42,753 nucleotides of DNA. Source: a virus. The DNA lies in IMG/VR virus record IMGVR_UViG_3300008216_000005, positions 1 through 42,753 of that record, one strand, 5' to 3'. Under the pieces are notes generated by a model that did no database searches, was not told the origin of the DNA, and was given only the letters and a program-made list of their open reading frames with translations. Within the stretch, counting starts at the first letter, position 1. Every line of letters begins with the position of its first letter. Below, piece by piece: positions 1-42,753 of this stretch. The position numbers were made by a program, and so were the translations under genes.

Positions 1-123
1 CCGGTTGGTGCTGGCGATAAGAGCGCGCCCGCAATCGTCATAGAGCGCCCAGAACACCGTGCCATCGCTTTCGAGCGGCCTGACATATCCGAGGCCCTGC
101 GCTTCGAGGAAGCGAGCGCATGC
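1..123. repeat. Terminal direct repeat, left copy
   Basis: These 123 bases recur exactly at 42631-42753. The simplest reading is that the sequence is circular (or a circularly permuted headful-packaged genome) and that the assembler repeated its overlap at both ends. The unique length is then about 42,630 bases. A coding frame continues in phase across the join, which supports joining the ends. Confidence 0.95.
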
Positions 124-150
124 GGCTTCACGTTCCTCTGGGGTGGTCAT
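1..150 (-). CDS. DUF1150-like small protein, N-terminal part (runs across the circular join)
   Basis: The ATG at 150 overlaps the stop of the gene before it (ATGA). Reading leftward through base 1 and on from 42630 down to 42574 gives a complete 68-residue protein. Its middle and end (YVRPL, then WALYDDCGRALIA, then ANDIQIRMV) resemble the small alphaproteobacterial DUF1150 proteins, whose function is unknown. It is soluble with no signal peptide. It sits at the passage from early genes to the terminase genes. The family call is by eye and moderate; the reading frame is secure because it stays open over the join. Confidence 0.7.
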   Translation of the reverse strand, partial: MTTPEEREAACARFLEAQGLGYVRPLESDGTVFWALYDDCGRALIASTNR

Positions 151-341
151 GCTGCACGCTTTCGCGCCTTCCTCTTAGGCAGAGGTGGGGCGGTATTACC
201 CCATTGCACTTTCATCGGATCGAAATCGATACGGGACGCGGCGTCTTCCGCGCAGAGGCGCTTCAGCTGCTCTACGAAGAGCTGATTGTCCGCCTGGTGT
301 TTAGCAACCATCCATGGCTCACACCTTGAAGGGACCCGCAT
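147..341 (-). CDS. Small basic protein of unknown function
   Basis: This is a 64-residue protein with a strongly basic tail (PKRKARKRAA). AGGAG lies 6 bases before the ATG at 341, so this start is preferred to the ATG at 347. The stop overlaps the start of the DUF1150-like gene (ATGA), so the two are probably translated together. I do not recognise the family. The basic tail suggests nucleic-acid contact, but that is inference. It is the first protein gene after the tRNA-Asn. Confidence 0.6.
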   Translation of the reverse strand: MRVPSRCEPWMVAKHQADNQLFVEQLKRLCAEDAASRIDFDPMKVQWGNTAPPLPKRKARKRAA

Positions 342-421
342 CACCATCTCCTGAAACGAAAACCCCGCCACCAGATTGACGGTCTGGGGCGGGGCTGTGT
401 GGGGCGCTACACCCGATCTGG

Positions 422-494
422 CTGGAAAGGCAGGGTTCGAACCTGCGACAAGCGGATTAACAGTCCGCTGCTCTACCGACTGAGCTACTTCCCA
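422..494 (-). tRNA. tRNA-Asn (anticodon GTT)
   Basis: A full cloverleaf can be drawn on the minus strand. The acceptor TGGGAAG pairs with CTTTCCA and leaves discriminator G. The D stem is GCTC/GAGC, the anticodon loop CTGTTAA has GTT at 34-36, and the T arm is GCAGG-TTCGAAC-CCTGC. The leading U and discriminator G match bacterial tRNA-Asn. CCA is not encoded. It probably supports translation late in infection. It lies in the only sizeable gene-free gap of the left arm. Confidence 0.92.
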
Positions 495-504
495 CTGTGT
501 TAGT

Positions 505-518
505 CCGGCTTTCGCCGG
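505..518 (-). other. GNRA-tetraloop hairpin just 5' of the tRNA-Asn
   Basis: On the minus strand CCGGC-GAAA-GCCGG forms a 5-bp stem closed by a GAAA tetraloop, 11 bases upstream of the tRNA. It has no following T run, so it is not a Rho-independent terminator. It may help processing of the tRNA precursor or be part of a larger structured RNA. Confidence 0.5.
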
Positions 519-624
519 TAGGACCGCTCTCCACGGCCTTGGCCTGAAACTTTGCCCCCCGTAACGCCGGGGACACGCGGGCTTCTCCACACCCACTGGA
601 GCACTGTCTTAGGCTTTCGCCCGT

Positions 625-683
625 CGCGGGATCGAACCGCGTCTTTCACCAGATCTCAGCCACCGAGCCGGGATCGAACCGGC
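625..683 (-). other. Two orphan tRNA T-arm-like hairpins, 42 bases apart
   Basis: The minus strand holds two perfect 17-base T-arm mimics, each a 5-bp stem around TTCGATC: 667-683 (GCCGG/CCGGC) and 625-641 (CGCGG/CCGCG). Neither can be completed to a cloverleaf: no matching 5' acceptor, D arm or anticodon stem was found upstream. They may be 3' remnants of lost tRNA genes or part of a tRNA-like structured RNA. The stretch 495-712 holds no convincing protein gene. Confidence 0.45.
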
Positions 684-712
684 CTGCTCGTTCGAGGCAA
701 CCGCCTCTATCT

Positions 713-1351
713 CTATGCCGCCTGACGTTTGCGCGCTTCACGTTCGCGGCGCCTGGCGTTCTGCTTGTTGGCCCAGTCGAACCCGTTCAGGTCCGTATCG
801 AAGTTGCAGGCCATCGGCTTGGCGTCCGGAGTTCGAAAGTGCGTTGCGCCTTCTTCTCCGATGTTGACGTCTTTATCGCTCATTTCGGGGGGGTCACGCA
901 ACAGGTCGAAAGCAGCATTATCGTTATGCTGCAATGTCTTGCGGGATAAAGCTAACAAAATGCGCAAGATTGCCCGCTCTTTCCTCCGTCGGCCGGTCTC
1001 GACGTGGATGCCGCGAGCCTTGCACCACACCTTGAAAATCCCCTCGGTCGCCATGCACTCGGCCCAGTTCATGAGGCAGACCCGCTCTTCCTCGTCGGTC
1101 ACATGGACGAGCCATCCAAGGGCTTCCTCGGCTTCGGTGATCTCCCAAGGCCGCGGCGCATTGTTGATGGAGTTCCAGAAGGCCTTGCGCTCGGCGGCCA
1201 GCCGTTCCGCTCCCCAGCCGTTCTTGTCCGCTTGGGTGTAGGGGATGGCTATCCATGAGGATCCGCCGCCGCCGGGTCCCACCCGATAGAGGCCTTCCAT
1301 GATCTGGACGGCTCGAATGAACCGCTCGCCTATCTCTCTTCCTGTGATCAT
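713..1351 (-). CDS. DUF6362-like phage protein
   Basis: This 212-residue protein starts MITGREIGERF. It has a middle section (EEALGWLVHV, then a helix-turn-helix-like run to about residue 130 with GRRRKERAILRILL) that resembles the phage DUF6362 family, thought to be DNA-binding helical proteins of the terminase/late-regulation region. The basic C-terminal tail (RRREREARKRQAA) also fits nucleic-acid binding. The ATG overlaps the stop of the gene before it. Its place at the end of the early arm, before the tRNA and terminase, would suit a role in turning on late genes, but this is inference. Confidence 0.65.
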   Translation of the reverse strand: MITGREIGERFIRAVQIMEGLYRVGPGGGGSSWIAIPYTQADKNGWGAERLAAERKAFWNSINNAPRPWEITEAEEALGWLVHVTDEEERVCLMNWAECMATEGIFKVWCKARGIHVETGRRRKERAILRILLALSRKTLQHNDNAAFDLLRDPPEMSDKDVNIGEEGATHFRTPDAKPMACNFDTDLNGFDWANKQNARRREREARKRQAA

Positions 1352-1800
1352 GCCCGCATCCTTCTGTCATCCAAGAGATCACCCTGGCGCTCGCCAAACA
1401 CCCGGCACGCCCTTTCCCAAATCAAACCCGTCAGCGCTGCACGCTTGCTGGTTATACCATCCAATCCGATAAGCCAAAACTGGAGCATGCCCACCGGGAC
1501 GCCGTCGAAGAACTCGAGGAACTTGCTGGGGTGATTCGCCATCAGGTCGGGATAGTTCTTCCAGAAGGCGAGGATGATGTCCGACACGGTCCACATCGAG
1601 GTCTCATCGATATGGCAGTCGTTATTTCCGGTCTCGGCAATGGTCATGACCACGAAGCGGGCGTGCTCTTCACCGTATCGGCGGATGATCCGGGATATGG
1701 TCGCGACGGCACGGGTCTGCTTCGGCCCCGGCACGACGTTGGCCGGAACGATCTGGATGTCGAATTCCTTCAGTATCGCTTCGGCCAGGTCGTGCTTCAT
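1348..1800 (-). CDS. Hypothetical early protein
   Basis: This is a 150-residue soluble protein. The ATG at 1800 overlaps the stop of the GcrA-like gene (ATGA), so this start is preferred to one 20 codons upstream. It has aromatic-rich segments (SDIILAFWKNY, VGMLQFWLIGL) that look like packed helices, and no membrane span or clear motif. I do not recognise it. It is flanked by two likely DNA-binding proteins in one overlapping operon. Confidence 0.6.
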   Translation of the reverse strand: MKHDLAEAILKEFDIQIVPANVVPGPKQTRAVATISRIIRRYGEEHARFVVMTIAETGNNDCHIDETSMWTVSDIILAFWKNYPDLMANHPSKFLEFFDGVPVGMLQFWLIGLDGITSKRAALTGLIWERACRVFGERQGDLLDDRRMRA

Positions 1801-2351
1801 ACGCCCTCCAGATCGCTCGCTGCGCGCAACGGCAGCCGGCGCAGGTAATGGCAGCGGCAATAGTTCGGATCGCCCTTCTGGTCGCCGTGGGTGGCCTCTG
1901 AGGCGCAGAACAGGAATGGCCCGCCATCATTCATCGGCCAGTGGCATTCCTTGGCGCCTAGCTCGAGTAGCGTCTTGGCATGCGGGAGGCGTTCGGCATC
2001 ATAGGCGGATCCGGCTTCCCTCGCCTCGCGGATGGCCTGGCGCTGGGCTGCAGCGGCTTTCTCCGCCTCGGCCTTGCGGATCTTGATGCGGCGATCGGCG
2101 GCGGGCTTGATGACGGTCTTATACTCGCGCCTGTCCGGGTTGAAAACCTTGCCGCCGCGCCAGCCCTTCCCTGTGCCGCCCTTATCTTCGAAAAGCTCCG
2201 GGTTGCGATGGGCCTTGCCGATGACGGCGTTGCGGGACGCGCCGATGGCAGCGGCTATCTCGCCACCAGACTTCCCGGCGTTCCACATTTCGGCCGCGGC
2301 GGCGGTGTTGCGCTCCGTCCATACGAATGGGGCTTTGACTGAAATGTTCAT
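1797..2351 (-). CDS. GcrA-family cell-cycle regulator homologue
   Basis: This protein has 184 residues. Residues 11-50 form the GcrA N-terminal HTH (WTERN, then MWNAGKSGGEIAAAIG, then SRNAVIGKAHR). The C terminus, about 135-175, keeps the cysteine-containing GcrA pattern (CHWPMND, FLFCAS, YCRCH). GcrA in Alphaproteobacteria binds sigma70-RNA polymerase and raises transcription at promoters with CcrM-methylated GANTC sites. The linker between the two ends is basic and charged. A phage copy could redirect host polymerase or mimic S-phase expression (inference). ATGA overlaps at both ends tie it to the replication genes. Confidence 0.82.
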   Translation of the reverse strand: MNISVKAPFVWTERNTAAAAEMWNAGKSGGEIAAAIGASRNAVIGKAHRNPELFEDKGGTGKGWRGGKVFNPDRREYKTVIKPAADRRIKIRKAEAEKAAAAQRQAIREAREAGSAYDAERLPHAKTLLELGAKECHWPMNDGGPFLFCASEATHGDQKGDPNYCRCHYLRRLPLRAASDLEGV

Positions 2352-2938
2352 TCGCCTTGCTCCTTCCGGGAATTGAATGCCGCGCGGGCCTTGTTCATCC
2401 GCGCCTTGCGCTTTTCGATGCTGGCGATCGCGTCCGGGTCGCCGGCTGCCGCCCGCATTTTCATTACCGAATAGAAGATCGCGCTGTGCTCGCGGTTCAG
2501 CAGACGGCCGAGCTCAGGCCATGAGATCTGAGGGCGCACCGTCGTTTTGATCTCGTAGGCCAGCAGATCGCGGGCCTGCACGATCTTCTTCTTGCGGGAA
2601 GGCCCCATCAGATCGTCATAGGAGACGCCGAGGTCGGCACAGCGCCGGCGGATATGGGCCTTGCACTTCATGCCCTCCTCCGCCTTCCATGAGCGCCATG
2701 CGTTGACGTGGTGGTCGAAGTAGAGCTCCGCGATCTGCCAGGCTGGGATGATCGATGCTGCCGGGCGGCGCGGGATAGGGAAGAACTCCATATCCCTCGG
2801 CTCTGCCTCTCTCTTGACCGCTGGCGCGTTTTGATTGGCCGTCGCGGCTCTTCGTGCCCGTTCGGCGTCCTTCGCTCTCCTGAGCTTGTAGGCGGCGATT
2901 AGCTCGGCTTCTGAGGTGTAGACTGCTGCCTGGATCAT
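2348..2938 (-). CDS. DnaA domain IV-like DNA-binding protein
   Basis: This 196-residue protein has a C-terminal half (about 100-180) that resembles the DnaA origin-binding domain. It contains LGVSYDDLMGPSRKKKIVQAR, cut here to its core SRKKKIVQAR, followed by SWPELGRLLNREHSAIFYSVMKM, close to the DnaA signature around the DHTT motif. There is no AAA+ ATPase, so it cannot replace DnaA. It may bind DnaA-box-like sequences and recruit the neighbouring DnaB-type helicase, or act as a regulator. The ATG at 2938 overlaps the preceding stop (ATGA) and is preferred to a GTG five codons upstream. It is a likely origin-recognition protein of this phage. Confidence 0.78.
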   Translation of the reverse strand: MIQAAVYTSEAELIAAYKLRRAKDAERARRAATANQNAPAVKREAEPRDMEFFPIPRRPAASIIPAWQIAELYFDHHVNAWRSWKAEEGMKCKAHIRRRCADLGVSYDDLMGPSRKKKIVQARDLLAYEIKTTVRPQISWPELGRLLNREHSAIFYSVMKMRAAAGDPDAIASIEKRKARMNKARAAFNSRKEQGE

Positions 2939-3039
2939 GGCTGCACCCCACACTCTGCGATGCAGCCCATGCTTCCGATCGCAGCCGCAAAGACCGTGCT
3001 CGCCCAGAGGATGAGGAAGAATTTCTGATTGGCGCTCAT
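2935..3039 (-). CDS. Very small membrane protein
   Basis: This 34-residue peptide begins MSANQKFF and has one hydrophobic segment (LILWASTVFAAAIGSMG), then two Cys residues. Its start and stop both overlap neighbours as ATGA, which is strong support for translation despite its size. Function unknown. It probably sits in the inner membrane. Confidence 0.6.
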   Translation of the reverse strand: MSANQKFFLILWASTVFAAAIGSMGCIAECGVQP

Positions 3040-3341
3040 TCCGCAGCCTCCAGCCTTTCGACGGCCACGGTCTTGCCGCCCCCGACGAACAAACGCTCCG
3101 CCTTCGCCTTGCGCGCTTCCCGTATGGTGGGCGTGTGCTCGCACTCTCCGCCGACGATGGGGAAGTTGAGGTATTGCAGGAGATGCCGGTTCACGGCCCG
3201 CAGCGCGTCCAGCTCCGTCTCGTAGACGATCGGTGCGCCCTTCTCCCCAAGGATGGGCTTGGGCTTGGCGTCACGGGCAAAGCGGAGCATGGCCCACCAG
3301 CCGCGGCGGAGGGGATGGGCATAGGCGGCGTACTTATTCAT
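3036..3341 (-). CDS. Hypothetical protein beside the helicase
   Basis: This is a 101-residue soluble protein, start MNKYAAYAHPL. The ATG at 3341 overlaps the stop of the DnaB-like gene (ATGA), so the longer in-frame ORF upstream is discarded. It is rich in Arg and Lys, which may mean nucleic-acid contact. I do not recognise it. Its position right behind the helicase makes a loader or accessory protein possible, but no sequence motif supports that. Confidence 0.55.
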   Translation of the reverse strand: MNKYAAYAHPLRRGWWAMLRFARDAKPKPILGEKGAPIVYETELDALRAVNRHLLQYLNFPIVGGECEHTPTIREARKAKAERLFVGGGKTVAVERLEAAE

Positions 3342-4837
3342 GAGAAAAGCTCCCTTGCAGGTGCCTGATTGAACAGAGGGCCAAAGCTCGTGCTCTCGCC
3401 GTTCCACTGGATCTCTTTGCGCCGCGGGAATTCGTTCTCTCGCGAAAGCGCCAGGATGAATTCTGCCCGGCCGCGGACTTCGTTCATGGCATCTTCCCAC
3501 AGCGCATAGTCGTCTGTGCCTTCTTCCGGCTCCATGCCTGCGACGGCCGGCAGCGCCTGGTGGACGATGATCATGTTGTCCACGTCCTTATCGATGTTGC
3601 CGAGCATGGATTTGTAGGTGGGGCGCCGGCGCTTGGCTGACATCAGCTTGTCGCGATAGGTCTTGCCCCACAGACCATCGTTGCTGTTCTTGTTGATGTG
3701 GGTGAGCGCGATGATCGGGATGTTCCGCTTCATGGCGATGTTCTTGAGTGTCGATGTCGCCCGGTTCGCCTTCTTGAAGTCGTCGGCATCTTCCATCTTG
3801 CCCGACCATGCGAGCTTTAGGATGTGGTCGAGGATGAAGCAGCTGATGCCGTATTCACCCTGCAGTCGGTTGATCCGCTCGTCCACCTGCTCAAGCGTCA
3901 ACTGCTTGGCGATGATGTCGACCCTCTTGAGCCGCTTCATATCGGCGCCTGCCCTCACCAGGTCATCAATCTCGATGCTGGAAACTGAACCGCGTTTCTG
4001 GCGCTTGGCGGATATCCCCGTGCGACGGGCCTTTTCGCGCATGATCAGCAGTTCAACCTGCATTTCTCCGCTCATGCCGCCGATGGGATGCTTTTCAGCC
4101 ATGGTGAAAGCGCACTGCCAGACACATGCCGATTTTCCGGTCTTCACGTCTCCGCCGATCACCAAGAGGTTTCCATCCTGGATCGGGCCGATGAGCTGCG
4201 TCAGTTCTGGAATGCCCAGGTCTATGCCCATAGGCTCGCGGCCGGACATGGCCTCCGCAGTCTGATCAAGCGTGCGGTCGATGTCGTCGGTGAAGCTGCC
4301 GACCGGCTCATTCCGCGCCTCTATGGACGTCACGATCGCCGTGAGGCGGTCGCGGCAGTCCTTTATCTGGTCGATGAACTCAAGCTCGTCCTGCGCCCTT
4401 ACAGCGACGGAATGAGCATCGTCCCCTACCGTCATGGCCTGCCGGCGATGATAAAAGCCCGTAACAGCATCGGCCAATCCGGCAACGCTGGATATGCCAA
4501 GGGATTCCGCCGTCAGCTTGGCGAGGTATTGCGCCACGGTCATGGTGCCGATCTTTTGGGAAGCGACCGAAGGCGGCATAAAAGAGCGAACCGTGATCGG
4601 GTTCATGTCCTTGCCGACAGCGATACCCCTCTGGATCGCGTCGAAGATTTCCCGATGTAGCGGCTCGTTGAAATGGGCCGCTTGGAACCCCTGCGGAATG
4701 TGCCGAAAGGCTGCATTGCTCAGCAGCAGAGCGCCAAGGATGGCCTGCTCAGCCTCCATGTTCTCAGGGTATACGTCCTGCGGGCCGAAGTGGCGCGCGC
4801 GATCCTGTTCTGTGAAATCCCTTTGATGAGCGTTCAT
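3338..4837 (-). CDS. dnaB: Replicative DNA helicase, DnaB type
   Basis: This 499-residue protein has DnaB architecture. The N-terminal domain (PENMEAEQAILGALL at about 23) is followed by a linker and a RecA-fold ATPase. Walker A is GGDVKTGKS at 228-236, Walker B is FILDH near 334-338, and the sensor-like ALTHIN lies near 377. It should form the hexameric ring that unwinds the phage fork 5'-3' on the lagging strand and contacts primase, probably that of the host since no primase gene is seen. The ATG overlaps the stop of the methylase (ATGA). Helicase plus DnaA-domain protein form the replication core. Confidence 0.9.
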   Translation of the reverse strand: MNAHQRDFTEQDRARHFGPQDVYPENMEAEQAILGALLLSNAAFRHIPQGFQAAHFNEPLHREIFDAIQRGIAVGKDMNPITVRSFMPPSVASQKIGTMTVAQYLAKLTAESLGISSVAGLADAVTGFYHRRQAMTVGDDAHSVAVRAQDELEFIDQIKDCRDRLTAIVTSIEARNEPVGSFTDDIDRTLDQTAEAMSGREPMGIDLGIPELTQLIGPIQDGNLLVIGGDVKTGKSACVWQCAFTMAEKHPIGGMSGEMQVELLIMREKARRTGISAKRQKRGSVSSIEIDDLVRAGADMKRLKRVDIIAKQLTLEQVDERINRLQGEYGISCFILDHILKLAWSGKMEDADDFKKANRATSTLKNIAMKRNIPIIALTHINKNSNDGLWGKTYRDKLMSAKRRRPTYKSMLGNIDKDVDNMIIVHQALPAVAGMEPEEGTDDYALWEDAMNEVRGRAEFILALSRENEFPRRKEIQWNGESTSFGPLFNQAPARELFS

Positions 4838-5808
4838 TCGGCGGCATCCATTGCAAACAGATTGGCCGTCTTCGCTTCATCGAGCTCCGCAATGTTGCGG
4901 ACTGCCTGGCGGTAATACGAAGGCTTGAGCTCAAACCCCAAGCCCTTGCGTCCCGCTGCGACGGCTGCATAAACCTCGCTGCCGATGCCGAGGAACGGCG
5001 TCAGGACCACGTCGCCAGGGTTGCTCCACAGCTCGATGCAACGCTCGATCACATCCAGCTGCAGCGGGGAAATGTGCTGCTCGTCCTTCTCGTCCCTGCC
5101 TGCGCGATACTGCAGCGTGCGGGTCTGGTTGATGTCCATCCATACCGGCGAGGCGTACCGCTGCCAGACTTCTATCGAGAACCATTTCTCGGCGTCTGCC
5201 TTGGGCTTCCCTGACGCCATGCGGCTGCCGACGCTCGACGGCTCGTTGCCATATCCGACGTACCGGTCAAACATGCCGTCTACCGGCTCCGGGTTATCCC
5301 CTGGCTTGCGGAACATCAGCATGTAATCGGCAAGCCCCTGCCCGCTGATGGTGCTGTCCTTGGTGATCTGCTTATGCAGAAGCCGGATCGACTTCGTGCG
5401 CTGCTGTGCGACTACCGGATCTTTCCAGATGCAAACCTCGGAATGGAAGATCCACCCCGCGTCCTCGTAGGCCCGCACGATCTCGCCGCGAAAGTCCCGC
5501 ATGCCGATGTGGCCGTGCCTGATCTTGCTCGTCGGCAGCTGCATGCAGTGAACCGCATGGATGCGGCCGGGCATCGTCACTCGCAAAAGCTCCTGGATTA
5601 GGAACTGGTAGTGGGTCCAGAACCCATCCTTGTCGTTGTTCGATATGTCGCGATCGAAGTTGCTGAACTTGTAGAGCCCTTCGAACGGCGGAGAGTGGAC
5701 GCCGAAGTGGATCGTATCGCTCGGGATGCCGCGGATGAGCTCGCAGCTGTCGCCCTGGTAGATCGCGTATCGGTCGGTAACGACCTGCTCTACTGCCTTG
5801 ATATTCAT
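4834..5808 (-). CDS. DNA methyltransferase, N4-cytosine/N6-adenine class
   Basis: This 324-residue protein has the motif order of beta-class enzymes. Catalytic motif IV comes first (SPPF at 39-42), and the AdoMet motif is near the C terminus (TPFLGIGSE near 270-278, then GFELKPSYY). SPP[YFW] is more usual for N4-cytosine enzymes than N6-adenine. No target motif can be read from sequence. No restriction nuclease is adjacent, so it is an orphan enzyme, likely protecting phage DNA from host restriction or timing replication and packaging. The start at 5808 overlaps the helicase stop (ATGA). Confidence 0.85.
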   Translation of the reverse strand: MNIKAVEQVVTDRYAIYQGDSCELIRGIPSDTIHFGVHSPPFEGLYKFSNFDRDISNNDKDGFWTHYQFLIQELLRVTMPGRIHAVHCMQLPTSKIRHGHIGMRDFRGEIVRAYEDAGWIFHSEVCIWKDPVVAQQRTKSIRLLHKQITKDSTISGQGLADYMLMFRKPGDNPEPVDGMFDRYVGYGNEPSSVGSRMASGKPKADAEKWFSIEVWQRYASPVWMDINQTRTLQYRAGRDEKDEQHISPLQLDVIERCIELWSNPGDVVLTPFLGIGSEVYAAVAAGRKGLGFELKPSYYRQAVRNIAELDEAKTANLFAMDAAE

Positions 5809-7193
5809 GCTGCTTCTCCCGTCAGCCATGCTGGAACGTCCATTGGAATTTGAGGGTCGTAGTCGGGCCGGTCGCGAACCATGCCGCGGACCTCCTGACT
5901 GGAAAGGTCTGCCATGTGCATCACCATGGCGGCGGCCATCCGCTCGGCGTCGTGATCCTTGCGGCGAATGTTGGCGACCGTCGCGCCTTCCATTTCCGAA
6001 GCGATGATGTGAGCGTTCACGGGCTTCGTCTGGCCGAACCGCCAGAACCGGCGCACTGCCTGATAAAGCTGCTCGTAGCTGTCATTCAGCCCGACGAAGC
6101 CGGTGTCTGCGCAGTGCTGCCAGTTCATCCCGAAGCCTGCGAGCGATGCCTTGGTGATCAGCTTTTCGATCTTGCCGTCGCTGAAATCGAGCAAGATGCG
6201 TTCTTTCTCGCTATCCTTGAGGCCACCATGCAGGTTGACGGCGCCGGGGATGGACTTGGTGAGGGTCTCCGCCTCGCTGTTGAGGTTGCACCACCAGACG
6301 AATGGCTTGTCCTTCGGCGTCAGCGCCGCTGCGAGCTCCACCCGCTTCTCTACGCTGTCCCGGCGCGCTGAAATGCGCTCCTGCATCGTGCGGGCTTCCA
6401 TGGGGAAAAGAAGGCCTGTCTCCATGCTCGGGGCGTAGTCAACGCCAACCGTGTGCTGATTGTAAACGAGCGGCGGCAGGTCATAGCCGGTGTTGTCATA
6501 TCCGAGGTCGGACGGCTTGCGGAGCATCACGGCCCACGATGCCATCCACTTCCAGAACTCAGTCTCGGCGTGACCCTTCAATCTCCACTTCTGAGTGTCT
6601 CCACCGTCATGGGTGAAGAACGTGGCGAGCATGTCGGTGTAGGACATGACGCCAAGGAACTCCGCATGGTTGCCTAGCTCCATGAAGTCGTTCGGTGCCG
6701 GCGTGGCGGTCGCTGCCAGGCGGAACGGGATGTCTGCGCAGTCGCGGATCAGCTGCGTGCGATATTTACCATCGGTGTTCTTGAGGATGGAGCTTTCGTC
6801 CAGCGCAACGCCGCCGAACTGGGACAGGTCGAAGCGGTCCACCTTCTGATAGTTGGTGATGTCGATTGTCTCGCTCGATGGAGCCGAAACGACGGTGGCC
6901 TGAATTCCGAACTTGCTACCCTCACGGGCATGCTGGTGGCTGACGGCGAGCGGCGCCAGGATGAGAACCGGCCGGCGAGTCTCGGCGGCAACCTCCCTCG
7001 CCCATACGAGCTCCATCAGCGTCTTGCCAAGGCCGGTGCCAGCGAAGATAGCCGATCGACCGCGGCGCAGTGCCCAGGCCGTTATGTCGGTCTGATGAGG
7101 CTTTAGATACTCCGGCAGGTGAAGCCGGCGAGTGATGCCGGTTGACGGGTCCATGATCCGCTTGCGCGCCAGGAATTCTGCATAAGCGTTCAT
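5805..7193 (-). CDS. SNF2/DEAD-type DNA helicase-translocase
   Basis: This 462-residue SF2 helicase has Walker A AGTGLGKT at 51-58, motif II LDESS at 131-135 (DESS instead of DEAH), motif III TATPAP near 162-167, and motif VI QAVRRFWRFGQ near 395 in the second RecA lobe. The RxGQ form of motif VI is typical of SNF2-like remodellers. It may move along duplex DNA, strip proteins or help recombination. It overlaps the RuvC-like gene upstream and the methylase downstream by ATGA, so the three are made together. No nuclease domain is present. Confidence 0.88.
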   Translation of the reverse strand: MNAYAEFLARKRIMDPSTGITRRLHLPEYLKPHQTDITAWALRRGRSAIFAGTGLGKTLMELVWAREVAAETRRPVLILAPLAVSHQHAREGSKFGIQATVVSAPSSETIDITNYQKVDRFDLSQFGGVALDESSILKNTDGKYRTQLIRDCADIPFRLAATATPAPNDFMELGNHAEFLGVMSYTDMLATFFTHDGGDTQKWRLKGHAETEFWKWMASWAVMLRKPSDLGYDNTGYDLPPLVYNQHTVGVDYAPSMETGLLFPMEARTMQERISARRDSVEKRVELAAALTPKDKPFVWWCNLNSEAETLTKSIPGAVNLHGGLKDSEKERILLDFSDGKIEKLITKASLAGFGMNWQHCADTGFVGLNDSYEQLYQAVRRFWRFGQTKPVNAHIIASEMEGATVANIRRKDHDAERMAAAMVMHMADLSSQEVRGMVRDRPDYDPQIPMDVPAWLTGEAA

Positions 7194-7804
7194 GCCGCCA
7201 CCTGCCGTTCATTGCGCTGCTGGAGAAAGGTCTGGAAGGCGGGCCGGTACCGCCCAGCGTGGATCTCGGCGCCGCGCCAGCAGTAGGCTATGGCCGCAGC
7301 CTCGCCCGCGTTGTGGGCGACAGTCTTGCGGGATGGGAGAACGATGCCCTCGCGCTCGCACTGGGCGACGATCGCCTCCTTCCAGAGGTTCTCGACCTTC
7401 TCCCATCGGCCCTTTGCATCAGGCTTCGGAAGTTTGGTGATCTTCTGCGGCGGCTTGAAGCCAGCGCCATAAAACATCTTGCGCCAGGTCGCGGAGGAGA
7501 TCGTGCCCCACGGGATGCCGAAGTTTGCCACCGTCGAGAGAACCGCGCCGTGCAGCATGCAGGAGACCACCGTCGCCATTGTGCCGCCGGGGCTCATCTT
7601 CAGCGCCGTTTCCATGATGACAAAATCGGGCTTGTGCTCGCGGATCAGCGCCGTGACCTTGAGGCCCATCTGATCAGCGCAATATTCGATCGAAGCCTTG
7701 GCCGGAAACTCCAGCACGCCGCACTTGATCGAGGAGATGTGCTTGCTGGTATCGTAGAAGGCCCAGCCGGCAGTCTTTGAGGTGTCGAACGCGAGAACCT
7801 TCAT
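7190..7804 (-). CDS. RuvC-like Holliday junction resolvase
   Basis: This 204-residue protein starts with the RNase H-fold strand of phage RuvC-like resolvases (VLAFDTSKTAGWA, Asp7). A second acidic strand follows at 61-66 (FVIMET, Glu65). Near the C terminus there is an acidic helix (NAGEAAAIAY) where RuvC has its last metal ligands. It should cut branched DNA before packaging. The overlap with the helicase gene (ATGA) fits a joint role in processing replication intermediates. One active-site acid appears as Glu rather than the usual Asp. Confidence 0.8.
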   Translation of the reverse strand: MKVLAFDTSKTAGWAFYDTSKHISSIKCGVLEFPAKASIEYCADQMGLKVTALIREHKPDFVIMETALKMSPGGTMATVVSCMLHGAVLSTVANFGIPWGTISSATWRKMFYGAGFKPPQKITKLPKPDAKGRWEKVENLWKEAIVAQCEREGIVLPSRKTVAHNAGEAAAIAYCWRGAEIHAGRYRPAFQTFLQQRNERQVAA

Positions 7805-8148
7805 GCGCCTGCCTCCGTAGGAACGAGCCGGTACTGCGCGGCGAACGGCGCACCGGTGGAATTTGCGATGGTCCAGCCGAAGGGCTCGATCTCTTTCCGA
7901 AGGTTGCAGACCTGGACATGGATGTTTTTCGGGGAGAGGACGCGAGCCGTGCGGCCGAGCTGCGAAAGCGCGCTCTGCATGTCCAGCCGGGTCCGATGGC
8001 GGCCGACGTCGGCGGCGAGCAGATCCAGGATGCAGCGGCGCGACGGCGACGAGATGGCCTTCTTCACCTCATCGATCGGCGCCGCCTCTCCGATGAAGCC
8101 GCCGCACGCCGGGCAGCAGTAGGATTGGATGCGAGGTCTTGCGTTCAT
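7801..8148 (-). CDS. Zinc-finger plus winged-helix-like protein
   Basis: The product is about 115 residues. It has a single CPACGG knuckle near the N terminus, and its C-terminal half (NIHVQVCNLRKEIEPFGWTI) resembles the recognition helix and wing of OmpR/PhoB-type DNA-binding domains. It is probably a small DNA-binding regulator. The start is uncertain: a GTG at 8157 or ATGs at 8151 and 8148. GGTGA lies a few bases before the last, which is chosen here. The stop overlaps the resolvase start (ATGA). Confidence 0.6.
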   Translation of the reverse strand: MNARPRIQSYCCPACGGFIGEAAPIDEVKKAISSPSRRCILDLLAADVGRHRTRLDMQSALSQLGRTARVLSPKNIHVQVCNLRKEIEPFGWTIANSTGAPFAAQYRLVPTEAGA

Positions 8149-8200
8149 CATCTTCACCGTTGGGAAAGAAAGCGCCGGGCATTCGCGCCTCGGCTAGTTG

Positions 8201-8234
8201 GGCGGCTCGTAACTGGGAGGAGGACCGAGCCGCC
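8201..8234 (-). other. Strong 9-bp hairpin between early genes
   Basis: GGCGGCTCG (8201-8209) and CGAGCCGCC (8226-8234) are perfect inverted repeats with a 16-base loop. It fills the 94-base gap between two genes that are otherwise packed tightly. No T run follows on either strand, so it is unlikely to be a simple terminator. It may be an mRNA processing or stability element, or a protein-binding site. Confidence 0.55.
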
Positions 8235-8242
8235 GGGGAGCT

Positions 8243-8809
8243 CTATTCAGCCGCTTCGGCAAATGGATCGCCGTCGCTCGGCGGTTCCTCTTTGGAGTTG
8301 GCTTGATCTGCGGCCTTCTGGCGGGCGATCTTCTCTTCCATGACGCGCTGCCAGTTCTCGCCGTACTTGTTCTGCCCGCGCTGGTAAGCATCGAGCCACA
8401 CGCGATCCTCGTCCGATCCTGCGGCCTGCCGGGAGACACGGTCGAGGCCGTTCAATCCCGCCTCGTAGCCATCGGCGTCGATCAGCTGCAGTCGAGCGGC
8501 GCGATCGTCACGGGCCAACAGGTCGCCGCCGTGGTCGTGGATGAGGCCAAGCCGAATCCGGTTCCGCTTCATCATGTTGAACTTGTCGAGGTGCTTCTTC
8601 TGATCGTCGGAGGTCATGACATCGACGTAGTCGAGCACCTCTTTCCGGTCGAAGCCGTCGTTCTTTGCGTCGGCAAGGTGGGCCTTCATCCGATCGTTGG
8701 CGGCTTTGGCCGCTTCCTTCTCCATCCGCACGTTGCGGGTATGGATGGCCCAGAGGACATCGAGATCCTCCTGGCTGACGGTTCCGCTGTTATGTCCTGC
8801 CGTGGTCAT
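8243..8809 (-). CDS. Charged helical protein, weakly GapR (DUF2312)-like
   Basis: This protein has 188 residues. The N-terminal GHNSG is a start often seen in alphaproteobacterial phage proteins. A long charged helix and the phrase AHLADAKNDGFDRKEVLDYV recall the GapR/DUF2312 pattern (EAK, then GFD, then a second helix). GapR binds AT-rich, overtwisted DNA. The match is only a pattern by eye and the C-terminal 100 residues are different, with an acidic tail. It could equally be an unrelated coiled-coil protein. It lies among the early DNA-metabolism genes. Confidence 0.5.
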   Translation of the reverse strand: MTTAGHNSGTVSQEDLDVLWAIHTRNVRMEKEAAKAANDRMKAHLADAKNDGFDRKEVLDYVDVMTSDDQKKHLDKFNMMKRNRIRLGLIHDHGGDLLARDDRAARLQLIDADGYEAGLNGLDRVSRQAAGSDEDRVWLDAYQRGQNKYGENWQRVMEEKIARQKAADQANSKEEPPSDGDPFAEAAE

Positions 8810-8812
8810 AGG

Positions 8813-9259
8813 TCATCTTCCTTTTTGGGCTTGGTAGGCTCGTTGCGCTGCTGCTTTTGCAACCTCGACTTTCGCCACGAGAGCCTCAGTTTCATCCATA
8901 ATATCTGCAACAGCTTCATGCCCATGAGCCTCCTCGATAGCCTTCATGTCGTTCTCGATTTCGGTCAGCATGGAGCGGCAGAAAGTCAGGTAGGAGAGCC
9001 TGATGCGCTTGCAGAGGCGCACGTCCCAGGTCTTCCTCTGGCCCTTGAGAAGGCGCTTGACGCTCACCTCTGACATGCCGAACATGCGGCCCAGCTTCTG
9101 GAGCGCCTTGTCTTCGTCGCCCCACCCGGCGCACTCGCGCCTGAACATCTTGTTCGCGACTAACATCGCCTCTTCGGGGCTGTACGCGTCTACTATCGAC
9201 ATAGCCTCTTTCCCGTTTTTGAAATCCGACACCGGTTGTTGAGTTTTTGAGCACTTCAT
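8813..9259 (-). CDS. Helix-turn-helix protein of unknown role
   Basis: This is a 148-residue, mostly helical protein. An HTH-like section lies near 51-75 (ALQKLGRMFGMSEVSVKRLL), followed by basic residues, and the C-terminal half (about 100-148) is a charged helix rich in Ala and Glu. It is probably a DNA-binding early regulator. The ATG at 9259 has GAGG 8 bases upstream. That ribosome site is inside the inverted repeat at 9265-9297, so its translation may be controlled. Confidence 0.6.
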   Translation of the reverse strand: MKCSKTQQPVSDFKNGKEAMSIVDAYSPEEAMLVANKMFRRECAGWGDEDKALQKLGRMFGMSEVSVKRLLKGQRKTWDVRLCKRIRLSYLTFCRSMLTEIENDMKAIEEAHGHEAVADIMDETEALVAKVEVAKAAAQRAYQAQKGR

Positions 9260-9264
9260 GTTTT

Positions 9265-9297
9265 CCGCCTCAGCTAGGTTGAACCCATGAGAGGCGG
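9265..9297 (-). promoter_or_regulatory. Inverted repeat covering a ribosome-binding site
   Basis: On the minus strand CCGCCTC (9297-9291) can pair with GAGGCGG (9271-9265). The second arm contains the GAGG that lies 8 bases before the ATG at 9259. Pairing would hide the ribosome site. It may tune translation of the HTH protein. No ligand-binding core is evident. Confidence 0.45.
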
Positions 9298-9313
9298 GGC
9301 ATTCGAAAGGAGA

Positions 9314-9610
9314 TCAGCCGCCGCCCGCAGGCGAAAGCCAGTAGAGAGCATCAGGAGTCCCGCCGTCGCGAACGGCCTGCCAGCCATGCGAGGGGAGATC
9401 CCAGTTGATGCCAGTGAAGGAATTGCAAAGTTCAACGAAGGCCGTGACGGGGCTGCTGTGAAGAGGAAGCCCAGCGCGGATCATGAGTTGCCGGCCAGTA
9501 ATGGCCTTTGGGTAGACCGAGGCTAGAGAGCGGACGATCCGCCTCTTTCGGTCTCCAATTATATATCGCTCGAGGTGTGCCGCCGCGTTGGCGGTGAGAG
9601 CCTGGGACAT
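9314..9610 (-). CDS. Hypothetical early protein
   Basis: This is a 98-residue soluble protein, start MSQALTANAAAH. It shares one base with the previous stop (TGATG), which decides the start. The middle (RIVRSLASVYPKAITGRQLMIRAGL) looks like a winged-helix, as in MarR-like or replication-control proteins, but this is a weak impression. The family is unknown. Confidence 0.55.
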   Translation of the reverse strand: MSQALTANAAAHLERYIIGDRKRRIVRSLASVYPKAITGRQLMIRAGLPLHSSPVTAFVELCNSFTGINWDLPSHGWQAVRDGGTPDALYWLSPAGGG

Positions 9611-9783
9611 CAGACACACTCGCTCTCGCAGCGCGCTCTGGTTTCGAGCTGCTGCATCTGGCGGGTGTCGATCGGAGCCTCTGTCCCGGTGCCAAGGTCC
9701 GCGGCATTGAGGCTGCGGACGAAGCGGTGCAGAACCTGAGACAGGGAGCGCAAAACCTTTTGGGTCAGAGATTGCTCGTTCAT
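9610..9783 (-). CDS. Small helical protein
   Basis: This 57-residue ORF begins MNEQSLTQKVLRSL and ends in ESECV. It was found by reading between its neighbours: its stop overlaps the next ATG (TGATG) and its ATG follows the preceding stop by two bases. An amphipathic helix with Cys at the end can be drawn. Function unknown. Confidence 0.55.
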   Translation of the reverse strand: MNEQSLTQKVLRSLSQVLHRFVRSLNAADLGTGTEAPIDTRQMQQLETRARCESECV

Positions 9784-9785
9784 TC

Positions 9786-9950
9786 CTATTTCCCCCGTTT
9801 CAGGATTGCCGTGACTTCGGCGTTGGAGAGTTCATGCTCGCGCTCGACTTCGGCGTCGCATTCTCCGGCCGATCGAGCGACAGAGACCGCAATCAGGCCG
9901 ATGATGGTGAGCGCGATGCAGACAGCGATGGTGACGAGGAGATCGGCCAT
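9786..9950 (-). CDS. Single-span membrane protein
   Basis: This 54-residue protein begins MADLLVTIAVCIALTII, a transmembrane helix from about 3 to 24, then has an acidic tail. It probably sits in the inner membrane with an N-out or N-in single pass. Membrane proteins of this kind among early phage genes are sometimes superinfection exclusion or host-takeover factors, but nothing specific shows this. Confidence 0.55.
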   Translation of the reverse strand: MADLLVTIAVCIALTIIGLIAVSVARSAGECDAEVEREHELSNAEVTAILKRGK

Positions 9951-9951
9951 G

Positions 9952-10128
9952 TCAGTAGCCTCTCGCCGGGTTGTCGCAGTAGCCGTCACGGTCGTAGTGC
10001 CGCGAGGGCTCGACTGGCTTCGTGGCTTCCTGCATGAGCCGGAAGGTCATCGCGTAGCGTGGGTCGTTCTTCATGCGGTCGTCATGGCGAGCGGCGAGAT
10101 CTGCCAGCATGTCGCGAAAGGCGCTCAT
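9952..10128 (-). CDS. Small charged protein
   Basis: This is a 58-residue protein beginning MSAFRDMLADLAARHDDRM. The ATG at 10128 overlaps the previous stop (ATGA). It is charged, with many Arg, Asp and Met, and has no motif I can name. It belongs to a run of overlapping small early genes. Confidence 0.55.
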   Translation of the reverse strand: MSAFRDMLADLAARHDDRMKNDPRYAMTFRLMQEATKPVEPSRHYDRDGYCDNPARGY

Positions 10129-10430
10129 GTCCGCTCTTCCTGTTCTGGGGTGGGGGAATGAGCCGCTTCCGAGAGCCGTTCGGCGTCCTCGTAGGAGAAG
10201 TTGGCGCGGATCAAATTGGCGTTGGAGCGGGTGACCATGGCGTCTTCGGCGCATGGCGTCAGATCGGCTTCCTCTTCGAGGCAGGCGGCAAACCGCTCAC
10301 GCTCGGCAAGGATGGCGCGGGCGATCACGTCACGAAGCTGGAACTGCTCTGGATACGCTGGAGCCATGCCGAGGAACTTCTGAGCCAAAGCAGTAGCCGT
10401 TTGCATGATGTCTGCCGGTATCTCGCTCAT
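10125..10430 (-). CDS. Hypothetical early protein
   Basis: This is a 101-residue acidic helical protein, start MSEIPADIMQTATALAQKF. The ATG at 10430 overlaps the preceding stop (ATGA). The IARAILAERERFAACLEEEAD pattern (here shortened to AERERFAACLEEE) is a common helix seen in small phage proteins of unknown function. No catalytic motif seen. Confidence 0.55.
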   Translation of the reverse strand: MSEIPADIMQTATALAQKFLGMAPAYPEQFQLRDVIARAILAERERFAACLEEEADLTPCAEDAMVTRSNANLIRANFSYEDAERLSEAAHSPTPEQEERT

Positions 10431-10660
10431 GCCTCCACCTCGCTGTGCTTCGTGACGATGTTCAGGCCGAGGTCGGAGACGGGTGGAGAGGGGAGAGGCA
10501 TCCAATGAGTAGGGTTCGGCTCGCTATCAGCCTCGTCCATCCAATACTGTTCGCCGTAGCCGTTATCGTGCCACCAGCAATTGAAGTGGCCGCCTTTCTC
10601 GAACGCGAGAAACTGGGTGCCGTCCTTCGGCGCTGTGCTGATCGGGAGCCACTGGGTCAT
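10427..10660 (-). CDS. DUF551-like protein, copy 2
   Basis: This 77-residue protein opens with WLPISTAPKDG and ends its domain with THWMPLPSPP, the two ends of the DUF551 pattern found in many phages (W-P-I-x-T-A-P-x-D-G, then HW-M-P-L-P). Its function is unknown. It is aromatic-rich (WWHDNGYGEQYWMDE). It directly follows a longer relative, so the pair looks like a tandem duplication that has diverged. Confidence 0.72.
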   Translation of the reverse strand: MTQWLPISTAPKDGTQFLAFEKGGHFNCWWHDNGYGEQYWMDEADSEPNPTHWMPLPSPPVSDLGLNIVTKHSEVEA

Positions 10661-10962
10661 GCTGCTGCCCTCCCATCTTCGGAGGCGTTCGGATGAGCCG
10701 GAACCACGAACGGCATCCAAGCAATCGGCTGCTCACCAGTCGCCAGACCAGACCACCGGCCTGGGTTCTTGCCATGCTCTGGAATCCAGTAGGTCCGGCT
10801 GACCTTCCCGCACTTGGTGGCGATCCAGATATGATCAGGAACGAACTCCTCGAAGTCCCGAACCGACTTGCCGCTTGCGCTGCTCTTGTCGGTCACGAGG
10901 CGCGTCGTGGTGACTGTCTTGCCCTTGGGGGCGGTGGAAATATCAAAGGACCATTGCGTCAT
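10657..10962 (-). CDS. DUF551-like protein, copy 1
   Basis: This 101-residue protein has the same opening (MTQWSFDISTAPKG) and ending (IAWMPFVVP) as its neighbour but a different middle (DHIWIATKCGK, then YWIPE). The ATG at 10962 overlaps the previous stop. Two such genes in tandem suggest duplication. The role of the family is not known. Confidence 0.65.
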   Translation of the reverse strand: MTQWSFDISTAPKGKTVTTTRLVTDKSSASGKSVRDFEEFVPDHIWIATKCGKVSRTYWIPEHGKNPGRWSGLATGEQPIAWMPFVVPAHPNASEDGRAAA

Positions 10963-11468
10963 TGGAGCTTCCCCGCGTGAGCCGACGATTCCGAAATCCA
11001 GTCAGCCGGGAGCTTGCGCAGGTTCTCTGTCGCGAGCCGCTTCCGTGCCTTCTTCGGGATCTTGTTGATCTGGTAGTAGAGGACGGTTGCGCCGCCGTTC
11101 CGCTTGATGTGGCCGGGGAACAGCGTCTCTGCCGCCGTCCAGTAATCGTTCTCGCTCTTGAGCATCGAGGTCTTGACGCCACGCGCTCCGAGCATCGACC
11201 GCAGCCCGTCATGGGCAAAGGTGGAGTTAGCCGCGACCCGCTGCTGGCGCTCCATCAGAAGCTTTTCCATTGCCGACAGGATGAAACGGCCATTCTCTTC
11301 CGTACGCTGGCCGAAGTTGATGCCGCCGTGTTCAGCCAGTTCGGCGTCACGGAAGCAGTCAGCGATAGCCACAGACGCCCAGTATGAATTCATGCCAGCT
11401 TCCGAGAGGTTCGTGTTCTGGAAGCGAATGCGAGCGGCACAGAGGGGGTAGGCGGAGACGTTCAACAT
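10959..11468 (-). CDS. Hypothetical protein, first gene after the Cro-like regulator
   Basis: This 169-residue protein starts MLNVSAYPLCAARIRF. Its ATG at 11468 shares a base with the stop of the Cro-like gene (TGATG). A middle section (LLMERQQRVAANSTFAHDG) is helical and the C terminus is basic. It would be among the first proteins made when repression ends. No family is recognised and no membrane segment is seen. Confidence 0.6.
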   Translation of the reverse strand: MLNVSAYPLCAARIRFQNTNLSEAGMNSYWASVAIADCFRDAELAEHGGINFGQRTEENGRFILSAMEKLLMERQQRVAANSTFAHDGLRSMLGARGVKTSMLKSENDYWTAAETLFPGHIKRNGGATVLYYQINKIPKKARKRLATENLRKLPADWISESSAHAGKLQ

Positions 11469-11680
11469 CAGGCCACCGCCTTGACAGGCTCGGGTCCGAA
11501 GATGTCGGGCCGCATCTGGTGCTTGGAGATGCCCGTGAGTTCCTGCAGACGAAGCACCCGCTTCACGGGAACCTCTTTCCAAAGGCTAACAGCCTGGGGC
11601 GTCAGGTCGCCCAACGCTTCCGAGACGCCCTTAGCGCCGCCGAGTTTGTCTTTGATGATTTCGAGCACTTCGTTTTTCAT
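11468..11680 (-). CDS. Cro-like / YdaS-type HTH regulator
   Basis: This 70-residue protein is a single HTH. A GGAKGVSEALG turn and TPQAVSLWKEVP recognition helix at about 27-38 are followed by the ending KHQMRPDIFG, which is typical of YdaS/Cro-like phage repressors. It is divergent from the CI gene, and the shared gap holds the inverted repeat TGAAAG-N5-CTTTCA eight bases upstream of its start. It is probably the lytic regulator that turns CI off, by analogy with lambda Cro. Confidence 0.82.
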   Translation of the reverse strand: MKNEVLEIIKDKLGGAKGVSEALGDLTPQAVSLWKEVPVKRVLRLQELTGISKHQMRPDIFGPEPVKAVA

Positions 11681-11687
11681 GCCCTAT

Positions 11688-11704
11688 TGAAAGCATATCT
11701 TTCA
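11688..11704. promoter_or_regulatory. Repressor operator OL-like (TGAAAG-CATAT-CTTTCA)
   Basis: This is a perfect 6-bp inverted repeat with a 5-base spacer, 8 bases upstream of the Cro-like ATG. The same arms and spacing recur at 13247-13263 and 13282-13298 in front of the rightward operon. It is therefore the best candidate for the binding site of CI and of the Cro-like protein. Confidence 0.7.
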
Positions 11705-11721
11705 GTTCGGCGCAAGTACCT

Positions 11722-11734
11722 CTTTCGGTGAAAG
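11722..11734. promoter_or_regulatory. Second inverted repeat in the cro-cI gap (CTTTC-GGT-GAAAG)
   Basis: The same half-sites appear here in the opposite order (CTTTC then GAAAG), 3 bases apart. It lies between the CI start and the operator at 11688, where a second regulator site would be expected. It could be two outward-facing half-sites rather than one dimer site. Confidence 0.5.
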
Positions 11735-11762
11735 TTGCTCTGTCTTGATGCATATTCGCGAA

Positions 11763-12470
11763 ATGACCACAGACCGGAAGAAGGACGCCGAACGGGGCGC
11801 ACGAATTCGCCACGTCCGAGAGACGATCCTTGGCCTCAGATCACAGGAACGCTTTGCCGAGCTGCTAAGCCGGGAAGGCAGAGCCGTGACCCGTGGGGCG
11901 GTCGGCAACTGGGAGCAAGGGAAAGAAGTGGGACTGGACAGCCTTATGGCGATCAGCCGCGTGTCCGGCGTAAATCTGGAGTGGCTGGCGTATAATAGCG
12001 GCGATGCACCAAAATTAACCAACGAGTCCGTTTTAGAGCCTTCTAACGCTCAAATAACTGGAACAAAAGTCGAGCGCGGGTCCACTATCCCTCTTTACGG
12101 CGCGGCTGTAGGCGGGGAGGACGGTGAATTCGTTATGAATGGTAACCATCTGGACGATGTTTTCGCGCCGCCAAGCTTGAGCGGCATTCCTGATGCCTAC
12201 GCCGTCCGTGTGGTCGGTTCGAGCATGTCCCCCCGTTATGAGGACGACGAGACAGTCTTCGTAAACCCTAAGCGTCGTGTGGTTCGCGGTGACTATGTCG
12301 TGGCACAGATCCACGTTGACGAACACGAACCTCCCCTCGCCTACATCAAGCGCCTGGTGTCCTACACGAAGCAGAAGCTCGTTTTGGAACAGTTCAACCC
12401 GCCGAAGGTACTGGAGTTCGACGGCGCAGATGTCGCGACCGTCCATTATGTGCTTCGATCTGGTGAGTGA
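11763..12470 (+). CDS. CI-type repressor, LexA-like (HTH plus S24 peptidase)
   Basis: This protein has 235 residues. An N-terminal HTH lies at about 25-55 (SQERFAELLS, then TRGAVGNWEQG). The C-terminal LexA/CI peptidase domain has the nucleophile in VGSSMSP (Ser154), the general base in YIKRL (Lys196) and a likely cleavage site near AAVGG (114-118). It should hold the prophage silent and self-cleave with RecA when DNA is damaged. The start may be this ATG or one at 11748. Neither has a clear ribosome site, so the mRNA may be leaderless, as for lambda cI. Confidence 0.9.
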   Translation: MTTDRKKDAERGARIRHVRETILGLRSQERFAELLSREGRAVTRGAVGNWEQGKEVGLDSLMAISRVSGVNLEWLAYNSGDAPKLTNESVLEPSNAQITGTKVERGSTIPLYGAAVGGEDGEFVMNGNHLDDVFAPPSLSGIPDAYAVRVVGSSMSPRYEDDETVFVNPKRRVVRGDYVVAQIHVDEHEPPLAYIKRLVSYTKQKLVLEQFNPPKVLEFDGADVATVHYVLRSGE

Positions 12471-12650
12471 TCAGAAGCGGCGGTAGGCGACAGAGCCTTC
12501 GCGCATGTGCAGCCACATGTAGAGCGTACCGATCCGCTGGCGCTCGATCTTAAGCCAAGAACCTTCCTCGCGGGTAGCGCATCGCTCGACAAGCCCACGC
12601 TGTTCTTCGCTCATTCGGTCCAGCTGTGTCATCAGATATTCAATCATCAT
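12471..12650 (-). CDS. Small protein convergent with CI
   Basis: Reading the minus strand gives a 59-residue ORF starting MMIEYLMTQLDRM and ending YRRF, with AGAGGA just before the two ATGs (12650 and 12647). Its stop lies directly against the stop of the CI gene with no gap. It is helical and charged with Trp and Met near the end. No family is recognised. Its transcript would run antisense into cI, so it could affect repressor levels. Confidence 0.6.
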   Translation of the reverse strand: MMIEYLMTQLDRMSEEQRGLVERCATREEGSWLKIERQRIGTLYMWLHMREGSVAYRRF

Positions 12651-13139
12651 CTGTCCTCTAGATACAGGTTCCCCCTTCGCTTACTGCCCCCACCTAACGA
12701 ATGGGCCGCGAACCGGGCAGGACACTTTCAATCACGGTATAGCTGGAATGCCGTTCCCCTTGCGGGAGGTGGCCAACCTCTGCCCCTCTACAGACCAAAG
12801 CACCGAATACCGAATGCCCCAGGTGGCGTAGACCCTTTGTCAGGTGCTGCAACCTTCCCTTGTGTGGTCGGGAAGCAGCGGGTTTGTTTGTTCCAGTTAT
12901 CTCTCAGCTCGTGTCAGCATTCGAGCGGTTGACCGATTTGCATCAGAAGACCCGCCATGACTATCCGCTCCAGACTGGGAAGCGGTCACCGCTTGGGATT
13001 GATGTGCCGGACGATCGGCGGCGCGGGGCAAGCCCTTTAAGACCGCTGCCTTTGCACCTCCAAACACAAAATCTAGGCGGGAACCTCCGAGCAGACCCTA
13101 GATTTCGCGCTTTTCAGCACCTGACAGCAATCGTTTCGG
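12651..13139. other. Gene-free control block
   Basis: I see no convincing gene in these nearly 490 bases: the longer frames lack ribosome sites and the shorter ones (14-27 codons) are doubtful. It does hold several inverted repeats, including AAGCGG-TCA-CCGCTT near 12980-12995 and the 9-bp pair at 13069-13105. It probably has a regulatory or replication role between the repressor and the rightward operon. Confidence 0.5.
13069..13105. promoter_or_regulatory. 9-bp inverted repeat AAATCTAGG/CCTAGATTT
   Basis: The two arms are perfect and 19 bases apart, ending 34 bases upstream of the promoter at 13140. Without a T run after either arm it is not a typical terminator. It could be a regulator site where two dimers or a bent complex bind, or an RNA hairpin in a transcript entering from cI. 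Confidence 0.5.
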
Positions 13140-13168
13140 TTGTGAAATGATGCGCTTTTCGCTATAAC
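13140..13168 (+). promoter_or_regulatory. Sigma70-type promoter for a small RNA
   Basis: TTGTGA (13140-13145), a spacer of exactly 17 bases, then TATAAC (13163-13168): each hexamer is close to consensus. Transcription should start near 13175. The first thing downstream is the terminator at 13194-13229. Confidence 0.72.
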
Positions 13169-13174
13169 AACCGT

Positions 13175-13229
13175 CGAACAACTACTGCATGTCAGCCCCG
13201 GTCGGATTCGTCCCGCCGGGGCTTTTTTT
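13175..13229 (+). ncRNA. Small terminated RNA, about 55 nt
   Basis: It begins seven bases after the -10 of the promoter at 13140-13168 and ends in an intrinsic terminator, with no ORF inside. The short 5' tail (about 20 bases) could base-pair with a target. It may be a regulatory RNA like the lambda oop RNA, or an attenuated leader whose read-through feeds the rightward operon. The sequence alone does not tell these apart. Confidence 0.6.
13194..13229 (+). terminator. Strong Rho-independent terminator
   Basis: AGCCCCGG pairs with CCGGGGCT. Inside, CGGA and TCC(C)G extend the stem and close it with a TTCG loop. A run of seven T follows. It is the clearest terminator in the window and separates the cI side from the rightward operon. 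Confidence 0.88.
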
Positions 13230-13246
13230 ATGCTCCTTTCATTTTC

Positions 13247-13263
13247 TGAAAGCAACCCTTTCT
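13247..13263. promoter_or_regulatory. Repressor operator OR-like 1 (TGAAAG-CAACC-CTTTCT)
   Basis: The arms GAAAG/CTTTC with a 5-base spacer repeat the pattern of 11688-11704. It lies between the terminator and the first gene of the rightward operon, 35 bases from the second operator (13282-13298). Confidence 0.65.
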
Positions 13264-13281
13264 TTTTCCCTTGCATGTGTC

Positions 13282-13298
13282 CGAAAGAAATGCTTTCA
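13282..13298. promoter_or_regulatory. Repressor operator OR-like 2 (CGAAAG-AAATG-CTTTCA)
   Basis: Same arms and spacing as 11688-11704. It overlaps a possible promoter (TTGCAT at 13271-13276 and CATAAT at 13297-13302, spacing 20, not ideal), so bound repressor would block the rightward operon that begins at 13383. Confidence 0.65.
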
Positions 13299-13349
13299 TA
13301 ATCCGGCAAGCAGCGACCACGAAGACGGCTTTTGCCTGATCTGGATCGC

Positions 13350-13374
13350 TCATCGAAACGGACACACCAAGGGA
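13350..13374 (+). repeat. Leader repeat, copy 1
   Basis: TCATCGAAACGGACA and the following CAAGGGA make a segment that recurs with a few changes at 14198-14222. Each lies directly before a gene start and ends in its ribosome site. It suggests a copied leader or a shared translational control element. Confidence 0.5.
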
Positions 13375-13382
13375 GACGGACA

Positions 13383-13781
13383 GTGGACAGCAAGGAAATT
13401 CAGAAGCGCGTTGATGGCCTGGCAAAAGCGATGATCGCCAAGGGCCTTCGTGAGCCGACAGCCAACATGAAGTGCGAGTCCCACGTCGGATACGAGCTTT
13501 ACCTGAAGTGGAAGGATGTGACGAAGGCCGACCTCTACGACAACGGCGCCTACGAATTCATCAAAGGCAAGGGCCTAGCCGACATCTTCTCCAAGGCCGA
13601 GGCATTCATTGCCGCCCTGCCATCCGCCGACGAAGCCCGCATGAAGAAGTTCATGGGCGCTCTGGCGAACGTCATCGACCTTGGCAGGTCCAACGGCGTC
13701 GAGATCGAGTTCCTGAATCCGCTACAGGCGACCATGAAGAAGCTCTCCGAGAACATCCTGACGGACCAGCGGGCAGCCTAA
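13383..13781 (+). CDS. First gene of the rightward operon, unknown function
   Basis: This 132-residue protein starts at GTG with GGGAGA 7 bases upstream. It is helical and charged (KEIQKRVDGLAKAMIAK, then IFSKAEAFIAALP). I do not recognise it. As the first gene behind two putative CI operators, it should be made early on induction and kept silent in the lysogen. No HTH or membrane segment is clear. Confidence 0.65.
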   Translation: MDSKEIQKRVDGLAKAMIAKGLREPTANMKCESHVGYELYLKWKDVTKADLYDNGAYEFIKGKGLADIFSKAEAFIAALPSADEARMKKFMGALANVIDLGRSNGVEIEFLNPLQATMKKLSENILTDQRAA

Positions 13782-13806
13782 CCACCCACCTGGAAGGGAA
13801 ACGAGA

Positions 13807-14160
13807 ATGGCGAAGAAGATCCCAAACATCGATCCGGAGTTCATCGTGATCTTTGCGTCTGCCTGGTGCAACGAGCGTGGCGTCGGCATCTCCTACTCGT
13901 GGGACGGGCATCGGTTCAACAACCGCAACGACGCGGTCAAGCACGGCCTCAAGACGCGCCACTCAGACGACTTCAACATCGGCCAGACCTACGGCGACGA
14001 TCTTATTTGGTTCGGCTGGATGGACCAGCGGACGGATGAAGACGAGGCCACCATGCAGGCCATCGCCGACGACATCGGGCTCACGTTCGATCCGAAGTGG
14101 CATGGCCTTGAATTTTCCAAAGCAACAGGACGGGCAATCGGCTGGAAAACCGCCGCCTGA
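13807..14160 (+). CDS. Hypothetical protein
   Basis: This is a 117-residue acidic protein, start MAKKIPNIDPEF, with AAGGGA upstream. It is rich in Trp and Asp (DDLIWFGWMDQRTDEDEA). The pattern is acidic, like DNA-mimic anti-defence proteins, but without a structure that is only a possibility. It lies in a run of small unknown genes. Confidence 0.6.
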   Translation: MAKKIPNIDPEFIVIFASAWCNERGVGISYSWDGHRFNNRNDAVKHGLKTRHSDDFNIGQTYGDDLIWFGWMDQRTDEDEATMQAIADDIGLTFDPKWHGLEFSKATGRAIGWKTAA

Positions 14161-14197
14161 CCCACCACCCACCGGCCGGCCTCACCGCCTCTCCCGG

Positions 14198-14222
14198 TCA
14201 TCGAAACAGACAGAACAAGGAA
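14198..14222 (+). repeat. Leader repeat, copy 2
   Basis: TCATCGAAACAGACA and CAAGGAA match the leader at 13350-13374 at about four bases out of five. It ends in the ribosome site of the gene at 14230. Confidence 0.5.
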
Positions 14223-14229
14223 CGCCGCC

Positions 14230-14433
14230 ATGAGAATTATTCCGCACGTAGCCGCCGCCACAATCGCAGCCATGGCAGGTATGCGCTTTGACGACGCGAT
14301 GATCCAGCCGGTCGGGAAGCGTCCGCGCACCAGCAAGACCTACCCCCACTCCAGCGCCCGTCAGCAGGCCCGCTACGCCCGTCAGCTCGCGGCCGGTCAG
14401 ATCACCTTCATCAAGCACGGACCTCGCTCCTGA
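14230..14433 (+). CDS. Small basic protein
   Basis: This 67-residue protein starts MRIIPHVAAATIAAM and becomes strongly basic (PVGKRPRTSKTYPHSSARQ). AAGGAA precedes the ATG. The first 17 residues are hydrophobic but weak for a signal peptide. Function unknown. Confidence 0.6.
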   Translation: MRIIPHVAAATIAAMAGMRFDDAMIQPVGKRPRTSKTYPHSSARQQARYARQLAAGQITFIKHGPRS

Positions 14434-14491
14434 CCCATCCGGACCAAGACGGCACAGCCTCTGGTCCTCACACACAGAGAGGAAGAACGAG

Positions 14492-14701
14492 ATGACCTGC
14501 AAGCACTGCCCGAAATGCGGCAAGGCCACGGACACCACCGGCAGCGGTCCTGAGTGGATGAACGAACACCAGTGGGACGCGGTCAAGGCTGGCGACCGAT
14601 ACGCCGAGTGCGACACGCCAAACCACCCCAACGGCAATTGCTACTTCTGGGAGCGCGACAGCGGCCTCCATCGCCCCGAACCCTCCAAAGCCCCCGCATA
14701 G
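14492..14701 (+). CDS. Small Cys-rich zinc-ribbon-like protein
   Basis: This 69-residue protein has CKHCPKCGK near the start and two later Cys (AECDTPN and NCYFW), a set that could hold one zinc ion. AGAGGAAG lies before the ATG. It is a typical small accessory phage protein of unknown role. Confidence 0.6.
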   Translation: MTCKHCPKCGKATDTTGSGPEWMNEHQWDAVKAGDRYAECDTPNHPNGNCYFWERDSGLHRPEPSKAPA

Positions 14702-14741
14702 CCCATCCCTTCAGGTCTGGATAGCCACAGGAGAAATGACA

Positions 14742-15086
14742 ATGGCAGACAGCAAGAACGAGACGCCGGTCTTTCGCGAGGCGAAGGTTGACGACGGCGG
14801 GCTGGCTTTCCCAGGAAAGCGTGTCGAGCAGGTTGGTTACGTTTCCGACTACGGCTTCGATATCGAAGGCCCTGACAGCCCGACGTTCGGTGATGTCGAG
14901 CATCCCGGCATGAGCCTTCGCGACTGGTTCGCCGGCCAGGCTCTCGCGCAGTTCATCCAGATCAATGAGCGGGTAACGGCTGGCCGCGAGAACGTTTCGT
15001 ATGCGACGGCGCTGAAGGTTACAGCGGAGCAGTCCTATGCCGTGGCAGACGCGATGATCGCCGCCCGCAAGGGAGATGCATCATGA
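14742..15086 (+). CDS. Phage protein with GMSLRDWFAGQAL motif
   Basis: This 114-residue protein starts MADSKNETP. AGGAG is 8 bases before this ATG and only 2 before the one at 14736, so the later start is chosen. The segment PGMSLRDWFAGQALAQF and the ending AVADAMIAAR form a pattern seen in many tailed phages, with no known function. The stop overlaps the next ATG (ATGA). Confidence 0.65.
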   Translation: MADSKNETPVFREAKVDDGGLAFPGKRVEQVGYVSDYGFDIEGPDSPTFGDVEHPGMSLRDWFAGQALAQFIQINERVTAGRENVSYATALKVTAEQSYAVADAMIAARKGDAS

Positions 15087-15373
15087 CCCGTATCCCAGCA
15101 GGACCAGTCATCCGCGCCGACGAGCAGCTCGTGATGATCTGCTCCCAGGACTTCGCCCACCGCCCGAACAAGCGCTGGCACGGCACTCTGGAGCTGGAGC
15201 GCAGAGAATACGCCACCTACGCCGACATCCTCCACGCCGCCGACGATGACGCAGATACGATCATGAAGGTTCTGCGGGTCTGCATGTCGGACGGCTCTAT
15301 CGAGGACATCACGGACGACGTGATCGAGTTCGCCCGTGGGGTTCGGTTCGGTCGTCGGGGAGCAGCGGCATGA
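15083..15373 (+). CDS. Hypothetical protein
   Basis: This 96-residue protein starts MTRIPAGPVIRADE. Its ATG and stop both overlap neighbours (ATGA), showing coupled translation. It is acidic in the middle (ADDDADTIMKVLRV) and ends in RFGRRGAAA. No family is known to me. Confidence 0.6.
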   Translation: MTRIPAGPVIRADEQLVMICSQDFAHRPNKRWHGTLELERREYATYADILHAADDDADTIMKVLRVCMSDGSIEDITDDVIEFARGVRFGRRGAAA

Positions 15374-15711
15374 CCGAGATCAAGCGCCCTCCGGAAGCCG
15401 CCGAGCTTATCCGCACCTTGAACCCAGAGGTTCCATACAAGGAATTTGAAGCGGCGCATGGCGTCGACCAGCTTAACGCCATCGTGGCCTACATCCACGA
15501 GCTGGAGCGTGCCGCCCGCAACCGCGACATGTGGAAGGGGCAGGTAGAGCGCCAGGCCGAACAGATCGCCACGATGCGGGAGGTTCTGAAAGCCGTCGCT
15601 TTGATCCTTCCGCACTACGCGATGAAGGGCGACACGGCCAGCGATGACGAAGCCCTAGACGCAGTTATGGAGACTGTGACGGAAGCTCTCGCAGGAGGCA
15701 CCCATGCGTGA
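15370..15711 (+). CDS. Hypothetical coiled-coil protein
   Basis: This is a 113-residue mostly helical protein. A heptad-like part (IHELERAARNRDMWKGQVER, shortened here to HELERAARNRDMW) suggests a short coiled coil. Its start overlaps the stop before, and its end overlaps the next gene by eight bases. Function unknown. Confidence 0.6.
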   Translation: MTEIKRPPEAAELIRTLNPEVPYKEFEAAHGVDQLNAIVAYIHELERAARNRDMWKGQVERQAEQIATMREVLKAVALILPHYAMKGDTASDDEALDAVMETVTEALAGGTHA

Positions 15712-15955
15712 CTGCATAGCCCACCAGTTCGGCTGCTCCTGTGAGGAAGGCCAGTGCAAGAGCAAGGCTGTCTCACTCGGGACCGTCAAGAAGGCCAACG
15801 ACATGGCCGGCGTGTTCAACGTGCCGCAGGTCGATCAGCTCATCCGGATCGCGATGTTTGGCGTCTTCGTCCTCGTCGTATGGGCCACCTTCGAAGCACA
15901 CGACAAATCCCAGCGCACGGCGCTGATCAACCAGGAGGATGTCTCGTGGAAGTGA
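15704..15955 (+). CDS. Small membrane protein with Cys-rich head
   Basis: This 83-residue protein has an N terminus with four Cys (MRDCIAHQFGCSCEEGQC), then a transmembrane helix at about 46-62 (LIRIAMFGVFVLVVWATF). It probably sits in the inner membrane. Its end overlaps the GTG start of the Erf gene. Its role is unknown, and a lone membrane protein among recombination genes may be for host exclusion. Confidence 0.6.
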   Translation: MRDCIAHQFGCSCEEGQCKSKAVSLGTVKKANDMAGVFNVPQVDQLIRIAMFGVFVLVVWATFEAHDKSQRTALINQEDVSWK

Positions 15956-16788
15956 TCGACATCCCCGGCGAGGAAGTCTCGCTGTTCGACGCCTCGCAAG
16001 GCGCGCTCTCAACAATCCGGAAAAACATGGAGGCCAGACAGATGGCAAATGCAGTCGAAGTCCACAAGCACAAGATCGAACGCGAGCCGTCCCGAGCCGT
16101 GATGTCTCCGATGGAGATGGTCGGCCGTGCGCTCGAGATGAACGTCGGCGCCGACATCCTGAAGCAGATGATGGATCTGCGAGACCGGGAAGACGCGAAG
16201 CAGGCCCGCAAGGCTTTCGACACCGCCATCTCCCGGGCGAAGGCCAAGATGTCGCCGGTCGTCAAGAACGCCACCGGTCACAACAACAAGCGCTATGCCG
16301 ACTTCTCGGCCGTCGCTCGGATGGTTGACCCGATCCTGTCCGAGTTCGGCCTGTCCTATCGCTTCAAGACGACACAGGTCGACAAGATCACCGTGACCTG
16401 TGTTCTCTCCCACGAGGATGGCCACTCAGAGGAAACGACGCTTTCCGCGCCCTCGGACACAACCGGCAACAAGAACGCCATCCAGGCCATCGGTAGCACG
16501 ATCACCTACCTGTCTCGGTATTCGCTGATGGCATCCCTCGGCTTGTCGGCTTCGGAGGATGACGACGGTCGATCCGCCGGAAAGTCGGAAGACGATCTCC
16601 GCACGATCACAGCGGACCAGGTCAAGACCATCCTGACGCTGCTGGACGAGACGGAGTCCGATGTCGAGCAATTCTGCCGCATGGGCAATATCGGTGCCGT
16701 TCCGGAAATGCTGGCGAACCAGTTCGAGAGCGCCGTCCGTCTCCTCAACCAGAAGAAGGCACGGCTGCAGCAGAGGATTGCGTCATGA
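15946..16788 (+). CDS. erf: Erf-family single-strand annealing protein
   Basis: This protein has 280 residues. The GTG at 15946 has AGGAGG 8 bases upstream. The ERF domain covers about residues 50-190, with AFDTAISRAKAKM, KRYADFSAVARMVDPILSEFGLSY (core YADFSAVARM) and the signature AIGSTITYLSRYSLMASLGL (core TYLSRYSL). ERF proteins form rings and pair complementary single strands, as in P22. It is coupled to the exonuclease just downstream (ATGATG), and together they would recombine or circularise phage DNA after injection or build concatemers. Confidence 0.9.
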   Translation: MEVIDIPGEEVSLFDASQGALSTIRKNMEARQMANAVEVHKHKIEREPSRAVMSPMEMVGRALEMNVGADILKQMMDLRDREDAKQARKAFDTAISRAKAKMSPVVKNATGHNNKRYADFSAVARMVDPILSEFGLSYRFKTTQVDKITVTCVLSHEDGHSEETTLSAPSDTTGNKNAIQAIGSTITYLSRYSLMASLGLSASEDDDGRSAGKSEDDLRTITADQVKTILTLLDETESDVEQFCRMGNIGAVPEMLANQFESAVRLLNQKKARLQQRIAS

Positions 16789-17396
16789 TGCAGGTCTTCA
16801 ACTGCGAGCAAGGCACAGACGAGTGGTTCGCTTGTCGGGCTGGGATCCCAACGGCGAGCAAGTTCGCGACGGTGATGGCGAAGGGCGAAGGCAAGACGCG
16901 CAGCGAGTACATGCGCAAGCTTGCCGGCGAGGTTCTGACTGGGGAACTGGCGGAGAGCTTCACCAACGCTCACACCGAGCGCGGCAACCTCATGGAAGAC
17001 GAGGCGCGGGAAATGTACGCGTTCCTGGAGTCGGCGGAGATCACCCGCGTCGGCTTCATCCGGAACGGCGACAAGGGCGCAAGCCCTGACAGCCTCGTCG
17101 GCGCCAACGGCGGCTTGGAGATCAAGACCGCGCTGCCTCACATCCAGATCGACCGCCTCGAGCGCGACCGACTGCCGCCAGAGCACAAGGCCCAAGTGCA
17201 GGGAAACCTCTGGCTCTCGGAACGGGAGTGGTGGGATTTTTGCTCCTACTGGCCAAAACTGCCGATGCTGACCGTCCGCGTTTACCGCGATGAGGACTAC
17301 ATCAAGACCATGTCCGACGAGATCGACCGGTTCAACGACGAACTGGCGGCGCTTGTGGACCGGATCCGCTGCTATGGCGTGAAGGAGGCCGCATAG
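16785..17396 (+). CDS. YqaJ/lambda-type 5'-3' exonuclease
   Basis: This 203-residue protein has the active site of the PD-(D/E)xK exonuclease family: Asp102 in SPDSLVG, then Glu112 and Lys114 in LEIKT, the same spacing as in lambda exonuclease. HKAQVQGNLW near 134 is the conserved helix. It should chew 5' ends of duplex DNA and hand 3' tails to Erf. Start and stop are tight against the neighbours. No partner like Gam was found. Confidence 0.9.
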   Translation: MMQVFNCEQGTDEWFACRAGIPTASKFATVMAKGEGKTRSEYMRKLAGEVLTGELAESFTNAHTERGNLMEDEAREMYAFLESAEITRVGFIRNGDKGASPDSLVGANGGLEIKTALPHIQIDRLERDRLPPEHKAQVQGNLWLSEREWWDFCSYWPKLPMLTVRVYRDEDYIKTMSDEIDRFNDELAALVDRIRCYGVKEAA

Positions 17397-18140
17397 ATGG
17401 GCCGCGCCTTGCTGGTCCTAGACGGACCCATGACCAAGCGAAAGGCCGTTGACTGGATCGGCAGGGCACCGATCGGAACCCGCGTGGAGTTCAAGGCCTC
17501 GAAGCGGACACTCCCGCAGAACGATATGCTCTGGGCTCTCCTGACGGAAGTTTCTCAGCAGCTCGATCACGGCGGACGGAAATACGACCCGGCAGAGTGG
17601 AAGGCGATCTTCCTGCACGCCTTCGGGCGAGAGGTCGCGTTCCTGCCCAGCCTCGACCGCAAGACATTCCTGCCGATTGAGCTTTCATCGTCCGACCTGT
17701 CGAAGGACGAGATGACCGACTTCATCGAGTTCATCATGAAGGAGGCCGGAGAGCGCGGCGTGATCTTCAAAGACCATCGAAATTCCGACGGCGCCCAGAC
17801 CCCAGGCGTCTCGGAGACTGGCGACGGTTCCCCTGCCGAAGCGCCAGAAGAGCCCGGGGATGAATCCCCCTCTTCCCCGGGTTCCATGATCGATTGCGCG
17901 AGGGAGTTCCTGGCGCTGGCGCAGATCGCTTGGTCCGATCCGGAAGAGCGCGATGAAGCATTCAAGCAGTGCGGCATCGACTGGAAAGCAAAGCTTCCGG
18001 AGAGCCGCCATCCCGAAATCAGATCCGTATACGTCACCACCCTCGCTGTCCCGACCGGCGCCCGCAACATCGCGCAGGCCAGGTCCTTCCTCAGCGAGAC
18101 GCTGCAATGCAACCTTGAAGAATTGGAGTGCAAGGCATGA
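17397..18140 (+). CDS. ninB: NinB-like recombination protein with C-terminal extension
   Basis: This protein has 247 residues. The N-terminal 125 residues fit NinB/Orf (KRTLPQNDMLWALL, then EWKAIFLHAFGRE, then SSSDLSKDEMTDFIEFIM). NinB helps load recombination proteins on single-strand DNA. After an acidic, Pro- and Ser-rich linker (about 130-160) there is a second unknown domain of about 85 residues. NinB proteins are usually near 150 residues, so this is a fusion or elongated form. The stop overlaps the next ATG. Confidence 0.8.
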   Translation: MGRALLVLDGPMTKRKAVDWIGRAPIGTRVEFKASKRTLPQNDMLWALLTEVSQQLDHGGRKYDPAEWKAIFLHAFGREVAFLPSLDRKTFLPIELSSSDLSKDEMTDFIEFIMKEAGERGVIFKDHRNSDGAQTPGVSETGDGSPAEAPEEPGDESPSSPGSMIDCAREFLALAQIAWSDPEERDEAFKQCGIDWKAKLPESRHPEIRSVYVTTLAVPTGARNIAQARSFLSETLQCNLEELECKA

Positions 18141-18859
18141 CCCTACCTGTCCTCACCATGACCGGCATTGACGCGAAGACGGACCCGAAATGGATCAAAT
18201 CCATGCTTCGGAAGCACATCCTGACGAACGGCTATAGCGGGCTTGAGTTTGCCATCCTCCGTTCCCCGAAGGTCGATCAGTCGCCACGCTACCCTAACCG
18301 GGACGTGATCAAGCGGCTGACCAGCGAAGCCAAGGCTGGGGACTTCGCCTTCCACCTGTGCGGTCGATACGCCCGGATGGTTCACAGCCTCGAATGGGCC
18401 GAGCTCTGCGACATCATCGATTTCAGCTCTGTCGGACGAGTGCAGGTGAATTCTATTGAGGCTGATGAAAAGGCGATGCTGACGTTGTGGCGGTTCAGCG
18501 TTCACATCGGGAAGCCGGTCGTGATGCAGTGGCGCAGCGACGAGTTCCCATCGGCTCCCGGCATCCACCTCCTGCAAGATCGTAGCGGAGGCCAAGGCAT
18601 CGCGGAAACAAGTTGGTCGACACCTGACGAGATCTGCAGGAAGGCCAAGACGTTCATTGGCTACGCTGGTGGACTTGGGCCTGACAATGTCGGCGCGGCC
18701 CTCCAGTCCATCGTTGCGGCGTCGAAAGGTCGTCGTTTCTGGATTGATTGCGAGAGCAGCCTTCGGACCGACGATTGGTTCGACCAGTCGAAGGCCGAGC
18801 AAATGGCTCAGGCGGTCCACGACGCGCTTCCGAGCATGTTCCAAGAGGTGGCAGCATGA
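18137..18859 (+). CDS. TrpF-like (phosphoribosylanthranilate isomerase fold) protein
   Basis: This 240-residue protein has the order of PRAI TIM-barrel motifs: SPRYPNRDVI near 49, AFHLCGR at 71-77 (where TrpF has QLHG), LLQDRSGGQG at 145-154 (like the LD...GGSG phosphate-binding loop), YAGGLGPDNV at 176-185 and FWIDCESSLRTDD at 201-213. The N-terminal TMTGI stands where TrpF has the catalytic Cys (xCGx), so the general base seems lost. It probably binds a phosphosugar-like or nucleotide ligand without TrpF activity. No trp genes are near. It lies between NinB and HNH genes. Confidence 0.68.
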   Translation: MTLPVLTMTGIDAKTDPKWIKSMLRKHILTNGYSGLEFAILRSPKVDQSPRYPNRDVIKRLTSEAKAGDFAFHLCGRYARMVHSLEWAELCDIIDFSSVGRVQVNSIEADEKAMLTLWRFSVHIGKPVVMQWRSDEFPSAPGIHLLQDRSGGQGIAETSWSTPDEICRKAKTFIGYAGGLGPDNVGAALQSIVAASKGRRFWIDCESSLRTDDWFDQSKAEQMAQAVHDALPSMFQEVAA

Positions 18860-18960
18860 TCACCCTCGAATGGGTACGCCGCGCCCTTGCTCCCTGGATC
18901 TCGTGGAAAGGCGCTCAGTCCAACGCCCGCTTCGTCGCTCGGCAGCGGAGGGCACGCTGA
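18856..18960 (+). CDS. Very small basic protein
   Basis: This 34-residue peptide, start MITLEWVRRALAPW, ends in RFVARQRRAR. ATGA overlap at its start and TGATG at its end tie it to both neighbours, so it is probably translated. It is basic and amphipathic. Role unknown. Confidence 0.55.
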   Translation: MITLEWVRRALAPWISWKGAQSNARFVARQRRAR

Positions 18961-19565
18961 TGGCCGATGTCACCGGAGCGGTCCAGCTCGTCCAATGCTC
19001 TCACTGCCGCGTAGAGTTTGATCGCGGCTACAGGATCTCGGCCAAAAGGGCTGCAAACCCACAATTCTGCGGCCCATCATGCAGGCGCGAGGAAACGGTT
19101 CTCCAAGCCAAAACCGCATTAGCGACCTCTTTCTGGGAAAGGGGATCGCGGCAGGCGAATGGATGTCTGTATTGGCAAGGCCGTCTGGACGAAAACGGCT
19201 ACGGTCGCATCGACACGGGCGGGAGACCTCAGCTAGCGCACCGCGTGGCTTACACCCTCGCCTACGGTTGCGGGCCTGGCGATATGAATGTCTGCCACTC
19301 ATGCGATACCCCTCAGTGCATAGAACCTACGCACCTTTGGCTCGGCACTCAGGCCGACAACATGGCCGATGCATCCAGCAAGGGCAGGATCAATTCGTTC
19401 CGTGGCGTAGGCGAAGACGTCGCCACATCGAAGCTAACGGAACAGCAGGCCCGAGAGATCAAGTTCGGGGCTGAACCTGCGCAATCTATAGCCGCTCGCT
19501 ACGGCGTCACACCGGAAGCTGTCTACGCAATTCGCAAAGGAAAGAACTGGGGGTGGCTGTCATGA
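18960..19565 (+). CDS. HNH endonuclease (HNH_3 type) with zinc finger and HTH
   Basis: This protein has 201 residues. A zinc knuckle is at 13-41 (CSHC and CGPSC). The HNH core is at 69-144: YWQGRLDENGYGRI, AHRVAYTL, CHSCDTPQCIEPTHL and WLGTQADNM. A C-terminal HTH at about 157-195 (LTEQQAREIKFG, then SIAARYGVTPEAVYAIRKG) is common in homing-type HNH proteins and should give site preference. It may be a free-standing homing endonuclease or a phage DNA-processing nuclease. Its ATG uses the last base of the previous stop. Confidence 0.85.
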   Translation: MADVTGAVQLVQCSHCRVEFDRGYRISAKRAANPQFCGPSCRREETVLQAKTALATSFWERGSRQANGCLYWQGRLDENGYGRIDTGGRPQLAHRVAYTLAYGCGPGDMNVCHSCDTPQCIEPTHLWLGTQADNMADASSKGRINSFRGVGEDVATSKLTEQQAREIKFGAEPAQSIAARYGVTPEAVYAIRKGKNWGWLS

Positions 19566-19930
19566 GTCGGCAAGAATTCTCTCGAAAGACGAAAGCGGCG
19601 ATCATCGCCCGCGCCGATGGAAAGTGCGAAAAATGCAGCGGGGCGTTGAAACCCCGCGAGGGTGAAGTGGATCATATCCTTCCCTGTGCACTCGGCGGAG
19701 AAGCGACGATCGCCAATGGCAGACTTTTATGCCGGGTCTGCCATGCAACGAAGACGGCAGACGACATCCGGCGCACCCGCAAGGCCGACCGGAGCCGCGA
19801 CAAGGCATCCGGAGCCGTCAAGCCATCCTCGGCGCTTTCGACGCGGGACAAGCCCAAGGCACCGAAGATCACCACGAAACCACCCCTGCCGCCGAGGCAG
19901 CTGTTCCAGGAGGCAAAGGCAAATGGTTGA
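19562..19930 (+). CDS. HNH endonuclease
   Basis: This 122-residue protein has the classical HNH pattern: CEKC (22-25), EVDHILP with Asp37-His38, an Asn near 52 and CRVCHATKT (57-65). After residue 70 the protein is basic and Pro-rich, probably disordered. The ATG at 19562 overlaps the previous HNH stop. Two HNH genes side by side are unusual. It is not next to the terminase, where packaging-linked HNH genes normally lie. Confidence 0.85.
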   Translation: MSRQEFSRKTKAAIIARADGKCEKCSGALKPREGEVDHILPCALGGEATIANGRLLCRVCHATKTADDIRRTRKADRSRDKASGAVKPSSALSTRDKPKAPKITTKPPLPPRQLFQEAKANG

Positions 19931-20351
19931 AGTGACGGAGAAGATGATTGAGGCACTGAAGGCAGCTAAGGAAGTTGCCGATGTCGCCGCCGGATTGACC
20001 TCGTGCCGATCTGACGACGAGTTCGTGTGGGCCGCGCAAGCCAAGATCGACGCCGCCCTCGAAGCCGCTCTCGCCTCCCCTGCGGAGCCGGTGGCCTACC
20101 GCTTCCGTCTGGATAAAGACGGTTACTGGGCATACGGACATTACATCCGAGACGATGCCTACGTGTGCGAACCCCTCTACGCCCACCCACCCCAGCAAGA
20201 GCCAGCACGGCTAAGGGAGGCGCGAGAACTGTCGGAACAACTGGCGAAGGAAATCCACAAAGCTTGGAACCACGAAACGATCGTGCGTCGGCATCATGTG
20301 ACGCTGGCGAATGACCTTCGCGCCACCCTCTCCCAGAAGAAGGAGGGCTGA
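19923..20351 (+). CDS. Hypothetical phage protein with EPLYA motif
   Basis: This 142-residue protein starts MVEVTEKMIEALKAAKEV with AGGAGG 10 bases upstream. The middle AEPVAYRFRLDKDGYW and VCEPLYAHPP is a pattern of many phage proteins of unknown role, often found near DUF551 proteins. A long charged helix follows. It overlaps the HNH gene before it by eight bases. Confidence 0.6.
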   Translation: MVEVTEKMIEALKAAKEVADVAAGLTSCRSDDEFVWAAQAKIDAALEAALASPAEPVAYRFRLDKDGYWAYGHYIRDDAYVCEPLYAHPPQQEPARLREARELSEQLAKEIHKAWNHETIVRRHHVTLANDLRATLSQKKEG

Positions 20352-20354
20352 GAA

Positions 20355-20495
20355 ATGGCCGGGTTCGTTAAATTCGCATTGGGGGTTCTCGTCGGCGCAT
20401 CCTTGGCAGATGCCAACTGGGTTTTCCCGGTGATCGCGCTGGTCTTCTGGCTGTTCTGCGAATGGGCCGACGCAAAGGTGAGGGCTGAGGAATGA
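20355..20495 (+). CDS. Small two-segment membrane protein
   Basis: This 46-residue protein begins MAGFVKFALGVLVGASLA and continues WVFPVIALVFWLFCEW, two hydrophobic segments that form a hairpin in the membrane. AGGAGG is 8 bases before the ATG and overlaps the end of the previous gene. It is too short for most gene callers. Role unknown. Confidence 0.6.
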   Translation: MAGFVKFALGVLVGASLADANWVFPVIALVFWLFCEWADAKVRAEE

Positions 20496-20513
20496 CAGCG
20501 CCGGCTCTCGTCC

Positions 20514-20522
20514 TGTGGATAA
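20514..20522 (-). promoter_or_regulatory. Perfect DnaA-box sequence (TTATCCACA on minus)
   Basis: TGTGGATAA on the plus strand is the exact E. coli-type DnaA box. A partial box (TGTGGAAAG) starts 12 bases after the first. The pair lies 23 bases before the excisionase start. Since the phage encodes a DnaA-domain-IV protein, it could be a regulatory or origin site. A single perfect 9-mer can also occur by chance. Confidence 0.4.
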
Positions 20523-20544
20523 CCTCTGTGGAAAGCGGGGACTG

Positions 20545-20871
20545 ATGGCTATGGGGAATGTTTTCTCACCCTCGACACTGGCAGACCGTTGGGATTGTTC
20601 AGAGCGCCATGTGCGCAACCTGATCGCGTCCGGAGAATTGCCGTCTTTCCGACTGGGCGGGAAACTGCTTAGGATCCGGCTGGAAGACGTCGAGAGGTTC
20701 GAATGCCCGAATGGAGGCTCACCCGCCTTAGAGGAGAGTTCTGCGTCACCTGGGACGACGGGGACGGAGTCCGGCGCCGTTATCGACTTGGAACAGCAGA
20801 CAAGGCAGAGGCGACCCGCCTCGCCACGTCTCGATTCGCGGAACTCACTCGCCCGCGCGGGACAACGGTAG
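20545..20871 (+). CDS. Excisionase-like MerR/HTH_17 protein
   Basis: This protein has 108 residues. Residues about 8-52 fit the winged HTH of phage excisionases and HTH_17 proteins (STLADRWDCSERHVRNLIASG, core WDCSERHVRN, then LPSFRLGGKLLRIRLEDVERFE). The rest is a low-complexity tail. Its last 169 bases overlap the integrase in another frame, a strong sign that the two are made together. It should bind near attP and direct excision. Confidence 0.75.
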   Translation: MAMGNVFSPSTLADRWDCSERHVRNLIASGELPSFRLGGKLLRIRLEDVERFECPNGGSPALEESSASPGTTGTESGAVIDLEQQTRQRRPASPRLDSRNSLARAGQR

Positions 20872-21707
20872 CTGATCTCTGGAAGGGGTATCTGGCCGAC
20901 ATGGAAGGAAGGGCCGTTGTCGGCACCATGTCGCACACTTGGAAGGCGCTGGAGAAGCGCTTCGGGCCGATGGAGGCCGAGGCAATATCAATTGCCGATT
21001 GCCGCGCTCACACTGAGGAGAGGCGTGCAGTAAGAACCGATCGATCACCGAACGGTATTCAGGACGGAACAATCCACACCGAACTAGGGCACCTTCGCAT
21101 GGTGCTGCTATGGGCGCAGAAGAACAAGCTGATCGCCGCGGCGCCGCATATCGAGCGCCCATCCAAGCCAGAGCCGAAAGACGCCCATCTGACGAGAGAC
21201 GAGGTGAAAGCCATGACGGAAGCGGCCAAGGCTCCGCACGTCGCGCTTGCTATCCGCCTCATGATCGGCACGGGCGCCCGGAACGAAGCCGCGCTGCAGC
21301 TAACATGGGATCGCGTCGATTTTGAGCGGCGGATGATCCGGCTGCGGAATCAGTTCGACAAGGCAAAGCGCAAGGGCCGCGCAACAATCCCGATCAACGA
21401 AACGCTCTTTGCGGCGCTGACGACGGCGCATAGCGCGGCCATGAGCAATTACGTGGTCGAGTGGGCTGGGCAGCCCGTGAAATCGATCAAGAGGGGATTG
21501 AAGGCTGCGGGATCGGCCATCGGCCGCCCGGATATCTCACCGCACATGCTTCGCCACTCTGCGGCGGTATGGATGGCCGAGGACGGCCATAGCATGGAGG
21601 AGATCTCGCAATACCTGGGGCACAACGACGTGAAGACCACGACGCGGGTCTATGCCAGGTTCTCGCCAACTCACCTTCGGAAGCTGGCGGATTCGTTGAA
21701 CATCTGA
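20703..21707 (+). CDS. int: Tyrosine site-specific integrase
   Basis: This 334-residue tyrosine recombinase has its catalytic residues in order: Arg183 (GARNEAALQLTW), His281 and Arg284 (HMLRH), His307 (YLGH) and Tyr317 (TRVYARF). An N-terminal arm-binding region (DGVRRRYRLGTADKAEA) is followed by a SAM-like core-binding domain from about 54. It lies directly upstream of attP, which carries part of a tRNA gene, so it should integrate the phage into a host tRNA-Val gene. It is the last gene of the rightward operon. Confidence 0.93.
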   Translation: MPEWRLTRLRGEFCVTWDDGDGVRRRYRLGTADKAEATRLATSRFAELTRPRGTTVADLWKGYLADMEGRAVVGTMSHTWKALEKRFGPMEAEAISIADCRAHTEERRAVRTDRSPNGIQDGTIHTELGHLRMVLLWAQKNKLIAAAPHIERPSKPEPKDAHLTRDEVKAMTEAAKAPHVALAIRLMIGTGARNEAALQLTWDRVDFERRMIRLRNQFDKAKRKGRATIPINETLFAALTTAHSAAMSNYVVEWAGQPVKSIKRGLKAAGSAIGRPDISPHMLRHSAAVWMAEDGHSMEEISQYLGHNDVKTTTRVYARFSPTHLRKLADSLNI

Positions 21708-21769
21708 GTGTGCGTAGTGCCCATCAGGTCCACTGAACCTAAAATGACGGGCGCAGGTGGGACCACATG

Positions 21770-21916
21770 CCGGAAACGACCGGCACATACTGGCCACTTT
21801 CCGGAAATGCCGCTGGTTCAGGTGCGGGAGCAATGTTGACATCGTAGGGGTCACAGGTTCAATCCCTGTCACGCCCACCATCCAAATCACTGATAACTAA
21901 TGGCTTTCTGGAAACG
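21770..21916. repeat. Three arm-type repeats flanking the att core
   Basis: C(C/T)GGAAA(C/T)G occurs at 21770-21778, 21801-21809 and 21908-21916, two before and one after the core, all in the same orientation. Integrases of this class use such short direct repeats as arm sites. The first is also in an inverted repeat GCCGG-N6-CCGGC. Confidence 0.5.
21835..21880 (+). other. attP core: 3' part of tRNA-Val(GAC)
   Basis: The sequence reads as the anticodon loop (TTGACAT, with GAC), the right half of the anticodon stem (CGTAG), a T arm ACAGG-TTCAATC-CCTGT, and the acceptor CACGCCC-A-CCA. There is no 5' half of the tRNA here, so it is not a gene. Integration would restore a complete host tRNA. It lies 128 bases after the integrase stop. 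Confidence 0.85.
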
Positions 21917-21960
21917 GGAAACCCTTTTTGCGTAGAGTGCCTGAGGTTCGTTGGACCGGC

Positions 21961-22341
21961 CTAGTCGATCCGCAGCCATCGGCGGAACACCGGAACGAAG
22001 GTGTCGCTCATCCAGATTGCGAAGCCGCCGGCCGTCAGCCCTAGCCCGAAGAACACCGTGGCCGTGAACTTCCCCAGCGCCTTCACCTGCTTCACCTCGT
22101 CCACGGTTGGGAGAACGTCTTCCTCGATCGTTCTCCTGATCTCTGTGGTGGCGTCTCTGTTCTGGGCTGCGATCTGGCCCATGATGACGATGTCCTCGGC
22201 GTGGCGATCGAGCCGGCGGTGGATGGCGTCCCGGTTGGTCTTGGAAGAGTTCTTCTCCTCCTGAAAGTCCTCCCGCAGCCGGTGGATGCCTTCTTCCACG
22301 CGCCCGAGCACGCGCAAGATATCATCGTTGGAACCTGACAT
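21961..22341 (-). CDS. DUF1515-like coiled-coil membrane protein
   Basis: This 126-residue protein has an N-terminal coiled coil (LGRVEEGIHRLREDF, HRRLDRHAEDIVIMG) of the kind annotated as DUF1515 in Rhizobium, and one membrane helix near 94-112 (FTATVFFGLGLTAGGFAIW). Its place as last gene of the lysis cluster suggests a spanin-like or holin-helper role, which is not proven. Confidence 0.65.
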   Translation of the reverse strand: MSGSNDDILRVLGRVEEGIHRLREDFQEEKNSSKTNRDAIHRRLDRHAEDIVIMGQIAAQNRDATTEIRRTIEEDVLPTVDEVKQVKALGKFTATVFFGLGLTAGGFAIWMSDTFVPVFRRWLRID

Positions 22342-22477
22342 GCCCTTCGTGGCCTTTCTGCTTCGGTCTTAACGAACGGGAAAGCCATCGACAGATATTG
22401 TCTGCGCAGCCCATCGCGATCTCGACGCTCGTGTGGGTTAGGTCCGGCGCCCTGTTGCTGCAGGACGTCGGGCCGCG

Positions 22478-22852
22478 TTATTTCCGGAACTTGGCGATGA
22501 TCTGCTCGCCGGCCTTGCCGATGAAGAGCGAACCGACGATGGCAGCCATCCAGTCGTCCAGAGGCGACGGCAGAGCGGCGATCGTCCATTCCTGCGGGAA
22601 AGCACACCCCCGGCACCAAAGCACGCTGTAGACGCAAACTGAGGCGAACCAGAAGCCGGCCGGCACGAGGAAGAAGATCGGGAACCACCAACCCCTGCCC
22701 GTCAGCACTGTGGCCTGGGCTGCGACATAGCTCTCGACAGCCTCCGACTTGATCCGCTCGCGCTCCGTCTGGCTGTCCACCTTGCGATCGATGGTCGACA
22801 GGATGCGGTCAAGCGGGCCGCTGAAGAACGAGGTGATCAGGGACCAGATCAT
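22478..22852 (-). CDS. 3TM-type holin
   Basis: This 124-residue protein has membrane segments near 55-80 (FPIFFLVPAGFWFASVCVYSV) and at 100-115 (MAAIVGSLFIGKAG), plus an amphipathic N-terminal section. The combination LVPAGFW, CRGCAFPQEWTIAALPSPLDDW (core EWTIAALP) resembles the GTA_holin_3TM family found in Rhodobacterales gene transfer agents and related phages. It should make inner-membrane holes that start lysis. It sits two genes after the endolysin. Confidence 0.78.
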   Translation of the reverse strand: MIWSLITSFFSGPLDRILSTIDRKVDSQTERERIKSEAVESYVAAQATVLTGRGWWFPIFFLVPAGFWFASVCVYSVLWCRGCAFPQEWTIAALPSPLDDWMAAIVGSLFIGKAGEQIIAKFRK

Positions 22853-23061
22853 GTCTTCCAGTCCATTCTCTTCGCCAAGGCGTAATAGCCTTCAGTGGCT
22901 GTCCAGATGGCGAGGCCGAGCGATGCGTCGACGGCAGCCGTCAGCAGCGTCTCGACATCGGGGTTGGTCAACAGCTCGTCCACCACCTCACGCGGGACCA
23001 TGTAGCCCATGAGGATGCCGGCGATGATGCGGAGGAGGATTCGGGTGATGGGTCCGGTCAT
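22849..23061 (-). CDS. Small membrane protein of the lysis cluster
   Basis: This 70-residue protein starts MTGPITRILLRIIAGILMGYM, with a helix that can cross the membrane, and a second one near AAVDASLGLAIWTATEGYYAL. The ATG overlaps the endolysin stop (ATGA) and its stop overlaps the holin start. It may be an antiholin or second holin. Rhizobiales and related prophages often have a protein like this (LAIWTATEGYY) between endolysin and holin. Confidence 0.65.
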   Translation of the reverse strand: MTGPITRILLRIIAGILMGYMVPREVVDELLTNPDVETLLTAAVDASLGLAIWTATEGYYALAKRMDWKT

Positions 23062-23738
23062 TTGCCAAGAGCCTTCATGATTGCGGTGATGAGGGTTGCA
23101 AGCCAGTTCCCGGAGGATGTCTTGCGTTCGATGGTGGCCGGCTTCTGCGCAACGGGCTCGCTTTCGGCCACAGGAGGCGCAGGACGCGGTTTCGGCGTCG
23201 GGATGGGCTCTGGTGGCGCAAGCAGGTTCCGCACGTTCACACGCTCTCCTTTGCCCCAAAGCACCTTGCCGTTGTGATCAGCCGGATAGACGTTCGCATA
23301 GGGCGGCGGATAGATGCCGGTCTGGAACAGGTCGCGCTCGGCAGTGCGGCGGGGGATGATCTCAGGAGGCTTGCGCCATTCCATCATGCCGAGCATCGCG
23401 CCAGCCCGGTCGCCGGCATTCAGCTTCTTGACGAACGATGCCTTGCCGATCGCACCCGTGTTGAAGTGGAACGAGACCAGAGCGTCGAATTCGTGCTGCT
23501 TCAGTGGGATCTTCACGGCCCTGTCGACAGCCGCCTCATAGTTGGCGATGTCCTTGCGCAGGAGGTCGATCACCTCGTCCATACGCAACGTGCCGCTGTA
23601 GGTCGCCGGGTTGATTCCGCCGGCCGCCGCAGTGTGCCCTACCCCGATCGTCCAGACGCCGACGCTGTCCCTGTAGCGAGACCGCACAATGCCTTCGTGG
23701 CCGACGAGGGCAATCAGCCCTTCGGTGCTCATCTTCAT
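23058..23738 (-). CDS. T4-type lysozyme endolysin (GH24)
   Basis: This 226-residue protein has the GH24 triad with the same spacing as T4 lysozyme: Glu15 (GHEGI), Asp24 and Thr30 (RDSVGVWTIGVGHT). The enzyme domain ends near 140. After a Pro-rich linker (180-205) the C terminus is hydrophobic (NWLATLITAIMKALG), which is unusual and may anchor it to the membrane. It cuts beta-1,4 bonds in peptidoglycan at the end of infection. AAGGAA lies 7 bases before the ATG at 23738. No signal peptide is seen, so the holin is probably needed. Confidence 0.88.
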   Translation of the reverse strand: MKMSTEGLIALVGHEGIVRSRYRDSVGVWTIGVGHTAAAGGINPATYSGTLRMDEVIDLLRKDIANYEAAVDRAVKIPLKQHEFDALVSFHFNTGAIGKASFVKKLNAGDRAGAMLGMMEWRKPPEIIPRRTAERDLFQTGIYPPPYANVYPADHNGKVLWGKGERVNVRNLLAPPEPIPTPKPRPAPPVAESEPVAQKPATIERKTSSGNWLATLITAIMKALGK

Positions 23739-23760
23739 GGTGGTATTCCTTGGTGGGAAG

Positions 23761-23889
23761 TTACTTGCGCTTCAGGCGCGTGATGATGTCTTGCGCGGTC
23801 AACTCATCCGCGCAGTGGTGCGGCTCGCGCATGACGAAGCCGATGAGCGCGCCAGCATACCGTCTTGCCAGGCGTTCCGAGCAAGGCAC
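23761..23889 (-). CDS. Small ORF before the endolysin
   Basis: A 42-residue frame, GTG start (MPCSERLARRYAG), ends LTAQDIITRLKRK, 22 bases before the endolysin ATG. It looks coding in its second half, but no ribosome site is visible. It overlaps another short minus frame (23804-23929). One of the two, or a frameshift joining them, may be the real product. Confidence 0.4.
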   Translation of the reverse strand: MPCSERLARRYAGALIGFVMREPHHCADELTAQDIITRLKRK

Positions 23890-23929
23890 GGTTGAGGAGA
23901 CGGCTGAAGTCGGCTATGACCTTGCGCAT
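23804..23929 (-). CDS. Small ORF overlapping in another frame
   Basis: A 41-residue frame starts MRKVIADFSRLLNRALLGTPGKT, then turns Arg-rich. The first 25 residues look like a real short phage peptide (LLNRALLGTPGKTVCWR), while the later part is where the other frame (23761-23889) becomes coding-like. No strong ribosome site. A frameshift between the frames would make a protein of about 56 residues. Uncertain. Confidence 0.35.
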   Translation of the reverse strand: MRKVIADFSRLLNRALLGTPGKTVCWRAHRLRHARAAPLRG

Positions 23930-23969
23930 GGGGCGTTAGTCCCGTTCTGCGTGGAGGAATACGGTTTTG

Positions 23970-24233
23970 ATGCTACCGAAGAGCGAAGTCGATGAGGCGC
24001 TGGTGGGGATTCTGGAGATCTCACAGAAGGCCGCTCGCGTAGGCCGTGGGCTGGCATTCTTCGTCGTCGCCGCGCTGCTGCTGTCGGCAAGCCCCCATCA
24101 TGTCGAGGCGTTCTGGACTGTCGCTCTGGCGATCGGTCTGCTTGGTGTAATGGGGTCGAGCGCCAGGATAGGTCAGATCTGCCTTGCTATCCTGGCTGTT
24201 CTCGCTGTTCTGCCGGCCGGTCTCTATTCCTGA
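23970..24233 (+). CDS. Membrane protein on the opposite strand in the lysis cluster
   Basis: This is an 87-residue plus-strand gene facing the late minus operon. GGAGGAA lies 9 bases before the ATG. It has two strong hydrophobic segments (LAFFVVAALLLSA and AFWTVALAIGLLGVMG) and a third near the end (ICLAILAVLAVLPAG). Codon use looks like the rest of the phage. It ends inside the 3' end of the next minus gene (24224). It may be a moron expressed from its own promoter, which I could not place with confidence. Confidence 0.65.
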   Translation: MLPKSEVDEALVGILEISQKAARVGRGLAFFVVAALLLSASPHHVEAFWTVALAIGLLGVMGSSARIGQICLAILAVLAVLPAGLYS

Positions 24234-24556
24234 TAGATCAGGACGCCATCTTCACCGTCTGGCATGGAGGTAGGGTTGGCCTTGAAGGCATTGATAAGGG
24301 GCTGAGTCAAAGACCATGTCGCCTGTATCTCTATCGCGCCGTCGTAGGTCAGGACGCCGATCACCTGCGGGGCATTCGGGATAGTATTCCAGCACCATAC
24401 TTTGTGGCCGACCGGCCCTGGTCCGGGCTGTCCGGGCGCCGCAGGCTCGTTCTTCAGGCGCTGAAAGGCGACAAGCGCCTCTGCTCCAGGAACGCAGGTG
24501 AGGATTTCAAGGTTGGTGACACCGTTGACGGTGCGCTCCAAGACAAGTTTGCTCAT
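24224..24556 (-). CDS. Hypothetical late protein
   Basis: This 110-residue protein starts MSKLVLERTVNG. GGAG is 8 bases before the chosen ATG and 2 before the alternative ATG at 24562. It is beta-rich with a Pro-Gly loop (PAAPGQPGPGPVG), fitting a small fibre-associated or host-range protein. It lies between fibre genes and lysis genes, like a chaperone or tip protein. Function unknown. Confidence 0.6.
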   Translation of the reverse strand: MSKLVLERTVNGVTNLEILTCVPGAEALVAFQRLKNEPAAPGQPGPGPVGHKVWCWNTIPNAPQVIGVLTYDGAIEIQATWSLTQPLINAFKANPTSMPDGEDGVLIYQE

Positions 24557-24573
24557 GGTCATTTCTCCAGGCC

Positions 24574-24972
24574 TCAGAGTGAATAGAGGGAAAAGCCGAA
24601 GGAAGCGGGCGTGATCAGCGACCCTCCGGCGTGGTCGCGGACTTCGATCATTGCGTACTCCTCGCCCCATTCCGTAATCGAGACGTGGATGCCGTTGTTC
24701 GGGATGACGAATGGCGCGTCGGCGCCGAGGCTCTGACTGAAGATTGCCAGAAATGTGCCCACATCTAAAAGCATCATAGCCGTGATGCGATAGGCACCGC
24801 CGATCTCCTGAACTTCATCATAGATCACCGGGACGCGGAGGGCGCAGGCAATGCGCCTTGGCTCGACTTCATTGGGGAGAGGTGGGTCCGCTCCGGGTAT
24901 GGACGCCAGAAATGCCTCTTCGTCAGCACCCGTAAGCTCGATGTCGCCGTCAGGAGTGCTTATCTTGATCAA
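24574..24972 (-). CDS. Hypothetical late protein
   Basis: This is a 132-residue acidic beta-rich protein, start MIKISTPDGDIELTG. The ATG overlaps the fibre gene stop (ATGA). It ends in an aromatic beta stretch (FGFSLYSL), often seen in outer virion proteins. It may be a fibre tip or attachment partner. Not recognised. Confidence 0.6.
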   Translation of the reverse strand: MIKISTPDGDIELTGADEEAFLASIPGADPPLPNEVEPRRIACALRVPVIYDEVQEIGGAYRITAMMLLDVGTFLAIFSQSLGADAPFVIPNNGIHVSITEWGEEYAMIEVRDHAGGSLITPASFGFSLYSL

Positions 24973-26114
24973 GACACGCTCCCCTCAATTGTCAGGTAGC
25001 CGGTCATGGTAACGGCCGACACTGGAGCAAAGCGCAAGGCGTTTCTGGCCGCGGTATCGGCACGGAACTGTGAGGACCTCTGAGTGAAAATGCCCCCAGA
25101 GTCAAAGCTGGTCAGATTGGCGATGCTGGTACACCCGCCACTGTCATTGAAGCTGTCAAAAAGCATATCAACAACAACATCTGTCTGGGCAACAGAAATG
25201 AGGGCGTAAGCCGCTGCGGTTTGCCGGGCCGCGCCCGTAGTAGCCCCTACGGCAGACAATATCTGGCTGGAGTAGTCGGACGCACCTGCATCATACGACG
25301 ATCCGTTGTTGGTGCTTGATCGCCAGAACCAATCCGTCACACCGGAGAACCCAACACGACCACGAACGCGGACGCTTTTCCACCCAAGGCCCGTGAAGTC
25401 GACAGCCGAAACGGCAGAAAAACTGCGCCGTTCGATCGGGATGAAACCAGACGAGCGAATCACAGTGAAGAAATTCGATCCGTCGCAGATGATCTCGGCG
25501 CTGCAACCATCAGGAATGATCATCGTCGCGAGGCCGTTAATCGTTTCAGAACCGTTAGGATCGATCGTTACCGCCCCGCCATTCGCGACAACGGTGATGT
25601 GCCAGTTCGCGGCAAGTGTTGCTGCCGCCGTCAGGCTGAGCGTTGCTGCAGCGGTGAAGCGAAGAACCGCGTTATTGTCGGCGGCAAGCGCCGTGTACGC
25701 CCCGGTCTTGACGGTATAGACCACCTTGCCATCCACAGTGGAGATGGCTGCCTTGGCGTCAAGAGCCGGTTGCAGCCCCGTGACAGTCGAGATCGCCTGT
25801 TCGCCAGTGTGGTTGGTGCGGGCGAAGGCATCCCCTCCGATGCCCTGCGGGTCATATGTGGCAACAGCCATGACGCCAGTCACGTCACCAATCGCCGCGA
25901 TAACGTCCTCAAACGTCATGATCGAATAGGAATCGTTGTCCTGATTCCATACCTTGAAGAACGTCGTGGCTTCGTTGTCCACCGCAGGGATGCGAACGAG
26001 GCTGCCGTAATCCGAAGTGATCACTACATCGGGACCGCTCCTGGCCGTCGTGATGCCGCCGGCACCGACAATCCGTGACGGGTACCGTGGAAGAAAACGC
26101 ATGCTCAAGGTCAT
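24969..26114 (-). CDS. Tail fibre-like protein
   Basis: This 381-residue protein is rich in Thr, Ala, Ser and Gly with a repeating beta pattern. The middle (GDAFARTNHTGEQAISTVTGLQPALDAKA, core NHTGEQAISTV) is the phage fibre phrase found before the shaft of many tail fibres, where HTG-x-Q-x-I-x-x-L-x-x-A-L repeats occur. The C-terminal domain (about 235-381) probably binds the receptor. The ATG overlaps the stop before. Confidence 0.78.
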   Translation of the reverse strand: MTLSMRFLPRYPSRIVGAGGITTARSGPDVVITSDYGSLVRIPAVDNEATTFFKVWNQDNDSYSIMTFEDVIAAIGDVTGVMAVATYDPQGIGGDAFARTNHTGEQAISTVTGLQPALDAKAAISTVDGKVVYTVKTGAYTALAADNNAVLRFTAAATLSLTAAATLAANWHITVVANGGAVTIDPNGSETINGLATMIIPDGCSAEIICDGSNFFTVIRSSGFIPIERRSFSAVSAVDFTGLGWKSVRVRGRVGFSGVTDWFWRSSTNNGSSYDAGASDYSSQILSAVGATTGAARQTAAAYALISVAQTDVVVDMLFDSFNDSGGCTSIANLTSFDSGGIFTQRSSQFRADTAARNALRFAPVSAVTMTGYLTIEGSVS

Positions 26115-26461
26115 CGGACGACTCCATCAATGATCGGCAGAGCCGCGATCAATTCCTGTTCGGTCACATCTTCGCGGGTGATCGTAAAGCCGAGTTGATA
26201 GAGCCCCGGCTCGAGAGAGCGCATCTCCTCAACGGTGAAATGCCACTGGATCACGCCGCCATCGGTGAATATGATTCGGCCATCGTTGGAGGTTCCGCCA
26301 AGCCGCCGGCAATAGGGCTGCCGCGATCGGATCTCCACGGAGGCAGAAAGCCCGGAAAGGTCAGTCAAGACCTCCCCTGTCTCATCATCGATCAGCTCGA
26401 TTGTTTCGATCCAATCGGCGCGGTTCGAAATTGGGTTCAGGATTGCTTCGTACATGGTCAC
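26111..26461 (-). CDS. Small virion protein, fibre-associated
   Basis: This 116-residue protein starts MTMYEAILNPISN. Its ending (LYQLGFTITREDVTEQELIAALPIIDGVV, core GLYQLGFTITRE) is a pattern seen in rhizobial phages beside collar-type fibres. It resembles beta-sandwich baseplate-like proteins. ATGA overlaps on both sides. Function not known; probably in the adsorption apparatus. Confidence 0.6.
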   Translation of the reverse strand: MTMYEAILNPISNRADWIETIELIDDETGEVLTDLSGLSASVEIRSRQPYCRRLGGTSNDGRIIFTDGGVIQWHFTVEEMRSLEPGLYQLGFTITREDVTEQELIAALPIIDGVVR

Positions 26462-27411
26462 AACTTCACATAGAGGGTGATCGCCATGGATGGCTGGACG
26501 TTGTTGTGGCCGAGTCCGCCACCCGTACCCGTAACGGTGACAGTGTGCGTGTGATCCCCGGCCTCCATGGTCTCTTCGGTGAAGTAGTTTGGCCCCGTGT
26601 CGCCGCCGCGGACACCATCGCTGCCTGCGTTGGTGTTGTTGTTCGTCGGGATTACGTGCTTGTGAATACCGGCCGGCGCCGTTGTGCCGGTGTGTCCATG
26701 TGACGGGATCTCGTTGACGGTGAGCGTGTGGGCTTCTTCGCCGCCCGTCCAGCCAATCGCGGTTGCGGACGAAAGTACGTTGGCGGCAATATTGCCCATG
26801 GTGTCGAGGCCGACCAGCGCGCGGCCCCTGGCATCAGGAAGAGTGATCTGCTTGTTTGCAGACCAGTCGGCCAGCGCGTTGGCGCCACGACCACCAACGA
26901 CGACCAGATCCGCATCGGCATTCCACAGATGTTCGAACAGCGCCTGCGTGTCGGCATTGGCGCGCTCCGATCCGCCCGACGTGGCAGAGCCGATTGTCCG
27001 ACCGTTGCAGCGAACCCACCCGCTGAGAGACCCGGTGTCGTATCGGGCCTTCAGGTCGCCGGTTTTCATGACTGCGTCCGGATCAACAGGATTGTCGCCA
27101 CCGCCCCCGCCTTCGCCAGACGGGCCAATGATCGGGATGCCGTCGATGTCGTAGACGATCACGCCGAAGCGATCCGTCACACGCACGCGGAAGAAGCCAT
27201 CCGCTTCGTCAAAGTAGACCGAAGGCCACCGGCCATAGCCGTCCGTCACAAGCGGATTCTGATGGGCGTTCACCGATCCGAGGGCATAGGCCTTGTAGAC
27301 AGTGATCGGCGTGGTGGTGCCGCCGAGGTAGAAATAGGCCCTCGCCCCGATCATCGGCTTGCCGTTCGGGTCGTAAAGCTGTGTCTGGCTTTGGTTCCAG
27401 AAACCGGCCAT
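26458..27411 (-). CDS. Tail collar-domain fibre protein
   Basis: This protein has 317 residues. The N-terminal part (about 1-100) resembles fibre attachment domains (LYDPNGKPMIGARAYFY, then GRWPSVYFDEADGFFRVRV). After a Gly-rich linker the C terminus (about 115-317) is a phage tail-collar domain: LPDARGRALVGLD, SHGHTG, HKH, DHTHTV and the end GGGLGHNNVQPSMAI. His-rich ends of this type often bind metal in fibre tips. It should be a receptor-binding or spike protein. Confidence 0.82.
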   Translation of the reverse strand: MAGFWNQSQTQLYDPNGKPMIGARAYFYLGGTTTPITVYKAYALGSVNAHQNPLVTDGYGRWPSVYFDEADGFFRVRVTDRFGVIVYDIDGIPIIGPSGEGGGGGDNPVDPDAVMKTGDLKARYDTGSLSGWVRCNGRTIGSATSGGSERANADTQALFEHLWNADADLVVVGGRGANALADWSANKQITLPDARGRALVGLDTMGNIAANVLSSATAIGWTGGEEAHTLTVNEIPSHGHTGTTAPAGIHKHVIPTNNNTNAGSDGVRGGDTGPNYFTEETMEAGDHTHTVTVTGTGGGLGHNNVQPSMAITLYVKL

Positions 27412-27453
27412 GTGGATTTCCTTCGAGGTTTAGGGCATGGTGCGGGGATGATT

Positions 27454-29283
27454 TCAGATCTCGTTCGCAGGAAGCATACGAAGCTTGTCGTCTACACTGC
27501 CGTTCTGAGCTTCTGGCATCCGGTTATTTTCGCCCCCCTGCTCTGCTGGCACCTGTCGCACCCGCGATATCGAGGGAAGTATCTGCGGGGCCAAGCCCTT
27601 CTGACCCGTTTCATTGCCGATAAAGCCCGCCACTGCGCGCGCCGTGTTTATCAGCGCCTGGTTTGAAACCTTGCTCGGGCTGGTCGCCTGGCGCTGATAA
27701 GCCTTGGCATAGGCTGCCAATGCCTTGGCGCTTGCCGGACGAGCCATGAGCGAAGACATCACCCGAGATCCGGCAATGGAGCCAACCACCGTCACAGGGT
27801 CGAGGAACACGCCGCTGAGATAGGCCGCGCCGGTTGCAGCCTGCCCGGTGCCCGATGGGTTGGCGTACTGGTCGAGCGTCTTGAACTGGCGCGAAACCGT
27901 TGCAATGTCGTCCAGCGCCGTCGCCAGTTCCTTCTTCCCGCCGAACAGCGCGCCTTTGCCTTCAGCAGAAAGCTTGCCGTAGCCGGTGATGAACCTGTTC
28001 GGGGAGAAGTTGCCGTCAGCGTCCCGACCAAGCTTGGAGAGAACGCCAGAGGCGATATCGTCCCAGGTTCCGGGCTCGACTGCCGCGCGGACGCGGGCAA
28101 GCCCGACACGGTCGCCACGGCTGCTGGATGCTGCCATGGCTGCGATCCGGTCGAATATCCGCTCGTCCGACGCATCCTTGCCCAAAATCTTGCTCAGGCC
28201 TTCCCGTTCGCGGGCCGTCTTTGCCGCAAGCTGGTTGGCCTTCTCGAATGCCTCGCTTGCCGCCTTACCGCCCGAACGCCCTACCGCCTCCTTCAGGTCA
28301 GCCGTCAGCGCGGCATAGATCCGCTTCAGCTCCCCTTGCGAGACTTCAGCGGGCGCTACGCTTGGATTGTCCATCATCTCACGAACGGAGGTGCGGAGAT
28401 CCTTGATGCCCTGGTAGTTGAGGCCTTCCGGCTTCTCCAGTGCGCCGCGCACGACGGCTGCGGCTTTGCTTTCCGGGAGCGTTGCGTTCTTCCGGCTGGT
28501 GGTGATCTCCAGCGCTGTCTTTGCCGTGTTTGACAGAGGCGTAGTGACGTTCTGGGTCACGAGGTCGTCAACTGCCTTGTAGGCGTCATCTACGCGGCCT
28601 GAGAGCGTCTTGGTCGCGTAGGTGGTGATCCCCTGCTTGGCAGCGGCGCCAGCGTTGGCGACGTTGCCAGGTCCGTATCCCTGCTGCACGCGCGTTGCTG
28701 CGTCGTCCAACTGGCCGATGGCCTTCTGGGATGCCGTGCGGAGAGGAGTTCCGCCGATCGGGATGTTCGTCAGGAGCTTGCCGGTCTGCTGGACGACCGC
28801 GGAATCGCTCGCGACGGCGCGTGGGAGATCAACGCCCAGCCGTTCAGCCGCGGCAGCGCTTTCCATACCCGGACGAGCGACCGGCGCGGCGTTCGCGGCT
28901 ACGGCCTTGCCTGTGCCGGCGGCCGGCGATACCGGCGCGAAGATAGTGGCGAAGTTTGCAGCCTCTCCAATCGCTTCGGGAGAAGTGCGGCCATCCGGCC
29001 CGGTCACCTGCAGCTCGCCACTCATGGCCCGCCCGGGCGCCGTTACTGCCGACTTGGCAGCCTCGTAGAGGTTTTCCACCAGGCGCGGCACTGCGAAGTT
29101 CCATTCACCAGTCTCCTCGTTCTGCTCATAGGGCACGACAAGTCCGCGATAGGTCTTCGGCTTTGCCTCTTCCTGCGGGGCAGCCGGTCCAGCGGCGCCC
29201 TGCGGGGAAGCGTACTTTTCCCATGGCTTCGCACCCGACGCGGGTTGAGGCGCCGGGGCGTATTTTTCCCAAGGTCCGGCCAT
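27454..29283 (-). CDS. Ejection-type internal virion protein
   Basis: This 609-residue protein is Ala-rich and helical. The N terminus carries two copies of PWEKYA (4-9 and 20-25), a start found in podoviral ejection/DNA-transfer proteins. The remainder is long amphipathic helices and basic segments. It is expected to be inside the capsid and to leave with the DNA to cross the host envelope. It follows two other ejection-type genes, matching the three-protein set of P22. Confidence 0.72.
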   Translation of the reverse strand: MAGPWEKYAPAPQPASGAKPWEKYASPQGAAGPAAPQEEAKPKTYRGLVVPYEQNEETGEWNFAVPRLVENLYEAAKSAVTAPGRAMSGELQVTGPDGRTSPEAIGEAANFATIFAPVSPAAGTGKAVAANAAPVARPGMESAAAAERLGVDLPRAVASDSAVVQQTGKLLTNIPIGGTPLRTASQKAIGQLDDAATRVQQGYGPGNVANAGAAAKQGITTYATKTLSGRVDDAYKAVDDLVTQNVTTPLSNTAKTALEITTSRKNATLPESKAAAVVRGALEKPEGLNYQGIKDLRTSVREMMDNPSVAPAEVSQGELKRIYAALTADLKEAVGRSGGKAASEAFEKANQLAAKTAREREGLSKILGKDASDERIFDRIAAMAASSSRGDRVGLARVRAAVEPGTWDDIASGVLSKLGRDADGNFSPNRFITGYGKLSAEGKGALFGGKKELATALDDIATVSRQFKTLDQYANPSGTGQAATGAAYLSGVFLDPVTVVGSIAGSRVMSSLMARPASAKALAAYAKAYQRQATSPSKVSNQALINTARAVAGFIGNETGQKGLAPQILPSISRVRQVPAEQGGENNRMPEAQNGSVDDKLRMLPANEI

Positions 29284-31202
29284 CAGTTCGCTGGCTCCCA
29301 GCTGTTTGGATCAGATGGGTTGCCGCCCTTGAAGCGATAACCGTCTTCGATGGTGCCCGGCGGCGGCGCGGCGGCGGGCTGGCTCTGCTTCTTGCTGGAC
29401 GAGAGATCCACGCCGGCAGACTTGGCCAGCGCGCGCTCCTGAGCCACGATCTGCGCAGGCGTCATACCCGCCTCAATCGCAGCGACCGCGCGCTGACGAG
29501 CTTCCCTCTTGTAGGCTCTCACCTTCTGGTCATCGCCCGGGACCGGGAAATACGTCCGGCCATAGAGGATCTGTTCCTGTTCGGTGATCGCGGCACCGGT
29601 ATCCTTGCGGAGGATTGCCTGAAGGAACTCGTCTGCAGCCGTTCTTGCCACCTGATAGTCAGGGTTCTGCAGCGCGCCTCGCGCAATCCCGGTCGGGTCG
29701 TTGTCGAGCAGCGAATTGCCATAGTCGGCAAGGTAGTCGGCGTATTCGTCCGCGGTCGGCAGAGCGCCGCGCGCACGGGTCGAGTAGACGTTATCCTTGC
29801 TCTGGCCTTCGGTGAACGCTTTGCCAGCGCCAGGGCCTTGGACCACGGAAGTTGTGCCGTCCGGGTTGGTCGTGACGCTCAAGCCCGAAGGAGGGTTGAT
29901 CGGGTAGAACCGGCCGTCGCGGCTGATCTGCCCGCCTGCGGCGCCATACTGGGCTGCTTCTTCAGGCGTTGCACGGCGAAACTCTGGTTCACCGGATCCG
30001 GGCGCGGTGATCCATTCGCCGCTGTCCTGGTTGTAGAGCCGGCCATCACCGGCATTGATCAGGCCGCGAGGTTCCTGCGGCTTCGCAAAGCTCCCCAGCC
30101 GCTCCACGGCGCCCGTCTGCTGGTTTGCTCGAGCAAGCGTGCCATCGGGGAGGTTGATGAACTGCCACGGCTCCGCCGGGTCCTGCCCCTGTGCATTGGC
30201 TGCCCACAGCTTCACGCCGACGTCACGAAGGTTCGGGTCGCGGAGAAGAAACTGGATATCTTCCGGCTTGACGCCGCCGCGCTGGACCGGGGTCACGCCG
30301 GGGGCGATCATGCCGCCCGATGCGTCTGCGGTCTGCACGGGCGCGCGGCCACCTTCGGCCATAGCGTTCACAGCCGATGGAGCTCCGCCGCCTTCCCCGG
30401 CTACGGGCCTGCGATACCCGAGCAAGCGGTCTTCCGGGTAATTGGAGTAGGAGACCGCGTCTCCCTGATTGCCGCCGAGCACGCGCACAGTGCCGTCCTC
30501 ATTCCGACCATCGAAGAAACCGACGTGCCCATACGGGCCGTTAGGGTCGCCGCGGGAGAAGACAGCAAGATCCCCCTGCTGTGGCTGGTCAACGGGCTCA
30601 CCGTAATTCAGGAAAGACCGAGCCATATTCGAGCCGGTGCCCTTGTACCCAGACTGCGCCAACGTCGAATTTACGTAAGCGGCGCACCATGCCGTCGTCG
30701 CCGGATCGAGGTTCACGCCGCCGTTGCTGAGGAATTCCTTGATGACATCGCGATCAGGAATCTCGCCTTTGCCAACCAGCGACTTTGCCAGTTCCATCGG
30801 GTTCTGCTGCCCGACCTGCTCCGGGACGCCCGCTGCCTGGCTGGCGCTTTTCGCGCCGGTCGCAGGTGCGGCATCCATCACCGACTGCACAGGGTCAGAG
30901 GCGAGACCTTGCGCGATCGACTGGCGCTGCACCGGCTGGACAGGTGCCGTCATGGGAGCCGCCTGACGCGGCTGGGCCTGCTGCTGGCCACCACCCATCA
31001 ACCGGGACAGAAAACCGCCCTGCTGAGGCGCTGCGGGGGCTGGAGCGCCACCAATGCGATCAGCGAGCGCGCCATAGGACTTCCGGGCGCCAAGCTCTTC
31101 CATGAGGCTGCCGCCAGACTGGGCGATCGAGTCCACCCACGACGTGTCGACGGCTGGAATGCGCGGTTCGTTCTGGCGAAGGCTGGCGATGTAACCGACC
31201 AT
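29283..31202 (-). CDS. Ejection protein with peptidoglycan hydrolase-like domain
   Basis: This protein has 639 residues. A domain at about 160-275 fits the TIGR02594/NlpC-type amidase-peptidase fold. The Cys of AWCAAYVN is the likely nucleophile, and YGHVGFF gives the His. Long Gln- and Pro-rich tracts flank it (about 55-120), and the end is low-complexity. It is likely a virion-borne cell-wall enzyme helping DNA entry. The ATG overlaps the stop of the preceding ejection gene (TAATG). Confidence 0.75.
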   Translation of the reverse strand: MVGYIASLRQNEPRIPAVDTSWVDSIAQSGGSLMEELGARKSYGALADRIGGAPAPAAPQQGGFLSRLMGGGQQQAQPRQAAPMTAPVQPVQRQSIAQGLASDPVQSVMDAAPATGAKSASQAAGVPEQVGQQNPMELAKSLVGKGEIPDRDVIKEFLSNGGVNLDPATTAWCAAYVNSTLAQSGYKGTGSNMARSFLNYGEPVDQPQQGDLAVFSRGDPNGPYGHVGFFDGRNEDGTVRVLGGNQGDAVSYSNYPEDRLLGYRRPVAGEGGGAPSAVNAMAEGGRAPVQTADASGGMIAPGVTPVQRGGVKPEDIQFLLRDPNLRDVGVKLWAANAQGQDPAEPWQFINLPDGTLARANQQTGAVERLGSFAKPQEPRGLINAGDGRLYNQDSGEWITAPGSGEPEFRRATPEEAAQYGAAGGQISRDGRFYPINPPSGLSVTTNPDGTTSVVQGPGAGKAFTEGQSKDNVYSTRARGALPTADEYADYLADYGNSLLDNDPTGIARGALQNPDYQVARTAADEFLQAILRKDTGAAITEQEQILYGRTYFPVPGDDQKVRAYKREARQRAVAAIEAGMTPAQIVAQERALAKSAGVDLSSSKKQSQPAAAPPPGTIEDGYRFKGGNPSDPNSWEPAN

Positions 31203-31891
31203 TAGAACAGGCCTCCCGTCAGCGCCTTGGTGCCCATGCTGACCGCGCCGCCGAGAAGCTTGCCGAAGAAGCCGCTCTTATTGGCCGACTGCTGGTCCTG
31301 GATCTTGGCGATGTTGTTGTTGATGTCCATCGTGCCGCCGAGGACTTCGCTTTCGAGCCCTAGGCGATTGCCTGTGCCGGTCTGGTAGAGATCAGCCTTC
31401 GCGCCGTAGCCCTGCGCTTGACCGCCTGCGCCCTGCATGCCCTGTCCGGACAGATTGTTCAGCCGATCGAGCCAGGAGCCATATTCCTGATCAGCAAGGC
31501 CCTGCCCGAACTCCGTGAGAGCCGTCAGCGTGTTGCCGCTGTTGAGCATGCCCCCGGCGCTCGCACCGCGCAGGGCGGCTTGTGTGCCCTGATCCATGGC
31601 GAACTGATAGCCGGGGCCGGTCTGGAATGCTCCGGTCGCGCGCGCGTTGCCTTCGGAGCCATTGAGGCCGATCGCGTCCTGATACGTGCCGAGCGCGCCA
31701 GTGCCTGCATCGACCCATGGCTGATAGGCACCGATCGCGGAGTCCAACGCTCCTGCGGACTGCTGTTCGCCCGTGTCGATGATCTCGTTGCCTTGCGTGC
31801 GGAAGGTGTCGATCAGGCCCTGGTTCGTCTTGTAGGCGCCGATCTGCTTCTTGCCGACATCGCCCCCCATGAGGCCGCTCAAAAATCCCAT
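31202..31891 (-). CDS. Ejection-type DNA transfer protein
   Basis: This 229-residue protein starts MGFLSGLMGGDVGKKQI. It is rich in Gly, Ala and Gln, with PGYQFAMDQGTQAALRGASAGGM (core GYQFAMDQGTQAA) and NSGNTLTALTEFGQG, the same phrases as in many podoviral proteins of this position and corresponding to P22 gp7-like DNA injection proteins. Amphipathic helices at both ends could enter membranes. TAATG overlaps on both sides. Confidence 0.75.
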   Translation of the reverse strand: MGFLSGLMGGDVGKKQIGAYKTNQGLIDTFRTQGNEIIDTGEQQSAGALDSAIGAYQPWVDAGTGALGTYQDAIGLNGSEGNARATGAFQTGPGYQFAMDQGTQAALRGASAGGMLNSGNTLTALTEFGQGLADQEYGSWLDRLNNLSGQGMQGAGGQAQGYGAKADLYQTGTGNRLGLESEVLGGTMDINNNIAKIQDQQSANKSGFFGKLLGGAVSMGTKALTGGLF

Positions 31892-32076
31892 TATGGTGTC
31901 TCCAGATCGGTGATGCGGGCATCGTGGTCATCAAGGCGCGTCTCGATCTCGCGGACGTGCTCATAGAGGCTCTTCAGAAACAGGTACCAGTCCTTGTCGA
32001 TGGTCCCGCCTGCCGGGTTGATGAGTGGCTGCTGAACCGGTGGGATGGGCGGTACCGGCCCGAGATTGCTTGCCAT
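31891..32076 (-). CDS. Small virion protein with coiled coil
   Basis: This 61-residue protein starts MASNLGPVPPIPPVQQPL, followed by DKDWYLFLKSLYEHV and a heptad-like tail (IETRLDDHDARITDLE). The pattern (Pro-rich start, W-FLK-L) is found in small structural proteins of phages, perhaps a trimeric tail plug. The start shares a base with the stop of the propeller gene (TGATG). Confidence 0.6.
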   Translation of the reverse strand: MASNLGPVPPIPPVQQPLINPAGGTIDKDWYLFLKSLYEHVREIETRLDDHDARITDLETP

Positions 32077-33500
32077 CACTTCGCCCTCGGGCTTGCATCC
32101 ATCGATCCGCCGAGCCATGAGCAGAAGACCGGGTCAGCGACCTCGATCTTCCACACCCGGCCATAGCGGGTTGTCGTTCCTGTCCGGTTGACCGTGACGG
32201 TGCGCTTGTGCTCCGCCAGCCGGCCAAGTTGGCGCTTCAGAGGCGTGCCGAACGAGTTGCCGCCATCATCGGACCACGAGATCATGCAGACAGGGTCCGT
32301 CTCGATCGGCTGCTGGCCGGCGACGAGGCCCTGGCCAACGATCACATCGAAATCGGCTCTCGGAACCGCTGTCCGGTTCGGGAAGTCATGCGCCGGCAGC
32401 GAAATGATCGTCTGCGTCAGCGGGTCGCCGCCTTCGGTCGCTTCATTCGCATCGATCAGCCAGACCTTGCCAGTCTCGCGGTCACCAACGACCCACCCGC
32501 CGAACGCCTGGCAGGAGCAAACGGCGCGCCAGCGGTTCGACATGTAGCTCTGGCGCTCATGCCAGAAGCCGGTCGCCAGTTCATAGACCCAGGAGAACGT
32601 CGGCCCGGTCACCGTGGCCCACATGTGGCCGGAGGTGACCGAAACCGTCACGTCGATCGTTTCCTTGTCCGCGACCGCTTCAATCAGGCGATCGAGGTCT
32701 GGCGTCGAGACCTTCACCGGCTGGTAACCACCATCGAGGCGATAGACCCCGTTGTCATCCCCGACGAAGATCAGGGCAGAGAAACCATACTCAGCCCCAC
32801 CGATCGCATAGGTGCCCGCTACGCCACGAGGAATGACCGCAGCGCGCGAGAACGGTGATCCGGTAGGGTTGCCGGAATTCTGCCAGACTTCGATCGTGGA
32901 GAGCCCACAGAGGTAGAGCAGCTGGCCGAATACGATGGCGCGATAGATGCCGCCGGGCCGGCTTTCCGCCTTGGCGAAGTCGAGCGCCGAAATGGTCGTG
33001 TCGTTGATGCCGGAGGTGAAGAACCGCCCGTCCCGGATGCCGAAGACGAAATACCCGTCGATGAAGTCGAGAGAGATGGCCTGCGGCAGGTCACCATCAT
33101 CAAGGCTTTCCGGCGCCAGATCCGGGTCGATCACATAAACGTCGTTTTCCGTGAGGCACAGCAGGTCGTTGACGGGCGCCTTGTTGTTGCGGGCGAACAT
33201 CACCCGGCCCTCACCCGGCAGGTCCCCGATATCCGTCACGACGAAGAGCGCGCCAACCTTGTTGACACGCACGAGGCGTTCGGCCTGCGCCACATAGAGG
33301 TTGCCGTTGTAGAAGTGCATCCCGCGGCAGCCGATAAAGTCGGTGGTGGCGAGGAGACGGAGGCCGGGAACGCGTCGGCGGGCGAACGTCTTGCGCGCTC
33401 CAGCGTCCAGCTTCTCGGCATAGGCGTTGATCAGCCGGCCGGAACCCTCGCCGGGGCGCGCACCGGGCGCCGTGCTGGTGGGGAGAATGATTTCGGCCAT
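32076..33500 (-). CDS. P22 gp10-like packaged-DNA stabilising protein
   Basis: This 474-residue protein fits the beta-propeller family of P22 gp10: repeated strands such as RGMHFYNGNLYVA, DGYFVFGIRDGRFF, NGVYRLDGGYQPVKVSTPDLDR (core YRLDGGYQPV), and ATGFWHERQSYMSNRW. Gp10 forms the hexameric tail hub that plugs the portal after packaging. The gene order with the gp4-like adaptor and ejection genes is right for this. Confidence 0.85.
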   Translation of the reverse strand: MAEIILPTSTAPGARPGEGSGRLINAYAEKLDAGARKTFARRRVPGLRLLATTDFIGCRGMHFYNGNLYVAQAERLVRVNKVGALFVVTDIGDLPGEGRVMFARNNKAPVNDLLCLTENDVYVIDPDLAPESLDDGDLPQAISLDFIDGYFVFGIRDGRFFTSGINDTTISALDFAKAESRPGGIYRAIVFGQLLYLCGLSTIEVWQNSGNPTGSPFSRAAVIPRGVAGTYAIGGAEYGFSALIFVGDDNGVYRLDGGYQPVKVSTPDLDRLIEAVADKETIDVTVSVTSGHMWATVTGPTFSWVYELATGFWHERQSYMSNRWRAVCSCQAFGGWVVGDRETGKVWLIDANEATEGGDPLTQTIISLPAHDFPNRTAVPRADFDVIVGQGLVAGQQPIETDPVCMISWSDDGGNSFGTPLKRQLGRLAEHKRTVTVNRTGTTTRYGRVWKIEVADPVFCSWLGGSMDASPRAK

Positions 33501-33503
33501 GGC

Positions 33504-33845
33504 TCAGAAATAATCCACTGCGAGGACGCTGCCAGTGTAGGAGCTGGGCTTCAATGCCCGCAGGATGTTCTCTGCCGCCGCCTGGGAGTCGTAGTTGCGC
33601 GGCTGGCCGAACTGCGGCGCCGCGGCGTTGGCGAGGATCGTTGACAGCGGGTCCAGAAACTCATCCGCAAACTTGTTCTTGTCGGGGAATGCTGCGATGT
33701 CGCGCCGGTCCAGTTCGGCAAGCTTGCTGTCGATCATCTTTTCGATGACTTCAACGTCTTCCGGCTCTGGGCTCTGTCCTGCGCCGCCATCGGCCTGCAG
33801 GAGTGCGAGGGTCGCGGCGATCAACTCTTGACGGGTCTTTGTCAT
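33504..33845 (-). CDS. Head-tail adaptor, P22 gp4-like
   Basis: This 113-residue helical protein starts MTKTRQELIAATLALLQAD. The pattern of an ELI-x-AL-x-L helix, a GQ-x-P-E-P-EDVEVIEKMID turn and IDSKLAELDRRD matches the tail accessory factor family that binds under the portal. AAGGAGG lies 9 bases before the ATG. It is located beside the propeller gene, as in P22. Confidence 0.7.
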   Translation of the reverse strand: MTKTRQELIAATLALLQADGGAGQSPEPEDVEVIEKMIDSKLAELDRRDIAAFPDKNKFADEFLDPLSTILANAAAPQFGQPRNYDSQAAAENILRALKPSSYTGSVLAVDYF

Positions 33846-33866
33846 GGCCGCGGCCCTCCTTTTCGA

Positions 33867-34190
33867 TCAGTCCTTGACGTATTCGACCTTGTCCTCATCG
33901 GACAAAGCGTTGAATGCGTCGGCGTCGGCCTTATTCAGGCCCTGCTTGATCACATCGTCACCGCGCTTGATGACGAAGCGCCCACCAGCGATGTGAATAG
34001 CCTTCAGACCAGAAGATCCGACGCCTTCCTGCGGTGCCTTTTCATTCACCTCGAAGAACCGGTTTCCCCGGAACTTGGCGAGGTGCTGGGCATCCGTCAC
34101 GTCGACGGGCTTCCCGTCTTCGAAGACGTAGCCATACTGCGTGGTGTCGCGGGTGCCGTCCGGTTCACCGAGATATCTCACTTCAGGCAT
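33867..34190 (-). CDS. Hypothetical virion-cluster protein
   Basis: This is a 107-residue protein, start MPEVRYLGEPDG, with AGGAGG 6 bases before the ATG. It ends in a charged acidic-helical tail (FNALSDEDKVEYVKD). It lies between the capsid and joining genes, so it is likely a head accessory or head-completion protein. Not recognised. Confidence 0.6.
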   Translation of the reverse strand: MPEVRYLGEPDGTRDTTQYGYVFEDGKPVDVTDAQHLAKFRGNRFFEVNEKAPQEGVGSSGLKAIHIAGGRFVIKRGDDVIKQGLNKADADAFNALSDEDKVEYVKD

Positions 34191-34200
34191 GATGCCCTCC

Positions 34201-34593
34201 TCAGTTCGGCAGGTAGTAGGCGATCACCACCTGGCCGACGCCGGTTGTTGCCGCCGTGCCGGAGAGGGCAACGGTTGCGGTGATTTCGGTATCGACAGCC
34301 ACATCCATGCTGACGGCCTCGTCAAGCGGGATGAAGCCCGCGGTGCCGAGCGCCAGGTCGGTGGCGAAGAGGTCACCATCAGCAGCCGTTCCGATGTCGA
34401 GCACGTTGGTCGTGCCGGCATTGAAGACAGTCGAGACGTTGACCCCGGAGATTGCCTTGGCGATGACGGCGCCGGCCGGCAGAGTGCCGACCTTGAGAAC
34501 CACGCCATTGTCGGCGAACGTGATGTTCTTGCGGAGATACTGGATGTCCTGGTACCCGTCATTGCGGGCGGGCATTTCACGGTTGAGGCCCAT
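34201..34593 (-). CDS. Beta-rich head protein, likely decoration
   Basis: This 130-residue protein is made mostly of beta strands with Thr, Ala, Val and Gly (AGAVIAKAISGVNV, GTTNVLDIGTAADG). The size and position directly after the capsid gene fit a cement or decoration protein. No family name is certain. GGAG lies before the ATG. Confidence 0.62.
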   Translation of the reverse strand: MGLNREMPARNDGYQDIQYLRKNITFADNGVVLKVGTLPAGAVIAKAISGVNVSTVFNAGTTNVLDIGTAADGDLFATDLALGTAGFIPLDEAVSMDVAVDTEITATVALSGTAATTGVGQVVIAYYLPN

Positions 34594-34636
34594 GGCCCTA
34601 ACTCCTTCGAAGTGATGATTGAGATTGAGGGAGGAA

Positions 34637-34656
34637 GGGGCGACCGAAGCCGCCCC
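34637..34656 (-). terminator. UUCG hairpin after the capsid gene
   Basis: On the minus strand GGGGCGGC-TTCG-GTCGCCCC forms an 8-bp stem (one G-T pair) closed by the very stable C(UUCG)G loop. It starts 9 bases after the capsid stop. A pyrimidine-rich but not T-only tract follows. It may be a partial terminator or a 3' protector of the capsid message. Confidence 0.6.
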
Positions 34657-34665
34657 GAGCCATGG

Positions 34666-35826
34666 TTACGCGTCGGCGGAAGCCGAAACGAACGCGGTGA
34701 GCATGCCCCACTGCTTCAGGTCGGAGCCGTCCATCGGATGCTTCTTGAACATCTTCGAGACGCCGAAGGCCATTTCAGTGCCGACGCCCATGACGAAGCC
34801 ATAGTCGTCTTCCTTGCGGAAGGTGGGCTTGGCCATCTGACCCCAGCCGAGAACGGCTGCCTGCTGGCCGCAGACGAACACCGGCTCGACGCGCGAGGAC
34901 GATGCGCCGGCAGTCAGGAGCGAGGTCCAGACATCATCGACATAGGTCGAGATTTCCGGCACTTCGCGGATGATCACGCCATCAACGAGCAGATCGCCGT
35001 CCTGGAACAGCGGGTTCTTGTCCATGCCGTTGCCTTCGCGGGCGCGGGCATCCTTGTTGAGGGCGATGATCGTGGCGTCGTTCTTGTAGTCGCGGAACGC
35101 ATTCGAACCGGCGAAGGCGACGAAATACTCGTAGCCGTCACGGGTCTTGTAGGGGCGAATGCGCGGGCTCGCGAGCTTCATCCGGCGCTTGGCCAGAGTG
35201 ATCTGCGCGAAGCTGGCCTTGTCGGCGGTCGTGTCGATCGTCGCCAGGGCGGTTGCATGGGTCGCGTTGTAGTTGCCCGCCGCCGAGCCATAGAGAACAC
35301 GGTCGGAGTTGGCCGCGTTCCAGGTGTTGCGCTGCGCAGCCGTCGCGGCCTCGTAGCGGATGCCGTTGATGGTGTCGCCGTTGGCGCTGCCGAGACCGGC
35401 AGGGGCCGTTTCGGCGGGCAGCGACATGAAGGCTTCGATCAGGTCGTCACGCTGGCGCTCCTTGCCCCAGTCCGAAAGAAGCGGCTTGGCTTCCCCGAAG
35501 ATATCGGCGGAGTCCTTGTGAACTTCGTTCTTCTTGGTGGTGACGGCGTGGCGTGCCCAGTCGATCCAAAGGCGCATGCCGTAGTTGTCGATCGCCTCTT
35601 CGTTGCCGACGAGGGTCCCGGAACCGACACCCTGGCCCGAAAGCTTGGTGACGAGCGGGATGTTCATCTGCTCGCCGCCCGACTTCAGCTCCTGCCGAAT
35701 GCGGATGATGGCGTTGATGTCCTGACCCATGTAGGGCGAGAACATGTTTTCGCGGATGTATTCGCGGTTGAGCTCGGTCGTGTATTTGACCAGCTTGTTG
35801 TTGTCCTGAACCGTAGTGACGGACAT
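34666..35826 (-). CDS. Major capsid protein, N4 gp56-type
   Basis: This protein has 386 residues. The N-terminal region (YTTELNREYIRENMFSPYMG, core NREYIRENMFS) and RQELKSGGEQMNIPLVTKL, GTLVGNEEAID and WIDWARHAV are the hallmark order of the N4-gp56 capsid family (HK97 fold). The protein should form the icosahedral shell. A scaffold gene lies just upstream. AAGGAAAT precedes the start. Confidence 0.85.
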   Translation of the reverse strand: MSVTTVQDNNKLVKYTTELNREYIRENMFSPYMGQDINAIIRIRQELKSGGEQMNIPLVTKLSGQGVGSGTLVGNEEAIDNYGMRLWIDWARHAVTTKKNEVHKDSADIFGEAKPLLSDWGKERQRDDLIEAFMSLPAETAPAGLGSANGDTINGIRYEAATAAQRNTWNAANSDRVLYGSAAGNYNATHATALATIDTTADKASFAQITLAKRRMKLASPRIRPYKTRDGYEYFVAFAGSNAFRDYKNDATIIALNKDARAREGNGMDKNPLFQDGDLLVDGVIIREVPEISTYVDDVWTSLLTAGASSSRVEPVFVCGQQAAVLGWGQMAKPTFRKEDDYGFVMGVGTEMAFGVSKMFKKHPMDGSDLKQWGMLTAFVSASADA

Positions 35827-35866
35827 GGGTGGATTTCCTTCTGAGACGGGCGGCGCCTGTCAGAGG

Positions 35867-36733
35867 CTACCGCAGGGCGTTGCTGAACAAGGCCGCATCG
35901 CTCATGTCCGCGGCGGGGGCGGTATTGCCGCCGGCCGGAAGACCGCTGAGAGATGGGGGCAGGCTGATTGCAGGGTTCGACCGATCGGTGTTGGATGCTG
36001 CTGTTCCTCGAATGCGCTCGAGAACCTTCGCCTGATAGACGGGATCCGCGAGACGCTTCTCCATTTCAGCCTCGAGCCATGCGTCCGGGTCGCTGCCGAC
36101 GCGCTGCATGGTCTCCTGCTGCTTGTGCCACTTCACGAGATCATCAAACGGATGACGCGACTGCATCATCTTCTGGATCACCTGCTGGCCTTCCGGCGTG
36201 CGGGCTGCCTGTTCGATGGCCTGTTTCGCCGCGTTCACCTTCTCCTCGCCATAGGTCTGCACGGCCAGGTTCTCGGACATGAATTCCTTCATCTCCATCA
36301 TCTGGCTCTGCATCGGCGTGAGCTGGCTTTTCAGGAACCCATCGGGATCATCCCAGATGGTGGCGGGTGCCTGCTGTTCCTGCTTCGGCGGCGCGGGCTG
36401 GTTCCGTGCCTGGACCATGCCGCGAAGTTCCGCGATCTCGCGACGGAGAGCTTCGGCGCTGGCCTCGGCTTCCTGACGCTTCTGGCGCTCCTCCTGAACA
36501 GCGCGAACCGGAACACCATTGTTCGGCTTGTCGGGCTGCTGGTGGGCGTCGATGACAGGCTCGGCAACGGCCGGGATATCCCCCGGCTTCGGTGCGAACT
36601 TGCCCGTTTCATCTCGCGGCTGAGTGGTGGCTTCGACAGGCGGTGTTTCCACTACCTGCGTCGTGGTGTCCGTCGAGGCGGTCGAGCCATCGTCAGACAG
36701 AATTGCATCCAGTTCCGAGTTAATATCGGCCAT
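35867..36733 (-). CDS. Scaffold protein
   Basis: This is a 288-residue, highly charged coiled-coil protein. An acidic start (MADINSELDAILSDDGS) is followed by Pro-rich linkers, then a long helix (ERQKRQEAEASAEALRREIAELRG, core AEALRREIAEL). GGAG lies 7 bases before the ATG at 36733, so a longer frame from GTG 36811 is less likely. Position between portal and capsid is that of scaffolds in P22-like phages. No protease domain is seen. Confidence 0.75.
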   Translation of the reverse strand: MADINSELDAILSDDGSTASTDTTTQVVETPPVEATTQPRDETGKFAPKPGDIPAVAEPVIDAHQQPDKPNNGVPVRAVQEERQKRQEAEASAEALRREIAELRGMVQARNQPAPPKQEQQAPATIWDDPDGFLKSQLTPMQSQMMEMKEFMSENLAVQTYGEEKVNAAKQAIEQAARTPEGQQVIQKMMQSRHPFDDLVKWHKQQETMQRVGSDPDAWLEAEMEKRLADPVYQAKVLERIRGTAASNTDRSNPAISLPPSLSGLPAGGNTAPAADMSDAALFSNALR

Positions 36734-36865
36734 TTCAATCTCCAATGTCGTGGGAGTCACGAATCGCCCGGTGCCCGGCGGCGGCTGTTCGCCCGTCTCA
36801 GTCGGCGGCACTCTTGCTTGAATTCCCGGACAAGCTGCCGTGATCGCCCTTTAGGGAGGCGGCCC

Positions 36866-38893
36866 CTATGCGCCTGCATTCTGGCGCGACATTTCCCGGT
36901 CCCGGGTGATGTCGGCCGTCTTGAAGGCGAATCTCTCTTCGCGGCTGCGCTCAGCCTCGATCTGGTCGTTGCGCATCTCCAGCGGCTTCATCTGCGTCTC
37001 GACAACGGTTCGATCCGTCTCGGCGTAGAGCTTGGCGGTGGAGGCGTCCTTGTTGCGGATCTCGGCAAGCGCCTTGGCAACGTCGATGTCTGTCGGCCCC
37101 TGCTGTGGCTGGCCCTGCGGCATGCCGGCGGCGCGTGCGTCTGCCTGAGCTTTGAGGGCCTGGGATTCCTTGAGTAGAGCCGAAGCGCGGGTTTCCATGA
37201 CCTCGGCTTCCATGCCTGCCTGAACCATCGGGTTCGGCTGCGCGGCCTGCTGCTGCGCCTTCTCCAGGATCTGCATCGCCTTCTTCTTGACGTTGCCCTG
37301 AAGCGGCGAAAGCTCGATCAGCAACTGCGGCGGGACGTTCTGACCCTTCGTCGCCATGATCGACAGCGTGTCGTAGGCGTCCTGCTGCATGTTGATGGTG
37401 TCTGGGCCCTCATCGATGATGATATCCACGTCGAGCGCGCCGAGGGCGTTCATGAGCGTCGGCTGGCCGGTGCGCGGGTCGATCGCCAACTGGTTCACGG
37501 CGAAGAACTGCGCCATGCCCTCGTCGTCGGTGACGCGGATCCACTTCTCGCCTTCCCAGAACTGCTGCACGGCGTTCCAGATCGCCCGGTAGACGCGAAG
37601 CTTCCAGCCCTTGAAGGCCAGAAGATACGGGCCAAGCTCTGCTATGCCGGCCTGCTGCTGGATCTGCATGGCGCGGCCGGAGAGCTTGTCCACGCCCTGC
37701 CCCATCAGGGCCGGGTTGAAGCCATAGTTCTCGATCTCGTTCTTGGCGTCTTCGAGGAAGGCGAGCTGCCCCTGAAGCTCCTGCCCCTTGGCACCGTCAT
37801 CGAACTGCGGCGGCTCGGTGCCGGGAGGATACTGGATCACGCCATCGGGACGCGCGGCTTCCCTGCGAATGCGCTCGATGTCCTTGCCATCATTGGACGC
37901 TGCGATCATCCGGCGGCTATTGAGGATGTGTAGCCCCTTCGAGCGACGCTGGTTGATCTCGTCCTGGCTGGAGCGCATGTTGCGCACGAACCCGTAGCGA
38001 TCGCCCTCATGGTCGACGTTGGCCGAATACATGATGAACTTGCAGATGGTACGCTTCTTCTCGTCCTTGAACGGAGAGATGCCCTCAGCAAGGACCGTAG
38101 CGCCCGTGTAGACGCAATAACGCCATTCCCCGCCCTTGCGGTAGTAATGGTCGATGATGCGAACCCTGGTGCCCTTGTCGCCCGTGGAAATCCACTTGTT
38201 GTCGGTGTCGGGATTGCTGGTCAGCTCGGAGCCGGCCTGAAGCGAGTTCCGCAGCTCCTCTTCCTTGTCCGGGAACATCTCGATCGCGGCTTCGACATCG
38301 ACCCACTTGCCAACGCCCATGAAACGGGCGTCGGAGAAGTCCATCTTGAGCGAACGCGGGTCGTAGAAGAACGACGACGGGTCAACCGTTTCGAACCCGA
38401 CCTCGATCCCGCCGTCCGGGTTGCGGCTCAGCATCAGCTCAATGCCCGACAGACCGTCAACGGCGCCATCCATCCCGCAGATCGGGGACTTGGTAGTCCA
38501 TTCCTGTTCATCGCAGACGAAGCGGAGGACCGCGGTCGCGATCTCTGCACCTTCCTCGTGCTTCGGCGTGCGTGGAAAGCCGCGCGGATCCTGCCGCTGG
38601 CGTTCCAACAGTCCGACCACTGCATTGATCTTGCGCCCGACGCGGTTGTAGATCACCTCTGGCTGCAGGCGGTCGCGCAAGGCCTTCCGCTGCTTCTCCG
38701 TCAACTGGGCGCCATGGTAATACCGGCGCGCTTCCTGCTGCTCCTTGATTTCCTCGGTCTTCTGCTCGAGGTAGGCCAGGTATTCCTTCTTGCGGGTCGC
38801 GTGTTCGTCGCCACCGGTCGAGGCCGCACCTGTGCCGCCGTTGCTACCCTGAGAATAGCCGGTTTGATTTGCGAGCATCAGCGCGTCATCCAT
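36866..38893 (-). CDS. Portal protein, P22-type
   Basis: This 675-residue protein fits the P22 gp1 portal family: a wing-like N-terminal part (YYHGAQLTEKQRKALRDRL, core QLTEKQRKAL, VIYNRVGRKINAVVG), conserved DEINQRRSKGLHILN, FNPALMG and KLSGRAMQIQQQAG, and a long C-terminal helical barrel with Gln- and Ala-rich repeats. It forms the dodecameric gate for DNA packaging. The start has no clear ribosome site. Confidence 0.9.
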   Translation of the reverse strand: MDDALMLANQTGYSQGSNGGTGAASTGGDEHATRKKEYLAYLEQKTEEIKEQQEARRYYHGAQLTEKQRKALRDRLQPEVIYNRVGRKINAVVGLLERQRQDPRGFPRTPKHEEGAEIATAVLRFVCDEQEWTTKSPICGMDGAVDGLSGIELMLSRNPDGGIEVGFETVDPSSFFYDPRSLKMDFSDARFMGVGKWVDVEAAIEMFPDKEEELRNSLQAGSELTSNPDTDNKWISTGDKGTRVRIIDHYYRKGGEWRYCVYTGATVLAEGISPFKDEKKRTICKFIMYSANVDHEGDRYGFVRNMRSSQDEINQRRSKGLHILNSRRMIAASNDGKDIERIRREAARPDGVIQYPPGTEPPQFDDGAKGQELQGQLAFLEDAKNEIENYGFNPALMGQGVDKLSGRAMQIQQQAGIAELGPYLLAFKGWKLRVYRAIWNAVQQFWEGEKWIRVTDDEGMAQFFAVNQLAIDPRTGQPTLMNALGALDVDIIIDEGPDTINMQQDAYDTLSIMATKGQNVPPQLLIELSPLQGNVKKKAMQILEKAQQQAAQPNPMVQAGMEAEVMETRASALLKESQALKAQADARAAGMPQGQPQQGPTDIDVAKALAEIRNKDASTAKLYAETDRTVVETQMKPLEMRNDQIEAERSREERFAFKTADITRDREMSRQNAGA

Positions 38894-38930
38894 TCATGGG
38901 CGTTGTGGGGGTATGATCAGGATATGAGGT

Positions 38931-39887
38931 CTAGCCGGTCTGGTTGGCTCTGCGGGCTGCCCAGGCTCGCTTGTAGCGGAGCCGGCTATCACCGCCCTCC
39001 CAGAAGGCAGAGGCGCCCGACCAGCCAGGAATGCGGCTATCTGACCCGGAGACCGTGCAGACCGCATCGCCGTTGCTGTCCCACACGCCACCGGAGATGT
39101 CCTCGCCGTCGAGCACGCACCGATAGGTGTATTCGGTATCAATCTGCATGCCCTTGAAGTGGTTGCGCGTGATGCTGGAAAGCGTCAGCGCCGAGCTGTT
39201 GAAGACTGTCCAGTCCGGGTAACCGCTGGCATCGAGCCGGAAATGAACCATCCCAGTGAGGAAGTTTTGGCCGGTCGGATAGCACGCAAGCGTCGGGCAG
39301 AATGAATTGGTCGTTGAGGCCGTGACCGGAGAGGTGGCGAACACCGTCCTGATGCGCGGGCTGTTGGTAGCGCGCAGTTGGATGTCCTGCCCCACCGCGG
39401 TTGCCGTGATGCCGGCGGCGATCATCGCTGCATTCGCATTGATGACGGTGGCATAGGCCGTCGCAACACCAGAAAGCGTCAGGTCGCCTGCCTGCGTCGT
39501 GTAGTTGATTTGGGTATAGGATGCATCCGCAACGCCGCTGGGCAGCACCTGAATGGCGAGGAGCTTTCCAGCCTCAAATGTCCCGCCAAGCCGCATCGCG
39601 ACATACAGGTCGGTCATCAAGAACCGACAGCCAATTTCCTTGGGCTGCTCTTGAAGAGCAGAGACTGAATAGTAGACGCCGGCCACGTCTGTCGCATTGT
39701 ACATCTGCCCGCCGCCAGCAACGACGCCACTGGCTGCAGCACCCGTAACGGACCAGTCAGGGCCGACATTCGGTTCGCGTCCGGATATGGCCGCGACTGC
39801 CCCTTCGAAATCGTCAACAAGGAGAGGAGGTAAGCCAACGCTGAGGGCAGAAGCGCCTCCGATAGAGAGCCCGATCCCGATCTGCAT
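38931..39887 (-). CDS. Unknown beta-rich protein between terminase and portal
   Basis: This 318-residue protein starts MQIGIGLSIGGASALSVG. It is mainly beta (VDDFEGAVAAI, then MRLGGTFEAGKLLAI), rich in Thr, Ser, Gly and with Cys in the C-terminal third. It looks like a jelly-roll or lectin-type surface protein, but I cannot name a family. Its place before the portal is not usual for fibres. It may be a head fibre, a decoration protein or a moron. The ATG overlaps the previous stop (TAATG). Confidence 0.6.
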   Translation of the reverse strand: MQIGIGLSIGGASALSVGLPPLLVDDFEGAVAAISGREPNVGPDWSVTGAAASGVVAGGGQMYNATDVAGVYYSVSALQEQPKEIGCRFLMTDLYVAMRLGGTFEAGKLLAIQVLPSGVADASYTQINYTTQAGDLTLSGVATAYATVINANAAMIAAGITATAVGQDIQLRATNSPRIRTVFATSPVTASTTNSFCPTLACYPTGQNFLTGMVHFRLDASGYPDWTVFNSSALTLSSITRNHFKGMQIDTEYTYRCVLDGEDISGGVWDSNGDAVCTVSGSDSRIPGWSGASAFWEGGDSRLRYKRAWAARRANQTG

Positions 39888-40147
39888 TACCAGACAGCCA
39901 CAATGCCGGTTGCGGTCGTGCCGGTTGCCCAGACACGCGAGACAGCCAACGGGTGGAGCCCAGCCTCAACGGTGATGGTGACGCTCTGGCCACCGCGCAT
40001 CGTGACCTTCATCGTGCCGCCGGCGCCGACATAGAGCGCACGCGAGACGTGGCCGATGTCAGTGCTGTCGTTCGGCGTGATCTCCGCAGCATTGGAGGCC
40101 GGGCCGAGCACGTTGATGTCTGCGCCGTATGGGTTCGTTGCGGGCAT
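39887..40147 (-). CDS. Small conserved virion-like protein
   Basis: This 86-residue protein starts MPATNPYGADINVLG; AGGAG lies 7 bases before the ATG. SRALYVGAGGTMKVTMRGGQSVT (core RALYVGAGGTMKV) and the end RVWATGTTATGIVAVW are typical of small phage beta proteins that form spike-like trimers or decorate heads. It directly follows the terminase and precedes the unknown protein, and the two may act together. Confidence 0.65.
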   Translation of the reverse strand: MPATNPYGADINVLGPASNAAEITPNDSTDIGHVSRALYVGAGGTMKVTMRGGQSVTITVEAGLHPLAVSRVWATGTTATGIVAVW

Positions 40148-40157
40148 GGTTGGCTCC

Positions 40158-41753
40158 TCAGTAGGTGATCCAGTCGTTATCGGACTCGGCGGGGCGGTGC
40201 GTTCGGTAGTCGTCTGGCTTCTTCGGCCCTGCAGGCTGGGCATTGGCAGTGTGCTGCCACATCTTGTCCAGCAACTGGCCGATGAGGCCGAGCATATCCA
40301 CCTGGTCGTCGTTCTTGCCGGCGGGGAACGTCAGCAGCTCGGACACGAACTTCTCGTACCAAGGCGCGTCGGTCGGGACGTAGAGCCCGTCGAGCGCCAT
40401 GCGTCCGCGAATGGACTGCGCCCGGATCGCCTTGTCGCCTCTCGTCGGGAATGCCTCAGTGACCACCCACGCACGGCGCTCGCGCATCCGGCGATCACGG
40501 TGCGGCCCGATGCCGGACCTGATCTGGCCGGTCTCCTCGGCCCACGCCGACGGCTTCCATTCCAGGACCATGTCACAGAAGGCCTCGATCCATTCATCAG
40601 AGGCAGTTTGCTTGCGCCATACGTCGAGGAGCCACATTCGCCCGAGCGGGTCGAGACCGAGCGCACCGTGAACCGTGTAGTCGCCGCCATTGGCCGTCAC
40701 CGCATAGTCGGAGCCGCCATAGATCGACAGCGTCTCCTTGGCCGGCAGATCCTTCATCAGGCACGGCCGAAGCCAGGAAGCCTTAAACAGGCCACCCTCA
40801 CGAGGCGCCGGCCGCTGCTGGAACTGACCAGCAACCGCGTAGGCATCCATGACCTTCTTGTCGCGCTCGACCACCTCACGGGGGAAGCGTTCGGGGAACA
40901 GAAGCTCTCCGTCCACCTTGCGCGGGTCCTCAAACCCGATTGAGGTGTAGCACTTGCGCTCCGGCTCGAACTCCATCGGGAGCATCAGATGCTCGTAACC
41001 GAAGTCGTTCGCCATGATCAGGCCGGAGACGTCGTCCTCGTGCAATCTCTGCATCACGACGACGATGGCCGACCGATCCGGGTTGTTCAGTCGAGTGGGG
41101 ACGGATTCGCGGAAGGTCGAGTTGACACCCTCGCGCTCTGCATCCGAGCTCGCGCCGTCCACCGACAGCGGATCATCGATCAGCACGCGGTCGCCGCGGG
41201 AGCCAGTCAGGCCCGTGAAGGCCATCGCCTCGCGGAAGCCGGTGGCTGTGTTCTCGAACTTCGTCTTGGCGTTCTGGTCGCTGGTGAGCTCGACCTGCCT
41301 GCCCCAGCGCTCCTGATACCACTCCGACGTGATCAGCCGGCGCATCTTGAGGTTATCGCGGATCGCGAGGGGTAAACTGTGCGACGTTCCGAGATACCGC
41401 AGGAACGGCATGCCCTTCGGACCCCACTCCCATGCCGGCCACATGACACCAACGGACATCGACTTCATCGTGCCTGGCGGGATGTTGATCAGAAGCCGGA
41501 GGATGTCCCCGGTGCTTACAGCCTCCAGGTGGTCGCTGATGGCGTCGAGGTGCCAGCCATGCCGATACTGCTGCCCAGGCTCCAGAACATGCCAGGCTGC
41601 CTTGGTGAAGGACGAGAGCGATACACTGGACCGCTCAATGTCCCGGTCAAGATTCCTCTGCGCTTCCCGCGTCTGGCGCTGCTGGGCTATCGCCTCCAAT
41701 AAGCCCGAGCTTCTGGAGAACGGGATATGCGGCTTCGAGAGATGCAAGTTCAT
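40158..41753 (-). CDS. terL: Terminase large subunit
   Basis: This protein has 531 residues. The N-terminal ATPase has Walker A IPPGTMKS near 91-98 and Walker B VLIDDP near 190-195. The C-terminal RNase H-type nuclease has the first acid in GGSDYAV (near 350) and a late acid in DQVDMLG (near 492). It packages DNA into the prohead and cuts it, probably headful-wise. The first ATG lies 107 bases inside the small subunit gene and lacks a ribosome site, so a later start cannot be excluded. Confidence 0.92.
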   Translation of the reverse strand: MNLHLSKPHIPFSRSSGLLEAIAQQRQTREAQRNLDRDIERSSVSLSSFTKAAWHVLEPGQQYRHGWHLDAISDHLEAVSTGDILRLLINIPPGTMKSMSVGVMWPAWEWGPKGMPFLRYLGTSHSLPLAIRDNLKMRRLITSEWYQERWGRQVELTSDQNAKTKFENTATGFREAMAFTGLTGSRGDRVLIDDPLSVDGASSDAEREGVNSTFRESVPTRLNNPDRSAIVVVMQRLHEDDVSGLIMANDFGYEHLMLPMEFEPERKCYTSIGFEDPRKVDGELLFPERFPREVVERDKKVMDAYAVAGQFQQRPAPREGGLFKASWLRPCLMKDLPAKETLSIYGGSDYAVTANGGDYTVHGALGLDPLGRMWLLDVWRKQTASDEWIEAFCDMVLEWKPSAWAEETGQIRSGIGPHRDRRMRERRAWVVTEAFPTRGDKAIRAQSIRGRMALDGLYVPTDAPWYEKFVSELLTFPAGKNDDQVDMLGLIGQLLDKMWQHTANAQPAGPKKPDDYRTHRPAESDNDWITY

Positions 41754-42138
41754 CGTCTGTCAGCGCTTCCAGTTGCTTGGCGGTGACCTGCACCACCTGA
41801 ATGGTTCCGGAGATCCGGCGGTTCTCGCTCCCCAGACCGAAGAGTTTTGCCTTGCCCATTGTGGCGCTCACAGCGGCGCTGGACTGCTTTTCTGCTAGTG
41901 CGATAGCCCGAGCCTCTTCAAGCTCGTCAGCGAGGCTCTGGACGGTGATCTCGGCCTTTTTGACGGCCTTCGACTGGATCTCATTGACCCGCCGCCGCAC
42001 GGCATCATTTGTCATCAGCCTTGATGCGTTCTGCCGGTGCGGCTTGAACCCGGCCTCCGCATAGGCCGCGTCTTGGCTCAGACCCTTTGCAAGAGCCTGC
42101 GCGAACACCTCGTGCCGCTGATTGTCTAGGACTGGCAT
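41647..42138 (-). CDS. terS: Terminase small subunit
   Basis: This protein has 163 residues. An N-terminal HTH (FAQALAKGLSQDAAYAEAGFKP, core LSQDAAYAEAGF, then NASRLMTNDAVRRRVNEI) is typical of the small terminase family, followed by a coiled-coil oligomerisation part (about 60-100) and a C-terminal tail that binds the large subunit. It recognises the packaging site. The gene overlaps the large subunit gene. Confidence 0.82.
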   Translation of the reverse strand: MPVLDNQRHEVFAQALAKGLSQDAAYAEAGFKPHRQNASRLMTNDAVRRRVNEIQSKAVKKAEITVQSLADELEEARAIALAEKQSSAAVSATMGKAKLFGLGSENRRISGTIQVVQVTAKQLEALTDDELASLEAAYPVLQKLGLIGGDSPAAPDAGSAEES

Positions 42139-42192
42139 GGCATCACGCGCAAAATCATTTCTGTTTAGGGCGCAGAGGCCGGGATGAATTTT

Positions 42193-42426
42193 CTAACACC
42201 GCAGCCTTACGGTCTTGCCCGTGACGGCGATCAGGTTGCCGTATTCATCCCGGAGGAACCAGGTGAAATCCACCGGCTCTCGTCTGAGGCATGGCACGAC
42301 GGCATCCTGGGCGGCGATCGGCTCGCGGTCTGGGTTGATGTCGATGCTGGGCTTGACCTGCTCCTGCCTTGCGAGGGCGCTCAAGGCCATCATGAGGAGC
42401 GCGAGGAGGATGACTGCACCGTGCAT
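42193..42426 (-). CDS. Secreted or membrane-anchored small protein
   Basis: This 77-residue protein has a typical signal sequence (MHGAVILLALLMMALSALARQ), after which the mature part is soluble with two Cys (PCLRR and RLRC) that may form a disulphide. It may be periplasmic and act on the envelope. Its place upstream of the terminase genes is unusual for a lysis protein. Starts three bases before the end of the preceding stop. Confidence 0.6.
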   Translation of the reverse strand: MHGAVILLALLMMALSALARQEQVKPSIDINPDREPIAAQDAVVPCLRREPVDFTWFLRDEYGNLIAVTGKTVRLRC

Positions 42427-42427
42427 G

Positions 42428-42574
42428 TCAGATCGCCTTGTTCGAAGCCTGACGCCGTCTTGCCCGCCTGTTGCCTTGCTCCACCCACGGCGTGGGGACC
42501 TTGGGAACATCAGGGATGAGGCGAGGCAGATCGGAGACGGCCAGTGTGACGGCGAGGTAAAGCAGCAGGGGCAT
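42428..42574 (-). CDS. Small membrane-anchored basic protein
   Basis: This 48-residue protein starts MPLLLYLAVTLAVSDL, a short hydrophobic N terminus, then a Pro-rich part and basic tail (NRRARRRQASNKAI). ATGA overlap with the DUF1150-like gene supports translation. Together with the next gene, it forms a small envelope-targeted pair. Function unknown. Confidence 0.55.
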   Translation of the reverse strand: MPLLLYLAVTLAVSDLPRLIPDVPKVPTPWVEQGNRRARRRQASNKAI

Positions 42575-42753
42575 CAATTCACCATCCTGATCTGGATATC
42601 GTTTGCCGCGGCGTAGAAGAACGTCGATGACCGGTTGGTGCTGGCGATAAGAGCGCGCCCGCAATCGTCATAGAGCGCCCAGAACACCGTGCCATCGCTT
42701 TCGAGCGGCCTGACATATCCGAGGCCCTGCGCTTCGAGGAAGCGAGCGCATGC
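42574..42753 (-). CDS. DUF1150-like protein, C-terminal part (repeat of 1-123 included)
   Basis: This is the other end of the gene that starts at 150. The last 123 bases repeat the first 123 of the window, and the frame continues into the unique part with residues SSTFFYAAANDIQIRMVN and a stop overlapping the next ATG (ATGA). Only the first nine codons are absent at this edge. The full protein is 68 residues. Confidence 0.7.
   Translation of the reverse strand, partial: ACARFLEAQGLGYVRPLESDGTVFWALYDDCGRALIASTNRSSTFFYAAANDIQIRMVN
42631..42753. repeat. Terminal direct repeat, right copy
   Basis: Identical to bases 1-123; see the left copy. Remove one copy to make the circular map. Confidence 0.95.

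Follow-up and report, generated by a model that had tools for sequence, protein, structure and literature searches.

The substrate of phosphoribosylanthranilate isomerase (TrpF), N-(5-phosphoribosyl)anthranilate, is an exocyclic N-riboside. For the nucleoside-catabolism pathway we know of no TrpF-like step. The GTP_CH_N proteins, which open nucleotide rings, include URC1. URC1 and URC4 convert uracil to urea and 3-hydroxypropionate (PMC3869809), and the intermediate of URC1-dependent uracil breakdown is ribosylurea (PMC7530994). Chemically, ribosylurea is an exocyclic N-riboside, as is the compound rearranged by TrpF.

Here we describe a relative of TrpF encoded on a stretch of viral DNA of 42,753 nucleotides, referred to as the window. 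The ORF starts with an ATG at position 18137, and both the ORF and the motifs listed for it in a first-pass annotation are present. The gene, its upstream neighbour and the conserved parts of its product are located as follows.

17397–18140, plus strand: NinB, the upstream neighbour (Pfam E=1.5e-18), incidental as explained below
18137–18859, plus strand: gene for the TrpF-fold protein, 240 amino acids (ORF call, supported by AlphaFold2 and Foldseek)
18137–18140, plus strand: ATGA, in the sequence the start of the TrpF-fold gene overlapping the NinB stop codon TGA
18155–18172, plus strand: end of beta-1, T7-M-T9-G10-I-D12, with T9 at the position of the catalytic Cys of TrpF (profile alignment)
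18281–18289, plus strand: beta-2/alpha-2 loop, S49-P50-R51 (profile alignment, conservation)
18353–18364, plus strand: end of beta-3, H73-L-C75-G76, distinct from the QLHG strand of TrpF (model, profile alignment, conservation)
18437–18451, plus strand: beta-4, R101-V-Q103-V-N105, the equivalent of TrpF QLHG, with N105 at the His position
18527–18529, plus strand: beta-5, Q131 (conservation)
18578–18598, plus strand: beta-6, D148-R-S150-G-G152-Q-G154, with D148 at the position of the catalytic Asp of TrpF
18659–18673, plus strand: beta-7, G175-Y-A177-G178-G179, the phosphate-loop equivalent of TrpF AGGL
18740–18766, plus strand: beta-8, W202-I-D204-C-E206-S-S-L-R210, the equivalent of TrpF VDVSSG plus E206 and R210

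The only Pfam match of the window protein at E≤1 is a weak one to PRAI (PF00697, the TrpF family; E=0.0036), with a score of 17.5 bits below the gathering score of 22.7. NCBIfam matches it with its TrpF model at E=0.13, and a search of PHROGs gave no useful match. Of 75 relatives, 69 also matched PRAI at E≤0.1, any other family being matched by one member each, and one relative from a huge phage exceeds the gathering score (24.8 bits). AlphaFold2, run with an alignment of 75 members, predicted a (beta/alpha)8 barrel (pLDDT 94.7, pTM 0.91) with eight strands at residues 6–9, 36–42, 70–74, 101–104, 128–132, 144–147, 174–177 and 201–205. The two top PDB folds found by Foldseek were Pyrococcus TrpF (4aaj, E=2.6e-7) and the bifunctional TrpC-TrpF (1pii), and profile-profile comparison with five real TrpFs reached a probability of 95% (E ~4e-8 for one comparison). 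The predicted structure is the TIM barrel that had been proposed from the motifs and not another fold, and from profiles and model together it is near certain that the window protein is truly, if distantly, homologous to TrpF.

In the profile alignment TMTG is paired with KICG of TrpF, SPR with SPR, RVQVN with QVHG, AGGL with AGGL and WIDCESS with VDVSSG, while DRSGGQG aligns with the catalytic Asp/GGTG loop. The motif order claimed by the first-pass annotation therefore stands for SPR, DRSGGQG, AGGL and IDCESS. Its equation of FHLCG with QLHG is ruled out by alignment and model alike, since FHLCG belongs to beta-3 and RVQVN (residues 101–105) forms beta-4. The family shares with TrpF the barrel, the strand order, the Asp and Gly-rich loop of beta-6, the AGGL and D-x-x-S loops and, in mobile-type members, the Arg of SPR. 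In contrast to TrpF, the Cys of beta-1 is Thr or Ser, the His of QLHG is Asn, and E37, H73, C75, R101, Q131 and W202 are new invariant residues. Among the phosphate loops of TrpF, beta-7 retains G178-G179, whereas beta-8 reads ES in place of SSG and has gained an Arg. The family further differs by its location outside trp operons and by PRAI scores that are mostly under the Pfam cut-off.

Roughly 25 positions are nearly invariant, first in 95 members and then in 172 (139 mobile-type and other members plus 33 chromosomal ones). In the N-terminal half these comprise T9, G10, D12, E37, H73, C75, R101, Q103 and N105, the latter, within the RxQxN motif, present in 170 of 172; in the C-terminal half they comprise Q131, D148 (172 of 172), S150, G152, G154, G178, G179, W202, D204, E206 and R210. 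The retrieval patterns of the IMG/VR and GTDB scans overlapped parts of beta-1, beta-7 and beta-8, and conservation there is thus partly selected for; none of the patterns covered E37, R51, H73, C75, R101, Q103, N105, Q131 or D148. The reported replacement of the N-terminal catalytic Cys was confirmed, Thr, or Ser or Ala, occupying this position in aligned members. The proposed loss of activity does not follow from it, as the family has a pocket of another form that is itself strictly conserved. Since an invariant Cys (C75) occupies beta-3, the catalytic Cys might have been relocated and not lost, which is only a suggestion.

The strict conservation of this altered pocket makes an enzyme more likely than a sponge. 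A non-catalytic protein that binds a defence signal or another nucleotide would account for the missing catalytic Cys, and at one locus the TrpF-like gene has an Acb2/Tad1-type hairpin gene as its neighbour. However, the barrel mouth carries invariant side chains of acid/base type and the same pocket occurs in chromosomal members of metabolic operons, so that we consider a sponge very improbable. The family likely is an active enzyme. Comparison of the window gene with three phage relatives (71–78% identity) gave a dN/dS of ~0.08–0.16 and therefore indicates purifying selection.

We found the family to be widespread and to have no separate name in either PHROGs or Pfam, in agreement with the earlier view of an unrecognised phage family. 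A profile-based scan detected it in at least 212 IMG/VR contigs (212 related stretches, 80 of which were kept for analysis), and none of 75 members searched matched a PHROG at E≤0.01. The GTDB genome scan added 80 loci from proteobacteria, Bacteroidales and a few Firmicutes. By tblastn we found Microcystis phage Mwe-JY13 at 78% identity, relatives in huge genomes (635 and 735 kb) of uncultured phages and 16 plasmid records, chiefly large proteobacterial plasmids, in which the gene carries either the label hypothetical or no annotation. Carriers thus comprise phages, huge-phage genomes, megaplasmids and some chromosomes. Our literature searches did not turn up any publication on TrpF-like proteins of phages or of nucleoside operons.

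The NinB and HNH nuclease genes named as neighbours of the window gene were both matched by Pfam, and the ATGA overlap with NinB is a possible case of translational coupling. The recombination setting was nevertheless found to be uninformative: phages with an Erf-YqaJ-NinB module (L195–L200) are devoid of the TrpF-like gene, and the nearest relatives of the window gene (L005, L016–L019) lack the NinB of the window. As the two genes occur independently, the NinB neighbourhood is incidental and the gene moves alone. Close to the window end, a tRNA-Asn (gtt) gene is located on the minus strand (419–494).

In phages the neighbours of the TrpF-like gene are mixed. ASCH-like genes are found in 27 loci within the flanks examined and are adjacent in alphaproteobacterial, betaproteobacterial and Bacteroidales loci; a PA0069-like radical SAM gene is found in 14 loci and lies directly upstream without a gap in 11 of them. 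DUF5131 is present in 12 loci and a cytosine methyltransferase in 14; DUF5131 also lies near the TrpF-like gene in both newly found betaproteobacterial loci. These recurrent neighbours would suit a protein that helps phages to modify DNA or RNA, or to evade restriction, together with one of these partners. The figures are raw counts of common phage genes and as such weak evidence, no partner is general, and the window operon and most loci have none of them. We therefore regard a role in modification as unlikely.

A separate observation concerns phages of the Bradyrhizobium type, in which the TrpF-like gene begins just where one of two different radical SAM genes, PA0069-like or DUF5131, ends (phage loci L022, L023, L026, L029–L031, L037, L038 and L090; prophage loci L097–L099 and L101).

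The lead to a function comes from the gene context on chromosomes. One clade of 33 members (tree support 100, one label change) is located in nucleoside-catabolism operons, of which it is a regular member. Its loci contain a nucleoside hydrolase (27), a ribokinase-like PfkB (29), NupC (12), a purine permease (12) and adenosine deaminase (9), as well as TonB receptors and GntR or LacI regulators. Matches to hydrolase, PfkB, NupC and purine permease were confined to loci of the clade and to fragments with the same surroundings, with 0 in phage loci. Because the clade had originally been retrieved by patterns from its wider group, we carried out a pattern-free check on two families. A search of 245 Caulobacteraceae and Oxalobacteraceae genomes gave 8 full-length matches, two of them centre genomes, and all 8 had nucleoside genes at a distance of ≤1.5 kb. 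In the diverged lineage L230 the TrpF-like gene also adjoins PfkB and nucleoside hydrolase genes; with its start unaligned and one stop in frame this lineage counts as supporting only.

All ten nucleoside-operon genomes tested possess a separate true trpF. No trp genes were seen as neighbours, and no relative was seen that combines a complete TrpF active site with adjoining trp genes. The first-pass annotation was right in not assigning the protein to tryptophan synthesis. Homology to TrpF is what a decayed or still active enzyme of the tryptophan pathway would have in its favour; given the separate trpF genes, the family-wide replacement of Cys by Thr and of His by Asn, a dN/dS of ~0.1 and the near-invariant positions in 172 relatives, we consider this reading extremely unlikely.

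Members of the chromosomal clade differ in their pocket: S43, R51, G151 and A177 are replaced, mostly by D, L, F and S. R51 is kept in 139 of 139 sequences of the mobile-type set, whereas 28 of 33 in the clade carry Leu. On account of these differences the clade may use another substrate than the mobile-type members.

A second link to nucleotides is a connection with ring-opening enzymes of the GTP cyclohydrolase type. Two related genomes of alphaproteobacteria (91% identical) encode a protein of 685–686 amino acids that ends in the TrpF-like domain and whose N-terminal part matches GTP_CH_N (E ~1e-33) and weakly GTP cyclohydrolase II. Adjoining the fusion are a LOG-type (lysine-decarboxylase-like) and a deaminase-like protein, each matched only weakly by Pfam. 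A third genome, which is diverged, has its TrpF-like gene as a separate ORF located between genes for GTP cyclohydrolase II (RibA-like) and a GTP_CH_N protein, with a dCMP-type deaminase nearby. These cyclohydrolase-type proteins, whether joined to the TrpF-like domain or encoded at its side, are located as follows.

L226, 5339–7396
L236, 6481–8535
L237, 2439–5517

Together with the deaminase-like genes and, at the fusions, the LOG-like gene, these loci possibly represent an unrecognised nucleotide-catabolism cluster. The family resembles the URC1/URC4 pathway in that an URC1-like protein is fused or adjoining in three alphaproteobacterial genomes and in that its substrate would be an intermediate of the ribosylurea type. 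It differs in that the known second enzyme, URC4 (DUF1688), is unrelated to TrpF and in that phages have no URC1. The window protein shows no DUF1688 homology, PRAI being its sole Pfam match, and URC4 was not found in the fusion genome G927, which is possibly incomplete. In the URC1-linked copies R51 and the larger part of the phage-type pocket are retained. We also considered replacement of FolE (GTP cyclohydrolase I) by a cyclohydrolase II plus the TrpF-like enzyme, which is not general, as FolE is present in both fusion genomes.

Taken with the nucleoside operons, the fusion to a ring-opening enzyme probably indicates a substrate derived from RNA building blocks and not from tryptophan precursors. 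We propose, with a probability of about 0.5, that the proteins form a new family of the TrpF superfamily and are active on N-ribosyl products of nucleosides or nucleotides through TrpF-type C1-C2 chemistry. For the substrate on its own, a ribosyl compound derived from nucleosides or nucleotides, we put the odds at even or a little better. The TrpF substrate is chemically of the same kind as ring-opened nucleotides, for example ribosylurea phosphate or the ring-opened compound that GTP cyclohydrolase II forms. D148 would serve as the retained acid/base, and the reaction might be an Amadori-like isomerisation or a cleavage of the N-ribosyl bond, which is a guess. The substrate of the window protein is probably 5'-phosphorylated or otherwise anionic; the distribution of R51 would fit an anionic substrate in mobile-type and URC1-linked members versus a neutral one in the nucleoside-operon clade.

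The same operons could be read in favour of an isomerase or epimerase whose substrate is the free pentose (ribose or ribose 5-phosphate) that nucleosides give off. Its neighbours include nucleoside hydrolase and a ribokinase-like PfkB, in L225 the PfkB gene lies directly 3' of the TrpF-like gene, and TrpF chemistry is close to aldose-ketose chemistry. Aldose-ketose isomerases for ribose 5-phosphate are, however, already universal, and the fusion to a ring-opening cyclohydrolase speaks for an N-riboside, which makes a free pentose an unlikely substrate.

There are also arguments against an N-ribosyl substrate. Nucleoside hydrolase and ribokinase suffice for ordinary nucleosides, so that a TrpF-like step is unneeded there, and no member in the phage loci adjoins nucleoside-hydrolase or URC1-type genes. 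Phage members could have a divergent role. If the N-ribosyl reading applies to phages, their protein might be an accessory enzyme for nucleotide salvage or clean-up during infection, in line with the earlier guess of metabolite salvage, which the suggested substrate class supports. A bolder and tentative version is that the fold was recruited mainly by phages and plasmids for N-ribosyl products of ring opening or for damaged or modified nucleotides, providing phages with a new salvage or signal-degrading step and some bacteria with an alternative to URC4. The family is an unnamed derivative of the textbook enzyme TrpF whose bacterial relatives point to a concrete substrate class. An N-ribosyl substrate, if confirmed, would add a TrpF-derived reaction to nucleoside metabolism, suggest a missing step beside URC1-type enzymes and reveal a common accessory enzyme of phages.

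In addition we noticed several unusual copies and paralogues. On an Azonexus plasmid (L008, 6001–7605) the TrpF-like domain is followed in the same protein by a C-terminal domain whose E.G.A...G.P motif recalls nucleoside deoxyribosyltransferases, and a similar stand-alone protein is encoded 2.1 kb downstream in L167. Assignment of this domain to the deoxyribosyltransferases was not supported by any family or PDB match, and the model of the stand-alone relative is of low confidence (pLDDT 43). An alphaproteobacterial genome of 0.9 Mb (G688; L223, 5598–8678) contains three near-tandem, diverged TrpF-like copies, and in the one checked C75 is changed to Asn and R210 to Lys. Finally, Caulobacteraceae and Oxalobacteraceae carry a separate TrpF paralogue (KICC..., L193 and L207–L210), which gave the second-best matches of the family profile. 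It resembles the family in its beta-8 motif, IDLCSxVRTxGxLD, which is intermediate, and differs by CC at beta-1 and QIVxH at beta-4, being otherwise closer to TrpF; by its sequence it is apparently an intermediate between TrpF and the family.
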